Origin: Segetibacter sp.
Lineage (GTDB): Bacteria; Bacteroidota; Bacteroidia; Chitinophagales; Chitinophagaceae
NCBI GenBank assembly: GCA_028288485.1
Contig: JAQBNO010000062.1
Span: 1 to 52,488, forward strand
Direction: 5' to 3'
DNA length: 52,488 bases
In this document: in pieces, positions 1 through 52,488 of the stretch
How positions within the stretch are numbered: the first letter of the stretch is position 1
How the letters are laid out: the number at the start of each line of letters is the position of its first letter
Translations under genes and position numbers: made by a program
The notes under the pieces: model-generated
The model's input: the letters and a program-made list of their open reading frames with translations, nothing else
Told to the model about the DNA's origin: nothing
Databases searched by the model: none

Positions 1-233
1 TTGACATTTCAACGGTCTTCACTTAGCAACAAGGTTATATTGCTCCAGTGTAGCAATATGAAGGTAGGACCAATGCAACATCGATAAATCGTACCGTACT
101 TACGCAACTATTGTTTCACAGCCAGGAGATAATTTTTTTCTTCCAATCTTCCACCAACTTAGAACCTATACAAGGCCTAATTTTCCGTCAACCACAATGG
201 TTGCAATAGTATGATGAAACTCTTTTAAAAACA

Positions 234-265
234 AAATAGCTGCGGGCAAAAGTCCGCAGCTATTT
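234..265 (-). terminator. Rho-independent terminator
   Basis: A perfect 12-bp inverted repeat (AAATAGCTGCGG / CCGCAGCTATTT) encloses an 8-nt loop. Read on the minus strand it is followed by TTTTGTTTTTAAAAG, so it fits termination of minus-strand transcription from the operon to its right. Confidence 0.75.
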
Positions 266-287
266 CAAGTATTTGTTTACGCGTTTT

Positions 288-593
288 TTAATCCTGGTTT
301 ATTTTTACTAGATATACGCTCATCTCTTTCGGCACGTCGCTAATATCAATAATTTGTAAAGCGGGAGTGTTTGTGCTTAAAGCTGTAGGTTTTGATAAAG
401 TTTCATTAACATCAAGTGTCTCCGGTTTCGGTATTTTAATTTGTTCCAGGGAAGTTGTTTCAATCAATTTCCCCCGGTGCTGCTGCGCTGCGCCAAAAAG
501 TAGGCCACTGTTGCCAGGAAAAGATAAAGAACAAGCGAGTGACATCACCAAAGGGATCCGTTCGGACAACCGGAGCTGCACAAAGAACTGCAC
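288..593 (-). CDS. hypothetical short protein, doubtful
   Basis: A 101-codon open frame that ends just before a strong minus-strand terminator, which argues that something here is transcribed. I recognise no family. The N-terminal half (residues 10-40) is odd: it reads through AACAAGCGAGTGACATCACC (about 530-549), which resembles the dispersed intergenic repeat of this window, so that half may not be protein-coding. The C-terminal half (from about residue 60) has normal-looking composition. It could be the tail of a decayed gene fused in frame to repeat DNA. Confidence 0.3.
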   Translation of the reverse strand: MQFFVQLRLSERIPLVMSLACSLSFPGNSGLLFGAAQQHRGKLIETTSLEQIKIPKPETLDVNETLSKPTALSTNTPALQIIDISDVPKEMSVYLVKINQD

Positions 594-642
594 TTGATTA
601 ACCAGAAAAACAACAGCTAATCATTGCTATTAAAAGCAATAC

Positions 643-2574
643 TTACCACGTTGCATATTTATTTTTCCAGATAATACCGTTTTTACTTTCATACTTTTCG
701 ATGCTTCCATTTTCGAATAGCTCAACAAGTATTTTAGACGCATATTCTTTTGTATTATTACTTAAGAACGAGAACTCTTTTTCTGTCATAGTCGGAAAAT
801 GAGTAAACAGGTTTTTAGGAGTAGTATTAATTTCTTCTTTCCTCGCTCCAGGAGCTAACTTGAAAATAATTTCCTCGAACTTTTCGTAAGGCTGATATCC
901 TTTAATGGTAAAACGTTTGCCTGTGCCATCGCTGAAAAATAGTGTCGGGAAACCCGTCACTCCGAGCTTTGAAGCTAATATCAGATCGTCGCGAAATAGA
1001 TCCTTTGCTTTTCCTTCAACATCTCTTAAAAGCCTGGCAGAGTCAAGGCCAACTTCAAAGGCGGCTTTTTGAAGAAAATCCCATCTGATGATGTTCTTTT
1101 TCTCGAGAAAAACCATTTCTTTAATTCGTCTTAAAAATAAGATGGCAGTATTTGTATCCTGGATTTGTGCAGCCTTAAAAGCAATAGAAGGGGGATACGA
1201 AGAAGCCAAAGGATCTTCTATCCATACATCTCCATCTAAAGGCATTTCATAGAAAGAACAAACTTCTTCCCAATGCTTTGCGGCATCACTTGGGTTACTT
1301 ATTTTACCCTTATTATAATCCTCCCATGAAGGTAATAGTCCTCCCATTCGGTATTCAACATTCAGGTATTTTCCATATTCCAAATTCAGCCTTCTTAATA
1401 AGGGTTGAATAATCCAACAGGTTGAGCAAATAGGATCGGTAAAATAGGTTACCTCAATCTCTTTCCTTTTTGCCGCCCCATTTACACTTTTTTTAGAGAT
1501 GAGTGGTACGGGAATATCGTCGTCGCTGTGCAGTTGCGGGGTGAGGAATAACTTCTGCAATTCGCGTCCTAAATTAATGTGTTGCGAGATCTGCTCGGCT
1601 CTTAACTGGTAATAGTTTTCGAAGGCTTTTTTGTAATCGCCCGAATTCTCTATGCAATCAGCCAACACTTTCGCATCTGAAATCGCATTGGTAGTACCCG
1701 CACTTGAGAACGGCAGGGTTAAATGGGCTGCATCACCAATCAAAGCAACATTTTCGTGATGAAAAGATGATAGCAAATCAAAGTCGCGTGTGTTCCAGAT
1801 ATAACTTGTAGAAAAATCGTTTGTTTCGAGGATCTCTGCTACTACCGGGGGAAAATTAAGCAATTGCCTTTTACAAAATGCTTCCAATACCGTTGGCGTA
1901 TTAACGGTTAAGTCCGACTCCGCAGGATCATACTGCATGAACCAAACGAATTCCGTTTCTGACGTTGGAATAAATCCAAATGCAAGGCCCTTTGTTTCGT
2001 GTTGAAACTTTGTAAAAATACTTGAATATTTTTTAACCACTTGTTCGTTGTGCGAAACTCCAACCACCTCTTTAACTCTAACGGGGTTAGTTTTTACCTT
2101 TCCGAATATTGCCTCTCTCACCTTCGAGTTTCCACCATCTGCGCCAATAAAAATATCTCCGTATTCCACGTCTCCGTTTAAGAAGGCTGCGGCAACGACT
2201 TTTTCACTTTCATAAATAAAATGAGAAAACTCACGCCCCTCTTTTATGATCCCTTTTTTATCTAAAGAATATAAAAAACGGATAACATCGCATCTTTTAA
2301 AACACTGCCAGTTACTCAGGCGTAGATGTTTTATTTCTTTTCCTTCGGGTCTCTTTAACCTGAATGTATCTACAACTTTCCCCTGGAAAGCTTCTTTTTC
2401 GTTCTCGCGGAGTTGGTTCAAAATTGAAAGCCCATCGAGATGCATTAGGAAAGCATGGCCATGTATTGGCATTCCAACTGACCTTTCGTTTATTACCACT
2501 TCCATGTCTTTTTTATTCAAAGAAGCTCCTAATGTTAACCCTGCTATTCCTCCACCAATAATTACGACTTTCAT
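643..2574 (-). CDS. FAD-dependent monooxygenase fused to a DsbA/FrnE-like thiol oxidoreductase
   Basis: 643 residues with two enzymes in one chain. Residues 1 to about 365 form a PHBH/Tet(X)-type flavoprotein monooxygenase: the Rossmann GGGIAG sits at residues 7-12 and the second FAD motif GDAAH starts at G280. Residues about 370-600 are a DsbA-family thioredoxin fold (FrnE/SpxH-like): a CSTC redox motif at C383-C386 and a cis-proline in GFPT at about P543. Typical monooxygenases of this class end near 380-400 residues, so the C-terminal domain is an addition rather than a variant tail. The start overlaps the aminotransferase stop as ATGA, implying translational coupling. The substrate is unknown. 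A hydroxylating or antibiotic-inactivating role is possible but is inference; the domain assignments are firm. Confidence 0.85.
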   Translation of the reverse strand: MKVVIIGGGIAGLTLGASLNKKDMEVVINERSVGMPIHGHAFLMHLDGLSILNQLRENEKEAFQGKVVDTFRLKRPEGKEIKHLRLSNWQCFKRCDVIRFLYSLDKKGIIKEGREFSHFIYESEKVVAAAFLNGDVEYGDIFIGADGGNSKVREAIFGKVKTNPVRVKEVVGVSHNEQVVKKYSSIFTKFQHETKGLAFGFIPTSETEFVWFMQYDPAESDLTVNTPTVLEAFCKRQLLNFPPVVAEILETNDFSTSYIWNTRDFDLLSSFHHENVALIGDAAHLTLPFSSAGTTNAISDAKVLADCIENSGDYKKAFENYYQLRAEQISQHINLGRELQKLFLTPQLHSDDDIPVPLISKKSVNGAAKRKEIEVTYFTDPICSTCWIIQPLLRRLNLEYGKYLNVEYRMGGLLPSWEDYNKGKISNPSDAAKHWEEVCSFYEMPLDGDVWIEDPLASSYPPSIAFKAAQIQDTNTAILFLRRIKEMVFLEKKNIIRWDFLQKAAFEVGLDSARLLRDVEGKAKDLFRDDLILASKLGVTGFPTLFFSDGTGKRFTIKGYQPYEKFEEIIFKLAPGARKEEINTTPKNLFTHFPTMTEKEFSFLSNNTKEYASKILVELFENGSIEKYESKNGIIWKNKYATW

Positions 2575-3770
2575 TTTGTATTTATAACGTTTTTAATTCT
2601 ATGTAATGCGTCTTGTAAGATTTCTTCTGATGTTGCAAAGCTGATACGGATATGGTCTTTTGCCCCTTCACCAAACCATTCTTTTAAACCAGGAACAACG
2701 GCAACTTTTGCTGTTTCCAACAACAATTCCTGCATCTCTTTACTCGTTTTACCGGTAGCGGAAATATTTGTAAAAGCAACATAACATCCCTCGGGAGGAA
2801 TGCATTTAAAACCTTCAAATGAGTTTAATTCTTTTAAGCATAAGTCTCTCATGGCCTGCAAGTGGATCAAAAAATCGTTTAGCCAGTATTCGCAGTGAGT
2901 TAGTGCAGTGGTTGCAGCTACCTGCGAAATAACATTCGCTCCGTGTATGGTGGAATGATGAAGCGAGACTTCCATCAATCGTTTAAAATGATCAGTATTA
3001 GAAGCCATAACAGCACCAATGCGTAAACCAGCCAAACCATAAGATTTGCTAAAGCCGGTTATAGTAACGGTCCGGTTCCTTGTTTCTTCGTTTATTGATG
3101 CGATGCTCGTAAAAGTATTTGGAGAATAAACAATATCACTCCAGATCTCATCTGATAATATAACGAGGTTGTGTTTGCACGCTATCCTGCCAAATTCGAG
3201 TAGCTCATCTTTTGTAAATACTTTACCTGTTGGGTTTAAAGGATTACACAAGCAAATAAGCCGCGTATTTTTTGTAATCAGGTTTTCTAATTGTTCAAAG
3301 TTTACCGGCAACATTCCAGCCGGAATTTGAAAGGGGACCGCTACACCTCCTACTGCTTCAACTGAGTACCGGAAGAGAAAGTCTACAGGGTCGAAAATAA
3401 TTGCTTCATCACCCGCAGATAAAAAGGCTTTACAGGTTAAATAGATTCCAAAAGCAGCACTATCAACAGGAAAAATTAATCCAGGTAAAGCAGGAATATT
3501 TCGTTTTTTCTGGAAGTATGCAGCCATACTTTCTTTAAATTCCGGAAGACCTTCCGCCGGTCCGTAAGACAAATATCGATCTTTGGTAAAACTGCAAATA
3601 GCTTCCGCAATTTCAGGAGCACAACGAAAATCAGGGTCTGCAGCAGTTAATGGAATTACTCCATCGGCTACTGTAGCCCATCGTAGATTATAAGCTCTTT
3701 TTTTAAGGATCTCTAGATTAACTGAATCGTTGCTAAACATATTTACAGCTTTGGCCACCAGTGGGGCCAT
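2571..3770 (-). CDS. PLP-dependent class I/II aminotransferase
   Basis: A 399-residue fold-type I aminotransferase of normal length. The substrate-strand motif NPxNPTG is present, followed by SDEIW (the PLP-ring Asp) and GFSKSYGLAGLRIG, with the Schiff-base lysine at K242. It probably transaminates an amino acid or acts as a MalY/PatB-like beta-lyase; sequence alone does not decide. It begins 27 bp after the response-regulator stop and overlaps the next gene by 4 nt (ATGA), so it belongs to the same minus-strand operon. An AGGAA stretch about 10 nt upstream supports the first ATG. The tight pairing with the monooxygenase fusion suggests that both act on one amino-acid-derived substrate (inference). 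Confidence 0.88.
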   Translation of the reverse strand: MAPLVAKAVNMFSNDSVNLEILKKRAYNLRWATVADGVIPLTAADPDFRCAPEIAEAICSFTKDRYLSYGPAEGLPEFKESMAAYFQKKRNIPALPGLIFPVDSAAFGIYLTCKAFLSAGDEAIIFDPVDFLFRYSVEAVGGVAVPFQIPAGMLPVNFEQLENLITKNTRLICLCNPLNPTGKVFTKDELLEFGRIACKHNLVILSDEIWSDIVYSPNTFTSIASINEETRNRTVTITGFSKSYGLAGLRIGAVMASNTDHFKRLMEVSLHHSTIHGANVISQVAATTALTHCEYWLNDFLIHLQAMRDLCLKELNSFEGFKCIPPEGCYVAFTNISATGKTSKEMQELLLETAKVAVVPGLKEWFGEGAKDHIRISFATSEEILQDALHRIKNVINTK

Positions 3771-3797
3771 TTATTATTCCTGGTAATCCCAATTCTA

Positions 3798-4205
3798 TTA
3801 TTGCGGTTGGTTAAAAGTTTGAAACAACTCAATAATTTTTTCTTTAACTACAGGTTTTATTATAAAGTCAGACACTACCGAAATGTTTTTTGCTCTTTCA
3901 ATATCGTGCGGCGATATCGAAGAAGACACCAGGTAGAGGATCACTTTTTTTTCTATCTTAGGTTTCAATAAAATGAACTCTTCGAGAAATTCCCAGCCGT
4001 CCATTATAGGCATGCTCAGGTCAAGGCAAATAATGTCGGGTAATAGTTCAATAGTTTGTGATGCTTCTCTTAAATAATCAATTGCCTCCTCTCCATCGCC
4101 AAATACCCTAACCTCGGTTTTTATGCCGGTTGACTCAATAGTTTTCTTTGTTAGGAAAACAAAGATTTGATCATCATCTATCAGAAAAATTTTTATTGGA
4201 GGCAT
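3798..4205 (-). CDS. single-domain response regulator (CheY-like)
   Basis: A 135-residue receiver domain with no output domain. The acidic pocket is D10-D11-D12, the phosphoacceptor is D62 (in LDLSMPIMDGW), and the conserved lysine is K117 (IIKP). Its ATG overlaps the kinase stop by one base (TAATG), so the two are translationally coupled and almost certainly form a phosphorelay pair. With no DNA-binding domain, it must signal by protein contact or pass phosphate onward. Confidence 0.93.
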   Translation of the reverse strand: MPPIKIFLIDDDQIFVFLTKKTIESTGIKTEVRVFGDGEEAIDYLREASQTIELLPDIICLDLSMPIMDGWEFLEEFILLKPKIEKKVILYLVSSSISPHDIERAKNISVVSDFIIKPVVKEKIIELFQTFNQPQ

Positions 4206-6247
4206 TAAATTTGATTTTTGAATTCAATAAAAAATGTAGAGCCTACATCAGGAGTGCTGTCAACCCATATAGTTCCTCCCATGGCGTCGACTTGTGTTTT
4301 CGTCATATACAAACCAAATCCTTTTGCATTAGGATTTCGATGAAATACTTTTCCTATCTTGAAAAAGTTGTGTTTGTTTTTTGCCATGTCGATGCCTAAG
4401 CCGTTATCGTTTACTGAAAAAATGATATTTCCGTTTACCTTTTTGGTTTTAAGTTTAATAATGGGTTTCCTTGCGGGAGATTGATATTTTAAAGCGTTGC
4501 TGATGAGGTTGTGAAATATGCTGTATAAATATTTCGGGGGATAATGTATTACCGGTGCCGCTTCAAAGTCAACTTCAATTACTGCTTCTGATGCTTTTAT
4601 TTCCAGTTCTAAACCTTCGATCGTTCTTTTCAGGCAATCGTCTAACACGATATTTTCTGATTCTATTTCCAGGTCGTGTTTTATTTGAATAGATTCTACC
4701 AGTTCGTTAAAAGTAGTATGAAGGTTTTCAATAACGGGATTGAGCATCGTTATCATTACCTTTTGTTCTGCGGCGTCGTCACTCTCTTCAATGAACTTTA
4801 CAAGCATCGACATATTAACCAATGGAGCCCGAAGGTTATGCGAAACGATATTGCAGAAATCGACCAGCTGTTTGTTTTGACTCGAAAGCTGGTTTACCAG
4901 GACTGTTTGTTTTTCTTCCATTAACTTACGTTCGGTGATATCGGTAATATCAATACCAAACCCGATAACCATCGTTAATTCTCCTTCCTCGTCGAGTACC
5001 GGAAATAGCCTGCGTAAATGTGTAATTGTATTTCCGTCTGCATCTTTCAAACTATCTTCCCATCGTATTTCCTTTTTAGAATTTTTTACTTCTAAAAATT
5101 TCTCTCTTCGCATTTCTGCAATCGACTTATCCCGGTTTCTGAATTCTGCATATTCAAAGTCGTCCTTCCCGATTATGTACTTACGCAATTCTTCATTTTT
5201 AATTGCGCCGGGGTTAACGAACAGGTATTTGTGCTGCGGATCAAAAACGGCGATGTCTGTAGGAATTTTATTTAAGATGCTTTCGTAAAATTCTTTCTGC
5301 TTATCAAGCTTCGACCTTATCAACTTGCGGTCAGTAATATCTCTTATAAAACAGATAAAAAAAAGCTCGCCTTTTACAGTAGATGAAGAAATGCCTAAGG
5401 CTATATCAATCTCAACATTGTCTTTACAAATAGCAGAAATTTCGATTGTTCTATTTAATATTTCTTCTTCACCTGTTTGCTCGTACTGCTTTATCTTTTT
5501 CCAGTGCTCTTCACGAAAACGCTCGGCAATGATCGTATCATGAAAGCATTTTCCAATGGCATCTTCTGTTGTCCAGCCAAAAATAGTTTCAGCTTTTTCA
5601 TTCAACTGAAGAATGACACCGCGGCTGTTTGTTACAACAACTGCATCGAAGCCGTTATGAAAAATAGCTTCTTTTCGTGCCGAAATACTTTTATCATCCT
5701 GTTCTTTTAACCGGTGTAAACGTAGTTTGAGCAGCTTTTCACATTGCCTGCCGAGAGTGCGGAGCGCAGCGAGTTGTTTTGTCGAAAGCGTTCTCTCTTT
5801 GTGGTCCATTACGCATAAATGTCCAACTGTAAGGCCTTCCTCTGTTTTTAAAGGTAAAGCGACAAAAAAGCGAATTCGTGGTTTGCCGGTAACTAACGGG
5901 TTATTGTGAAAACGCTCATCCGCATGGGTGTCTGTTACAATTGTTAAGTTGTCCTCCTGCGAATGGTTTTCAAAAAACACTAATTCCCTCGGGATCTCTA
6001 TAGTGTCTACCCCGAATTTTGCTTTTACCCACCATCTTTTCTTATCAAGGAAAGCAATAATCGAAATGGGTGTATCACAAATTTGGGCAACGAGTTCGAC
6101 TATGTCGTCAAACTCTTCTTCAGGTGCTGAATCAATTATTTGTAGCTGCTTTAAAGCTGCCAATCTCTCCCCTTCGTTTTTAGGAGCAGAGTATGCTTTA
6201 AATTTATTACAAACAGTAGAATGGTTAGTGGGTTCGTAAACACGCAT
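4205..6247 (-). CDS. cytoplasmic GAF-PAS-PAS sensor histidine kinase
   Basis: 680 residues with no transmembrane segment. Order: a GAF domain (about 30-180), two PAS domains with their C-terminal caps (about 190-310 and 320-440; 'RDITDRK' and 'DITDITERK' mark the PAC ends), a dimerisation/phosphoacceptor helix with H470 in VSHNLRAPL, then the HATPase_c domain with the N box (FHNLISNALKY), G1 (NDNGLGID) and G2 (GFGLYMTK). It is therefore a soluble kinase sensing an internal or diffusible cue, and the GAF domain may bind a small ligand. It is the first gene of the apparent operon HK - receiver - aminotransferase - monooxygenase fusion. Confidence 0.93.
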   Translation of the reverse strand: MRVYEPTNHSTVCNKFKAYSAPKNEGERLAALKQLQIIDSAPEEEFDDIVELVAQICDTPISIIAFLDKKRWWVKAKFGVDTIEIPRELVFFENHSQEDNLTIVTDTHADERFHNNPLVTGKPRIRFFVALPLKTEEGLTVGHLCVMDHKERTLSTKQLAALRTLGRQCEKLLKLRLHRLKEQDDKSISARKEAIFHNGFDAVVVTNSRGVILQLNEKAETIFGWTTEDAIGKCFHDTIIAERFREEHWKKIKQYEQTGEEEILNRTIEISAICKDNVEIDIALGISSSTVKGELFFICFIRDITDRKLIRSKLDKQKEFYESILNKIPTDIAVFDPQHKYLFVNPGAIKNEELRKYIIGKDDFEYAEFRNRDKSIAEMRREKFLEVKNSKKEIRWEDSLKDADGNTITHLRRLFPVLDEEGELTMVIGFGIDITDITERKLMEEKQTVLVNQLSSQNKQLVDFCNIVSHNLRAPLVNMSMLVKFIEESDDAAEQKVMITMLNPVIENLHTTFNELVESIQIKHDLEIESENIVLDDCLKRTIEGLELEIKASEAVIEVDFEAAPVIHYPPKYLYSIFHNLISNALKYQSPARKPIIKLKTKKVNGNIIFSVNDNGLGIDMAKNKHNFFKIGKVFHRNPNAKGFGLYMTKTQVDAMGGTIWVDSTPDVGSTFFIEFKNQI

Positions 6248-7078
6248 AACGTAGAAACGTAAAGAACGCTTGTTTATTATCTAATTAGTTGTAGGTACAA
6301 CTAATTTTGTTTTTACGCTGACCACAGGGGTGGTATAATCAAGATATACAAAAATTAAACGTTGTATTGGAGGAGTTGCAAACGAAGAACCTTCTGTTAT
6401 TAATAGGTGGTAGTTTAATGGGGCGATAAGAGTATGGAAAGAATAAACAGGTTTTTATTTGATCTGCTTTTTTACCGTCATAATCGTAGTGTTTGCTAGT
6501 AATACAATTCTAACCGCGAGTTATTATTTGGGATACCGACTTCTGGTTTTGGTGGCGTCATGTTGGCTGCGATGCACCCGAGCGATCACAAGTAGTTTTT
6601 TCGCAGCATCGTGGCAGTTAACCCCGAGCCTGTCGAAGGGTGGCAATCGCTTTAACTGTAACACAATTTACATCGGGAGGCTTTATTGTAAACACTTCTG
6701 AAAATGGCGACCAGCCTGTGTTAAGTTTTGTTTTATACATCTTATTCGTATTACTTCACCTTATTCTGCTCCCTGCATCGCTGTAAAAAGCGATAAAGCG
6801 CTTTTAGATTCAGTTTATACGTTGCCTATTTTATGCGGTTTTTAGCTACATATTTTTATTGTTGCGCTGTTTTTGTACTTCTTGGCCCACCAATAAAACA
6901 TCAGTATAAGTGTGCGACGCAACAGTGTTAAATCGTTATTCTATGCCGGGTTCAAAAATAGACTTCCATTTGCAAGGCATTATTTTCCGGCTAAATATTC
7001 CTTACCTATATGACGTCAATGACCGATATTTGCAGTCATTAAAATAACGGTTGTTATCACTGAAAAATATTCAACTAC
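6248..7078. other. long intergenic region without a convincing gene
   Basis: About 830 bp between the divergent kinase and sucA. No open frame has protein-like composition. It contains a fragment of the CGAGCCTGTCGAAGG-type repeat (about 6632-6648), a weak 7-bp hairpin (AAAAGCG/CGCTTTT, 6786-6805), and one copy of the window-wide GTGTGCGACGCAAC repeat (6903-6933). The sucA promoter should lie in the last 150 bp, but I cannot place a clean TAnnTTTG box there (the nearest, GATATTTG at about 7024-7031, has one mismatch). Confidence 0.5.
6903..6933 (+). repeat. dispersed short repeat, GTGCGACGCAAC variant
   Basis: AGTATAAGTGTGCGACGCAA followed by CAGTGTTAAAT. Same layout as the copies at 33045, 40508 and 47042. 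Confidence 0.6.
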
Positions 7079-9820
7079 ATGAAGGACTTTTCATACATCA
7101 CCAACTCGCACCCAAACTATATAGAGAGTTTATACAACGATTTTGTTGCCAATCCTGAAAGCGTAGACCCTGAAATGAGGAAGTTTTTTGAAGGATTTGA
7201 TTTTGCCGTCAGCAAAGTTGTTCCTCCAACAAATGGTGAAGCGGTAAATGGCAAACAGGTAGATGCACAAAGCCTGCAAAAGGAATTTAGCGTGTTCCAG
7301 TTAATTAGGGCTTATCGTAAAAAGGGACACCTGGTAGCTAAAACCAATCCCATCCGCGAAAGAAAGGACAGGAGGGCTAACCTCGCATTATCTAATTTTG
7401 GATTGACTGAAGCCGACTTGAACACCACTTTTGAAGCCGGCAAGTTTTTGGGCTTGCAAAGCGCTCCTTTAAAAGACATTATTTCGTTTTTGCAGAAATG
7501 TTATACCTCTTCGGTGGGGGTTGAGTTTTCGGGGCTGAACGACCAGGAAAAGATAGAATGGCTTGGAAACGAGGTTGAAAAAGAATTTCACAAACCTTTT
7601 ACTGCCGACGAGAAAAAGCGCATCCTGGAGAAACTTAACCAGGGTGTTATGTTCGAAAAATTTCTCCATACAAAATATATAGGTCAAAAGCGTTTTTCAC
7701 TCGAAGGTGGCGAAACGACTATTGCCGCATTGGATGCTATAATAAATACCGCTGCTGAATTTGGTGTACAGGAAGTAGTATTAGGAATGGCGCACCGGGG
7801 CCGCTTGAACGTGTTGGCAAACATTCTCGGAAAAACGTACGAACAGATCTTCACTGAATTTGAAGGAACCTCTGTACCTGATACAACAATGGGCAGTGGC
7901 GATGTAAAATATCATATGGGCTTTAGGGGTGAACATACTACTAAAGACGGTAAAAAAGTAAACCTGCAGTTGTGCCCCAACCCTTCGCATCTTGAGGCAG
8001 TTGACCCGGTAGTGATTGGTTTTGCAAGAAGCAAGGCCGACGTTATTTATGAAAGTGAGTACGATAAAATTTTACCGATACTTATACACGGCGATGCATC
8101 TGTTGCAGGCCAGGGAATTGTGTACGAGGTAGTGCAAATGAGTGGATTGAAAGGGTATTACACCGGTGGTACCATCCACTTTGTAATTAATAACCAGATT
8201 GGTTTTACCACCGATTTCGACGATGCACGTACTGCTGATTACTCAACGTCAGTGGCGGCAATGATACAGGCACCGGTATTACATGTTAACGGCGACGACC
8301 CCGAAGCCGTTGTAAAATGTGTAAATATTGCCACCCGCTACAGGCAGAAATTTAATGTGGACGTATTTATTGATATGGTTTGTTACCGTCGTCACGGTCA
8401 TAACGAAGGCGACGATCCAAAATACACCCAGCCCAGGTTATACGCGCTAATTGAAAAACATGCAAATCCACGTGAAGTATATAACCAGAAATTAATTGAG
8501 AGCGGATCAATAGATGCTGACCTGGCTAAGGAGATGGAGAAAAAGTTCTGGAGCGATCTGCAGGAAAGGCTTGATGACATTAAGCAACATCCATTGCCAT
8601 ATACGTATCAAAAACCGGAATTATGGTGGCAGAATTTGCGGAAGTCTACTAAAGATGATTTTGACAAATCACCGGTAACAGCGATTACCGAAGAGCAGTT
8701 TAAAACGGTTTTTGACAGCCTTATGCAGTGGCCCGAAGGATTTCAGCCGTTACGAAAAGTCGAAAAATTGTTGCAGGATAAAATAAAGCTTTTTGAAACT
8801 GAAAAGGCGGTGGACTGGGCAACCGGTGAGTTAATGGCTTACGGAACATTATTGCTTGACGGCCACGATGTAAGAATGAGTGGGCAGGATGTTCGCCGCG
8901 GTACTTTCTCTCATCGACATGCAGTGTTACGTGACGAAAATAACGATGAAAGTTATAACCGCCTTAGCCGCATTCCCGGTGCTGACGGAAAGTTTCGTAT
9001 CTACAATTCCTTCTTAAGTGAATTTGGCGTATTAGGTTTTGAGTATGGTTATTCCATCGCCAATCCAAATGCGCTTGTTTTGTGGGAAGCGCAATTCGGC
9101 GATTTCTTTAATACTGCCCAGGCTATGGTTGACCAGTTTATTTCAAGTGGTGAAACCAAGTGGAGGCAAATGAGTGGACTGGTCATGTTGTTGCCCCATG
9201 GCTATGAAGGGCAGGGGCCCGAGCACAGCAGTGCCCGCCTGGAACGTTTCCTTCAAATGTCTGCAGAGTTAAACTGGATTATTGCCGATATAACAACTGC
9301 TGCTAACTTTTTCCATTCATTGCGTCGACAACTTGCCTGGCCTTTCAGGAAGCCGATGGTTGTATTTACACCAAAAGCCAACCTCCGCCTTCCTGCCAGT
9401 TTTAGTAAAATGGATGAGTTCTTAAATGGAGGTTTTAAGGAGGTGATAGATGATAGTTTTGTACAGAATGCAGCCGAAGTAAAAAAGGTTTTGTTCTGTA
9501 GCGGAAAAATATATTTTGACCTTGCCGATCGCCAGCAAAAAGAAAACAGGCAGGATGTTGCCATTGTACGAGTAGAGCAGATCTATCCTTTACCTACCAG
9601 GCAACTGGAGCAGTTGTATCTTAAATACAGCAAGGCAATCTGGTTCTGGGTCCAGGAAGAACCATTGAATATGGGCGCTGCAAGCTTTTTGCAAATGAAT
9701 TTAAAAGGAATTAATTATGCAGTTATTACCCGCCCGCCAAGTGCTTCAACGGCTACAGGTTATTCAAAAGTGCATGCGCAGGAACAGGCAGAAATTATAA
9801 ATACAGCATTTACTATTTAA
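7079..9820 (+). CDS. sucA: 2-oxoglutarate dehydrogenase E1 component
   Basis: A 913-residue thiamine-diphosphate enzyme that decarboxylates 2-oxoglutarate and succinylates the lipoyl group of SucB in the TCA cycle. It has the N-terminal E1o segment (NPNYIESLY-type, then the ~40-residue E2-binding stretch), the AHRGRLNVLANI block, the TPP-binding HGDASVAGQG and GDDPEAV segments, INNQIGFTT, YRRHGHNEGDDP, and the C-terminal transketolase-like pyrimidine domain (GTFSHRHAV). Length matches the family. sucB follows on the same strand, but only after about 900 bp, which hold a dead toxin-antitoxin pair. Confidence 0.97.
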   Translation: MKDFSYITNSHPNYIESLYNDFVANPESVDPEMRKFFEGFDFAVSKVVPPTNGEAVNGKQVDAQSLQKEFSVFQLIRAYRKKGHLVAKTNPIRERKDRRANLALSNFGLTEADLNTTFEAGKFLGLQSAPLKDIISFLQKCYTSSVGVEFSGLNDQEKIEWLGNEVEKEFHKPFTADEKKRILEKLNQGVMFEKFLHTKYIGQKRFSLEGGETTIAALDAIINTAAEFGVQEVVLGMAHRGRLNVLANILGKTYEQIFTEFEGTSVPDTTMGSGDVKYHMGFRGEHTTKDGKKVNLQLCPNPSHLEAVDPVVIGFARSKADVIYESEYDKILPILIHGDASVAGQGIVYEVVQMSGLKGYYTGGTIHFVINNQIGFTTDFDDARTADYSTSVAAMIQAPVLHVNGDDPEAVVKCVNIATRYRQKFNVDVFIDMVCYRRHGHNEGDDPKYTQPRLYALIEKHANPREVYNQKLIESGSIDADLAKEMEKKFWSDLQERLDDIKQHPLPYTYQKPELWWQNLRKSTKDDFDKSPVTAITEEQFKTVFDSLMQWPEGFQPLRKVEKLLQDKIKLFETEKAVDWATGELMAYGTLLLDGHDVRMSGQDVRRGTFSHRHAVLRDENNDESYNRLSRIPGADGKFRIYNSFLSEFGVLGFEYGYSIANPNALVLWEAQFGDFFNTAQAMVDQFISSGETKWRQMSGLVMLLPHGYEGQGPEHSSARLERFLQMSAELNWIIADITTAANFFHSLRRQLAWPFRKPMVVFTPKANLRLPASFSKMDEFLNGGFKEVIDDSFVQNAAEVKKVLFCSGKIYFDLADRQQKENRQDVAIVRVEQIYPLPTRQLEQLYLKYSKAIWFWVQEEPLNMGAASFLQMNLKGINYAVITRPPSASTATGYSKVHAQEQAEIINTAFTI

Positions 9821-9829
9821 ATAATTACA

Positions 9830-10138
9830 ATGAACCAGGAAGTCTTTTTACAAAAAATAAAAAGCCCCGGGTATTACAGGAGCATGAAAATGCTTCTGTA
9901 ATACTTTTTGGTTCAAGAGCAAGAGGAGATTATCGGGAAGACAGTGATTGGTATTGGGTTGTGACAAATAAGGAATTAGGTTTTCAAACAAAAAGAAAGA
10001 TACGAGACGACATATATGATGTAGAATTGGAATATCCGCAGGCAGTATCTGCGACAATATTTTGACAAGGATAAATGGACGTCTATGTCTATTACACCAT
10101 TATATCAAAATATAGCTGATGAGGGTAAGGTATTATGA
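9830..10138 (+). pseudogene. decayed MNT-type nucleotidyltransferase (antitoxin partner of HEPN)
   Basis: The frame covering about 9880-10064 reads VILFGSRARGDYREDSDW, the minimal nucleotidyltransferase signature GSxARG...SD. The next active-site Asp (SDxD) is replaced by Tyr (SDWYW). The ATG at 9830 (MNQEVFLQKIK) is in another frame, joined by a frameshift in the CCCC run near 9867. A second shift at the TTTT run near 10060 moves into a frame reading FDKDKWTSMSITPLYQN and ending IADEGKVL, whose TGA (10136-10138) overlaps the HEPN ATG. Two frameshifts plus the lost Asp make it a pseudogene. It lies inside the otherwise usual sucA-sucB unit. Confidence 0.75.
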
Positions 10139-10410
10139 ACAATGAGATAAATGCCTTGATTGCTTTTCGGTTAGCTAAAGCAAATGAGGCATTTGAGTTG
10201 GCAAAAATGGCTATTGAAAAAGAATTTTGGTTCTGCTGCAAGCAGATTGTATTACAGTTGTTTTTACACTTTAACAGCTCTATTGGCAAAACATAATATT
10301 CGTACGCATACTCACTCTGGCGTTAAAGCTATTTTTGGAGCCCGGATTTATTAAAGAAGGTAGAAGAATTTCGGTCCGTTATTAAAAAAATTGCTCGAAG
10401 AATAATATTG
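10135..10410 (+). pseudogene. decayed HEPN-domain protein (toxin of a MNT-HEPN pair)
   Basis: It starts MNNEINALIAFRLAKANEAF, typical of the HEPN N-terminal helix, then shifts frame near 10223 to read RLYYSCFYTLTALLAKHNI and RTHTHSGVKAIFG, the family's conserved second and third helices. A further shift near 10340 leads to FIKEGRRISVRY and a stop. The ATGA overlap with the nucleotidyltransferase remnant preserves the classical toxin-antitoxin gene order. No intact frame remains, so no active toxin is expected. Confidence 0.75.
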
Positions 10411-10447
10411 CATATTATGTAGCCGACGGTGGTTTTTCAGTTTGTCG

Positions 10448-10475
10448 GCCGTTGCGTCGCACTCTTGTACCGGAT
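10448..10475 (-). repeat. dispersed short repeat, GTGCGACGCAAC variant
   Basis: GCCGTTGCGTCGCACTCTTG followed by TACCGG. It is the reverse complement of the GTACAAG-GTGCGACGCAAC form and sits immediately downstream of the HEPN remnant. Confidence 0.6.
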
Positions 10476-10731
10476 ATTAACATTGAACGGCTTTGCATAC
10501 TTTTTAATACCTACAACGATTTATAGCGAGACTAAGAGGTGGAGGGAAAAGATTTAAGGAGTTAATGTAGGATTGCTTCTCTCGTTTAACCTCGCATCTA
10601 ACTTGTATCCAGTCGGTTTTTCGCTCAATTTAACCTGCATGTTGTCTGAAACATATGTTTCTTCTTGTTCTATAAATTTCCTTAGAAAAACAACTTATTT
10701 CCCCGAAATTTGCAAAACTTAAAATCAAGGT

Positions 10732-12315
10732 ATGATCGACATAAAAGTTCCAACGATTGGCGAATCTATTACTGAAGTAACACTTATAAAATGGATAAAG
10801 AAAGACGGTGATTATGTAGAAAGAGATGAGGTGATTGCGGAATTTGAAAGTGAAAAAGCAACTTTTGAAGTAAATGCAGAAAAAGCAGGAATACTTACAA
10901 CAAAGGCGGGTGAAGGAGATACTTTGAATATAGGCGCTACGCTGGCACAAATAGATGAAACAGCACAAAAAGTTGCAGGTGCTGCGGCACCTGAGCCAGC
11001 TCAGTCTACAACGCCTACTGCCCCACCAGAAGCAGCAACTCCAGCTCCGTCTGCCGCTCCACAGGCAGTTGCGGCTGGAAAGGGTATGATAGATATTAAG
11101 ATCCCAACAGTTGGAGAATCGATCACAGAAGTTAGTTTGGTAAAGTGGCTTAGAAAAGAAGGTGACCTTGTTAAACGTGATGAAGTGATAGCCGAACTCG
11201 AAAGTGAAAAGGCAACCTTTGAATTAAATGCCGAAGAAGCAGGAAAATTAGCCCAGAAAGCAAAAGAAGGCGATACTTTAAAAATCGGCGACGTTATAGC
11301 TACCATTGACAGTGATGTTGCCGTAGGAAGTGCACCACAGGAAACTAAACCTGAAGGAAAACCTGCTGCCCCGGCCCCGGCCCAACCTGCTGCACAACAA
11401 GCTCCGGTTACATCTATACCTAACGATTTAAAAGCTTCACCGGTAGCTGCAGCAATGATTGCAGATAAAAAAGTGCAGGCTTCTTCTATCACGCCGTCTG
11501 GCAGTAACGGTAGAATAATGAAGAATGACGTGTTGCAGGCACTCGCTAATCCTGGTAAAAAAGCGGTAGAAGGGCAGGAGCTGTTTACCCGCAACGAACG
11601 CCGCGAAAAAATGAGCAACCTGCGCAAAACAGTTAGCCGCCGTTTGGTTGAAGCGAAGAACACCACTGCTATGTTGACTACATTCAACGAAGCGGATATG
11701 AGTAAGGTCATGGCTTTACGTACGCAGTTTAAAGATAAGTTCAAAGAAAAACACGGCGTAAACCTTGGCTTCATGAGCTTTTTCACGAAAGCCGTTTGTT
11801 ATGCTTTGCAGGAGTGGCCTTCTGTAAATGCTTACATCGACGGAGATTCGCTTGTTTACCATGACTACTGCGATATTTCAATTGCGGTGTCGGCACCCAA
11901 AGGATTGGTAGTTCCGGTTATAAGAAATGCAGAAAGCCTGAGCATGGCAGAGATTGAAAAGGAAGTGGTTAAACTCGCCGGTAAAGCAAGGGACAACAAG
12001 CTATCAATGGCTGAAATGCAGGGAGGAACATTTACCCTTACCAACGGTGGTGTGTTTGGTTCATTGTTAAGTACGCCAATTATCAATATTCCACAGAGTG
12101 CGATCCTGGGAATGCATAAGATCCAGGAAAGACCGATGGCAATAAACGGGCAGGTTGTTATAAAACCGATGATGTACCTGGCCTTAAGTTATGACCACCG
12201 GATTATTGACGGACGTGAGAGCGTGAGCTTCCTCGTAAGGGTAAAAGAATTATTGGAAACACCCGAACTGTTGTTATTCGGAAAAGACCCGGTAAAGACT
12301 TTATTGGAATTGTAA
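10732..12315 (+). CDS. sucB: dihydrolipoyl succinyltransferase (E2) with two lipoyl domains
   Basis: A 527-residue E2 core of the 2-oxoglutarate dehydrogenase complex. It has two nearly identical lipoyl domains (residues 1-75 and 119-193), with lipoylation lysines K42 and K160, both in ESEKATFE. These are joined by Ala/Pro-rich linkers, followed by a peripheral subunit-binding domain (about 230-270) and the catalytic acyltransferase ending in [12 protein letters not shown] (active-site His and Asp). SucB usually has one lipoyl domain; the duplicate explains the extra ~115 residues. A terminator follows 22 bp after the stop. Confidence 0.96.
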
Positions 12316-12337
12316 TAATTACGCTAAAAATATTTTT

Positions 12338-12364
12338 AAAAGCCGCCGTATTGGTGGCTTTTTT
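12338..12364 (+). terminator. terminator of sucB
   Basis: AAAAGCCGCC-GTATT-GGTGGCTTTT stem-loop (one G-U pair) followed by T residues, directly after sucB. Confidence 0.75.
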
Positions 12365-12642
12365 AGTAAGAACCGGGATTGAAAGATTAAATGGATGCGT
12401 GCGGAAATAAATGGCTAAAGGGCTGCCAGTTGTAGTAAAATGTTCAGTATTGGTCTGCCGACCAGTGAGCCGGGGCGGTGGCGTGGATGATGTTGAATGC
12501 ATCGATAAATGCTGGTAAACCAAAATAACTCGTGAGAAAAACTGAAATTGATGTGGAAGATCAAATGGTTGGAACTTCTATTAAGTACCGCTCATTCGCC
12601 TTTAGGAGAAGGAGATGGAGGATGAGGCTGGAGGATAAGGTC
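12365..12642. other. convergent intergenic spacer, no gene seen
   Basis: Spacer between the convergent sucB and MFS genes. Every frame is interrupted or of non-coding composition, and I see no RNA structure beyond the two flanking terminators. Confidence 0.4.
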
Positions 12643-12675
12643 TAAAAGAAAACGAGTGACATTTCAGCCACTCGT
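12643..12675 (-). terminator. terminator of the MFS gene
   Basis: Inverted repeat ACGAGTG / CACTCGT with a 10-nt loop (12652-12675). On the minus strand it is followed by TTTTCTTTTA, placing it 28 bp after the transporter stop. Confidence 0.6.
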
Positions 12676-12703
12676 CTTGTTGAGTCACTTCCCTTCGTAA
12701 GGG

Positions 12704-14212
12704 TTATGCAATCTTATTATATTCTTTCCATAAAAGATGGTACGATGACATTCTCTTTTTTATAGCAGGAATAAATACGGGGTTATTAATTCTCTCTTTA
12801 ATTGCTTCGCCGCTAATACCTTTCCTTATTCCTCTTCTTACACTTTTCTTCATCACAATTGTAACAATCTCTTTGCGCGCTTCGCCGGCTTCTTTTATTT
12901 TTTTCACAAGGCGAACAGCGAATAATGCCAGAATTGCACTGATCAGGAAGAAAAAGTTCCAGTTCTGCAATTCAAGCAAGTGCAAGGTGGAAATCCCATC
13001 TGGTCCCTTCCATTCAATATTCCACGATAAGTGATGAGTAGCAAAAAAGTCAGCTAATAAACCACCTACCATTGGTGCTATTGAGGCGAATATAGCTATA
13101 ACAAAATTTCTTGCAACTATATAAGCGATTGCTTCATTTTTTGGTGCAAGCTTTATAGCTAAGTTGCTAATGGAGAGATCTATGCCTGCTGCGGAAATAC
13201 CGCTTACAATATGAATTACGATAAGCAAAAGGATGCTTAAGGTCTTGCTTTCAATCATACTTACAAAAGTCCAGCTAAGAATGCACGTGATGAACGTAGG
13301 TGCACATATGCGTATGATTGTTTTGTTGCTATACTTATCTGAAAATTTCCCCCAAAATTTTAGCGACACAATGCTTCCGAATTTAGCCATTAATCCAAGA
13401 GCAATAATCCATGCAAATGATAGCCCAATCGTTTTCATCATATACACAACGAAAAAAGGAAGTGCAAAGCTTGTTGCAAATGCATAAGCCGAGTGAAAAG
13501 TTAACAGGCTGCGGAAGTTTTTATCCTTTAAAGGCTTCCTGATAAGGCTGAATAATTTTTCATCCACAAGCGTTGTTTTTGGCTCCGGTGCACGCGAAAG
13601 AAAGTAAACCCCAACCATACCTGCAGTGCCACCAATAAAAAACATGACAGCGTAAGCAGTTAATTCATGCTGAGGGTAATTAATTTTAATGTAATCAATA
13701 CACATCGCTACCGTCAGGCTCAGGGTAACATTCAAAATCTGTATCATGCGTGTACGTCTTGAAAAATATGCCCCAAGATTATCTGCCGGAACAAGGTCTT
13801 TAACCCAGGAGTTCCAACTTGGACCCGAAATAGAACCACACAAATAATGGAAAAACAGGAAGAACAAGAGCACATTTACGCTTGCACCCGTCGAAAACAA
13901 AAATGGTAAGGATGCAATTACAAAAAGCGGTATCCGGGCCAGGAATAAACAGGTAACGCTGATAGCTCTCCTGTTTTTATATTTCTGCACCAGCCAGATA
14001 GAAAGTAGTTGAAATATGTTGGTAATAGTTGGTAATGCTGCAAATAAGCCGATCTGGAAGTTAGAGGCTTTCAATAAAACAGCCATTGCTACAAGAAAGG
14101 TTCCACCTGTAAATGTAGCCATGGCCTCGGCAGCGAGGCCTTCCTGAACAAATTTGTTTAAACCAGATTGCACCTGTTTATCGGTAAGGTTATCTAAAGG
14201 GCGGAGTTTCAT
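12704..14212 (-). CDS. MFS transporter, substrate unknown
   Basis: A 502-residue integral membrane protein with about 12 predicted helices in two halves, split by a charged loop around residues 220-240 (the RKPLKDKNFRS region). A loop between helices 2 and 3 carries VQKYKNRRA, the MFS motif-A position. A basic tail of about 70 residues follows the last helix. Nothing in the sequence fixes the substrate. It stands alone, with its own terminator downstream and a 675-bp gap upstream. Confidence 0.85.
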   Translation of the reverse strand: MKLRPLDNLTDKQVQSGLNKFVQEGLAAEAMATFTGGTFLVAMAVLLKASNFQIGLFAALPTITNIFQLLSIWLVQKYKNRRAISVTCLFLARIPLFVIASLPFLFSTGASVNVLLFFLFFHYLCGSISGPSWNSWVKDLVPADNLGAYFSRRTRMIQILNVTLSLTVAMCIDYIKINYPQHELTAYAVMFFIGGTAGMVGVYFLSRAPEPKTTLVDEKLFSLIRKPLKDKNFRSLLTFHSAYAFATSFALPFFVVYMMKTIGLSFAWIIALGLMAKFGSIVSLKFWGKFSDKYSNKTIIRICAPTFITCILSWTFVSMIESKTLSILLLIVIHIVSGISAAGIDLSISNLAIKLAPKNEAIAYIVARNFVIAIFASIAPMVGGLLADFFATHHLSWNIEWKGPDGISTLHLLELQNWNFFFLISAILALFAVRLVKKIKEAGEARKEIVTIVMKKSVRRGIRKGISGEAIKERINNPVFIPAIKKRMSSYHLLWKEYNKIA

Positions 14213-14887
14213 AGTCGGGGTAGGTAATACTTAGGTTAGCTGATAATTCTCAGATATTGGAAATGTAAAGTTGGTACTTAATTTTTTTTAAATATGCGTG
14301 ATTAGTTGTTGGGTGAGTAAAAATAATGTTGGAGATGATTTTTGCAGTTTGTTCTACATTCGGTCTTTTGGCATCATTTTAGTTTGCGCAACTAAAAAGC
14401 TTTCTTCTTCTTTAATCCCTGAAAATTGTATTTTTTTATTCTTTTTTGTGGAGAATGTTTCGCAAAGCTAGTTCCACGTTTTCTAAAAGTTTCGGCTTTA
14501 ATAAAATTTTATAGGTTCGATCTGTAATTGTAACGCACCTTTAAGAAACTTCCAAACCCTTACATTTATTGTATAACAAAAGGTAAAACGGAAAAAATTT
14601 TGAATGTTTTTTGAAGGCGCTAAAAAGCGTGTAATAAGGAATAAGGAAGAAGTTATTTTGGAGCCGACATTTGAACCGGCAGGATGCCCTGGTTGCGACG
14701 CTCCGTTCAACTGAATATTTACAATTAAATATCTTTGAACTTAAGCTGATATAATGTCCGGGCGAAGCCCTGTAGTAGCGTTATGACGATAGGAGTAATT
14801 AGATACCCTTCGGCAAGCTCAGAATGACAAACGGTAAGTAAATGAGGTTGATTTTTCAATTGTTCATTTGTGTTTATCTAAAACAAT
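14213..14887. other. intergenic region with a tRNA-3'-end-like fragment
   Basis: No convincing gene. On the minus strand, 14658-14700 reads CAACCAGGGCATCCTGCCGG then TTCAAATGTCGGCTCCA, which resembles the T-arm and acceptor 3' end of a tRNA. The 5' half is missing and the T-stem does not pair properly. A GCCCTTCGGCAAGCTCAG-type repeat lies at about 14808-14823. Taken together it looks like recombination debris. Confidence 0.35.
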
Positions 14888-15391
14888 TCACGAAACTCTC
14901 TTTCCCAAAATTTTTAGAGTTCTTTCAACGCCGTCCAGTATTGCTACATTGGGGAAGGTTGCCCAATCCTCAAATCCAAAATGACGGAACAATTTCAGGC
15001 TGGGTTCATTGTGTTCGAATATGAAGCCCAGGAGCGTCTTTACTCCATATTTTGGTGAAGCTTCTATACAATGTTGCAAGATCTTTTTGCCAAGTCCTTT
15101 GCCCCTTTGTAATGGCTCCAGGTAGATGCTGATCTCAACAGTAGCGTTATAAGCAGGCCGTCCGTAAAATGACTGGAAGCTGGCCCAGCCAAGCAATTTA
15201 TTATTTTCATCCTCAATCACCCATAAAGGTCTTTTGTCCGCCGAATGTTCATCAAACCATCGTATTTTGCTTTCCACAGTTACAGGTTCGGTATCCGCGG
15301 TAACCATTCGTGATGCAACAGTTGAATTGTAAATTGCAACTATTGTTGGCAGGTCGTTCAATGTTGCATCCCGGTATAGGAGTTCAGGCAT
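14888..15391 (-). CDS. GNAT N-acetyltransferase, phosphinothricin-acetyltransferase-like
   Basis: I place the start at 15391 (MPELLYRDATLND), giving 167 residues. The longer frame to 15442 adds 17 residues that do not resemble the family. The GNAT core shows VEISIYLEPLQRGKGLGKKIL, the acetyl-CoA-binding R/Q-x-x-G-x-G/A loop, then GFIFEHNEPSLKLFRHFGFEDWATF, typical of the PAT/Bar subfamily. It acetylates a small amine substrate; true phosphinothricin specificity is not implied. A single-gene unit. Confidence 0.88.
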   Translation of the reverse strand: MPELLYRDATLNDLPTIVAIYNSTVASRMVTADTEPVTVESKIRWFDEHSADKRPLWVIEDENNKLLGWASFQSFYGRPAYNATVEISIYLEPLQRGKGLGKKILQHCIEASPKYGVKTLLGFIFEHNEPSLKLFRHFGFEDWATFPNVAILDGVERTLKILGKRVS

Positions 15392-15631
15392 AGTTTCAGT
15401 TATAATAGCAAATATTTGCATGTAAGTTGAATAACAAGGCATCTCACTTCAACTTATTAACAAGTAATAATAAAGGTACTGTAGCTAACAATATTTTATT
15501 GTTAGAATTAGTTTTATATGTTACAATAAAAATAAGGCAGGCAACAAAAGGCTTTAATTTTCAGTGTAACTATGATTATATTGTTTTACTTAACAAGAAA
15601 TTCAACAGATAAAAGTTTTGCCGGTTAATAA

Positions 15632-16243
15632 ATGAAACACTTTCAGCAAACGATTGAGTTACTTGAAAACTCCAATTTTTATTATATCATTACGACCAAC
15701 ATGGCTGGAAACTATAGCTATGTAAACAGTCATTATGCAAAGGCCTTTTCTTATATAAGTAATGAAATTGTCGGAAAACCATTCCAGATAACTATGCATC
15801 CTGATGACATAAGAGTGTGTGAAGAAGTAGCCGTAAAGTGTTTTGCCAATCCTACACAAATGTTTCCCGCGACAATCAGGAAACATGATGGGAAGGGAGG
15901 TTATGTAATTACGCAATGGGAGTACCGGGCTATGTATAAAGATAACGGGGAACGGGAAGGCATTTTTTGCCTCGGCTACGACATTACCCGGTATGTTGCC
16001 GAACAGGAGCAACTGAAAGAGGCAGAATCAGAGATCGAGAAGAAGAAAGATATTTTAAAGGAAATTGCCTTTCAACATGCTCATCTCATAAGAAGCCCTT
16101 TATCGAATATTATGGGATTAGCAGATATTTTAGATAAAATGGAAATTGACGAAAATGTAAAAAATATCTGTAAGATGATCATCGAGAGTTCTAACCAGTT
16201 GGATTTAATCGTGCGGGAAGTTGTGGGAAAATCATATAAATAG
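15632..16243 (+). CDS. PAS protein with histidine-kinase dimerisation helix but no ATPase domain
   Basis: 203 residues. One PAS domain (about 10-135, with a PAC-like end GYDITRYVAEQ) is joined by a coiled coil (135-147) to a DHp-like segment with H151 in HLIRSPLSNIMGL. The chain then stops where the HATPase_c domain would begin. The stop is clean and no ATPase remnant follows, so this looks like a genuine short form rather than a truncation. It may dimerise with or accept phosphate from a full kinase. No receiver gene is adjacent. Confidence 0.8.
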   Translation: MKHFQQTIELLENSNFYYIITTNMAGNYSYVNSHYAKAFSYISNEIVGKPFQITMHPDDIRVCEEVAVKCFANPTQMFPATIRKHDGKGGYVITQWEYRAMYKDNGEREGIFCLGYDITRYVAEQEQLKEAESEIEKKKDILKEIAFQHAHLIRSPLSNIMGLADILDKMEIDENVKNICKMIIESSNQLDLIVREVVGKSYK

Positions 16244-16291
16244 GATGCAGATTTCGTCAGATAATAAGGCTAACGGTTCAGGAAGCAAGTC

Positions 16292-16810
16292 CTAAATTCT
16301 TACATGTCCCGGTAGTTCTGTTTCGATGTATTTACTGGGCAGCTTTTCCTCCACTTGTTTGCTTAATGCAGATATCCCTTCATCAATCAAACGCAGTCCT
16401 TCGAGGTAAGAAGGACATAGTCAAAAAGAAACCCGTCAAGGCTGGAAGGGCGCCGTATGTCCCGGTAAACAAAGCCTCTCTTATGCAATTCTTTTAGCTC
16501 ATCTTCGAAAACCTCCCGCCATAACTCCCGTTTTTCAATCTCATATGCACGGTAATCAATGGGAAAGACCCTTGCCATTACCAGCAGCCCGGAGTGTCTC
16601 ATCACAATCAAGCCTGATAAAACGAGCTACGAGGCCATTTGCTGAATTTCGAAATTTAATTTTCTCTGCTTCAGAGCCTATTTCTGATCTTGTATCTTCA
16701 ACAAACAGCTTTGCCACTTCTGTCTCCGATAAGGCTACTACCGCGTTATTTGCAGCGGAAGGCAGTTGCCGTGGATGCCTCCTATAGGAAATTTATCTGT
16801 AATTGTAATA
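16292..16810 (-). pseudogene. frameshifted kinase-like gene remnant
   Basis: Four frame segments join into one protein-like reading on the minus strand. They are FITITDKFPIGGIHGNCLP (about 16817-16760), AANNAVVALSETEVAKLF continuing to NGLVARFIRLD (about 16760-16620), MARVFPIDYRAYEIEKRELW continuing to RGFVYRDIRRPSSLDG then FDYVLLT (to about 16400), and GLRLIDEGISALSKQVEEKL ending at 16292. YRDIRRPS...VLLT...LIDEG mirrors the protein-kinase catalytic loop and DFG motif (HRDxKxxNhhh...hhDFG). At least three frameshifts make it non-functional as read. The kinase-like identity is inference from those motifs. Confidence 0.6.
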
Positions 16811-16843
16811 AACGGTAAAGGCGGTTCTAATGAGTGTCAAATT

Positions 16844-16874
16844 AAAAATGCCGCTACTCATAAGCAGCATTTTT
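16844..16874 (-). terminator. terminator of the etfBA operon
   Basis: AAAAATGCCGCT / AGCAGCATTTTT with a 7-nt loop and a single mismatch, with A/T runs on both sides so it could work in either direction. It lies 49 bp beyond the etfA stop. Confidence 0.7.
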
Positions 16875-16922
16875 GTGCAATTTATTTACTCCATCTGAAC
16901 AACCGTCATCTGTCAGCCTTCT

Positions 16923-17882
16923 TCACGCTCCTTTCAACTTTTTAACTTCTTCAGTAAGTTTCGGCAATATTTCAAAAACATCGCCTACAACTCCATAATC
17001 GGCAGCTTTAAAAAACGGTGCTTCGGAGTCTTTGTTTATTACCACAATTACTTTACTACGGTTTACACCTGCTAAATGTTGAATGGCTCCTGAAATTCCT
17101 GCTGCCACATATAAGTTGGGAGCAATGGCAATACCAGTTTGACCAACGTGTTCATGATGCGGTCGCCAGCCTGCATCTGCAACGGGGCGGCTGCAAGCCA
17201 AAGCAGCATCTAATGAATGCGCCAGGTCTTCAACTATTTTCCAGTTTTCTGGCCCTTTTAGTCCGCGTCCGCCGCTCACTACCCGGGTAGCTTCGGTTAA
17301 TGGTATTTCACCTGTTACCTTATTGGTAGCGGTCACTTTTATCTTCGACACATCTACAGGTACATTTAGTTCACTTACTTGAGCGGTTCCTTCTCCCGCC
17401 AAAATTTTGTGAGCATTCATGTTCAGCGAAATAATCTTAATGTCTGTATTGAGAGAAACATTGGCAAATGCCTTTCCGCTGAATACCACTTTTTTAACGA
17501 CAAAACCATCGGCAGTATCTGGTAAACCGACTGCTGCCGGAACCATTGCCGCTTTCAATCGTGCAGACAATCTTCCCGCAATGGCACGACCGGTATTGTT
17601 ATGCGAAAGCACCAACACCTTTGCCTCGGTTGATTGTACGGCCGCTGCAATTACTTTTGTATAAACCTGCGCGTCAAAAATGTTTAGGGCATCATTTGAA
17701 ACGTGGTGAACTTTTGTAACTCCATATTTTCCTAAAGACGCTACATCCTCATTGACACTTCCCAGCACTAAAGCTTCTGCAGATGTGCCCGATTGTTCTG
17801 CAACCTTAGCTCCATAAGAGAGTGCTTCAAATGCTGTCTTTTTAAAATGGCCATCTGTTTGATCTGCTAATATTAGAACCAT
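16923..17882 (-). CDS. etfA: electron transfer flavoprotein alpha subunit
   Basis: A 319-residue FAD-binding subunit of ETF that collects electrons from acyl-CoA dehydrogenases. The C-terminal FAD domain is intact: GRGLKGPENWKIVEDLA, SRPVADAGW, HHEHVGQTG, ISGAIQHLAG and VINKDSEAPFFKAADYG appear in the expected order. The start at MVLILADQ is typical for the family. etfB lies upstream on the same strand after a 227-bp gap, so both are probably transcribed together despite a hairpin between them. Confidence 0.97.
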   Translation of the reverse strand: MVLILADQTDGHFKKTAFEALSYGAKVAEQSGTSAEALVLGSVNEDVASLGKYGVTKVHHVSNDALNIFDAQVYTKVIAAAVQSTEAKVLVLSHNNTGRAIAGRLSARLKAAMVPAAVGLPDTADGFVVKKVVFSGKAFANVSLNTDIKIISLNMNAHKILAGEGTAQVSELNVPVDVSKIKVTATNKVTGEIPLTEATRVVSGGRGLKGPENWKIVEDLAHSLDAALACSRPVADAGWRPHHEHVGQTGIAIAPNLYVAAGISGAIQHLAGVNRSKVIVVINKDSEAPFFKAADYGVVGDVFEILPKLTEEVKKLKGA

Positions 17883-17897
17883 ATTAACCCCTCCAAC

Positions 17898-17918
17898 TCC
17901 CCTGCAGGGGAGGGTTTT
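17898..17918 (+). other. hairpin in the etfB-etfA spacer
   Basis: The palindrome TCCCCTGCAGGGGA precedes GGGTTTTTTT on the plus strand. It is oriented against the etf genes, so it is not an ordinary attenuator of etfA. It may be a dispersed GC-rich palindrome, or mRNA-stabilising structure on the minus-strand transcript. Confidence 0.4.
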
Positions 17919-18109
17919 TTTAAAACGTTTTCAAAAAATGTTTGAAAAAGAACAAAAAATCGAAGTGTGCCACTCTTCGGCAAGCTCGGTTTAAACCGCT
18001 ACACTGCTATGTAAAGCTACCTTTGACGCGCTCCAATATATCGGAGGCAACGATGAAAAATAGAATTAAGAATGCCCGGCTCAAAAAAATGTTCTTCTGT
18101 CAACTTAAA

Positions 18110-18856
18110 TTAAATCACCTTTGCTTCCTCGTGCAGCAGCCTGACCAGTTCCGCTATATTATCCGGGCTTATCATTTTTACACCTGCTTTTGGCGGTGGT
18201 AATTCAAAACTGCTGATGCTGGTGAGCTCCTCAACTTCAACAGGTTCTACTGCTTTTAACGGCTTTGTGCGAGCCGACATAATACCACGCATATTCGGAA
18301 TACGTGCTTCAGCCACGCCTTTCTGGCAACTAACAACAACTGGAAGCGTCACTTCATTCACTTCTTCGCCACCTTCAATTTCGCGTGTAACGGTTGCCGT
18401 TGTACCATTTATTTCAAATTTTGTTGCTAGCGAAATATAAGGAAGGTCGAGCAACTCTGCAACCATTCCGCCTATTGACGACCCGTTATAATCAATCGTC
18501 TCTTTACCTGTAAATATTAAATCATATCCACCGTTTTTAGCGACTTCCGCGATTTGAGAAGCTACATAAAAACTATCCTGAAGTTTAGTCGTGTTTACCC
18601 GTATCGCTTCATCGCCACCTAAGGCCAGCGCTTTACGTATAATCGGTTCAGCATCCGCTCCGCCTACCGTTACCAGGTGTAACACCACTGAAGCATCTTT
18701 TTCTTTTAGTTCAATTGCCCGCACCAGGGCATACCACTCGTCGTAAGGGTTAATGATCCATTGCACACCATTATCTTCGAATTGGGTATTGCCGTTTTTG
18801 AAGGCTATTTTTGCAGTGGTATCGGGAGTTTTGCTTATACAAACCAGTATTTTCAT
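18110..18856 (-). CDS. etfB: electron transfer flavoprotein beta subunit
   Basis: A 248-residue AMP-binding partner of EtfA. It begins MKILVCISKTPDT and contains NPYDEWYALVRAIELKE, VTVGGADAEPIIRKALALGG, the signature TGKETIDYNGSSIGGMVAELL and VVVSCQKGVAEARIPNMRGIM-type segments, all standard for EtfB. It has its own promoter-like sequence 50-80 bp upstream. First gene of the etfBA unit. Confidence 0.97.
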   Translation of the reverse strand: MKILVCISKTPDTTAKIAFKNGNTQFEDNGVQWIINPYDEWYALVRAIELKEKDASVVLHLVTVGGADAEPIIRKALALGGDEAIRVNTTKLQDSFYVASQIAEVAKNGGYDLIFTGKETIDYNGSSIGGMVAELLDLPYISLATKFEINGTTATVTREIEGGEEVNEVTLPVVVSCQKGVAEARIPNMRGIMSARTKPLKAVEPVEVEELTSISSFELPPPKAGVKMISPDNIAELVRLLHEEAKVI

Positions 18857-18908
18857 GTAAGCATTTTTATGAGTAAGCGTAAAGTTGTTTATGCAACTAA
18901 TTCTCTTA

Positions 18909-18936
18909 CAAATATAGGCGTCCTGTATTTTACAAA
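18909..18936 (-). promoter_or_regulatory. Bacteroidota-type promoter for etfBA
   Basis: On the minus strand TTTG (18936-18933) is followed after 16 nt by TATATTTG (18916-18909), a perfect TAnnTTTG -7 box, about 53 bp before the etfB start. Confidence 0.55.
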
Positions 18937-18966
18937 CGTTTTTTGAATTAAATATTTAAAAATTTT

Positions 18967-19278
18967 ATGGATAGGATCAATAAGATTCAGGAATACCTTA
19001 AAGCTTCTCCAACCGATAGTTTTCTACAGCATGCTCTTGCCCTTGAATACATTAAAATTGGTGACGATCCCTCAGCAAGAAAACTGTTTGAGAACATTTT
19101 GGAGAGGGATCCAAAATATGTAGGGACTTACTATCACCTTTCTAAATTGCTGGAGCGACAGGGTGAAAACGAACTTGCTATTGAATGGTACGAAAAAGGA
19201 ATGTCTGCTGCTAAAGAAGCAGGCGACCAGCATAGTTACAATGAGTTGCAGGCAGCTTACGAAGATTTGGTTTATTAA
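18967..19278 (+). CDS. small tetratricopeptide-repeat protein
   Basis: 103 residues, nearly all alpha-helical TPR. Two repeats are visible: FLQHALALEYIKIGDDPSARKLFENILERDP (about 19-49) and VGTYYHLSKLLERQGENELAIEWYEKGM (about 51-80). There is no signal peptide or membrane segment, so it is a cytoplasmic protein-protein adaptor. It is divergent from etfB with a 110-bp shared upstream region. Partner unknown. Confidence 0.85.
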   Translation: MDRINKIQEYLKASPTDSFLQHALALEYIKIGDDPSARKLFENILERDPKYVGTYYHLSKLLERQGENELAIEWYEKGMSAAKEAGDQHSYNELQAAYEDLVY

Positions 19279-19802
19279 GCCCTAAATCCCTTGCCAACCA
19301 CATCCATTCCTAAAAGGGACTTTGACGACAGTTTGTTTATTGAAGAATTTTTGTTAACCCGGCTTTTCAAAAGCATGGAACATGGTTCCCGCTAACGGCA
19401 CAGGTAGTGTCACTCCGGTTCGAACGGCGTGAGCCGGGCGGGCACTTGTACGGCAAATCTTAGACAAGCTTTTTCCAACTCGTACAATTAAGTTGTTAGT
19501 GCTATCAACACTGACCTCACCGCGTCAATTGTTTTGATCCCTAAATGCCGGACAATAAAAAATTCTGACTTCTTTTTTATTCTTGCACCTGAAACAGCTA
19601 TAACTGCAAACTGGGTGATCACTTCATTCATTGTTTAAATTTTGCTGCAAAACAACTCGATTCATAGACGAGGAAAAACGAAAAAAGTGACGAGTGGTGC
19701 TGATAAATGTGAGGGAGCATCACATCTTCAATATAATTTGTAACTTTTTGTTTTTGTTAAATGGAAACTCAAAATCGTAAATTCGCGGCCAATCCTTGAA
19801 TA
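19279..19802. other. intergenic region upstream of glnS
   Basis: No clear gene. A 47-codon minus-strand frame (19488-19631, MNEVITQFAVIAVSGARIKK onward) has protein-like composition but no recognisable family and no clear RBS, so I leave it uncalled. A fragment GGGCACTTGTACGGCA (about 19440-19455) resembles part of the dispersed repeat. The glnS promoter may be TTTTTG...TAAATTCG at about 19752-19786 (weak). Confidence 0.35.
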
Positions 19803-21488
19803 ATGAGTGTAGAAAAAATTAAGAGTGAAGAAAAAAGCCTGAATTTTTTAGAAGAAATAATTGAGGCTGACCTGGCAAGTGGGAAATATAAAAGTGTTAT
19901 TACCCGTTTTCCGCCTGAGCCAAACGGATACTTACATATTGGTCATGCAAAAAGTATCTGCCTGAATTTTGGACTGGGAATAAAATACGGCGGTAAAACA
20001 AATCTTCGTTTCGATGATACCAACCCGGTTAAAGAAGATGTTGAATATGTTGACAGTATTAAGGAAGATATAAAATGGCTGGGTTTTGAATGGTCGAACG
20101 AACTATATGCATCCGATTATTTTGAACAGCTTTATGAGTTTGCTACCAAGTTGATCAAGAAAGGTCTTGCTTATGTTGACGACAGCACCCCGGAAGAAAT
20201 TGCAGCACAGAAAGGAACGCCAACGGAGCCCGGAAAAGGGAATAAATATAGAAACCGGAGTGTACAGGAAAATCTCGACCTGTTTGCCAGGATGAGGGCT
20301 GGTGAGTTTAAAGATGGTGAAAAGGTTTTAAGAGCTAAAATTGATTTGGCCAGCCCTAACATGCACATGCGGGACCCATTAATGTACCGCATAAAACGTG
20401 CGCATCATCACCGCACAGGAGATGAATGGTGTATTTACCCGATGTATGATTTTGCACACGGGCAAAGCGATAGTATTGAGAACGTGACACATTCGATTTG
20501 TACGCTTGAGTTTATTCCACACCGTGAACTGTATGATTGGTTTATAGAAAAGCTCGAAATTTTTCCAAGTCGCCAATACGAGTTTTCGAGGTTGAACATG
20601 ACTTATACGGTTATGAGTAAACGTAAGTTGTTGGAACTGGTAAACGAGAAGATGGTGGATGGCTGGAATGACCCGAGAATGCCAACCATTTCGGCTTTCA
20701 GAAGGCGGGGCTACACACCGGATAGCATTAAAATGTTTTGCGATAAGATAGGGGTTCAAAAAAGGGAAAACTTGATAGACCTCAGCCTGCTGGAATTTTG
20801 TGTGCGGGAGGATCTGAATAAAAATGCGGTTCGTCGTATGGCTGTATTAGACCCGGTAAAACTCGTTCTTACAAACTACCCCGCTGGGGAGGTAGAAGAG
20901 CTAACGGGTGAGAACAATCCCGAAGCAGAAAATGGCGGAGGTAGCAGAACATTTCCATTTTCGAAAGAACTTTGGATAGAGCGGGAAGATTTCATGGAAG
21001 AACCACCTAAGAAATTCTTCAGGTTAGGTGTTGGATTACAGGTTCGGTTAAAAAATGCGTATATAGTAAAATGTACAGGTTTCAGGAAAGATGAAGCGGG
21101 AAATGTTACTGAAGTACATGCAGAATATATTCCGGAGAGCAAAAGTGGAAATGATACCAGCGGAATAAATGTGAAGGGGACCATTCATTGGGTGAGTGTA
21201 CCACATGCTTTAACTGCCGAAGTCCGATTGTACGACAGGCTGTTTAAAGTGGAAGATCCTTCGAATGAAGAAGGTAATTTTAAAGAGTATATTAACCCGC
21301 ACAGCCTGCAAATTTTACCAAAAGTGTTTATCGAGCCTGCATTAGCTAAAGCTGTTCCAGGTGAACCTTACCAGTTTTTAAGAAAAGGGTATTTCTGTTT
21401 AGATGTAAATAGTACTGAAGACAAGCTTGTTTTTAACAGGACGGTGGGTTTAAAGGATACATGGGCAAAGGAAGTGAAAAAGGGATAG
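19803..21488 (+). CDS. glnS: glutaminyl-tRNA synthetase
   Basis: A 561-residue class I synthetase charging tRNA-Gln. It has [14 protein letters not shown] with HIGH at residues 45-48, LRFDDTNP, the signaling loop MSKRK at residues 271-275 (the KMSKS position), and the GlnRS-specific C-terminal anticodon-binding beta-barrels. Length and the MSKRKL variant fit GlnRS rather than GluRS. So this organism charges tRNA-Gln directly. Confidence 0.97.
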
Positions 21489-21587
21489 GCATAACTTTTA
21501 AATGACCAGAATCGATACGACTAAAAATAGACGGATAGAATTAGTTAATTTTGGTTGGGTAAATCATTATAGATATGAGTTTCAGAA

Positions 21588-21830
21588 ATGAAATTATATG
21601 AGTTACTGAAAGCTAAAATTGGTGAAAGAGAGGCGGAAGCTTTTATTGAAATACTTGAAAACATAGTAGAAACGAGGCTTAATAAAAAAACAGCAGTTTG
21701 GGTTGCCAACGAAGATTTTGATAAGTTCGATATTGGAGTAGCCAGATTTAAAGAATACATTATAAAATGGATGGTAGCTACAGCAACTGGAACAGTTTTA
21801 TTGATTGTGGCTTTTGTAAAATTTACTTAA
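21588..21830 (+). CDS. small coiled-coil protein with C-terminal membrane anchor
   Basis: 80 residues. The first about 45 are charged and helical (MKLYELLKAKIGEREAEAF), and a single hydrophobic segment follows at about 61-78 (WMVATATGTVLLIVAFV). This layout resembles DUF1640/CCDC90-type small anchored proteins; function is unknown. A good terminator follows, so it forms its own transcription unit between glnS and tilS. Confidence 0.65.
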   Translation: MKLYELLKAKIGEREAEAFIEILENIVETRLNKKTAVWVANEDFDKFDIGVARFKEYIIKWMVATATGTVLLIVAFVKFT

Positions 21831-21848
21831 TACTAAACTTTATACATG

Positions 21849-21886
21849 AAACCCGTTTGTTGTAAGAATACAGACGGGTTTTGTTT
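21849..21886 (+). terminator. terminator between the small membrane protein and tilS
   Basis: AAACCCGT / ACGGGTTT stem (21849-21881) followed by TTGTTTT. The frame of tilS runs back through this hairpin, so the hairpin argues against the upstream ATG at 21846 and for a tilS start at 21891. Confidence 0.65.
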
Positions 21887-21890
21887 TAAT

Positions 21891-23288
21891 ATGAATTTGC
21901 AGGAAAAATTTATTCTACACCTGAAGCAATTTTCAATTGTTCAGAAACAGCACAAGCAATTGCTTGCGGTAAGCGGCGGAGTTGACAGTGTTGTTCTATG
22001 CCACCTGATGTTTACCGCAGGATATGATTTTGTTATTGCACACTGCAACTTCCAGCTACGAGGTGCAGAAAGTGAACGGGATGAACATTTGGTAAGAAGC
22101 TTAGGAGAGAAGTATGGTAAAGAGGTTTTGGTAAAAAAGTTTGACACGGAAGACTATGCCTCGAAAAACAAACTTTCGATACAGGTAGCAGCGAGGGAGC
22201 TTCGATATAGTTGGTTTAAGGCGGTGGTGAATGGTGAATCGGCAATGGGCAATGGGGAAGAAGCCATCCGCTCTGATATTCACCATCCACCATTCACCAT
22301 TCAAAAAATTCACCATATCCTCACCGCCCATCATGCTAACGATAATATTGAAACGGTATTGATGAACTTTTTTAAAGGGACGGGGATCGCAGGACTTCAT
22401 GGCATCTTACCGTTTCAGGGAAAAATCTTCCGGCCATTGTTATTTGCCAGGAAAGAAGAACTGGTGGCTTATTCAAAGGAAAACAACCTGCAGTTTGTTG
22501 AGGACAGCTCTAACCTGTCGGACAAGTACACGAGGAATTTTTTCCGGCACAACCTGTTTCCTTTGCTGAAAGAGATCTACCCGAATGTAGAAGATAACCT
22601 GTTAAAGAATATTGAGCGGTTTAGTGAGGTCGAAGAGTTGTACAGACAATCGGTTGACCAGCATAAGAAAAAATTGCTTGAATACAAAGGCAACGAAGTA
22701 CATATACCGGTTTTGAAGCTGCAAAAAACTTCACCGCTTTCAACCATCACGTACGAAATTATTAAAGACTTTGGTTTTACTGCAAATCAAACACAAGAAG
22801 TTGTTGGGTTACTTGGAAGTGAAACAGGGAAATACGTTTCATCGTCGTCGCACAGGATAATAAAGAACAGGAACTGGCTGATTATTTCACCTCTTCAATC
22901 AACGGAAGCGGCAAATATTTTAATTGAGGAAGCGGATAAAAAAGTACTTTTTGAAGGGGGTGAATTGAGGTTGGAGTTAATTGAAAATAATTCCGCCTTT
23001 CAAATTCCTTTAGTTGCTGATATCGCTGCAGTTGATTATGACGAAATAACTTTTCCGCTACTTTTAAGAAAATGGAAACAAGGGGATTATTTTTACCCAC
23101 TTGGAATGAACAAGAAGAAAAAGCTCAGCCGGTTCTTTACTGATCAAAAATTGTCTAAAACAGCCAAAGAAAATGTTTGGGTAATTGAGATGAATAAAAA
23201 GATTGTGTGGATCGTTGGTCACCGGGTTGATAACAGGTTTAAAATAAAACCTTCAACAAAACGGGTTTTGAAAATTAGCGTAGCGTGA
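21891..23288 (+). CDS. tilS: tRNA(Ile)-lysidine synthase
   Basis: Converts C34 of the CAU-anticodon tRNA-Ile to lysidine. The N-terminal PP-loop ATPase has SGGVDS at residues 28-33, then HCNFQLRGAESERDEH and TAHHANDNIETVLMNFFKGTG, followed by the TilS C-terminal domains. I choose the ATG at 21891 (465 residues) because the ATG at 21846 lies inside a terminator. Odd feature: residues about 112-138 (from VNGESAMGNGEEA to HHPPFTIQ) interrupt the conserved LRYSWF...HHILTAHH spacing and are encoded by a repeat-like inverted sequence (22223-22302). Confidence 0.93.
   Translation: MNLQEKFILHLKQFSIVQKQHKQLLAVSGGVDSVVLCHLMFTAGYDFVIAHCNFQLRGAESERDEHLVRSLGEKYGKEVLVKKFDTEDYASKNKLSIQVAARELRYSWFKAVVNGESAMGNGEEAIRSDIHHPPFTIQKIHHILTAHHANDNIETVLMNFFKGTGIAGLHGILPFQGKIFRPLLFARKEELVAYSKENNLQFVEDSSNLSDKYTRNFFRHNLFPLLKEIYPNVEDNLLKNIERFSEVEELYRQSVDQHKKKLLEYKGNEVHIPVLKLQKTSPLSTITYEIIKDFGFTANQTQEVVGLLGSETGKYVSSSSHRIIKNRNWLIISPLQSTEAANILIEEADKKVLFEGGELRLELIENNSAFQIPLVADIAAVDYDEITFPLLLRKWKQGDYFYPLGMNKKKKLSRFFTDQKLSKTAKENVWVIEMNKKIVWIVGHRVDNRFKIKPSTKRVLKISVA
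22223..22302. repeat. inverted-repeat insert within tilS
   Basis: GGTGGTGAATGGTGAAT (22223-22239) is opposed by ATTCACCATCCACCATTCAC continuing CATTC (22278-22302), giving 11-13-bp complementary arms. The insertion keeps the tilS frame open. Confidence 0.6.
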
Positions 23289-23340
23289 ATGTATTGACGG
23301 GTATTTTTTTAACGCAAAGAGCGCACAGACACCCAGCACG

Positions 23341-23468
23341 GTGGCACGAAAAGAAAGGGGAGTAACCTTCGGAGTATCCAATGAGCTTAAGATTGCTGCC
23401 AACTCCTCCCATGATAAATCTTTCGGGATTGATAGAAAGCTTTTAATCAGCTTACTTTTCTTACTCAT
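23341..23468 (-). pseudogene. HicA-like toxin remnant
   Basis: The minus-strand frame from ATG 23468 reads MSKKSKLIKSFLSIPKDLSW then EELAAILSSL, the characteristic N-terminus of HicA mRNA interferases (K-P-K-D-x-x-W/Y-x-E-L). A one-base frameshift then gives GYSEG, where HicA has its GGSR-containing strand; the rest, including the catalytic His, is absent. No HicB antitoxin follows. Truncated and presumably inactive. Confidence 0.55.
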
Positions 23469-23882
23469 TAATAATTGGTATTTCGACCACTGTTCTTACA
23501 CTGCCGGTCTTTCTTTAATTTTCATTATTAGTTTTGCAACTACAATTTAGTTGCAGAAATAGAAAAAACTGTTTTTCCTACAATTTTTTTCACACTTCAA
23601 ACTGCATAAAAGAAGCCAGGACAGCATCGCAACAGATGAACGGAATGTGCCCTTGGGCTTCGCTCAGGGTGCCCTTCGGCTTCGCTCAGGTGCGCTTCGG
23701 CAAACTTCGGGTACCCGTTCGGCAAGCGCAGGGTGAAAACTGGTACGCAAAGTTCAATTAGAAATTAAATGTTGAACTGAGCGTAGCAACGATGAACAAC
23801 CAGGGAACTGCGGTTTGTTCCCAAAAAACATCCACCTACCGTGCCGCCACTGCGATCACCGTCTCGCCACTACCGTTCCTCA
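23469..23882. other. repeat-rich intergenic region
   Basis: No gene seen. 23650-23742 is a patch of related units: CTTCGCTCAGGGTGCCCTTC, GGCTTCGCTCAGG, CTTCGGCAAACTTCGGG and CGTTCGGCAAGCGCAGGG. The 22-mer at 23771-23792 recurs inverted at 44880-44901. Confidence 0.5.
23771..23792 (+). repeat. 22-bp dispersed repeat, copy 1
   Basis: GTTGAACTGAGCGTAGCAAC plus GA. An exact reverse-complement copy lies at 44880-44901. Its core GAGCGTAGCAACGATG is related to the GAGTGACACAACGATG family. Confidence 0.7.
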
Positions 23883-26366
23883 CTACCACTTTGCTATCAA
23901 TTTTAAATTTACCAAACGGGGCGTAAGACGGTTTGGCATTGTAAACACATTGTTTGCAAAGTCTTTAATGAGGAGGTAGCTGATCGTGTTGGGACGGTCG
24001 ATCAAATTAAATAACTCGAGCGTTGCCCAGATATTATCGAACGATTTGAAGGGGCTGTGGCTGCGACGATTCGATTTATCAGTATCGAGCAACAGGGCGC
24101 TAAAGCCAATGTCAACACGAATATAGGGCTGTATAACAAGGGCGTTCCTGTACTTAACGCTCCCCGGGATGTTGTAGGGGAGATTGCTGCCGTAGAGCGT
24201 ATTCAGGTAAACCCTGAAATTCTTATTGGTGCTTAAATAATCCTGGAAAAACATTCCAAAGGTTATCATTCGGTCGGTGGGACGACGGAGATTGCCGACT
24301 TCCACCAGTGTACTATCAACCGGTTTATTTTGATCGTCGAGCTTATAATTGTAATACCGGTCGTTTTGCAGATTTTCACGGGTACGCATAAAGCCAAGAC
24401 TGACCCAGCTTTCTGCATCTTTCACCAGTTCGCCAAACAACCTTGCCTCTGCACCAGCTGCGTAAGCCTTCGCCATATTGTCTCCGAAGTAGCGAATCCT
24501 TACATTATCAATGTCGTAAGGAACAACATCGGTCATTGCTTTATAATACAACTCGGTGGTTATTCTCGCCGGCCTTTGCAGGAGTTTCAGGTTATAATCG
24601 AAGCCGCCGCTCACCTGCCAGCTTTTTTGCGCTTTCAGACTTTCGTTAATCGTACCGTTGTACCTGCGCAATTCGCGGTAAAAGGGCGGTTGGTTGTATA
24701 TTCCCGCCGAAGCACGAAAGATGATATCTTTTTGCCAGTTTTTAGGCTTAAAGGAAATGCCGCCCCGCGGCGATAAAAGCAATTCTTTATTTAAAGTATT
24801 GTAGTTGTACCGTAACCCGACTTGCAAAGTAACAGCACTGGAATCGCGGAACTGGATGTTATCCTGGACAAACCCGCTAAACCTGTCTATCGTTAAATCG
24901 GCTTTGTTTTTAAGCACTTTATTCAATCGTAAAACATCCGCGGAGTAGGGGAGTGAATAGCCGGCCGAGTCGTTGTATTCCCACTCGTTTAGCTTGTCGT
25001 TGATCGTTTGCCTTTCTACACTAGTGCCAAACTGCATAAAATGTTTCCCTTTATCGATGCTTCCTTTTATTGCCGCATTGTGCACCCTGATGTTAAGCGT
25101 GTTCCTTGCGAAGTTCTGAAAGATCCCCGCGCCGAGCGGGTTTACAATTAGTCCATAGGTGGACTGGCTTTTATCAAAATTTCTTTCACCGAAAAGGTAA
25201 GCGCCGGTAATATCAATATTTTCAGTTTCGTTGTTTTCAAAACGGCTCACCATCGCTTTAAGCCTGAAGTTTTTTCGGGGCTGCCACGTGGTCGACAATC
25301 CTACCATATTTGTTGAATACGCATCTTTTTCCTGGCCGGCAAAAGCAATGTCGACAGCTAAATTGGCAGTAAACAACGGTGAAAAAACGGAAGATGTAAG
25401 TTTACTCTCTTCAGGAAATAAGGTGAATTTACTTTTTGATACGTTCGCCAATACTTCAAACAACCATTTGCCTGAAGACTGGTAAGTGATCAAAGCCTGC
25501 ACGTCGGAGGAAGACGGGATATAATTTCCCTTGGTATCCTGGCTGCTTAAAAGGTTGCGGTTACTCCTGTTCCTAAACCCTGCTAAATAAGTTACTTTAC
25601 CATTTTTTGAAGTTCCTTCCAGGTGAAGCCCCTGTTCAAGAAGACCGATATAAGCGGAGCCGGCAAATTTCTTCGGTCGTTTATAAGTAATATCGAGCAC
25701 ACTACTCATTTTATCGCCGTACTTTGCCTGGAAGCCACCGTTGTAAAATTTTACGTTGGCCGTCATTTCAGGGTTAATAAAGCTAAGTCCTTCCTGTTGG
25801 CCACTTCTAACCAGGTAAGGCCTGAAAACCTCGAAGTCATTTACATAAACCAGGTTCTCATCGTAACTACCGCCGCGAACATTGTATTGGCTGGTTAACT
25901 CGTTATTACTCCCGGTAAAAATTTTAATGAGGCTTTCAATATTTCCCAGGGGCGAGGGGTTTAGCAAAGCCGCTTCAGGGTCAATATTTATTCTTCCGGC
26001 TTCAGTGCGGGGACGGTTGTCTTTTACTGTAACATCCTGCAGCACGTTTTGAAGCGACGGTAGCTGAACGGTAATATTTTCCTGTTCACCTTGCAGCAGG
26101 TTAAAATTGCGCTGAACCGTTTTATAACCGGTATAAGAAAAAACCAGTGCAATTGGTCGCCCTGAGGTCACGGTAATTAAAAACCTTCCCGAGTCATTTG
26201 TTTTTGTTCCCTTTTCCTTACCTAAAATACTGATGCTTACTTGCAACAACGGCCGATCGTTTTCATCCACAACTTTACCCGAAATAGTAGCCTGGTTCTT
26301 CTGCGAATAAACCGTATGAAAGTAAAAAAAAGATAATAGCAGTAGAATTAGTTTATTAAGAGTCAT
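23883..26366 (-). CDS. TonB-dependent outer-membrane receptor with carboxypeptidase-like N-domain
   Basis: 827 residues. A Sec signal peptide (1-21, ending VYSQ) is followed by a CarboxypepD_reg-like domain (about 27-108, ISGKVVDENDRPL...), a plug domain (about 120-230, with YNVRGGSYDENLVYVNDFEV), and a 22-strand-type barrel ending in PRLVNLKLIAKW with a terminal aromatic. It imports a TonB-dependent ligand. No SusD-like partner is adjacent, so a glycan role is not supported; the substrate is unknown. Confidence 0.93.
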   Translation of the reverse strand: MTLNKLILLLLSFFYFHTVYSQKNQATISGKVVDENDRPLLQVSISILGKEKGTKTNDSGRFLITVTSGRPIALVFSYTGYKTVQRNFNLLQGEQENITVQLPSLQNVLQDVTVKDNRPRTEAGRINIDPEAALLNPSPLGNIESLIKIFTGSNNELTSQYNVRGGSYDENLVYVNDFEVFRPYLVRSGQQEGLSFINPEMTANVKFYNGGFQAKYGDKMSSVLDITYKRPKKFAGSAYIGLLEQGLHLEGTSKNGKVTYLAGFRNRSNRNLLSSQDTKGNYIPSSSDVQALITYQSSGKWLFEVLANVSKSKFTLFPEESKLTSSVFSPLFTANLAVDIAFAGQEKDAYSTNMVGLSTTWQPRKNFRLKAMVSRFENNETENIDITGAYLFGERNFDKSQSTYGLIVNPLGAGIFQNFARNTLNIRVHNAAIKGSIDKGKHFMQFGTSVERQTINDKLNEWEYNDSAGYSLPYSADVLRLNKVLKNKADLTIDRFSGFVQDNIQFRDSSAVTLQVGLRYNYNTLNKELLLSPRGGISFKPKNWQKDIIFRASAGIYNQPPFYRELRRYNGTINESLKAQKSWQVSGGFDYNLKLLQRPARITTELYYKAMTDVVPYDIDNVRIRYFGDNMAKAYAAGAEARLFGELVKDAESWVSLGFMRTRENLQNDRYYNYKLDDQNKPVDSTLVEVGNLRRPTDRMITFGMFFQDYLSTNKNFRVYLNTLYGSNLPYNIPGSVKYRNALVIQPYIRVDIGFSALLLDTDKSNRRSHSPFKSFDNIWATLELFNLIDRPNTISYLLIKDFANNVFTMPNRLTPRLVNLKLIAKW

Positions 26367-26506
26367 TATTTTTTTCTAAAGAAAATTGAAGATACAAATT
26401 GACTTGTATTGGGTTTTAGGAAATTTGCAGGCGCCGTAGTAAAATAGGAGTCGATACAAAGGCAGTTTGGGAAGGCTTTTTGGTAGCCGGCATTTAATTA
26501 TCGTGC

Positions 26507-26536
26507 AACAGCCGTTGCGTCGCACACTTATACGGT
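26507..26536 (-). repeat. dispersed short repeat, GTGCGACGCAAC variant
   Basis: ACAGCCGTTGCGTCGCACAC followed by TTATACGGTA; the inverse-orientation counterpart of the 6903 and 33045 copies. It lies in the gap between the TonB receptor and the DUF1801 gene. Confidence 0.6.
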
Positions 26537-26632
26537 AGATACAGTTGGCGAAAATCAAGAGGCAGTAAAAGCGGTTGTTATTAGAATTTATTCTACTTTG
26601 GTATTACTATTCGAACACGTTTTAGTACCTGC

Positions 26633-27019
26633 TTATTTTACTTTCTTCTTCTTACTTTTTGCTGCCCGTTCTGTATTTTCTTTCACCCTGAATTGTACAA
26701 TTCTACTTATTAAATCATAAGGAATTTCTTCGTCAATGGGAAATTGAACCGAACCTTTTGCTCCTTTGTACGCAGATAATTCTTCTTTAAATTTTTCGAT
26801 ACCCGAAGGTGTCGGATAAAAGCCTATATGGGTTTTATAACCGGCAAAATGAACCAAATTTGCCTGGAGAACGAATGTTGGAATGCCATAATTAATCGTT
26901 TCTTCCGCCCCTGGTGCAGATTGTTTAATTGTTTCCCTCACTTTTTGTAGCAGTTGCTGAGTTTCAACAGGAAATCCTGCTATATAACTATCGGTGGTAT
27001 CAATTTTCTTCTGCTCCAT
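26633..27019 (-). CDS. DUF1801 / YdhG-like protein
   Basis: A 128-residue domain of the YdhG/YjbR-like (DUF1801) family: IDSYIAGFP-type N-terminus, VRETIKQSAPGAEETINYGIPTF, FAGYKTHIGFYPTPSGIEKF and GSVQFPIDEEIPYDLI. This fold is CyaY-like and the biochemical role is not settled. A lysine-rich tail (AAKSKKKKVK) ends it. It follows the VOC pseudogene by 7 bp, so the two were probably co-transcribed. Confidence 0.85.
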   Translation of the reverse strand: MEQKKIDTTDSYIAGFPVETQQLLQKVRETIKQSAPGAEETINYGIPTFVLQANLVHFAGYKTHIGFYPTPSGIEKFKEELSAYKGAKGSVQFPIDEEIPYDLISRIVQFRVKENTERAAKSKKKKVK

Positions 27020-27026
27020 AGCTAAG

Positions 27027-27377
27027 TCATTTTATTGCTTGTCCAATAAACATAAGAGTTTTTGTATGTGGAATGATAATATGCATTTCTCTCATTCCAT
27101 ATTCTCTGTCAAAAGCTTCTTTTACCTTAATTTCTCCAGGTTCGTCTTTCATTAAGTTCCATACTTGTTGAAGGTCATCCACTTCCAGGTAGAACTCCAT
27201 TTCACCGATATCTGCACCTGCCCGTAAGATATGAATAGTGTGGTTATCCTTTCATAAGATAGAATGGGTTTCTTCGTCCATCACCATTTTGAAGCCCAGA
27301 AAGTTTTGAAAAAATGACGCTGTCTCCTTTATTCCGAAGGAAGGTATCATCGGGCTTAGATGTATTGCTTTATACAT
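27027..27377 (-). pseudogene. VOC (glyoxalase-like) gene with one in-frame TGA
   Basis: From ATG 27375-27377 the frame reads MYKAIHLSPMIPSFGIKETA with FFQNFLGFKMVMDEETHSIL, then TGA (27252-27254). It continues in the same frame as KDNHTIHILRAGADIGEMEF, YLEVDDLQQVWNLM and MHIIIPHTKTLMFIGQAIK to a stop at 27027. Both halves are ordinary VOC sequence in a single frame, so only one nonsense codon separates an intact ~116-residue gene from a pseudogene. A sequencing error or a very recent mutation are the alternatives. Confidence 0.75.
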
Positions 27378-27876
27378 TTTTGTGTTTATGTTTCCGGGTA
27401 ACAGGTTCTTTAAAATATAGTTCTGGACGCACAACTTGTACAAGATGAAATGCTGCCATTTTTTCTCTCTCATATATACGGAAGCGACAGTTAAACGCTT
27501 ATTATTGATTTTACAAAGTCCCCAGGTATACCGTCAAGTACAAGTGGGTCACTTCTACCAGGTGGGGTAAACTGCCAGGTCGAAGAAAGCGTTACAGTAC
27601 AAGCGAGCGTGGCAACGACTGTTTAATACTTGTTCCTCCGCCTGGTCCATAAAAAGATTCTTATATTCGGCATATTCAACAGCAACCACAATAACTTAAC
27701 AGGGGATTTAATGCCGTTTACTTAACGTTTGTCGTCCTGGTTTCCCGGCGGTGTTCTAATTACTCTCGTCGTAATAAGGCTTCCGCAGGGTCACCCCGAC
27801 ATCGTATTATAGCTTACGACAACCATATTTATACGGGATTAACAAAAACAATGTTATTTAGCGTAAAATTAAAGGT
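27378..27876. other. intergenic region with repeat
   Basis: No gene with support. It holds a CAAGTACAAGTGGGTCACTT unit (27536-27555) and a fuller repeat copy (27591-27627). Confidence 0.4.
27591..27627 (+). repeat. dispersed short repeat, GAGCGTGGCAAC variant
   Basis: GTTACAGTACAAGCGAGCGT followed by GGCAACGACTGTTTAAT. It keeps both the GTACAAG head and the GTTTAAT tail of the family. Confidence 0.6.
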
Positions 27877-28710
27877 ATGCAACACGACAGGAGGCATTTT
27901 CTAAAACTTGCGTTAACAGGCGCTGCCTGGATAGGTGCTGGTAATACTTTACAAGCTTTTACAGCTAATGACCGGCTGCCCCCGAGAGATAAGGTGAGAC
28001 TTCGTGTTGCTATTGCATCAGACGGGCATTTCGGCCAGCCTAAAACCCTGTTTGTGGAACACCATGCTGAAATGGTATCGTGGATAAAGGCCGAAAAAAA
28101 GGAAAGGGGTGTTGATTTTGCTTTTATAAACGGAGACCTGTATCATGATGATGTTGCATTTTTAGAGCCTGTAAAAAAGTTATGGGACACGCTAGACATG
28201 CCTTACTACGTATCGCACGGCAACCACGACCAAACTGATGAAGAGAACTGGACAAAAACATTTAGAAATAGCTGGCATTATGGCTTTGAGAAAAAAGATA
28301 TCGGCTTTGTTGTATTAAATACTGCTGACGAAAAAGGAGCTTACATCAGCCCCGATGTTGATAAGACCAGGCAGTTATTAAAGCAATACGAGCAGCATAA
28401 GCAACTGTTTGTATTTATGCATATCACGCCAATTAAATGGACCGGCAATGGTATTGATGCTGCTGAGGTCGTGAAGATGTTCAATAACCAGGCAAACCTC
28501 AAAGCCATTTTTCACGGGCACGATCACGACCAGGATAATGTAAAGGAAAAAGACGGGCGGTTCTACTTTTTCGACTCGCATGTTGCCGGAAGTTGGGGAA
28601 CGGCGTATCGCGGATACCGTATACTCGAGGTGATGAGAAATGGTGATATTCTTACGTATCAAATGAACCCGGCAAATAAAGAACATATCAACAGGCGGGA
28701 ACTGAGATGA
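27877..28710 (+). CDS. Tat-exported calcineurin-like metallophosphoesterase
   Basis: 277 residues. The N-terminus MQHDRRHFLKLALTGAAW is a twin-arginine signal (RRHFLK at 5-10), so the protein is exported folded. The dinuclear-metal motifs are complete: ASDGHFG (D-x-H), NGDLYHDD (GDxxHDD), SHGNHDQ (GNHD), FMHITP and FHGHDHDQ (GHxH). It hydrolyses a phosphoester or phosphodiester in the periplasm; the substrate is unknown. Divergent spacing suggests a single-gene unit. Confidence 0.93.
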   Translation: MQHDRRHFLKLALTGAAWIGAGNTLQAFTANDRLPPRDKVRLRVAIASDGHFGQPKTLFVEHHAEMVSWIKAEKKERGVDFAFINGDLYHDDVAFLEPVKKLWDTLDMPYYVSHGNHDQTDEENWTKTFRNSWHYGFEKKDIGFVVLNTADEKGAYISPDVDKTRQLLKQYEQHKQLFVFMHITPIKWTGNGIDAAEVVKMFNNQANLKAIFHGHDHDQDNVKEKDGRFYFFDSHVAGSWGTAYRGYRILEVMRNGDILTYQMNPANKEHINRRELR

Positions 28711-28901
28711 GACATTCAAACCATCGTTTTGAGTATCAAAAAAAGGCGGAGTTCAATCTTGAATTAAACGTAAAATTCGTTTTGCAGTTCCTCGACAAAC
28801 TAAGTTAAACTTCCCTGGCTGCATAATTATTACTCGTCTTACAACTGCCTTGTATATGTACTGTTCTATACCATACCCGGCTGGCTAAATTGCTGTTTTT
28901 G

Positions 28902-28934
28902 TTTGCCTTTTTATTTCACGAATGTTTAAGTTTG
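28902..28934 (+). promoter_or_regulatory. Bacteroidota-type promoter for the PAS kinase operon
   Basis: TTTG (28902-28905), then 21 nt, then TAAGTTTG (28927-28934), a perfect TAnnTTTG -7 box, about 42 bp upstream of the kinase ATG. Confidence 0.5.
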
Positions 28935-28975
28935 CAGTCTTAAGCCTTAAGAAACGGTAAACCGAAATTATTACT

Positions 28976-30889
28976 ATGCTCAGTAACTGCGAAATGTTTC
29001 TTCAGGCTGTTGAAGATTACGCCTTCATTATGCTCGACCGCCAGGGTTTGATACAATCCTGCAATAAAGCCGCATTTACCATTACCGGTTATTCCTGCAG
29101 CGAATTACCTGGTCAGACTTTTTCTATCTTATACACCGCCGAAGACAAAACAAGGAAAAGGAGTGAAGACGACTTGTCGCTGACGATGAAAGTTGGCAAG
29201 CTGTCGGTAGAATCGTGGAAATCAAAAAAAGACGGATCGAAATACTGGGCTGTTACGTCCATATCCCCTATATACAGCCAGGAAGAGGATCACGTGGGTT
29301 ATGCAGTGGTAATAAAAGATACAACAGCAAAAAAGCAGGCCGAGCTAGAGGTCAGGCAGCGTGAGGAACGATACAGGCTGATGATAGAAGGGGTGAAAGA
29401 TTATAGTATTTTTATGCTCGATCCGAAGGGCAATATACTTACCTGGAATGACGGAGCCAAGATTATAAAAGGTTATTCAGCTTCTGAAATCATAGGTAAA
29501 CACTTTTCCATATTTTATCAAAAAGAGGATCTTGAGAGCGGAAAGCCAAAAAAGGAGTTGGAGATAGCAGTAGCAACGGGCAAATACGAAGAAGAAGGTT
29601 GGCGCGTTCGCAAGAATGGATCCCTGTTCTGGTCTAATGTTGTAATCACCCCGCTTTATAACGAGTATAATGAGTTTATAGGTTTTTCCAAGGTTACCAG
29701 GGATCTTTCTCAAAAAAAACAAGCAGAAGAATTGTTGCGGCAGAGCGAGGAGCGTTATAGACTACTGGTGGGCCAGGTAAAGGATTACGGTATATTCATG
29801 CTTGATGAAAAGGGTAGAATAATATCGTGGAACGAGGGTGCTAAAAGAATAAAGGGATATAAGGCCGAGGAGATTTTAGGCAAGTATTTCTCCATTTTTT
29901 ACCCGGAAGAAGACAAGCTGAATGAAAGACCAGCCGAGGAGTTAAAGGTGGCAATTAAGGAAGGCAAATACGAAGAGGAGGGGTGGCGTGTACGCAAAGA
30001 CGGTACTATGTTTTGGGCCAATGTAGTAATAACCGCAATATATAGCGAACAGGGTGCTTTTTTAGGCTTTGCCAAGGTTACCCGTGATCTTACCGAAAGG
30101 AAGGAAGCTGAGGTTGCTGTAAAGGAAAGTGGGGAACGGTATAGAGTACTGGCGGATCAATTGAAAGAAGCCAACAAAAACCTGGAAGAAGCCAACAAAG
30201 AACTCGAGGAGTTTACTTCTATTGTCTCGCACGACCTGCAGGAGCCGGTTCGAACTACTAAAAGCTTCCTGGTTTTAATTGAGAAAAAACTGGCAGATCC
30301 AAAGCTGGATATAGAAGAGTTAAAAAAGTATATTCAAAAGGCGATCAATGCAACCAACCGCATGAGAGAACTGATAACCAACCTGCTGGAATATGCGCAG
30401 TTAAGCAAAGAGCAGGTTACTTACCAGGAGGTAAATGTTCATGAAATGGTGGGAGAGGTGCTGCAAAATTTAAAGACGGAAATTGATGCGTCCGGTGCAA
30501 CCATAACAGTTAACGCCGAAGCCGAACTTATAAGAGGTGACCGCATACAATTAATGCAGTTAATTCAAAACCTGTTAACAAACGCTCTTAAATTTGTAAA
30601 GGGTAGAAAACCGGAAATTCATGTAGAATGCCGAAATGAAAGGGAGCATGTACTGTTCTCAGTAGGCGACAACGGTATTGGTATTGCTAAGGAAAGCCAA
30701 ACAAAAATATTCCAGATCTTCCGCCGCGAACATACAGCAAAGGAATTCCCGGGAACGGGCATAGGTCTTTCGATTTGTAAAAAAATAGTTGAGAGGCACA
30801 ATGGAAAGATCTGGCCTGAATCGGAGTTGGGTAAGGGGACCACTTTTTATTTTACGCTCAACGACAATAATGTCGCTTTTAACGCCTAA
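28976..30889 (+). CDS. triple-PAS cytoplasmic histidine kinase
   Basis: 637 residues without membrane segments. Three PAS domains (about 5-120, 130-245, 255-370) are followed by a coiled coil (about 385-410), phosphoacceptor H419 (VSHDLQEPV), and HATPase_c with the N box (LIQNLLTNALKF), GDNGIGIA and GTGIGLSICKK. The second and third PAS copies are near-duplicates (WRVRKxGxxFWxNVVIT and GFxKVTRDL shared), a recent internal duplication. The receiver gene starts 2 bp after the stop. The signal is internal; the PAS ligand cannot be named. Confidence 0.94.
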   Translation: MLSNCEMFLQAVEDYAFIMLDRQGLIQSCNKAAFTITGYSCSELPGQTFSILYTAEDKTRKRSEDDLSLTMKVGKLSVESWKSKKDGSKYWAVTSISPIYSQEEDHVGYAVVIKDTTAKKQAELEVRQREERYRLMIEGVKDYSIFMLDPKGNILTWNDGAKIIKGYSASEIIGKHFSIFYQKEDLESGKPKKELEIAVATGKYEEEGWRVRKNGSLFWSNVVITPLYNEYNEFIGFSKVTRDLSQKKQAEELLRQSEERYRLLVGQVKDYGIFMLDEKGRIISWNEGAKRIKGYKAEEILGKYFSIFYPEEDKLNERPAEELKVAIKEGKYEEEGWRVRKDGTMFWANVVITAIYSEQGAFLGFAKVTRDLTERKEAEVAVKESGERYRVLADQLKEANKNLEEANKELEEFTSIVSHDLQEPVRTTKSFLVLIEKKLADPKLDIEELKKYIQKAINATNRMRELITNLLEYAQLSKEQVTYQEVNVHEMVGEVLQNLKTEIDASGATITVNAEAELIRGDRIQLMQLIQNLLTNALKFVKGRKPEIHVECRNEREHVLFSVGDNGIGIAKESQTKIFQIFRREHTAKEFPGTGIGLSICKKIVERHNGKIWPESELGKGTTFYFTLNDNNVAFNA

Positions 30890-30891
30890 AC

Positions 30892-31302
30892 ATGAAAAAA
30901 ATTAAGATCTTGATTGCGGAAAACGATGAGGATGAGCAAACTTTTATGAAAGATGGATTTGAGGGGAGCGGGTATTTTGAGGTGATTGGATTTGCAGAAA
31001 GTGGCGACCAGCTGCTAACATTACTCAACGAAAATGAAGCCTGCCGGCCTGATGTTATCTTGTCGGACCTGAACATGCCGGGCAAAACGGGCTACGATAT
31101 TCTAACAGAGCTAAGAGCTGACGACCGGTTTTATGACCTCCCTATTGTTATCACATCTACTTCGTCAGTAAAGTCGGTTATCGAAACATGCATGCGGCTT
31201 GGTGCTACCTCCTTCATTCAAAAACCCGACACTTTTGTTGAATATGCCAGCTTTGCTAAAGCGCTTGCCGTTAAACTACAAGAGCAAAAGACGGAAGGTT
31301 AA
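30892..31302 (+). CDS. single-domain response regulator
   Basis: A 136-residue stand-alone receiver: acidic residues E10/D12, phosphoacceptor D59 in LSDLNMPGKTGY, ITSTS for the conserved Thr/Ser, and IQKP for the lysine. It belongs to the Rcp1-like group paired with PAS/phytochrome-type kinases. It is separated from its kinase by 2 nt and has no output domain. Confidence 0.93.
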   Translation: MKKIKILIAENDEDEQTFMKDGFEGSGYFEVIGFAESGDQLLTLLNENEACRPDVILSDLNMPGKTGYDILTELRADDRFYDLPIVITSTSSVKSVIETCMRLGATSFIQKPDTFVEYASFAKALAVKLQEQKTEG

Positions 31303-31394
31303 GATGCAGCAGTTTCCGTTCTGCTTTTCCCAATAAAGTCTTTACCAATAAGCCCATATTTTTTGTAGCCGGCAAAGTAATACTATTAAGAATT

Positions 31395-31418
31395 GTTGTG
31401 TCACTCACTTATACCGCA
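31395..31418 (-). repeat. dispersed short repeat, GAGTGACACAAC variant
   Basis: GTTGTGTCACTCACTTATAC CGCA; the reverse-complement orientation of the 40508/47042 units. It lies between convergent genes. Confidence 0.65.
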
Positions 31419-31451
31419 TACCAATATGCGCCGAAATACCGTATGAGAACG

Positions 31452-32612
31452 TTATATATCTTTTTCATCACCTTTTTTGGTAGGCTGAACATTGTTTTCC
31501 ACTTCAAGTTTTTCCCGCACTTTCCGGTTTCCCGACCTTAAAACCGGCCACTGCATCGGGCTGCGTGCCGGACGTTCATCGCCAAGGAGTACACCCCATT
31601 GTTTGAGGTTTGTAGTGCGGTCGAACACCACTTTTAAAACGGCGATCATGGGTAACGACAAGAACATTCCCGACACTCCTGCAAGAGCACCTGCTATAAT
31701 AACTCCTACAATGGTAGCCAGTGCGTTGATCTTTACCTTGGAACCAACAATCTTAGGCATGAGGATGTTGTTATCTAAAAATTGGACAAATGCAATTGTA
31801 CCGAGCACAATAAATATGGGTAATATTTCCTGGGTAGAAGAAATGGTCAGCACTACGCCAATCAGGTTGCCAACAAGTGCTCCTACATAAGGTATGAGGT
31901 TCAAAACAGCAAAGATGGCTCCGATGAGTATGGCGTGTTTAATGCCAAATAAAAATAAGATGCCTCCCAGTAAAATGGTGATATAAGTAATTTGTATCAG
32001 TAGTCCAACCAGGTAACTTTTTATGATCACTTCTGTTTCCTTCATTACATCTTCTAAGTTGGTATGGGTGTCTTTGGGAAACCATAGGAATATGAAGCGA
32101 AGAAGCAGGTTTTTGTAAAACAGCAACAGGAAGATGTAAATAGGCAGTAAGCCGATAAAAACCAATATGCCGGAAACTGAAGATGCAGCCCCGCCAAGCA
32201 TATTTCCTGCATAGTTCAGCACCTTTTCATTTTGATCGTTGATCAACTTGGTTTGCTGTGCAGTGGAAAAACCGGTTTTTGTATCTATCCATCTACCGAT
32301 CGAACTGATATGCGCCTGCACATTTCTTTTTATTGCCGGAAAATCAGAAACGAGGTTACTGATCTGCGAGGAAAAAAACCATATAAGTAATCCCATAACG
32401 GTTACCAGGAACAGAAGCGAGATAAAGATTGAAAGTGTTTCTGGGAATTTTCTTCGCAAGAAGAACCGGTGCAAAGGCAAGAGCATGATAGATAGAAAAA
32501 ACGCCATTACCAGCGGGGTAATTACATCTTTCCCAACAATAATGATCATTCCCAGGAAATAAAGACCCATGAGCTCTATAGCTCGTCGGACGGTTAAAGG
32601 CAGAGTTGACAT
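31452..32612 (-). CDS. AI-2E family transporter (PerM-like)
   Basis: A 386-residue membrane protein with about eight helices. It shows the family's features: two N-terminal helices, a long extramembrane stretch (about 65-150), then the conserved C-terminal block with GILFLFGIKHAILIGAIFA, NLIPYVGALVGNLIG and QFLDNNILMPKIVGSKVKIN. Members export autoinducer-2 or act as Na+/H+ antiporters; substrate cannot be inferred here. A hydrophilic tail (from about 355) is unusual in length. A GTTAC-N8-GTAAC inverted repeat lies about 20 bp upstream of the start. Confidence 0.9.
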   Translation of the reverse strand: MSTLPLTVRRAIELMGLYFLGMIIIVGKDVITPLVMAFFLSIMLLPLHRFFLRRKFPETLSIFISLLFLVTVMGLLIWFFSSQISNLVSDFPAIKRNVQAHISSIGRWIDTKTGFSTAQQTKLINDQNEKVLNYAGNMLGGAASSVSGILVFIGLLPIYIFLLLFYKNLLLRFIFLWFPKDTHTNLEDVMKETEVIIKSYLVGLLIQITYITILLGGILFLFGIKHAILIGAIFAVLNLIPYVGALVGNLIGVVLTISSTQEILPIFIVLGTIAFVQFLDNNILMPKIVGSKVKINALATIVGVIIAGALAGVSGMFLSLPMIAVLKVVFDRTTNLKQWGVLLGDERPARSPMQWPVLRSGNRKVREKLEVENNVQPTKKGDEKDI

Positions 32613-32689
32613 GTTGAAAATTGTTACGTCTTACTGTAACAAAAAATTATACCATTCCAGCTACCCGGGAAACCGGCGTGAGAGGGAAA

Positions 32690-32971
32690 GACGAAATCTG
32701 CCAGGAATATAATTATTTTACGACTTCAATAATTTCTACAGCTGCGATGCCTGGTGGAAGTGCCTTGAGTAGGATTGGTGAGTAACGAATTACTGCGAAG
32801 GGTTAATTCTACGATTACGAAGGGTATTTCTTTATCAGCCTTTTGGCTTCCGTTTGAAAACAGAGAGATAGTTGGAGCTTATAACTCACTGAGAAATTCA
32901 TCAAATGTTTTTAGTTTTATTTTGCCCTCTTTGGCAAGCTCAAACATGATAGATGGGTCGTTGTTCGTCAT
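32690..32971 (-). pseudogene. RelE-like toxin / antitoxin remnant
   Basis: A 30-codon frame (32971-32879) reads MTNNDPSIMFELAKEGKIKL then KTFDEFLSEL, like the C-terminal end of a short antitoxin. Immediately after it another frame reads LSLCFQTEAKRLIKKYPS, then after a frameshift VIVELTLRSNSLLTNPTQGT, matching the RelE/HigB pattern FxxEAKRLxKKYP...LxxxPxQGT. The C-terminal catalytic part is missing. Dead module. Confidence 0.5.
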
Positions 32972-33044
32972 GAAGCTTTAAACTTGCCGGAGGTTGTTAC
33001 GCCAAATACATTTATCATGTTATTTCCAGTTGCGTAAAGATTAA

Positions 33045-33075
33045 TTGTACAAGTGTGCGACGCAAGTGTGATGCA
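33045..33075 (+). repeat. dispersed short repeat, GTGCGACGCAAG variant
   Basis: TTGTACAAGTGTGCGACGCA AGTGTGATGCA. It lies directly between the RelE remnant and prfB. Confidence 0.6.
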
Positions 33076-33124
33076 CAATTATTCTTGTGCCGGCTACATA
33101 AAAAATTCCCCTTACTTTTGCGGC

Positions 33125-34220
33125 ATGACACAAGAACAAATTAAGGAAATGAGGGACCGCGTAATTGTCCTAAGGAGGTTTCTTTGACGTCGATAACCGA
33201 CAGGCTAAAATAGATAATGATAAGCAACTTTCTCTTTCGCCCGGCTTTTGGGATGATAATGCAAGGGCTACCGGCATTCTTAAGGAAATAAAACTGAGTG
33301 AATTCTGGACAAAGCTTTACCATGCTGTTGAAACGGCGGTGGAAGATTTTGCAGTGCTTTTCGAATACTGGAAAGCAGGGGAGGCGAGCGAAGAGGAGGC
33401 TAAAGAAGCTTATACAACTGCTATAGCAGCCATAGAAGAAGCAGAGTTTAAAAGCACATTGAATCAGCCCGAAGATGAACTGACGGCAGTAATGCAAATT
33501 AACCCCGGTGCCGGTGGTACAGAAAGCCAGGATTGGGCGGAAATGCTGATGCGGATGTACCGCATGTATGGACAGAAGCAAGGCTGGAACGTAACCGAGC
33601 TCGACCTGCAGGAAGGTGATGGTGCCGGCATCAAGAGTGCCACCCTGCAATTTGAAGGAGCTTTTGCGTACGGGTTTTTGAAGGCTGAAAGCGGTGTTCA
33701 CCGGCTGGTACGTATTTCTCCGTTCGATAGTAATGCCCGACGACATACTTCTTTTGCCAGCGTATATGTTTACCCGTTAATTGATGACACCATTGAAATT
33801 GAAGTTAATCCTGCTGATGTGGAATGGGCTTTCTTCAGAAGTGGCGGCGCAGGTGGACAAAACGTAAACAAGGTGGAAACAGCCGTGAGGTTAACGCACA
33901 AACCTTCGGGAATTATAGTAGAATGCCAGCAGGCCCGTACTCAGGGTGAGAACCGTGAAAAGGCAATGAAGATGCTGAAGAGCCGCCTTCACGAAGAAGA
34001 AATGCGCAAACGCGAAGCCATTAAAAATGCCAATAACGCCAGCAAGAAAAAGATTGAGTGGGGCAGCCAGATCCGCAGTTACGTTTTCCACCCGTACAAG
34101 ATGATTAAGGACCACCGTACCGATTACGAGGTTGGCAACGTAGGACCGGTAATGGACGGAGAACTCGACGGCTTTATTAAAGCTTACCTAATGATGCAAA
34201 AGGAAGTGGAAGCAAGCTAA
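33125..34220 (+). CDS. prfB: peptide chain release factor 2, expressed by programmed +1 frameshift
   Basis: Recognises UGA and UAA. Translation starts at ATG 33125 ([13 protein letters not shown]), reaches CTT TGA at codons 20-21, and resumes in the +1 frame at GAC (33186), giving about 364 residues, the normal RF2 length. The recognition tripeptide lies in [15 protein letters not shown] (SPF), and the peptidyl-tRNA hydrolysis GGQ is in [17 protein letters not shown]. Starting at the in-frame ATG 33339 would lose the N-terminal helical domain. Expression is autoregulated through the in-frame UGA. A terminator follows. Confidence 0.97.
33173..33188 (+). promoter_or_regulatory. RF2 programmed frameshift site
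   Basis: AGGAGGTTTCTTTGAC: an internal Shine-Dalgarno (AGGAGG), 3-nt spacer, slippery CTT, in-frame TGA, then C. Same arrangement as the E. coli AGGGGGTATCTTTGAC site. Confidence 0.97.
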
Positions 34221-34310
34221 ACCCGATCCCCTAAATCACCCTAAAGGGCGGCTTAAAGCACCCGAAGCTTTGTAGAGTGTTTTAAATGTAACAGGCTATT
34301 AATATTTTTA

Positions 34311-34340
34311 AAGGTCGAGCGCAGCTCGACCTTCTTTTGT
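34311..34340 (+). terminator. terminator of prfB
   Basis: AAGGTCGAGC-GCA-GCTCGACCTT perfect 10-bp stem followed by CTTTTGTTT. Confidence 0.75.
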
Positions 34341-34418
34341 TTCAACCCGATTTGGTATTAGCCTTGTTATACCTGCCAAAAAATCGTTTGGGTATTGCGA
34401 GTTCCCCTTTACGGGCAT

Positions 34419-35585
34419 TTAGAGGGTTTTTTTATTCCTCTCAACCAAATACTCCAGCAACAACGTCTTGTTATAGGCCGGGCAGAAATAATGGTAATTC
34501 AGCATGTTGAAGTGAAGGAAAGGTCGCTTGAATGGATTGGGGAAAAGGATAGCTGCGCGTGCCTGGTAAAACACAAATTCATCCTGGTTGCTTTCTTTAA
34601 AATCAGTGAGGCTTTCAATAGGTAATGGAGGAGCCTGACCGGCCAGCCGCAATAGCGAAGTACTCAAGATAATGTCGGTCATTATATTGGTTGATTTCTT
34701 CAATTCGTTTTTTATATCAGCAATTAATTGCGGCTTGTAGAGTTCTAATTCCGGAATTGTAAATCTTCCCATTAACCGCGCAATATGGTATAGCAGTATT
34801 GGGGTGTGAACGTAATAGGGGGAGATGTAAACAGGGTCGCTCACATATTTCCTGTCTTTGATCATGTCTTGCAATAAAAAAATCGTAGCCGAGTCGATTT
34901 TATTAAGCGGCAATTGTTTCTCCTTTAAAAAGTAAACAATATTGCAGTGAACAGCAAAGTCAAAGTCGGAGAGCATGTTCTTTCCAAAGTAGGTAGTATG
35001 CGCCGGTAAGTATTTGTACTTTTTATAAGTCGTCTTTGTAAAGCGCCGCTTTCCGTTGCTGGCTGCATCCATTAATTGTTTTACCATTTTTATCGTAGTA
35101 TCTTTTTGATCACTGGTCATCATGATCATTACAGTATCATCGAGATCTTCTGAAACAGCAATTTTTTTCCCCGAACGGGCAATCCAATAACTGTGTGGCA
35201 TGACCGGGTAGCCCTTGTGCCAGAAATAATAAATAGGAAGACTATCCGGGTTTATAAAATGCGGGTATGTTTTAGCGGCCTTTGCTATTATACTTTTGCA
35301 GGTGTCCTGGTTGCTGACGCTTAAGTAAGGCAGCATATTTTTCAGTGCAAAAGAAAGTATGGTAGTAAAAAAAACGTTTTCATCAGGTGTTATTCTTTGA
35401 GGGTAGCCTGCAAACTTCCGGTAGCTATAAAACATTCCGTCAATAAAGTCTCCCTGTTTTGTCATCTGCTCCCGGGCAATTTCTTTTACCAATTGGTTAA
35501 TCAGGGTTGAGTCAGGAACATTAGCCTTAACAACATGGGTTAAAAGAAAAAAGAAAAGCAACAACTGGCAAATTTTCCGAATCAT
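34419..35585 (-). CDS. secreted protein with class II terpene-cyclase-like motifs
   Basis: 388 residues. Residues 1-21 are a clear Sec signal peptide (MIRKICQLLLFFFLLTHVVK, cleavage near KA-NV). Two motifs of the class II terpenoid cyclase alpha/alpha-barrel appear. EDLDDTVM places D147-x-D149-D150-T-x-M153, the catalytic DxDDTxM. The second is DFDFAVHCNIVYFL (207-220), like the D..V.aN..YFL block of diterpene cyclases. Length fits a single beta-type domain pair without QW repeats. It starts 25 bp after the class I isoprenoid-synthase gene, so the two form an operon. Function is inferred; an alpha/alpha-barrel hydrolase or binding role is the alternative, and export is unusual for a prenyl-diphosphate enzyme. 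Confidence 0.6.
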   Translation of the reverse strand: MIRKICQLLLFFFLLTHVVKANVPDSTLINQLVKEIAREQMTKQGDFIDGMFYSYRKFAGYPQRITPDENVFFTTILSFALKNMLPYLSVSNQDTCKSIIAKAAKTYPHFINPDSLPIYYFWHKGYPVMPHSYWIARSGKKIAVSEDLDDTVMIMMTSDQKDTTIKMVKQLMDAASNGKRRFTKTTYKKYKYLPAHTTYFGKNMLSDFDFAVHCNIVYFLKEKQLPLNKIDSATIFLLQDMIKDRKYVSDPVYISPYYVHTPILLYHIARLMGRFTIPELELYKPQLIADIKNELKKSTNIMTDIILSTSLLRLAGQAPPLPIESLTDFKESNQDEFVFYQARAAILFPNPFKRPFLHFNMLNYHYFCPAYNKTLLLEYLVERNKKTL

Positions 35586-35610
35586 ATAGTTTAAATAGCT
35601 TTTATTGAGT

Positions 35611-36603
35611 TTAAGTTAGATGCGGAACTTTATAGGCATAATACAGCCAGCGGAGTGTGTTCGATGGTAGTTCCATATCGCAAATCAATTGTTTGCGGGT
35701 TAGTTTTTCGAAGGGCAACGGTTTGCCATATTGTTTCTCAAGGCGCATCAACTGGTCGAAAGCAACGTAACCCCTGCTGATAACCTGGCTCATGGCAATA
35801 CTGAATTCCATTTTCTTCTTTTGCTTGAAAGGAAGCGTATAAATTAAACGATTGCACTCTCTTACCCTTGCTTCAAACAGGGCTCTTAATTTTTTAAAAT
35901 CGGTACACCTATCAGGGAGTGTAATAATGCCATCGCGACGATCTTTGTGAATATCAAAAAGATCATTACAAAACTGCATCAGGCTGCCAACATAAAATAA
36001 GACTTTCCACATAGCCTCGCTTGCCGGCCGGTCCATTATCTGGTGATAAATAATTACAGAATAACCACCTTTTGCATAGGTAATCCGTTCAAGTTCTTCA
36101 TCGGTTATCGATGCGTCGGTTTGCTTAATCGTCTCTAGTTGAATTTCAAAAACATTTTTTGCGGCTTCAAGGTATTCGTCTTTAAAGGGCACGTCGCTGA
36201 GCATGAATGACTGGATATCCTTAGCAACTTTTGCTGAAAAATTTTTCGCGTCATACCGTTCAGGATGATACGTGATTTCTTTGATAGCGTCAGCTTCAAG
36301 TTTATCAATATCAAAAAGGTCATCGCCAACCGGCGTTAGTATGCCGAATAGCGTCGCTCTTTTTCTTTCAGCTTCAGTAAAAGATTGTTTATATAATTGC
36401 TTGTAGCTCGAACAAAGAATGGTTGGAATAAATAAGCCGTAATACTTTCTTATTTTTTTCAATTGCTCGTCCTGGAAACTGCCGTCATGATTTTTTTGCA
36501 GGTCGTTCAGGTACGGATTGAGAAATGTATTAATGTAAGCCTGTTGTTTTTTCAATTCTTTCTGCAGCCTGTATAACGTGCTAACGTACGTGAAAAGAGC
36601 CAT
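35611..36603 (-). CDS. class I isoprenoid synthase-like (terpene synthase fold)
   Basis: 330 residues, all-helical, no signal peptide. Two metal-binding motifs are present at the expected spacing: D94-D95-L-F-D98 (DDxxD) and N213-D-L-F-D217-I-H-K-D221, an NSE-like N-D-x-x-(S/D)-x-x-x-(E/D). This arrangement is that of class I terpene synthases or trans-prenyl transferases. The lack of a second DDxxD and the general divergence make an ordinary farnesyl/geranylgeranyl diphosphate synthase unlikely. It is upstream of, and probably co-transcribed with, the DxDD protein. Product unknown. Confidence 0.75.
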   Translation of the reverse strand: MALFTYVSTLYRLQKELKKQQAYINTFLNPYLNDLQKNHDGSFQDEQLKKIRKYYGLFIPTILCSSYKQLYKQSFTEAERKRATLFGILTPVGDDLFDIDKLEADAIKEITYHPERYDAKNFSAKVAKDIQSFMLSDVPFKDEYLEAAKNVFEIQLETIKQTDASITDEELERITYAKGGYSVIIYHQIMDRPASEAMWKVLFYVGSLMQFCNDLFDIHKDRRDGIITLPDRCTDFKKLRALFEARVRECNRLIYTLPFKQKKKMEFSIAMSQVISRGYVAFDQLMRLEKQYGKPLPFEKLTRKQLICDMELPSNTLRWLYYAYKVPHLT

Positions 36604-36780
36604 TCTTCTAAAGTCGTTTTAGCGGTAAAGATATTAGAATATTCATCAGCAGCTATTAATACAACAGCCTTTTTAACAGGAGAAGAAAAGAGGGAATTGA
36701 AAATTAAATGAAAAGATGAAGGTAGCCTGGAAGCAGGAGTAGCTTAGTAATAATCTGCACATGCGAAAGGATGGCCGATG

Positions 36781-37044
36781 CTATTTAAGTAAAGCAATGA
36801 TTAAGCTAACTTGAAGTAACAAAAACGTGAGAATGAGAATACTTAACAGGTTTTGAACTCGTTTAAGCCGGGCTCTTTCTACAGTTGAAGTGAGTTTAAT
36901 ATTTAGGTGATCAAAGAACAGGAATTGTCCGAATGTCCAGGTTTTGTTTTTGTGTTTTATAAATATAAAAATTTTAATTATCAGTAACGCGGCAGAAATC
37001 AAATAACCATATTTTAATAAAAAGATAATTAGCGAATCGATCAT
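36781..37044 (-). CDS. small two-helix membrane protein
   Basis: 87 residues with hydrophobic segments at about 5-29 and 66-86 and a basic loop between (KHKNKTW, ERARLKRVQ). No family recognised. It lies 177 bp upstream of the terpene-synthase-like gene on the same strand, so co-transcription is possible but not evident. Confidence 0.55.
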   Translation of the reverse strand: MIDSLIIFLLKYGYLISAALLIIKIFIFIKHKNKTWTFGQFLFFDHLNIKLTSTVERARLKRVQNLLSILILTFLLLQVSLIIALLK

Positions 37045-37278
37045 AAGTTGTTGGTAATGATGAACTAAAATGCGAGTTAAATGTATAAAAAAGTTTAGTG
37101 CTAAACGAATTTGGTAGTTTATGAAGGAAAAAGGGAATATATACCGAACGGTACTTTAGCAAATGGCGCACATAGAAAATTAAATGATTAAATCGTGTGT
37201 TATGACGACTTTTTTTAGAGATTTGGTTAAAAATTAGATACAACTGCCAGAAAACAGGGTAATAATAACGTAAAAGAA

Positions 37279-37285
37279 AGGAGGT
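37279..37285 (+). promoter_or_regulatory. strong ribosome-binding site deciding the start at 37292
   Basis: AGGAGGT lies 6 nt before ATG 37292. Such strong sites are rare in this window and favour this ATG over the internal one at 37388. Confidence 0.65.
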
Positions 37286-37291
37286 ACAGGC

Positions 37292-38596
37292 ATGATTATA
37301 GCAATCAGTAAACCGATGTATTTGAATAACCAGACACTAATTTGCAATACAAACAGTAACACGCATCTTCTTTCTAATAAAAAGAGAATGCTGCCCGTAA
37401 TTGCCGTTTTACTTTTTCTATTACACTCTCTTCAGGCCAGGTCGCAACAGATTAATAACGTGGCCAACGACATCGATACTACCGATAAAAAGGACCTTAT
37501 TGATGTATACCAGAAATTCTTTAAAGTAAAACCTACGAAGATGGCGAAGCGTGGTAAAAAGAAAGTTTACTTTTCCCTGCTGCCAACTTCTTCTTCAGTT
37601 CCGGGTGGTGGCAGAGCACTAATAACCTCTACCAGGGCAGGTTTTTACCTTGGCGAACGACGGAATACATTTTTATCGAGTGTTTCTTTTTCTCCATACT
37701 TAAATTTCAAGGGCCGGTATTCAATTGCATTCCGTTCAGATATTTACACCAGTAAAAACAGGTATAATATACAGGGTGATACACGTTTTTCGAGGTATCC
37801 GGAATATGTATACGGCACCAGCACCAACCGAAGGGGTGAAAGACTGCTTATAACCTATAATTATATTCGACTGTACCAAACTGTTTTAAAGCGGTTAAAG
37901 CCTTATTTTCTTGCAGGTATTGGTTACAATCTCGATTACCATATGGGCATTAATTCTGTGAACGATACAATTGGTTTTGCAAAATTTACCGGTTATGAAC
38001 ACGGGACAGGTGTTGATCAGAATACGGTATCGTCCGGCATAACCTTTAACCTGCTGTACGATTCGCGAAACAATTCTATCAATCCTTTACCGGGCGGTTA
38101 TGTGAATCTCATATATAGGCTAAACCCTTCTTTTTTAGGCAACCGGCGCAGTTCATGGAAATCTATTTATCTCGACACAAGAAAGTACATCGACTTAAAA
38201 GGTCGGAAACGACATGTTCTTGCATTATGGAACTACATCTGGACCGCCCTTGATAATGACGTGCCATATTTAGATTTGCCCGGAATTGGGTATGAGCCTT
38301 ACCAAAGGTCGGGAAGAGGAATTGAGATGAACCGGTACAGGGGTAAAAGCCTGGTTTATTTCGAAGGCGAATATAGAAGCGATATCACCGCTAATGGATT
38401 ACTTGGTTTTGTTGTATTTGCAAATGTAAACACCGTTACGGGTCCTGCTAACGGACGTTTTAGTGCTCCTCATCCCGCAGCAGGCGCCGGGTTACGCATC
38501 AAATTCAATAAACGTGCAAATACAAATATTGCTGTTGATTTTGGCGTAAGTAAAGGGCGTTCTGCTGTTACACTCAATCTTGGAGAAGTTTTCTAA
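37292..38596 (+). CDS. BamA/TamA-type outer-membrane beta-barrel protein
   Basis: 434 residues. A hydrophobic signal segment (about 34-48, LPVIAVLLFLLHSLQARSQ) lies after an unusually long N-terminal leader. The rest is a 16-strand-type 'surface antigen' barrel without POTRA repeats, with the Omp85 hallmark NNSINPLPGGYVNL (D-x-R-N-N-x-x-x-P-x-x-G) and RGYR-like EMNRYRGKSL. The strong RBS supports the ATG at 37292; initiation at 37388 would give a more usual signal peptide. It may insert or translocate outer-membrane substrates; partner unknown. Confidence 0.8.
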   Translation: MIIAISKPMYLNNQTLICNTNSNTHLLSNKKRMLPVIAVLLFLLHSLQARSQQINNVANDIDTTDKKDLIDVYQKFFKVKPTKMAKRGKKKVYFSLLPTSSSVPGGGRALITSTRAGFYLGERRNTFLSSVSFSPYLNFKGRYSIAFRSDIYTSKNRYNIQGDTRFSRYPEYVYGTSTNRRGERLLITYNYIRLYQTVLKRLKPYFLAGIGYNLDYHMGINSVNDTIGFAKFTGYEHGTGVDQNTVSSGITFNLLYDSRNNSINPLPGGYVNLIYRLNPSFLGNRRSSWKSIYLDTRKYIDLKGRKRHVLALWNYIWTALDNDVPYLDLPGIGYEPYQRSGRGIEMNRYRGKSLVYFEGEYRSDITANGLLGFVVFANVNTVTGPANGRFSAPHPAAGAGLRIKFNKRANTNIAVDFGVSKGRSAVTLNLGEVF

Positions 38597-38843
38597 ATGC
38601 CACACTTTTATAGCGATTATAAAGCGGATGAAAACTTTTTGGCCGCCAGCTTCAGCTCTTTCTTCTGCATCGTTGTGTCACTCGCTTGTACGCCTTGTTC
38701 TTTAGGCGACTATACATTTAAAATACTGGTTATAGAATATATTATAATTTAATTATTGTAACCTTTGACACAGTAAACAAAACCCAAATAGAAAAAGGTT
38801 GCTACAATTTGCCGTTCATAAGTAAGAATGCCAGGCAAAATAC
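38597..38843. other. intergenic region after the BamA-like gene
   Basis: No gene seen. It contains an inverse-orientation dispersed repeat at 38668-38695. Confidence 0.4.
38668..38695 (-). repeat. dispersed short repeat, GAGTGACACAAC variant
   Basis: CATCGTTGTGTCACTCGCTT GTACGCCT; reverse complement of the GTACAAG-GAGTGACACAACGATG form. Confidence 0.65.
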
Positions 38844-39137
38844 GCATGAAAACAAATGCAGAATCCACAGTAGCAGTACAGTTTAATCAAGGAACAACGA
38901 AAGGTATGGGCTGTTTCATTCCTTTCGTTGTTCCTTGGGTTACTTTCTTTTCATCAAGGAAATGGGAAGCATTCATCGAAACCAATAAAAACATAAACAT
39001 TTTTGAGAAAAAAGAAAGTAAGAACACTGCATTAGGAAAGGTTTTAAAAAATGGAAGCTCTGCAAAGTGCCTTAACCTAAATAAGAGTTCGAATTAGCGA
39101 GTTATATCATGTCATCTTCAAAAAGAACTGTTCGGGA
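38844..39137 (+). repeat. ~290-bp repeated non-coding element, copy 1
   Basis: Similar along its length to 40050-40333; shared stretches include CATCAAGGAAATG, GAAGCATTCATCGAAACCAA and ATCATGTCAT. It contains a perfect 17-bp inverted repeat (CAAGGAACAACGAAAGG, 38888-38904, and its complement 38921-38937) around a 16-nt loop. An 89-codon open frame crosses it, but copy 2 has stops in that frame, so it is not coding. Confidence 0.8.
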
Positions 39138-39264
39138 ACCAAAACTTAGCAACCGGGAATAACAAATGCGTCGGAATGACAAATCCGTTGGAATGAAAAA
39201 TGTGCCACACGATGACACATTATTTATGATAGCATTGCCCTACACTTCCGCGTGTGTATTTTTA

Positions 39265-39651
39265 TTACATGGGTGTGGAATGTAACCCAATGCGGTTTCC
39301 TTCAGTATCTATTATTGCAGCCATGTACCCATATTCAGGTGTAATCAGTGTTTTTTGAACTATGATCGTTCCGCCTGCGTCTTCCACTTTATCAAGTACG
39401 TTTTGAACATCAGGATTCCCGTTGAGATAAATGAGGGTACCGTCGGTCGAGGAAGGGTGATAAAAATGGGTGTGGCTGCATAAAGCACCACCAATTCCAT
39501 TAAAATCCTCTAACGGAAACATACGCATTTTCAATTCCGGCAATTCCATTGGGATCATTTCAATTCCAAAGATTGCTTCGTAAAACTTTTGCGCCCTGTC
39601 AAGATCTACGGCAGGAATTTCGAACCAGCTTATTGCATTTTTAAAAGTCAT
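39265..39651 (-). CDS. VOC family protein (glyoxalase/bleomycin-resistance fold)
   Basis: A 128-residue single VOC unit pair: WFEIPAVDLDRAQKFYEAIFGIEM at the N-terminus, an H in SHTHFYHPSS, and DTEGNRIGLHSTP at the C-terminus with the usual metal-site Glu/His region. The family uses a divalent metal to bind or convert small molecules; activity cannot be assigned. It sits alone between the two copies of the ~290-bp repeat, as though the repeats bracket a mobile or recombining segment. Confidence 0.88.
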   Translation of the reverse strand: MTFKNAISWFEIPAVDLDRAQKFYEAIFGIEMIPMELPELKMRMFPLEDFNGIGGALCSHTHFYHPSSTDGTLIYLNGNPDVQNVLDKVEDAGGTIIVQKTLITPEYGYMAAIIDTEGNRIGLHSTPM

Positions 39652-40049
39652 AGTACTAAATATTATCTTGAATAATGGTTTCTAAATTAATACGGTTTCG
39701 ATGAATTGCACAATTATAATTTATCCTGTCCGCAGAGTTTGCTATGACTGCAAGATACGAAGAGCCGATATTGGTTTTTTGAAACAACGGATACCGCCAT
39801 CGTCATTGCCCGGATTAACCGGGGCGTAGCTTGATGAAGCAATCTGCCGGCTAAAGCTTAAATGCCAATTAAATAGTAAGAGCAGATTGCTTCCTTCCTG
39901 CAAATGACACATTGCCCAAGTAATTGTGACGTTATCTTCAAACAAACTATTTTAATAACCAAGAATCAATCACTGGAGGTCACGAGGATTTAGGTGACTA
40001 ATGGGTTATTATAGCAGCCATTTGGGCGTTTATAGCTTTAGCTGAAACA
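39652..40049. other. intergenic region, no gene seen
   Basis: A minus-strand frame (39742-39945) has non-protein-like composition and covers a GCCCGGATTAACCGGGGCG palindrome (about 39808-39826). I see no promoter or RNA. Confidence 0.35.
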
Positions 40050-40333
40050 GCATGAAAAACAAATGCTGAAGTCACAGTAGTTCAAAAGCTTAATCAGGGA
40101 ACAACGAAAGCAAAAGGATGTAATCTTTCCTTTCTTGATTTTTCGCCGCCTGTCCCGATTTTTCGTTGGGTTACTTTCTATTCATCAAGGAAATGCGAAG
40201 CATTCATCGAAACCAATAAAAAAATAAACATTTCTGCGATAAAAGAAACTAACAACACTGCATTGGATGGAAGATGAAAAACTAATGACGCTCTTATTCT
40301 ATCATGTCATATCCAAAGAACTTTTTTGGTTGT
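40050..40333 (+). repeat. ~290-bp repeated non-coding element, copy 2
   Basis: Diverged second copy of 38844-39137. It keeps GGAACAACGAAAG but the downstream arm of the hairpin is broken by a TTTCGCCGCCTGTCCCGATT insertion. Many stops in all frames. Confidence 0.8.
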
Positions 40334-40507
40334 AAAAATTAACCAGCCGCAATCGCCGCATCGTTTAACTGTGATACGGGCTTCTTGCCATGTCATTTCG
40401 AGGTACCCTTTGCAGACCACATTTGGAACTCGCAATAACGAAAGACTTATTGCTTGTTATTACATCACTTACAGATACGAAGACGTGGTTTCATCGTCGC
40501 TCAACGG

Positions 40508-40544
40508 TTTGCCGTACAAGTGAGTGACACAACCAATGTTTAAT
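40508..40544 (+). repeat. dispersed short repeat, GAGTGACACAAC type (best copy)
   Basis: TTTGCCGTACAAGTGAGTGA CACAACCAATGTTTAAT. Nearly identical to 47042-47077. Confidence 0.8.
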
Positions 40545-40550
40545 ATCTAT

Positions 40551-42755
40551 TCAATTGTTTGTCCCCAAAAAATGCTTTTGAACCACCTGGTTTTTGCCGT
40601 AACGTTTATGCTTAATCAGCCACGAGGCAACCTGGTAATACGCAATTGCTTTTTTAGCCAGTGAATCATTTAACGGAACTTCGGTTGCAGAGCCTGTGGT
40701 GAAGTCGGGTACGAATTCTTTCACTTTTCGTACCGGCGACTGTAAGATCAAACGGCCGTTTTGAATAAAGCCAAGACCCTGGTATGTGCTGATAAATGCC
40801 TTCTCTTTTCCGGCAGGGAGGTTGAAAATATCCTGGCCGAAAAACTTTGATTTATAATCAAAATGAAGCATTCCAAGAATGGTAGGAGGCACGTCGATCT
40901 GTGCCATCAGCCGGTCGACTACCTGCGGCTGTTTTATAATGCCGGGGGCAAAAATAAGCAGGGGAATGTGATAGCCGGTTACAGGTAATTGAACATTACC
41001 GGCGCTGCCGGCACAATGGTCGGCTACGATCACAAAAATCGTATTGTTATACCAAGGCTTGGCCGACGATTCCTTTAAAAAGCGACCGATTGCATAATCA
41101 GTATATTTTACCGCTCCCTCCCTTGTATGGGTATCGGGCGAAATGTCTATGCGACCTTCGGGATAGGTAAAAGGACGATGATTCGATACCGTCATGATCT
41201 GCGAAAAGAAAGGTTTCTTTTTAGCGTAATTATTATCGAGGGTGCGTCCTGCAAGCGTAAAAAGATCTTCATCTGCAACACCCCAGATGTTTTGATAATG
41301 AACATCTTTTGCAGGAATTGCATCGCGGTCAATAACTTCATAGTCGTTATTGCCGAAGAAGTGTTTCATGTTATCGAAATAGCTGTAGCCTCCGTAAATA
41401 TATTGGGTAATATAACCTTTTGACCTAAAGACAGTTCCCAGCGAAAAAAGATTTTCATTTCCCGGCCTCTTTACAATGCTTTGACCCGAAGAAGGTGGCA
41501 GTGCCAATGATAAGGCCTCTAGTCCCCTGACAGTTCGTGTACCCGACGCGTAAACACTTTTGAAGAATATACTGTGGTTGGCAAGAGAGTCGAGGTGTGG
41601 GGTAATATTTTGCGTGTTGCCGAAAGCCTTCATAAAATTGGCACTATAACTTTCGATACTTATCATAACCACGTTATGCTTTAGCTCTGGTTCTGCATAT
41701 GTTATTTCGCGTTCAATGTTGAACAAATCGTTGCTGGTAAACCTGCTGTTTGGAGTAAGTAAATCTTCTCTTACAATGCTAAAAGCTTCCTGGTCGGGCA
41801 GCGTTTTGTAAAACTTGAAAAAATCCAATTCGTTGTGCCAGAAAGCGTTTGCAAACTGGAAAACACCGTTTCCGGCAAGTTCGTTTGCATATTCGTTTTT
41901 ACTAAAGTTCCTCCATTCTTCTTTTACGCCAAGGTAATTGAGCGCACAAATGGCAAAAAGTACCAGCGCGACAATAGTTCGTGAAAGAAAAGAGGAGGGA
42001 GCATATACTGACCTTTTTATAATGGGTCTTATTAAAAGAAAAATAGCAGTGGTGAGTATAAGTATTACTGTAACAATAACCGGTATGGGATAAGACTCTT
42101 TGATGTTGCCTAAAACCTCGTTGGTGTAAACAAGATAGTCTACTGCAATGAAATTATAACGGACCGAAAATTCATCCCAGAAAAACCATTCGCTAATAGC
42201 ATTAAACAAGAGCAGGAACGTAACCAGGAAAAAATCGAAATACAAAACACCCGTTCTCCACTTTTGCCTGAACCTGCTGTTGGTAAGCGCCAGGAAGACA
42301 AAGATGATGAACCGTAGAATAATATAAGCCGTTACTCCTTTTTTAAGGTCTGCATTGAAGTCGGCGGGTACCAGCCCTGTGAAAAGGAAAATACCTATAA
42401 CGATTAGGAAACAGGCGATAGCTATCCATCTCCATTTACGCTTGTACATTTTTTCGTTTGTGAGCCAAATCTGGAATACAAATGGAACGATGAGATAGGT
42501 GGCCATTGCAAGGTCGAAAAAAGCACCTATTGCAAAGGATCCGGTAATATTTTTAAAACTGAAATCGAAACTTCTACCGGTCTTGAACAGCAGTGCAAGC
42601 CTTGTGATGAATGAGATAACCAGTACTAAGACAATTAATAAAAAAACCGGCGAAAACCTGCCCGAAAAGAAACTCCGGGAAATCTTCCTGGTAGAGTTGT
42701 AACTCGTTTCTTTGTTGTTCGGGGAAGTTTTAGTTGAAGTTTTATTATTGAACAT
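40551..42755 (-). CDS. LTA-synthase-family sulfatase-like membrane protein
   Basis: 734 residues. Five hydrophobic helices (about 32-270) are followed by an extracytoplasmic alkaline-phosphatase-superfamily domain (about 365-680). Metal and catalytic motifs: NVVMISIESYS (first metal ligand), SGTRTVRGLEAL (nucleophile Thr), YGGYSYFDNM, NHRPFTYP, and VADHCAGSAG (D-H metal ligands). In Bacteroidota, which lack lipoteichoic acid, such proteins are thought to modify lipid A or other envelope glycolipids with phosphoglycerol or phosphoethanolamine. It starts 102 bp after the BtuB-like gene. Confidence 0.9.
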   Translation of the reverse strand: MFNNKTSTKTSPNNKETSYNSTRKISRSFFSGRFSPVFLLIVLVLVISFITRLALLFKTGRSFDFSFKNITGSFAIGAFFDLAMATYLIVPFVFQIWLTNEKMYKRKWRWIAIACFLIVIGIFLFTGLVPADFNADLKKGVTAYIILRFIIFVFLALTNSRFRQKWRTGVLYFDFFLVTFLLLFNAISEWFFWDEFSVRYNFIAVDYLVYTNEVLGNIKESYPIPVIVTVILILTTAIFLLIRPIIKRSVYAPSSFLSRTIVALVLFAICALNYLGVKEEWRNFSKNEYANELAGNGVFQFANAFWHNELDFFKFYKTLPDQEAFSIVREDLLTPNSRFTSNDLFNIEREITYAEPELKHNVVMISIESYSANFMKAFGNTQNITPHLDSLANHSIFFKSVYASGTRTVRGLEALSLALPPSSGQSIVKRPGNENLFSLGTVFRSKGYITQYIYGGYSYFDNMKHFFGNNDYEVIDRDAIPAKDVHYQNIWGVADEDLFTLAGRTLDNNYAKKKPFFSQIMTVSNHRPFTYPEGRIDISPDTHTREGAVKYTDYAIGRFLKESSAKPWYNNTIFVIVADHCAGSAGNVQLPVTGYHIPLLIFAPGIIKQPQVVDRLMAQIDVPPTILGMLHFDYKSKFFGQDIFNLPAGKEKAFISTYQGLGFIQNGRLILQSPVRKVKEFVPDFTTGSATEVPLNDSLAKKAIAYYQVASWLIKHKRYGKNQVVQKHFLGTNN

Positions 42756-42857
42756 TGAAAAAGGGGTAGTTGAAACTTAAAATATAAACGGGCTAAAGTT
42801 AAACTAAAAAGTTGCGGCGAATAATTGAATAAGGAGGAGATTTTCGTTTTATAAGTG

Positions 42858-44774
42858 TTAAAGCATCACTTTGAATCCACTCATTAACCATCTTCCCGGC
42901 ATTCTAGAACCAAGGAGATCACTGTATTGCTTATCGAATATATTATCCAATTGGGTAAAAAGACTGAACTTGTTTTTGTATAGAAATACCTGTAGTTGTG
43001 CATTTAATACAAAATAGTCTTTTGAAATAGTAGCATTAATAGGGGTAGAGTTTAATACTTTACGTTGCTTGTATAATCCATTTATACTTACCGAAAAACA
43101 CTTTTTCGAGTATTGAAGGTTGAAGTTGGTTAAAAACTTTGCATGCGAAGAAACGTAGAACGACGGGGAAGCATTATCGCCTTTGCTATCTATCCAGGTA
43201 AATCCAAAAGTGGCCCACAACTGTTGCTTGTTTTCAAACTGCTTGCTGTATTGTATATCTGTTTCAACACCGGTTGAGTTTACGTTGGCTATATTTTTAG
43301 CCAAAGCATATGTTCCGGTAGGTAGAAGGTTGTCTTTTCTGGGCATGTCAGCATAAGGTGTCGGAACATAGTCAATTAACTGGTTAAAACGCTGTTGGAA
43401 AAAAGTGGCGGCAATTTTCACATTCCTGATCCCGAAAAAATCTGCACCGGCTTCATAGCTGAAAGAATGTTCCGATACCAGGTCCGGGTTTCCGATGCTT
43501 CCGCTGGTCACTAAGGCCTTGTTGTAGTTATTAAACCGTTCTGTAAAATCTGCATCGCGTGTGGTTTTACCAGCGCTTCCCCGTATTTGCCAAAAAGGTA
43601 GCTTGTACGATAAATTCATTTGCGGAACCAACTCCCATCCGCTTCTTTCGTTCCATTCTAATCTTGCAGCAGGGTTTAGGTAAAAATGTTCTCCCAGTTT
43701 TTGATTCAGAATAACAAAAGTTCCAGCCTGGTTAAGCGTATGATTACCGCGGTCGTTTGACTCCATTTGTTTATTTACCCATTGTGCGCCGGTAGTAAAA
43801 CTCGTTTTATCGCCGGCTTCCCATTTATACACGGCAAGGCTTTGCAAAAGATCACTTTTATTTAAATTAGCGGTGCCCGCAGAATTGAATTTGTATTGAT
43901 CCTTTACTTTTTTGTAACCCACGTCGAAGGTGAAGTTGTGATGTTCTTTTTCATACGACAGCTTGAGCTGGTTCCAAAAAGAAGTAACTTTTTCTGAGGC
44001 AGTGTCGGATGAGAAAGTGGTATAAAAATTTTGGGCAGCAAAGTCCCTTTTGTCGTAAGCCGACCTGGCAGATATGCTCCAGTTTTTATTGATAAACTGG
44101 TTGAATGACAAGGATGCGGTGGTATTATGGAAAAAACCATGGGTTCCACGTTGAGGCTGGCCAGTAGCATTATTTGAAATTAGACCGGCTGCAACGGAGG
44201 TGTTTTTATTTTGATAAAATGCACCCAGCTGCCCGTTCAATAAACCATATTCTCCCGCGGCTCCCTGTGCTGTTAATTGCTGTTTTTTTTGATCCCTTTT
44301 TGCAGCGAAAGTTTTAGTGATTACGTGGATTACGCCACCAACAGCTTCAGAACCATAAATGGCAGAAGAGGCGCCTTTTAATATTTCAATGCGTTCAATT
44401 TCAAAAGGAGCTATGGGAATATAACTATTAAAATGCCCGGTGTTTGGATCGTTGATACGAATTCCGTCTACAATCACCAATACCTGTTGAAAAGTGCCAC
44501 CACGTAAAACAATGTCGCTTTGTGCACCCATTGGTCCGCGCATTTGAACTTCTATTCCAGGTAAATAGCGTAACAATTCATCTATGGAATTAACGGGCAG
44601 CTTTGAAAACTGTTCTCCTTTAATAACCAGGATATTACGGCCGGTAACAGACGATGTAACAGGTTGTAATGAAGCAGTAACTGTAATAGGATCGAGTTCT
44701 ACCTGCTGCCCGTTTAATACACCTGATATAAAATAGCTAACTATAGCGAAAATAAATCTCTTCTTTGATTTCAT
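42858..44774 (-). CDS. BtuB-like TonB-dependent receptor
   Basis: 638 residues with a signal peptide (1-22, VLNGQ). The plug contains LPVNSIDELLRYLPGIEVQ, QSDIVLRGGTFQQVLVIVDG and ILKGASSAIYGSEAVGGVIHVITK, the standard BtuB-type plug sequence. The barrel ends in GRWLMSGFKVML. Its length and lack of a carboxypeptidase-like N-domain fit small-ligand receptors such as cobalamin or heme transporters. I looked for a cobalamin riboswitch upstream and did not find one, so the ligand remains open. Confidence 0.92.
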   Translation of the reverse strand: MKSKKRFIFAIVSYFISGVLNGQQVELDPITVTASLQPVTSSVTGRNILVIKGEQFSKLPVNSIDELLRYLPGIEVQMRGPMGAQSDIVLRGGTFQQVLVIVDGIRINDPNTGHFNSYIPIAPFEIERIEILKGASSAIYGSEAVGGVIHVITKTFAAKRDQKKQQLTAQGAAGEYGLLNGQLGAFYQNKNTSVAAGLISNNATGQPQRGTHGFFHNTTASLSFNQFINKNWSISARSAYDKRDFAAQNFYTTFSSDTASEKVTSFWNQLKLSYEKEHHNFTFDVGYKKVKDQYKFNSAGTANLNKSDLLQSLAVYKWEAGDKTSFTTGAQWVNKQMESNDRGNHTLNQAGTFVILNQKLGEHFYLNPAARLEWNERSGWELVPQMNLSYKLPFWQIRGSAGKTTRDADFTERFNNYNKALVTSGSIGNPDLVSEHSFSYEAGADFFGIRNVKIAATFFQQRFNQLIDYVPTPYADMPRKDNLLPTGTYALAKNIANVNSTGVETDIQYSKQFENKQQLWATFGFTWIDSKGDNASPSFYVSSHAKFLTNFNLQYSKKCFSVSINGLYKQRKVLNSTPINATISKDYFVLNAQLQVFLYKNKFSLFTQLDNIFDKQYSDLLGSRMPGRWLMSGFKVML

Positions 44775-45152
44775 AAAAACAGTTGAACTAAAGTGTTAAG
44801 TCAATTAAAACTGCAAATATGTGGTTATAGTTGATGCCGTTCTATTTTTTTTATCCAGCATTTTTACTCCGGTTTGAAATCGTTGCTACGCTCAGTTCAA
44901 CTTTTAGTTGTAACGTGAACCGTCCGGAGCAGTTCACGCGGAGCATAGCCGAAGGGTCGCATTACGTTCACCGGCAGTTACCATGGTATTGCTTTTTACA
45001 TTTTTTGTTCATGAAAGTCGTTACAAGAAGCATTTAAAGATCGTATATGAAGACCATCAATTGCTGCATTAATTGCAACACCGGAAGTGAGTTGATAACA
45101 GCAAGAATTTTACGGTCTATTTTTGATTTTTCTCCGAGATTATATGAATATT
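44775..45152. other. intergenic region with inverted repeat copy
   Basis: No gene. It contains the 22-mer at 44880-44901 and an AACGTGAACCGTCCGGAGCA / GTTCACG inverted patch (44921-44938). Nothing riboswitch-like. Confidence 0.4.
44880..44901 (-). repeat. 22-bp dispersed repeat, copy 2
   Basis: TCGTTGCTACGCTCAGTTCA AC, the exact reverse complement of 23771-23792. Confidence 0.7.
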
Positions 45153-45917
45153 TTAAACGGGTATTATTGGTAATCCCCGTAATGCAATTACAAATATTAC
45201 AGTTACTATCGTTGCGTACATAATACCAAACAATATCGTCCATAACGATTTTTTAAACAGGAAGTAGCCTGCAATGGGTAATAGCTGTAACGCATGCATC
45301 CCGAGGAAATGCGCTATTCGCAAGTCGCCATGTTTTTTGCTCCAGTTTACCAGGGCATATCCTTCTCCGCCGTCTGCAGCCCCAACTGTATGTGCTAATC
45401 TTGAAGCCATTAGCCCGCCTTCGAATGAAAAGATAACAAAGAAAAGTATCCCTAACCTTATTCCCCACAGGTACGATTCCTCTAATTCTAGCGGCTTCAA
45501 TTTAAAGAAAAGATACCCGATATATCCGGTCCACACACCTAAAATTGTGATGGAAATGCCCATAATGGTGAAGAGGATTCCATACAAAGGCGAGGATTCA
45601 TTGAAGTGCGATAAACGGCCGTTGGCTGCCTGCCACGTAATTATTACCATCTCAATTGACATGGCTACAATTACCATAATACTGTAACTTCTTTCTTTTA
45701 CCGGCTGCTTCAGATAAGGCAGGAAGCAGGCCATAGTCCAGCAGAAGATCCAGATGGAGACATAAAATTTCATCGGCTTGATCCATGCATTAATACCAAG
45801 CACTATAGTATTATCAAGTTGCGTAAACATTACGCAGATAACGGCAGCGGTAAGCATTAACGAGCCAAACCAGTAAAGCAGTGAGTTGCGTTCTTTTAGT
45901 GTTTGTAAAAATTTCAT
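45153..45917 (-). CDS. seven-helix membrane protein of unknown function
   Basis: 254 residues with about seven predicted transmembrane segments and short loops. Conserved-looking features are WIKPMKFYVSIWIF (helix 2) and the two histidines in RIAHFLGMHALQLLP near the C-terminal helices, which could ligate a cofactor. No family recognised. It follows the ABA4-like gene by 2 bp, so the two are co-transcribed under the Crp/Fnr gene. Confidence 0.7.
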   Translation of the reverse strand: MKFLQTLKERNSLLYWFGSLMLTAAVICVMFTQLDNTIVLGINAWIKPMKFYVSIWIFCWTMACFLPYLKQPVKERSYSIMVIVAMSIEMVIITWQAANGRLSHFNESSPLYGILFTIMGISITILGVWTGYIGYLFFKLKPLELEESYLWGIRLGILFFVIFSFEGGLMASRLAHTVGAADGGEGYALVNWSKKHGDLRIAHFLGMHALQLLPIAGYFLFKKSLWTILFGIMYATIVTVIFVIALRGLPIIPV

Positions 45918-45919
45918 TA

Positions 45920-46354
45920 TTAAAAGTTTTGACTGAAGTAGTTTTTAGTAATCATCCACCTCAATAGAAAGTACAGGAGCAATCCAACAGGGCCGAGCAT
46001 AAAAGTTAGAAAGAGGCAGGGGAGGATGAGCCAGAAATTGATATTGTTTTTTCTTGCATTATTTACAATAAAACAACCTGTCAGTAAATCGAAAGCGAGA
46101 TAGTGCACCCAACCGGCAAGAAGTACACGGTCGTTACTGAACAATTGCTTAACCCCGGCTAAAGTTGAAAAGCCGTCCAGTTCGGCGGGTTGAAAATTGG
46201 AAAAAATAAGGTAAGTATACACCATCGCCAGCAGGGTGATAATTACAGCGGGAATATATTTTTGCAGTCGGTTAACCCAATTCGAAGCAATAAGAAATAG
46301 CCAGCCGGTTACGGCAATAAGATTGAGTATTTTGAAAATAGCTTCAGGCGACAT
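45920..46354 (-). CDS. ABA4-like membrane protein
   Basis: 144 residues, four transmembrane helices. It carries the ABA4 signature WVHYLAFDLLTGCFI after a loop with NDRVLLAG, and a C-terminal FMLGPVGLLLYFLLRW, matching the DUF4281/ABA4-like family. The plant member is needed for neoxanthin synthesis; bacterial homologs are often associated with carotenoid or quinone metabolism, so a membrane-pigment role is plausible but unproven. It is the middle gene of the Crp/Fnr - ABA4 - 7TM unit. Confidence 0.85.
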   Translation of the reverse strand: MSPEAIFKILNLIAVTGWLFLIASNWVNRLQKYIPAVIITLLAMVYTYLIFSNFQPAELDGFSTLAGVKQLFSNDRVLLAGWVHYLAFDLLTGCFIVNNARKNNINFWLILPCLFLTFMLGPVGLLLYFLLRWMITKNYFSQNF

Positions 46355-46375
46355 AACGTGTACATTTTGTTATGC

Positions 46376-46383
46376 CAAAGAGA
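46376..46383 (-). promoter_or_regulatory. possible -7 box of the ABA4/7TM unit
   Basis: TCTCTTTG on the minus strand, one mismatch from TAnnTTTG. The centre of the FNR-like box would lie about 40 bp upstream of the implied start, the usual activator position. Confidence 0.35.
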
Positions 46384-46405
46384 ATAAATGCTGGTGTTAA
46401 TCTTG

Positions 46406-46419
46406 TTGATATTTATCAA
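46406..46419. promoter_or_regulatory. perfect FNR/Crp-type operator
   Basis: TTGATATTTATCAA, a perfect TTGAT-N4-ATCAA palindrome. It overlaps the stop of the Crp/Fnr gene and lies about 58 bp upstream of the ABA4-like start, so it can control the two downstream genes. Confidence 0.65.
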
Positions 46420-47000
46420 GAAGATTTTTGGGAGAGCTTTTTCCTTATCCTGCTCAAATGTTCTGGTGAAACTCCAACGAAAGAAGCAACCATATATTGA
46501 GGCACCCTTTGTATAACATACGGTTGTGTATCTACAATTATCCTGTACCGGTCTTCGGGCGTTAGCGCAAGTAATCTTGTATTGTAATTTGATAAGGTGA
46601 TAAAAAGTTGTTCTGCAATCTTTCTTCCAAACTGCTCAAAAACGGGGTGGGTTTTGTAAAGTGCCTGCATATTTGTAAACGACAAGTTGATAACCTCACA
46701 ATCTTCCAAAGCTTCTATATTTTCCGTGCTGGGTTGCTGGGTAAGAAAACTGGTATACTCAGAGATGTAATCGTTTTCGCGAACAAAGCCCGTGCAGATT
46801 TCTTTTCCATCTTCTATCGAAAACAGCCTTAACAAGCCGCTGTTTATGAAAGAAACATAACGGCAGATTTGGCCCTGCTTCACTAAATAATCTCCTTTTT
46901 TGAGGTGCTGGGCAGTGAGCATTTCTTCAAGCGCCTGCAAGTCTTCACTTGTTAATGCAGGAACTAATTTTTTGAAATATTTTTTTATTTTTCCAAACAT
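46416..47000 (-). CDS. Crp/Fnr family transcriptional regulator
   Basis: I choose the start at 47000 (MFGKIKKYFKKLVPALTSED), 194 residues. The 22-residue extension to 47066 is encoded by the dispersed repeat (47042-47077) and lacks homology. Cyclic-nucleotide-like sensor domain (about 20-115, with KKGDYLVKQGQICRYVSFIN), then a helix-turn-helix whose recognition helix SPEHLSRIRKKL carries E..SR, the FNR set that reads TTGAT half-sites. No N-terminal cysteine cluster, so not an Fe-S oxygen sensor like E. coli FNR. It probably regulates itself and the two downstream genes. Confidence 0.88.
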   Translation of the reverse strand: MFGKIKKYFKKLVPALTSEDLQALEEMLTAQHLKKGDYLVKQGQICRYVSFINSGLLRLFSIEDGKEICTGFVRENDYISEYTSFLTQQPSTENIEALEDCEVINLSFTNMQALYKTHPVFEQFGRKIAEQLFITLSNYNTRLLALTPEDRYRIIVDTQPYVIQRVPQYMVASFVGVSPEHLSRIRKKLSQKSS

Positions 47001-47041
47001 TGGAGTTATTGTAAACCGTGCCGAGAAAAGTTGAATTATGA

Positions 47042-47077
47042 TTTGCCGTACAAGTGAGTGACACAACGATGTTTAAT
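47042..47077 (+). repeat. dispersed short repeat, GAGTGACACAAC type
   Basis: TTTGCCGTACAAGTGAGTGA CACAACGATGTTTAAT, near-identical to 40508-40544. Confidence 0.8.
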
Positions 47078-47105
47078 GTGGGTTGGGAAGCTGGAACCAA
47101 AAATA

Positions 47106-47185
47106 CAAGTTGCCGGTTTCAAGTTGCCAGTTACCGGTGCGAGGTGCACGGCACTACATAACAGGTAACCAGCAACCGGCATCCG
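47106..47185. repeat. GTTGCCGGTT-type inverted repeat patch
   Basis: GTTGCCGGTTTCAAGTTGCC and AGTTACCGG are opposed by ATAACAGGTAACCAGCAACC GGC. It lies between the convergent ends of the Crp/Fnr upstream region and purC. Confidence 0.5.
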
Positions 47186-47189
47186 GCTC

Positions 47190-48125
47190 TCAATCTGTTG
47201 CTCCTACGGCCTTTAAGGCTTCAATAATTCGTTGTTCGGTTTCCTGGTCGGTTAAGTTTTCAGGAACAAACTTTTCGCCAATCAATTGTTCGTATAGTTC
47301 GATGTATCGGTTACTAATTGTTTGGATCCAATCATCGCCCATTTCGGGTACTGTTTGGCCTGCTTTGCCCATAAAATTATTTGCTATCAACCATTCCCGA
47401 ACAAACTCTTTACTAAGTTGTTGCTGTGGTTGATCGTTTGCAAGTCTTTCTTCAAAGCCATCGGCGTAAAAATACCGCGATGAGTCGGGTGTATGGATCT
47501 CATCCATCAAATAAATGGTATCGCCAATCTTTCCAAATTCATACTTCGTGTCAACCAAAATTAATCCTCTCTTTGCCGCAAGTTCTTTGCCTCTTTGAAA
47601 GAGTGCCCTTGTGTATTCTTCCAGTATTTGGTAGTCTTCTTCACTTACAATTCCTTTCGAAATAATTTCCTCCCTTGAAATGTCCTCATCATGTCCCTCT
47701 TCAGCTTTTGTAGAGGGCGTAATTAATGGGGAGTGAAAGTAGTTGTTTTCTTTCAGTCCTTCCGGAAGCGGAACGCCACAAAGTATCCTCTTTCCTTCTT
47801 TATAAGTGCGCCACGCGTGCCCTGTTAAGTTACCACGAATGACCATTTCCACTTTAAAAGGCACACAACGTTTTCCAATTGCAGCATTAGGAGCAGGAGT
47901 AGATACAAGCCAGTTGGGGCATATATCGGCCGTTTTGTTTAACATGTAAGCAGCAACCTGGTTTAATACCTGTCCTTTATAAGGAATTGGTTTTGGTAAA
48001 ATAACGTCGAAAGCTGAAATGCGGTTGCTTGCTATCATTACCAGCCATTCGTTACCAATCGAGTATACATCTCTTACTTTGCCGCTATAAAAATTGCTTT
48101 GTTGGGGAAGTTGAAGGTTGGTCAT
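47190..48125 (-). CDS. purC: SAICAR synthase
   Basis: 311 residues: condenses CAIR with aspartate using ATP in purine synthesis. [30 protein letters not shown] is the ATP-binding strand, followed by [30 protein letters not shown] and [20 protein letters not shown], all in order. The length (about 300) fits the long PurC/ADE1 type. Single gene. Confidence 0.96.
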
Positions 48126-48257
48126 GGGTCAAAAATAATATGGTTTGTCTATAAATTTTATTTTTATTACTGAATACACTGGTGAGAAGAAATTAAATTT
48201 TTATACGAAAGAAAGTATATCTAATTTGTCGTTCCAACTATCAAAAACTGCTTTAAT

Positions 48258-51158
48258 ATGAAAAAAAACTACGCTGGTATAACAGGCTTTTTTTCTTGTG
48301 CCTTGTTTTCTATTACCGTGTCCGCTCAAACTACGAATACATTAAGTGGAAATGTAAAAAGCAGCATTAACAACGAAAACCTTTCTGCTGTTTCCATTTC
48401 AATTAAGGGTAGTAACCTGGGAACTTTTACTGATGATAAGGGGAATTTCAAAATTACCAGCAAACTAAGTTTTCCGGTTACACTGGTATTTTCTTCAATT
48501 GGTTTTGCCAGTAGAGAAGTAGAGGTTACAAGTGCTTCACAGTCAATAGTTGTTATATTAGATCCTGTTAAAGCCCTCGCCCAGGAGGTGGTGGTTTCTG
48601 CATCTCGTATGCCTGAGCGTATTCTCGAATCGCCGGTAACTATCGAGAGGGTTAGTGCAGCCAATATCCGCAATACGGCTGCAACCAATTATTATGATAT
48701 GGTAGCAAATTTAAAAGGTGTAGACCTGGTTACGTCGAGCCTTAATTTTAAAACGCCCAGTACCCGCGGGTTCAACGGCAGCGGAAACCTGCGGCTCAAC
48801 CAGTTGGTAGACGGAATGGACAACCAGGCCCCGGGTTTGAATTTCCCGGTGGGAAGTATGATTGGGTTAACCGAACTCGATGTGGAGAGTATGGAACTTC
48901 TTGGTGGAGCTTCTTCAGCCTTATACGGTCCCGGCGGCATGAATGGCACGTTGATAATAAACAGTAAAAATCCGTTCAAGTACCAGGGACTGAGTGTGCA
49001 GGTAAAGGAAGGAATTATGCACATTGCCGATGATGCACGTGAAGCATCAGGTTACCATGATATTAGTTTCCGTTACGGACGAAAATTGTCTGAGAAGTTC
49101 GCTTTTAAATTAGGAGGTCAATATATACGCGCAAAAGATTGGGTTGCACAAGACTACCGCAACTTTAACCGTGGTAATAATCCTGCAACCGGGAAAATTA
49201 CAGCAGGAGAGCGGGCGAACGACCCAAATTTCCAGGGGGTGAATGTTTATGGTGACGAAACATCACTAGACATTCGTAACCCACAAGCTACTCCTTTTCT
49301 GCAGGGAGTAATTGCGCAGGCTGCAGGAGGCGATCCCGCACGTCAGCAACAACTGACTGCTATAATGTCTCCCTATCTCTCATCAGCCTTAAATGTTTCA
49401 CGTACGGGCTATAGAGAGCAGGACATCATAGATCCCACAACAAAAAACCTGCGTTTATCCGGAGGTCTTTATTATAATTTGACACCCGGTCTTGAAGGAT
49501 CATTAACTGCCAACTGGGGTTCAGGTACAACCGTTTATACCGGCAGTGACAGGTATAGTCTGAAGGATTTCAAAATGGCTCAATATAAAGTTGAATTGAG
49601 GCATAAAAACTGGTTCTGGAGAGCGTACACCACGCAGGAAGATGCAGGAAAGTCTTTTAATGCCACCGCGACAAGCCAGTTGTTTAACGAAGGTTGGAAA
49701 CGCAGTTATAATCCTGCCAACGCTGCAGGAAGCTGGTACCCGCAATATACTGCTGCGTTCGCAACCGGAGCAATTACTACTTTTCAACAGGCATTTGCAG
49801 CAGCAATGGCGGCGGGACAAACACAGCAACAGGCAGCAGCTACTGCACAGGGAGTAATGATAAATAATACGAGTGCATATCATACCGCTGCCCGAAATTT
49901 AGCAGACGGCGGAAGACCGGAGGCAGGAACGCCACAATTTCAACGCATTTTTGATTCAGTTGCAGCAAGACCAATCTCGAATGGTGGTGGATTATTTGTA
50001 GATAAGAGCTCTTTGTACATGACCGAAGGGCAATACAATCTGACAGATAAAATAAAATTTGCAGAAGTATTGGTGGGAGCAAATTATAAGCAATATGTCT
50101 TGAACTCAAATGGAACCATTTTTGCCGATACCGCAGGCCGTATTAACATCCAGGAATTTGGCGCTTATGCCCTGGCGTCAAAGAAGCTTTTCAACGATGT
50201 TCTGAAATTAACCGTTTCGGGCCGATATGATAAAAACGAAAACTTTAAAGGAAGGGTCACCCCGCGTTTTTCTGCCGTGATAAAAGTCGCCAAAGACAAT
50301 AATCTTCGACTTAGCTACCAAACTGCCTATCGTTTTCCTTCCACCCAAAATCAGTGGATCAACCTCGTTATTGGTGGAGGAATACGTTTGATTGGTGGAC
50401 TGCCGCAGCTTCGCCAACATTATAATTTTGATAAAGACCCTGTATATACTGTTGAAAGTGTGCAGGCATTTGGGGCAAGTATAGCAGCAGGAACGCCAAA
50501 TCCGGGCTTACTTAAGCAGCAAACTTTTGCAGAATACAAGCCCGAAATTGCGAGGTCTTATGAAGCAGGATACAAAACATTAATCGGCGGAAGACTGTTG
50601 ATTGATGTCTATGGATACTTGTCGGAATATGAAAATTTTATCGGCCGTAAAACAGCTTTACAATCATCAAACGGAACTTTAGCTGGACTGGCTAATTATA
50701 AGATCTATTCAGTATCAGCAAACAGCACCGAAAAAGTAAACACGCACGGCTGGGGAGCATCTGCTGAATACCTGTTGCCAAACAATTTTTCCGTAAACGG
50801 AAATCTTTATTCCGATGTAATAACAAATGTTCCTGCCAATTTCATTACGTATTTTAATACACCTAAATACCGCTCAAATTTCGGACTTTCCAACACAGGT
50901 TTTCTTTATAAAAAGAGGGTAGGATTTACGATCCAATACAAGTTCCAGGATGCTTTTTATTACGAAAATGATTTTGGTGCCGGTGATGTGCCTGCTTTTC
51001 ATACAGTTGATGCACAGGTGAATTATAAATTCCCATCCATTAAATCAATGATTAAGCTCGGTGGAACCAACATAACCAACCATTATTATACTACCGCATT
51101 TGGTAACCCCTCTATTGGGGCGTTATACTATGTAAGCGTAGCCTATAATGTTTTCTAA
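48258..51158 (+). CDS. large TonB-dependent receptor with carboxypeptidase-like N-domain
   Basis: 966 residues: signal peptide (1-24), a CarboxypepD_reg-like domain (about 30-110), a plug (about 120-235) with LNQLVDGMDNQAPGLNFPVG and LGGASSALYGPGGMNGTLIINSKNP, then a long barrel. Two low-complexity Ala/Gln stretches occur in the barrel (about 510-540, AAAMAAGQTQQQAAATAQG). No SusD partner is adjacent, so the substrate is not determined; it ends GALYYVSVAYNVF with a terminal Phe. Confidence 0.93.
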   Translation: MKKNYAGITGFFSCALFSITVSAQTTNTLSGNVKSSINNENLSAVSISIKGSNLGTFTDDKGNFKITSKLSFPVTLVFSSIGFASREVEVTSASQSIVVILDPVKALAQEVVVSASRMPERILESPVTIERVSAANIRNTAATNYYDMVANLKGVDLVTSSLNFKTPSTRGFNGSGNLRLNQLVDGMDNQAPGLNFPVGSMIGLTELDVESMELLGGASSALYGPGGMNGTLIINSKNPFKYQGLSVQVKEGIMHIADDAREASGYHDISFRYGRKLSEKFAFKLGGQYIRAKDWVAQDYRNFNRGNNPATGKITAGERANDPNFQGVNVYGDETSLDIRNPQATPFLQGVIAQAAGGDPARQQQLTAIMSPYLSSALNVSRTGYREQDIIDPTTKNLRLSGGLYYNLTPGLEGSLTANWGSGTTVYTGSDRYSLKDFKMAQYKVELRHKNWFWRAYTTQEDAGKSFNATATSQLFNEGWKRSYNPANAAGSWYPQYTAAFATGAITTFQQAFAAAMAAGQTQQQAAATAQGVMINNTSAYHTAARNLADGGRPEAGTPQFQRIFDSVAARPISNGGGLFVDKSSLYMTEGQYNLTDKIKFAEVLVGANYKQYVLNSNGTIFADTAGRINIQEFGAYALASKKLFNDVLKLTVSGRYDKNENFKGRVTPRFSAVIKVAKDNNLRLSYQTAYRFPSTQNQWINLVIGGGIRLIGGLPQLRQHYNFDKDPVYTVESVQAFGASIAAGTPNPGLLKQQTFAEYKPEIARSYEAGYKTLIGGRLLIDVYGYLSEYENFIGRKTALQSSNGTLAGLANYKIYSVSANSTEKVNTHGWGASAEYLLPNNFSVNGNLYSDVITNVPANFITYFNTPKYRSNFGLSNTGFLYKKRVGFTIQYKFQDAFYYENDFGAGDVPAFHTVDAQVNYKFPSIKSMIKLGGTNITNHYYTTAFGNPSIGALYYVSVAYNVF

Positions 51159-51183
51159 CCCTCACTATAGCAACTAAAGCTGG

Positions 51184-51212
51184 TCCCGCTAATATGATTA
51201 GCGGGATTTTTT
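51184..51212 (+). terminator. terminator of the large TonB receptor
   Basis: TCCCGCTAAT-ATG-ATTAGCGGGA, a perfect 10-bp stem followed by TTTTTT. Confidence 0.85.
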
Positions 51213-51340
51213 ATTAAATGTGTAGTGATGATTGAACAGGAAGTGTGAAGCCGGAGGCAGGAGAAATAATTTGGAATGATTTATTCCTTTAACACCCCTT
51301 AAAGAGTTTTAAAGTGCCTTAATTGCTTGTGGGGCAGTTT

Positions 51341-51373
51341 TTTGGGATTGTAATCTATAATCTTATATTTTTG
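51341..51373 (+). promoter_or_regulatory. Bacteroidota-type promoter for pdhB
   Basis: TTTG (51341-51344), 21 nt, then TATTTTTG (51366-51373), a perfect TAnnTTTG. Transcription would begin near 51380, after the ATG at 51376, supporting the start at 51427. Confidence 0.6.
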
Positions 51374-51426
51374 CGATGCTTTTAATAAAGCAACCCTTTA
51401 TTATACCAAATAATTCCATCAAAAAT

Positions 51427-52410
51427 ATGCGCACGATACTGTATAGAGAAGCTCTTAGAGAAGCCATGAGTGAAGAAATGAGAAAAGATGAAAAAATCTT
51501 TTTGATGGGTGAGGAAGTGGCGGAATATAATGGTGCTTATAAAGTTAGCCAGGGAATGCTGGCAGAATTTGGTCCGAAACGAGTGATTGATACGCCGATT
51601 GCAGAATTAGGTTTTACAGCAATTGCGGTAGGTGCGGCGCAAAACGGTCTTCGTCCTATTGTTGAATATATGACCTGGAACTTCGCAGTACTGGCGCTGG
51701 ACCAGATCTTAAATACGGCCAGTAAAATGTTGGCCATGAGTGGTGGACAAGTTGGTTGTCCTATTGTTTTTCGTGGAGCTACCGGAAGTGCAGGTCAATT
51801 GGGTGCGCAGCACTCTACCTCTTTTGAAAGCCTGTACGCAAATATTCCTGGTTTAAAAGTTATATCTGTTTCTAATCCATACGATGCAAAAGGATTGTTG
51901 AAAAGTGCTATTATCGACAACGACCCGGTGGTATTTATGGAAAGTGAAGTAATGTATGGTGAGAAAGGTGAAGTGCCTGAAGAGACCTATTATATCCCGA
52001 TTGGAAAGGCTGATATTAAAAGACCCGGAAAGGATGTAACCATCGTTTCTTTTAATAAAATGATGAAAGTGGCATTAGGTGCTGCAGAAGAACTGGCGAA
52101 AGAAGGCGTGGAGGCAGAAGTAATTGATCTTAGAACCATTCGTCCTTTGGATTGGTATACTATCCTGGAAAGTGTTAAGAAAACAAACCGGCTGGTAATT
52201 GTTGAAGAGCAATGGCCTTTTGCCTCTGTAAGCTCAGAAATTGCCTACCGCATTCAGAAAGAAGGATTTGATTATTTGGATGCGCCTATCCGCCGTATTA
52301 CCAGTGCCGACGCACCAATGCACTATGCTCCAAACCTGGTAGCGGCCTATCTTCCTGATATTCCAAGAACGGTGAAATTGGTGAAGGAAGTGATGTATAT
52401 GAAGAAATAG
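51427..52410 (+). CDS. pdhB: pyruvate dehydrogenase E1 beta subunit
   Basis: 327 residues from the chosen start MRTILYREALREAMSEEM. The upstream 17 residues (from 51376) would be absent from a transcript starting near 51380. Features: FLMGEEVAEYNGAYKVSQGML, DTPIAELGFTAIAVGAAQNG, FRGATGSAGQLGAQHSTSFE, and the C-terminal transketolase domain (IVEEQWPFASVSSEIA). It forms the E1 heterotetramer with PdhA (not in the window) and feeds acetyl-CoA. A terminator follows. Confidence 0.95.
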   Translation: MRTILYREALREAMSEEMRKDEKIFLMGEEVAEYNGAYKVSQGMLAEFGPKRVIDTPIAELGFTAIAVGAAQNGLRPIVEYMTWNFAVLALDQILNTASKMLAMSGGQVGCPIVFRGATGSAGQLGAQHSTSFESLYANIPGLKVISVSNPYDAKGLLKSAIIDNDPVVFMESEVMYGEKGEVPEETYYIPIGKADIKRPGKDVTIVSFNKMMKVALGAAEELAKEGVEAEVIDLRTIRPLDWYTILESVKKTNRLVIVEEQWPFASVSSEIAYRIQKEGFDYLDAPIRRITSADAPMHYAPNLVAAYLPDIPRTVKLVKEVMYMKK

Positions 52411-52461
52411 TCCATAGTCCATAGTTAGGACGTCATCAAGTCAATTAGATTGAAAATTATT

Positions 52462-52488
52462 CCCGGAGCTTAACTCCGGGTTTTTTTT
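52462..52488 (+). terminator. terminator of pdhB
   Basis: CCCGGAG-CTTAA-CTCCGGG followed by eight T residues at the end of the window. Confidence 0.9.

What the first reader, a model, noticed from the sequence alone, without database searches (positions are those of the whole stretch)
34419..36603. Adjacent class I and class II terpene-synthase-like genes, the class II-like one secreted
The upstream gene has DDLFD (94-98) plus an NSE-like N213...D217...D221. The downstream gene, 25 bp away, has DxDDTxM (147-153) and a DFDFAVHCNIVYFL block like diterpene cyclases. This two-enzyme logic matches bacterial class II/class I diterpene pairs, but the class II-like protein has a clear signal peptide. 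A periplasmic cyclase-like protein next to a cytoplasmic isoprenoid synthase is not an arrangement I know.
Basis: partly seen in the sequence, partly recalled or inferred. Interest (0 to 1): 0.78.

Follow-up and report, generated by a model that had tools for sequence, protein, structure and literature searches.

The report
Exported terpene cyclase paired with isoprenoid synthase
A soil-type bacterium carries two neighbouring genes, one for an enzyme of the family that builds terpenes inside the cell and one for a terpene-ring-closing enzyme that appears to be shipped out of the cytoplasm, which would be an unusual place for terpene chemistry.

The parts
35611..36603 (-). Gene A: class I isoprenoid-synthase-fold protein, 330 aa, no signal peptide seen
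   Evidence: ORF; AlphaFold2 pLDDT 94.5, pTM 0.91; structure matches
36310..36324 (-). A motif 1, DDLFD (residues 94-98), at the C-terminal end of predicted helix 77-98
   Evidence: D94 57/58, D98 55/58
35941..35967 (-). A motif 2, NDLFDIHKD (residues 213-221), NSE-like with Asp where Ser and Glu are usual
   Evidence: N213 53/58, D217 58/58, D221 58/58; Chitinophagaceae terpene synthases read NDLFSLAKE and the like
35586..35610 (-). 25-bp gap between A and B, consistent with one operon
   Evidence: gap -40 to +158 bp in 25 linked loci
34419..35585 (-). [quoted passage not shown]
35523..35585 (-). B signal peptide, residues 1-21 (MIRKICQLLLFFFLLTHVVKA)
   Evidence: mean hydropathy 2.71 over 10 residues; outside the AsDMS-aligned range 22-384
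35127..35147 (-). B acid motif DLDDTVM (residues 147-153); D149 predicted general acid, D147 predicted base
   Evidence: D147 74/74, D149 74/74, D150 70/74; roles from AsDMS and AstC
34941..34985 (-). B residues 201-215 (GKNMLSDFDFAVHCN) with N215, aligned with the acid-activating Asn N324 of AstC
   Evidence: alignment; N215 72/74
34812..34814 (-). B Y258, aligned with AsDMS Y427 and AstC Y361 (partner of the general acid)
   Evidence: alignments; 74/74

Best explanation
A and B are two steps of an envelope terpenoid pathway whose second step lies outside the cytoplasm. A, in the cytoplasm, uses its two acidic motifs to bind Mg2+ and ionise a prenyl diphosphate made by the cell's polyprenyl synthases, releasing a neutral, membrane-soluble polyprene or prenylated lipid (inferred). 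B is made with a Sec-type signal, folds in the periplasm as a lone class II TCbeta domain (fold, motifs and signal shown by prediction), and protonates a terminal isoprene of that lipid with D149, activated by N215 and Y258, with D147 as the base, giving a cyclised terpenoid in the envelope (chemistry inferred from AsDMS and AstC). The order is therefore class I first and class II second, as in squalene synthase followed by squalene-hopene cyclase, and not copalyl diphosphate synthase followed by a class I synthase.
Against: No product, activity or localisation was measured. 22 of 47 B loci have no A in the DNA held (some are cut by contig ends); 5 of 39 B family genomes have no detected A, and the two f10 genomes with B have none, so B can occur without A. 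18 family genomes have A without B. Outside the family the A relative in genome G152 has lost motif 1 and N213 (D217 and D221 stay) while its B keeps DxDD. Position 203 of B is Lys or Arg in 55 of 64 family proteins (Asn in the window) and position 343 is Arg in 31 of 64, so another phosphate site is not excluded. A has no clear subfamily, so what it makes is a guess. The signal-peptide criterion is home-made and not specific.
Confidence: 0.5

Rival explanations
1. B is an active exported class II cyclase but its substrate is unrelated to A, for example a prenylated quinone or another envelope isoprenoid, as MstE cyclises a prenylated dihydroxybenzoate. A and B are neighbours through inheritance of an old locus.
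Against: Linked pairs keep short same-strand gaps in 25 loci, and A occurs in 34 of 39 B genomes. A adjoins B also in lineages outside the main linked clade (L018 same strand; L027 and L028 tail to tail, so not one operon there).
Confidence: 0.27
2. B keeps the cyclase fold but is not a cyclase: a periplasmic lipid-binding protein, or an enzyme acting on sugars with the same alpha/alpha barrel.
Confidence: 0.15
3. The pair works like copalyl diphosphate synthase and a class I synthase: B acts first on a prenyl diphosphate, in the cytoplasm before export or because the signal is not used, and A ionises the cyclised diphosphate.
For: Gene order and motifs resemble bacterial diterpene pairs; Sat1646, from a set of pimarane-type class I synthases, heads A's structure list. 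Relatives of B outside the family lack the signal. Lys or Arg at position 203 in 55 of 64 family proteins.
Against: A cleavable-type signal in 63 of 63 full-length family-clade proteins. No gamma domain. The phosphate-anchor column is basic in only 2 of 64 family proteins.
Confidence: 0.08

Closest known systems
HAD-TCbeta drimane cyclases: AsDMS (Aquimarina spongiae, PDB 9MHS, 9M7D) and AstC (PDB 22TZ)
   Different: No HAD domain; signal peptide instead; DxDD in 70 of 74 where AsDMS has DxDTT (PMC9128629); phosphate-anchor Arg/Lys column mostly Pro, Thr or Val.
MstE merosterolic acid synthase (PDB 6SBB)
   Different: About 10% identity; recalled as not exported; different substrate class.
Squalene-hopene cyclase following squalene synthase
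   Different: Classical SHC is beta-gamma and cytosol-side monotopic (recalled); B is a soluble-looking exported beta domain; no SQHop_cyclase_C match in the own genome.
Bacterial copalyl-diphosphate synthase plus class I synthase pairs
   Same: A class I and a class II gene side by side.
Polyprenyl diphosphate synthases and class I terpene synthases (for A)
   Same: All-alpha isoprenoid-synthase fold and two Mg-type acidic motifs.
   Different: No Pfam match above cut-off for the window protein; profile comparison weak to all three tested families, E 0.006 to 0.22, probability about 6% or less.

Membership tests
Class II terpene cyclase, TCbeta (gene B) | Alpha/alpha barrel of the terpenoid-cyclase beta domain | tested here: met
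Class II terpene cyclase, TCbeta (gene B) | DxDD or DxDT acid motif | tested here: met
   D147 and D149 74/74, D150 70/74
Class II terpene cyclase, TCbeta (gene B) | Tyr and Asn that activate the general acid | tested here: met
   Y258 74/74, N215 72/74, aligned to AsDMS Y427 and AstC N324/Y361
Class II terpene cyclase, TCbeta (gene B) | Protonation-initiated cyclisation of a polyene | not testable with these tools
   needs enzyme assay
HAD-TCbeta (AsDMS/AstC) | N-terminal HAD-like domain fused to TCbeta | tested here: not met
   B is 388 aa; residues 22-384 align with the TCbeta domain
HAD-TCbeta (AsDMS/AstC) | Basic residue anchoring the alpha phosphate (AsDMS R378, AstC K314) | tested here: inconclusive
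   That column is basic in 2 of 64 family and 3 of 10 outside proteins (1 of 10 by ungapped offset), but position 203 is K/R in 55 of 64 family proteins
Bacterial CPS-type class II diterpene cyclase | Beta-gamma two-domain architecture | tested here: not met
   No residues left for a gamma domain
Bacterial CPS-type class II diterpene cyclase | Cytoplasmic, acts on GGPP before the class I partner | tested here: inconclusive
   Signal peptide by simple criteria; location and substrate not measured
Class I isoprenoid synthase superfamily (gene A) | All-alpha isoprenoid-synthase fold | tested here: met
Class I isoprenoid synthase superfamily (gene A) | Two Mg-binding acidic motifs | tested here: met
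   D94 57/58, D98 55/58, N213 53/58, D217 58/58, D221 58/58
Class I terpene synthase proper (gene A) | NSE triad (N,D)Dxx(S,T)xxx(E,D) | tested here: inconclusive
   NDLFDIHKD: N213 and D221 fit, Asp stands where Ser/Thr is expected
Class I terpene synthase proper (gene A) | Sequence membership in Pfam terpene synthase or polyprenyl synthase models | tested here: not met
   Window A has no such Pfam match; of 20 members of A5 3 hit PF00348 (best 4.7e-5) and 1 hits PF03936 at 0.059

The most novel reading that the evidence does not exclude
Chitinophagaceae cyclise terpenoids outside the cytoplasm: a lone TCbeta class II cyclase became Sec-exported once in the ancestor of the family's lineage and finishes, in the periplasm or outer membrane, a terpenoid lipid that a cytoplasmic class I enzyme of a new subfamily starts. 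It would be the first exported terpene cyclase that I know of, and its signal-less relatives would be the kind of standalone TCbeta enzyme proposed as an ancestor of HAD-TCbeta cyclases.
Probability: 0.42. Interest if true: 0.85.

Novelty: new variant of a known kind. Interest (0 to 1): 0.68.

Why it matters
Terpene cyclisation is, as I know it, cytoplasmic chemistry on diphosphates or inner-leaflet lipids. A conserved, exported class II cyclase with an intact catalytic set would place terpenoid maturation in the envelope of a bacterial family in which a squalene-hopene cyclase model scores above its cut-off in only 9 of 147 genomes. It also supplies candidates for the standalone TCbeta enzyme that PMC12365925 proposes as one parent of drimenol synthase. 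No Pfam model fits it (window proteins; 0 of 10 signal-less relatives), and no NCBIfam model fits the two window proteins, so family-based mining would miss it.

Tried and rejected
Pfam, NCBIfam and PDB sequence searches with the two window proteins alone gave nothing usable. The weak LolA2_flexi hit of A (E 0.03) and the DUF1016_N hit (E 0.15) were treated as noise.

I tested whether A is a squalene/phytoene-type synthase: its second motif has the N-x3-D-x3-D spacing of Chitinophagaceae SQS_PSY proteins (NFLRDIHHD) and Foldseek ranks CrtM first (E 1.1e-3). But profile comparison is weakest to SQS_PSY (E 0.15 and 0.22) against polyprenyl synthases (0.014 and 0.006) and terpene synthases (0.045 and 0.014), all with hhalign probability of about 6% or less, and I see no SQS_PSY enzyme among the 50 rows. 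So A stays unassigned.

I looked for other conserved partners around 47 B loci and 20 A regions: only A and B recur as a pair. The other repeats look like housekeeping genes (pruA-like, prfB-like, tpiA-like, acyl-CoA dehydrogenase-like; names by eye from sequence, no search) that I read as synteny. Promoter scan of 34150-37300 found fewer sites than shuffles (6 against 8.3); the 5 terminator-like sites (2.4 in shuffles) are all on the plus strand and are not used.

The signal-peptide criterion is home-made (hydropathy, a Lys/Arg before it, a small-x-small site). It also passes 123 of 345 other ORFs of at least 200 aa in the same loci, 1 of 26 A proteins, and 43 of 49 B proteins when only the first 35 residues of the longest ORF are read. 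It therefore shows a clean split between B groups, not a calibrated probability.

Rows dropped: from the B set, duplicates with equal residues 60-300 and ORFs of 300 aa or less; L088 is cut at its contig end and not counted for the signal. Two outside B proteins (G222, G519) and one family protein (G531) were not in the 74; looked at later, the first two show no signal, the third does, and all three keep DxD. Many records are titled only Bacteroidetes bacterium, and L092 is titled Beijerinckiaceae bacterium; they fall in the family clade and are counted with it.

Literature: no paper describing an exported terpene cyclase was found in searches (0 papers each; 15 papers hold both words; listing seen only, neither term in any title or abstract; 2 papers, listing only). 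Searches (0 papers; 124 papers, 20 listed; 10 papers, 8 listed; 1,500 papers, 12 listed) had other aims; besides the three papers opened I saw listings only. Only open-licence PMC papers were searched, so this does not show absence from print.

Full report
WHAT IS THERE. The window lies in a Chitinophagaceae genome, most likely Segetibacter: the same-genus genome G098 has a contig of 834,941 bases with the homologous locus at the same place as NZ_BJYT01000001.1, Segetibacter aerophilus. Two genes run on the minus strand: A, 35611-36603 (330 aa), then B, 34419-35585 (388 aa), with a 25-bp gap. Neither protein matches a Pfam or NCBIfam model above its cut-off.

CATALYTIC RESIDUES OF B. In AsDMS, D333 protonates, and D331 and Y427 are essential (PMC12365925: abstract, part 1 of 3 of section 5 and two passages seen). 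In AstC, D273 is the acid, activated by N324 and Y361, with D271 the proposed base; N324A, Y361F, D271A and D271N abolish product (PMC13244436: passages and sections 12 and 14 seen). The HMMER alignments put AsDMS Y427 and AstC N324/Y361 on B Y258 and N215 (residue numbers by my count along the printed rows). The correspondence of D149/D147 to D333/D331 rests on the shared DxD motif and fold, since the printed alignments do not reach it. Among 74 B sequences, the window's included, D147, D149 and Y258 are 74/74, N215 72/74, D150 70/74. This looks like a working acid catalyst. The column of AsDMS R378 and AstC K314, which anchor the phosphate, is basic in only 2 of 64 family proteins, but position 203 is Lys or Arg in 55 of 64 (Asn in the window) and position 343 is Arg in 31 of 64, so the loss of diphosphate binding is suggested, not shown.

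EXPORT. The first 21 residues of B look like a Sec signal. By a simple criterion, all 63 full-length B sequences of the family clade have one and none of 10 from outside does; three more looked at later fit the same split, 1 family with and 2 outside without (by inspection). On the tree the trait changes once; the branch to the signal-bearing rows has SH-aLRT 91 (quick tree, not starred). This criterion is not SignalP and its control rates are given under Tried and rejected. The outside relatives come from three genome groups of the same phylum (f10, f12, f28) and start about where the fold starts.

LINKAGE. B is in 39 of 147 family genomes, A in 52 of 147, both in 34, A alone in 18, B alone in 5, neither in 90 (Fisher p 4e-15; by genus 23 of 26 B genera have A, p 1.4e-10; neither corrected for kinship). 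In 47 loci of genome contigs A is directly upstream on the same strand in 25, with gaps from -40 to +158 bp. Most linked B proteins form one clade (31 rows, 28 linked, support 100). L018 (same strand) and L027, L028 (tail to tail) are linked outside it. In the phylum, A is in 10 of 296 genomes and B in 15 of 296. Group f12 has both in all 4 genomes with A, on different contigs; the two f10 genomes with B there show no A. The wider B search found it in 18 of 395 genomes at E <= 0.01, one of them at only 0.006.

OWN GENOME. Two polyprenyl synthases, one SQS_PSY protein, no SQHop_cyclase_C and no Terpene_syn_C_2 match. Precursors are therefore available, and no standard hopanoid cyclase or class I terpene synthase was seen by these models.

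HOW IT MOST LIKELY WORKS. Shown by computation: A is class I-like, B is class II-like with an intact catalytic set, B carries an export signal, and the two are linked in part of their range and co-occur. Inferred: A ionises a prenyl diphosphate in the cytoplasm; its product, neutral or lipid-like, moves through the membrane; B cyclises it by protonation in the periplasm. This chemistry needs no ATP and no diphosphate, so it can run outside. The usual bacterial diterpene order would need a diphosphate to cross the membrane twice.

WHAT IS KNOWN. PMC12365925 proposes that AsDMS arose by fusion of a HAD phosphatase with a standalone TCbeta enzyme; PMC9128629 (abstract, start of the introduction and one section seen) offers the same possibility and mentions merosterolic acid synthase as a single beta domain. 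B's signal-less relatives are candidates for such a standalone enzyme. Exported members were not found in the papers searched. I file B as a new variant of class II TCbeta cyclases, not as a member of HAD-TCbeta, which needs the HAD domain.

VERDICT. Real, conserved and unusual. The fold and family claims are strong (about 0.93 for B as TCbeta, 0.95 for the export signal, 0.8 for catalytic competence, all my estimates); the pathway order and product are open (about 0.5).

Noticed in passing
L262:1132-2712 (genome G330, contig C63): A second kind of exported-looking DxDD protein (526 aa, NDADDTAS and DVDAVVNANVLTYLAQ), found by the B profile at E 4e-4; no Pfam family above cut-off, no PDB sequence match. 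Possibly another exported terpene-cyclase-like lineage.
   Followed up: partly
L080:5825-7882: Two A genes in tandem directly before B in Chitinophagaceae bacterium DXS.
   Followed up: no
L093:3143-5559 (same contig as L025) and L107:6581-8997: Tandem duplicated B genes with no A in the DNA held.
   Followed up: no
L154:8330-9322: The A relative in genome G152 has lost motif 1 (VFEGFFR) and has Glu for N213, keeping D217 and D221, although the same genome keeps a B with DxDD: a possible pseudoenzyme.
   Followed up: partly
L156, L158 (group f12), L169, L170 (group f28): B relatives with DxDC in place of DxDD (4 of 74 sequences).
   Followed up: no
L165:8733-9995 and L166:6200-7441: Longer A-like proteins (413-420 aa) in other groups of the phylum with a DDxxDxxxD second motif, perhaps a wider uncharacterised class I family.
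   Followed up: no
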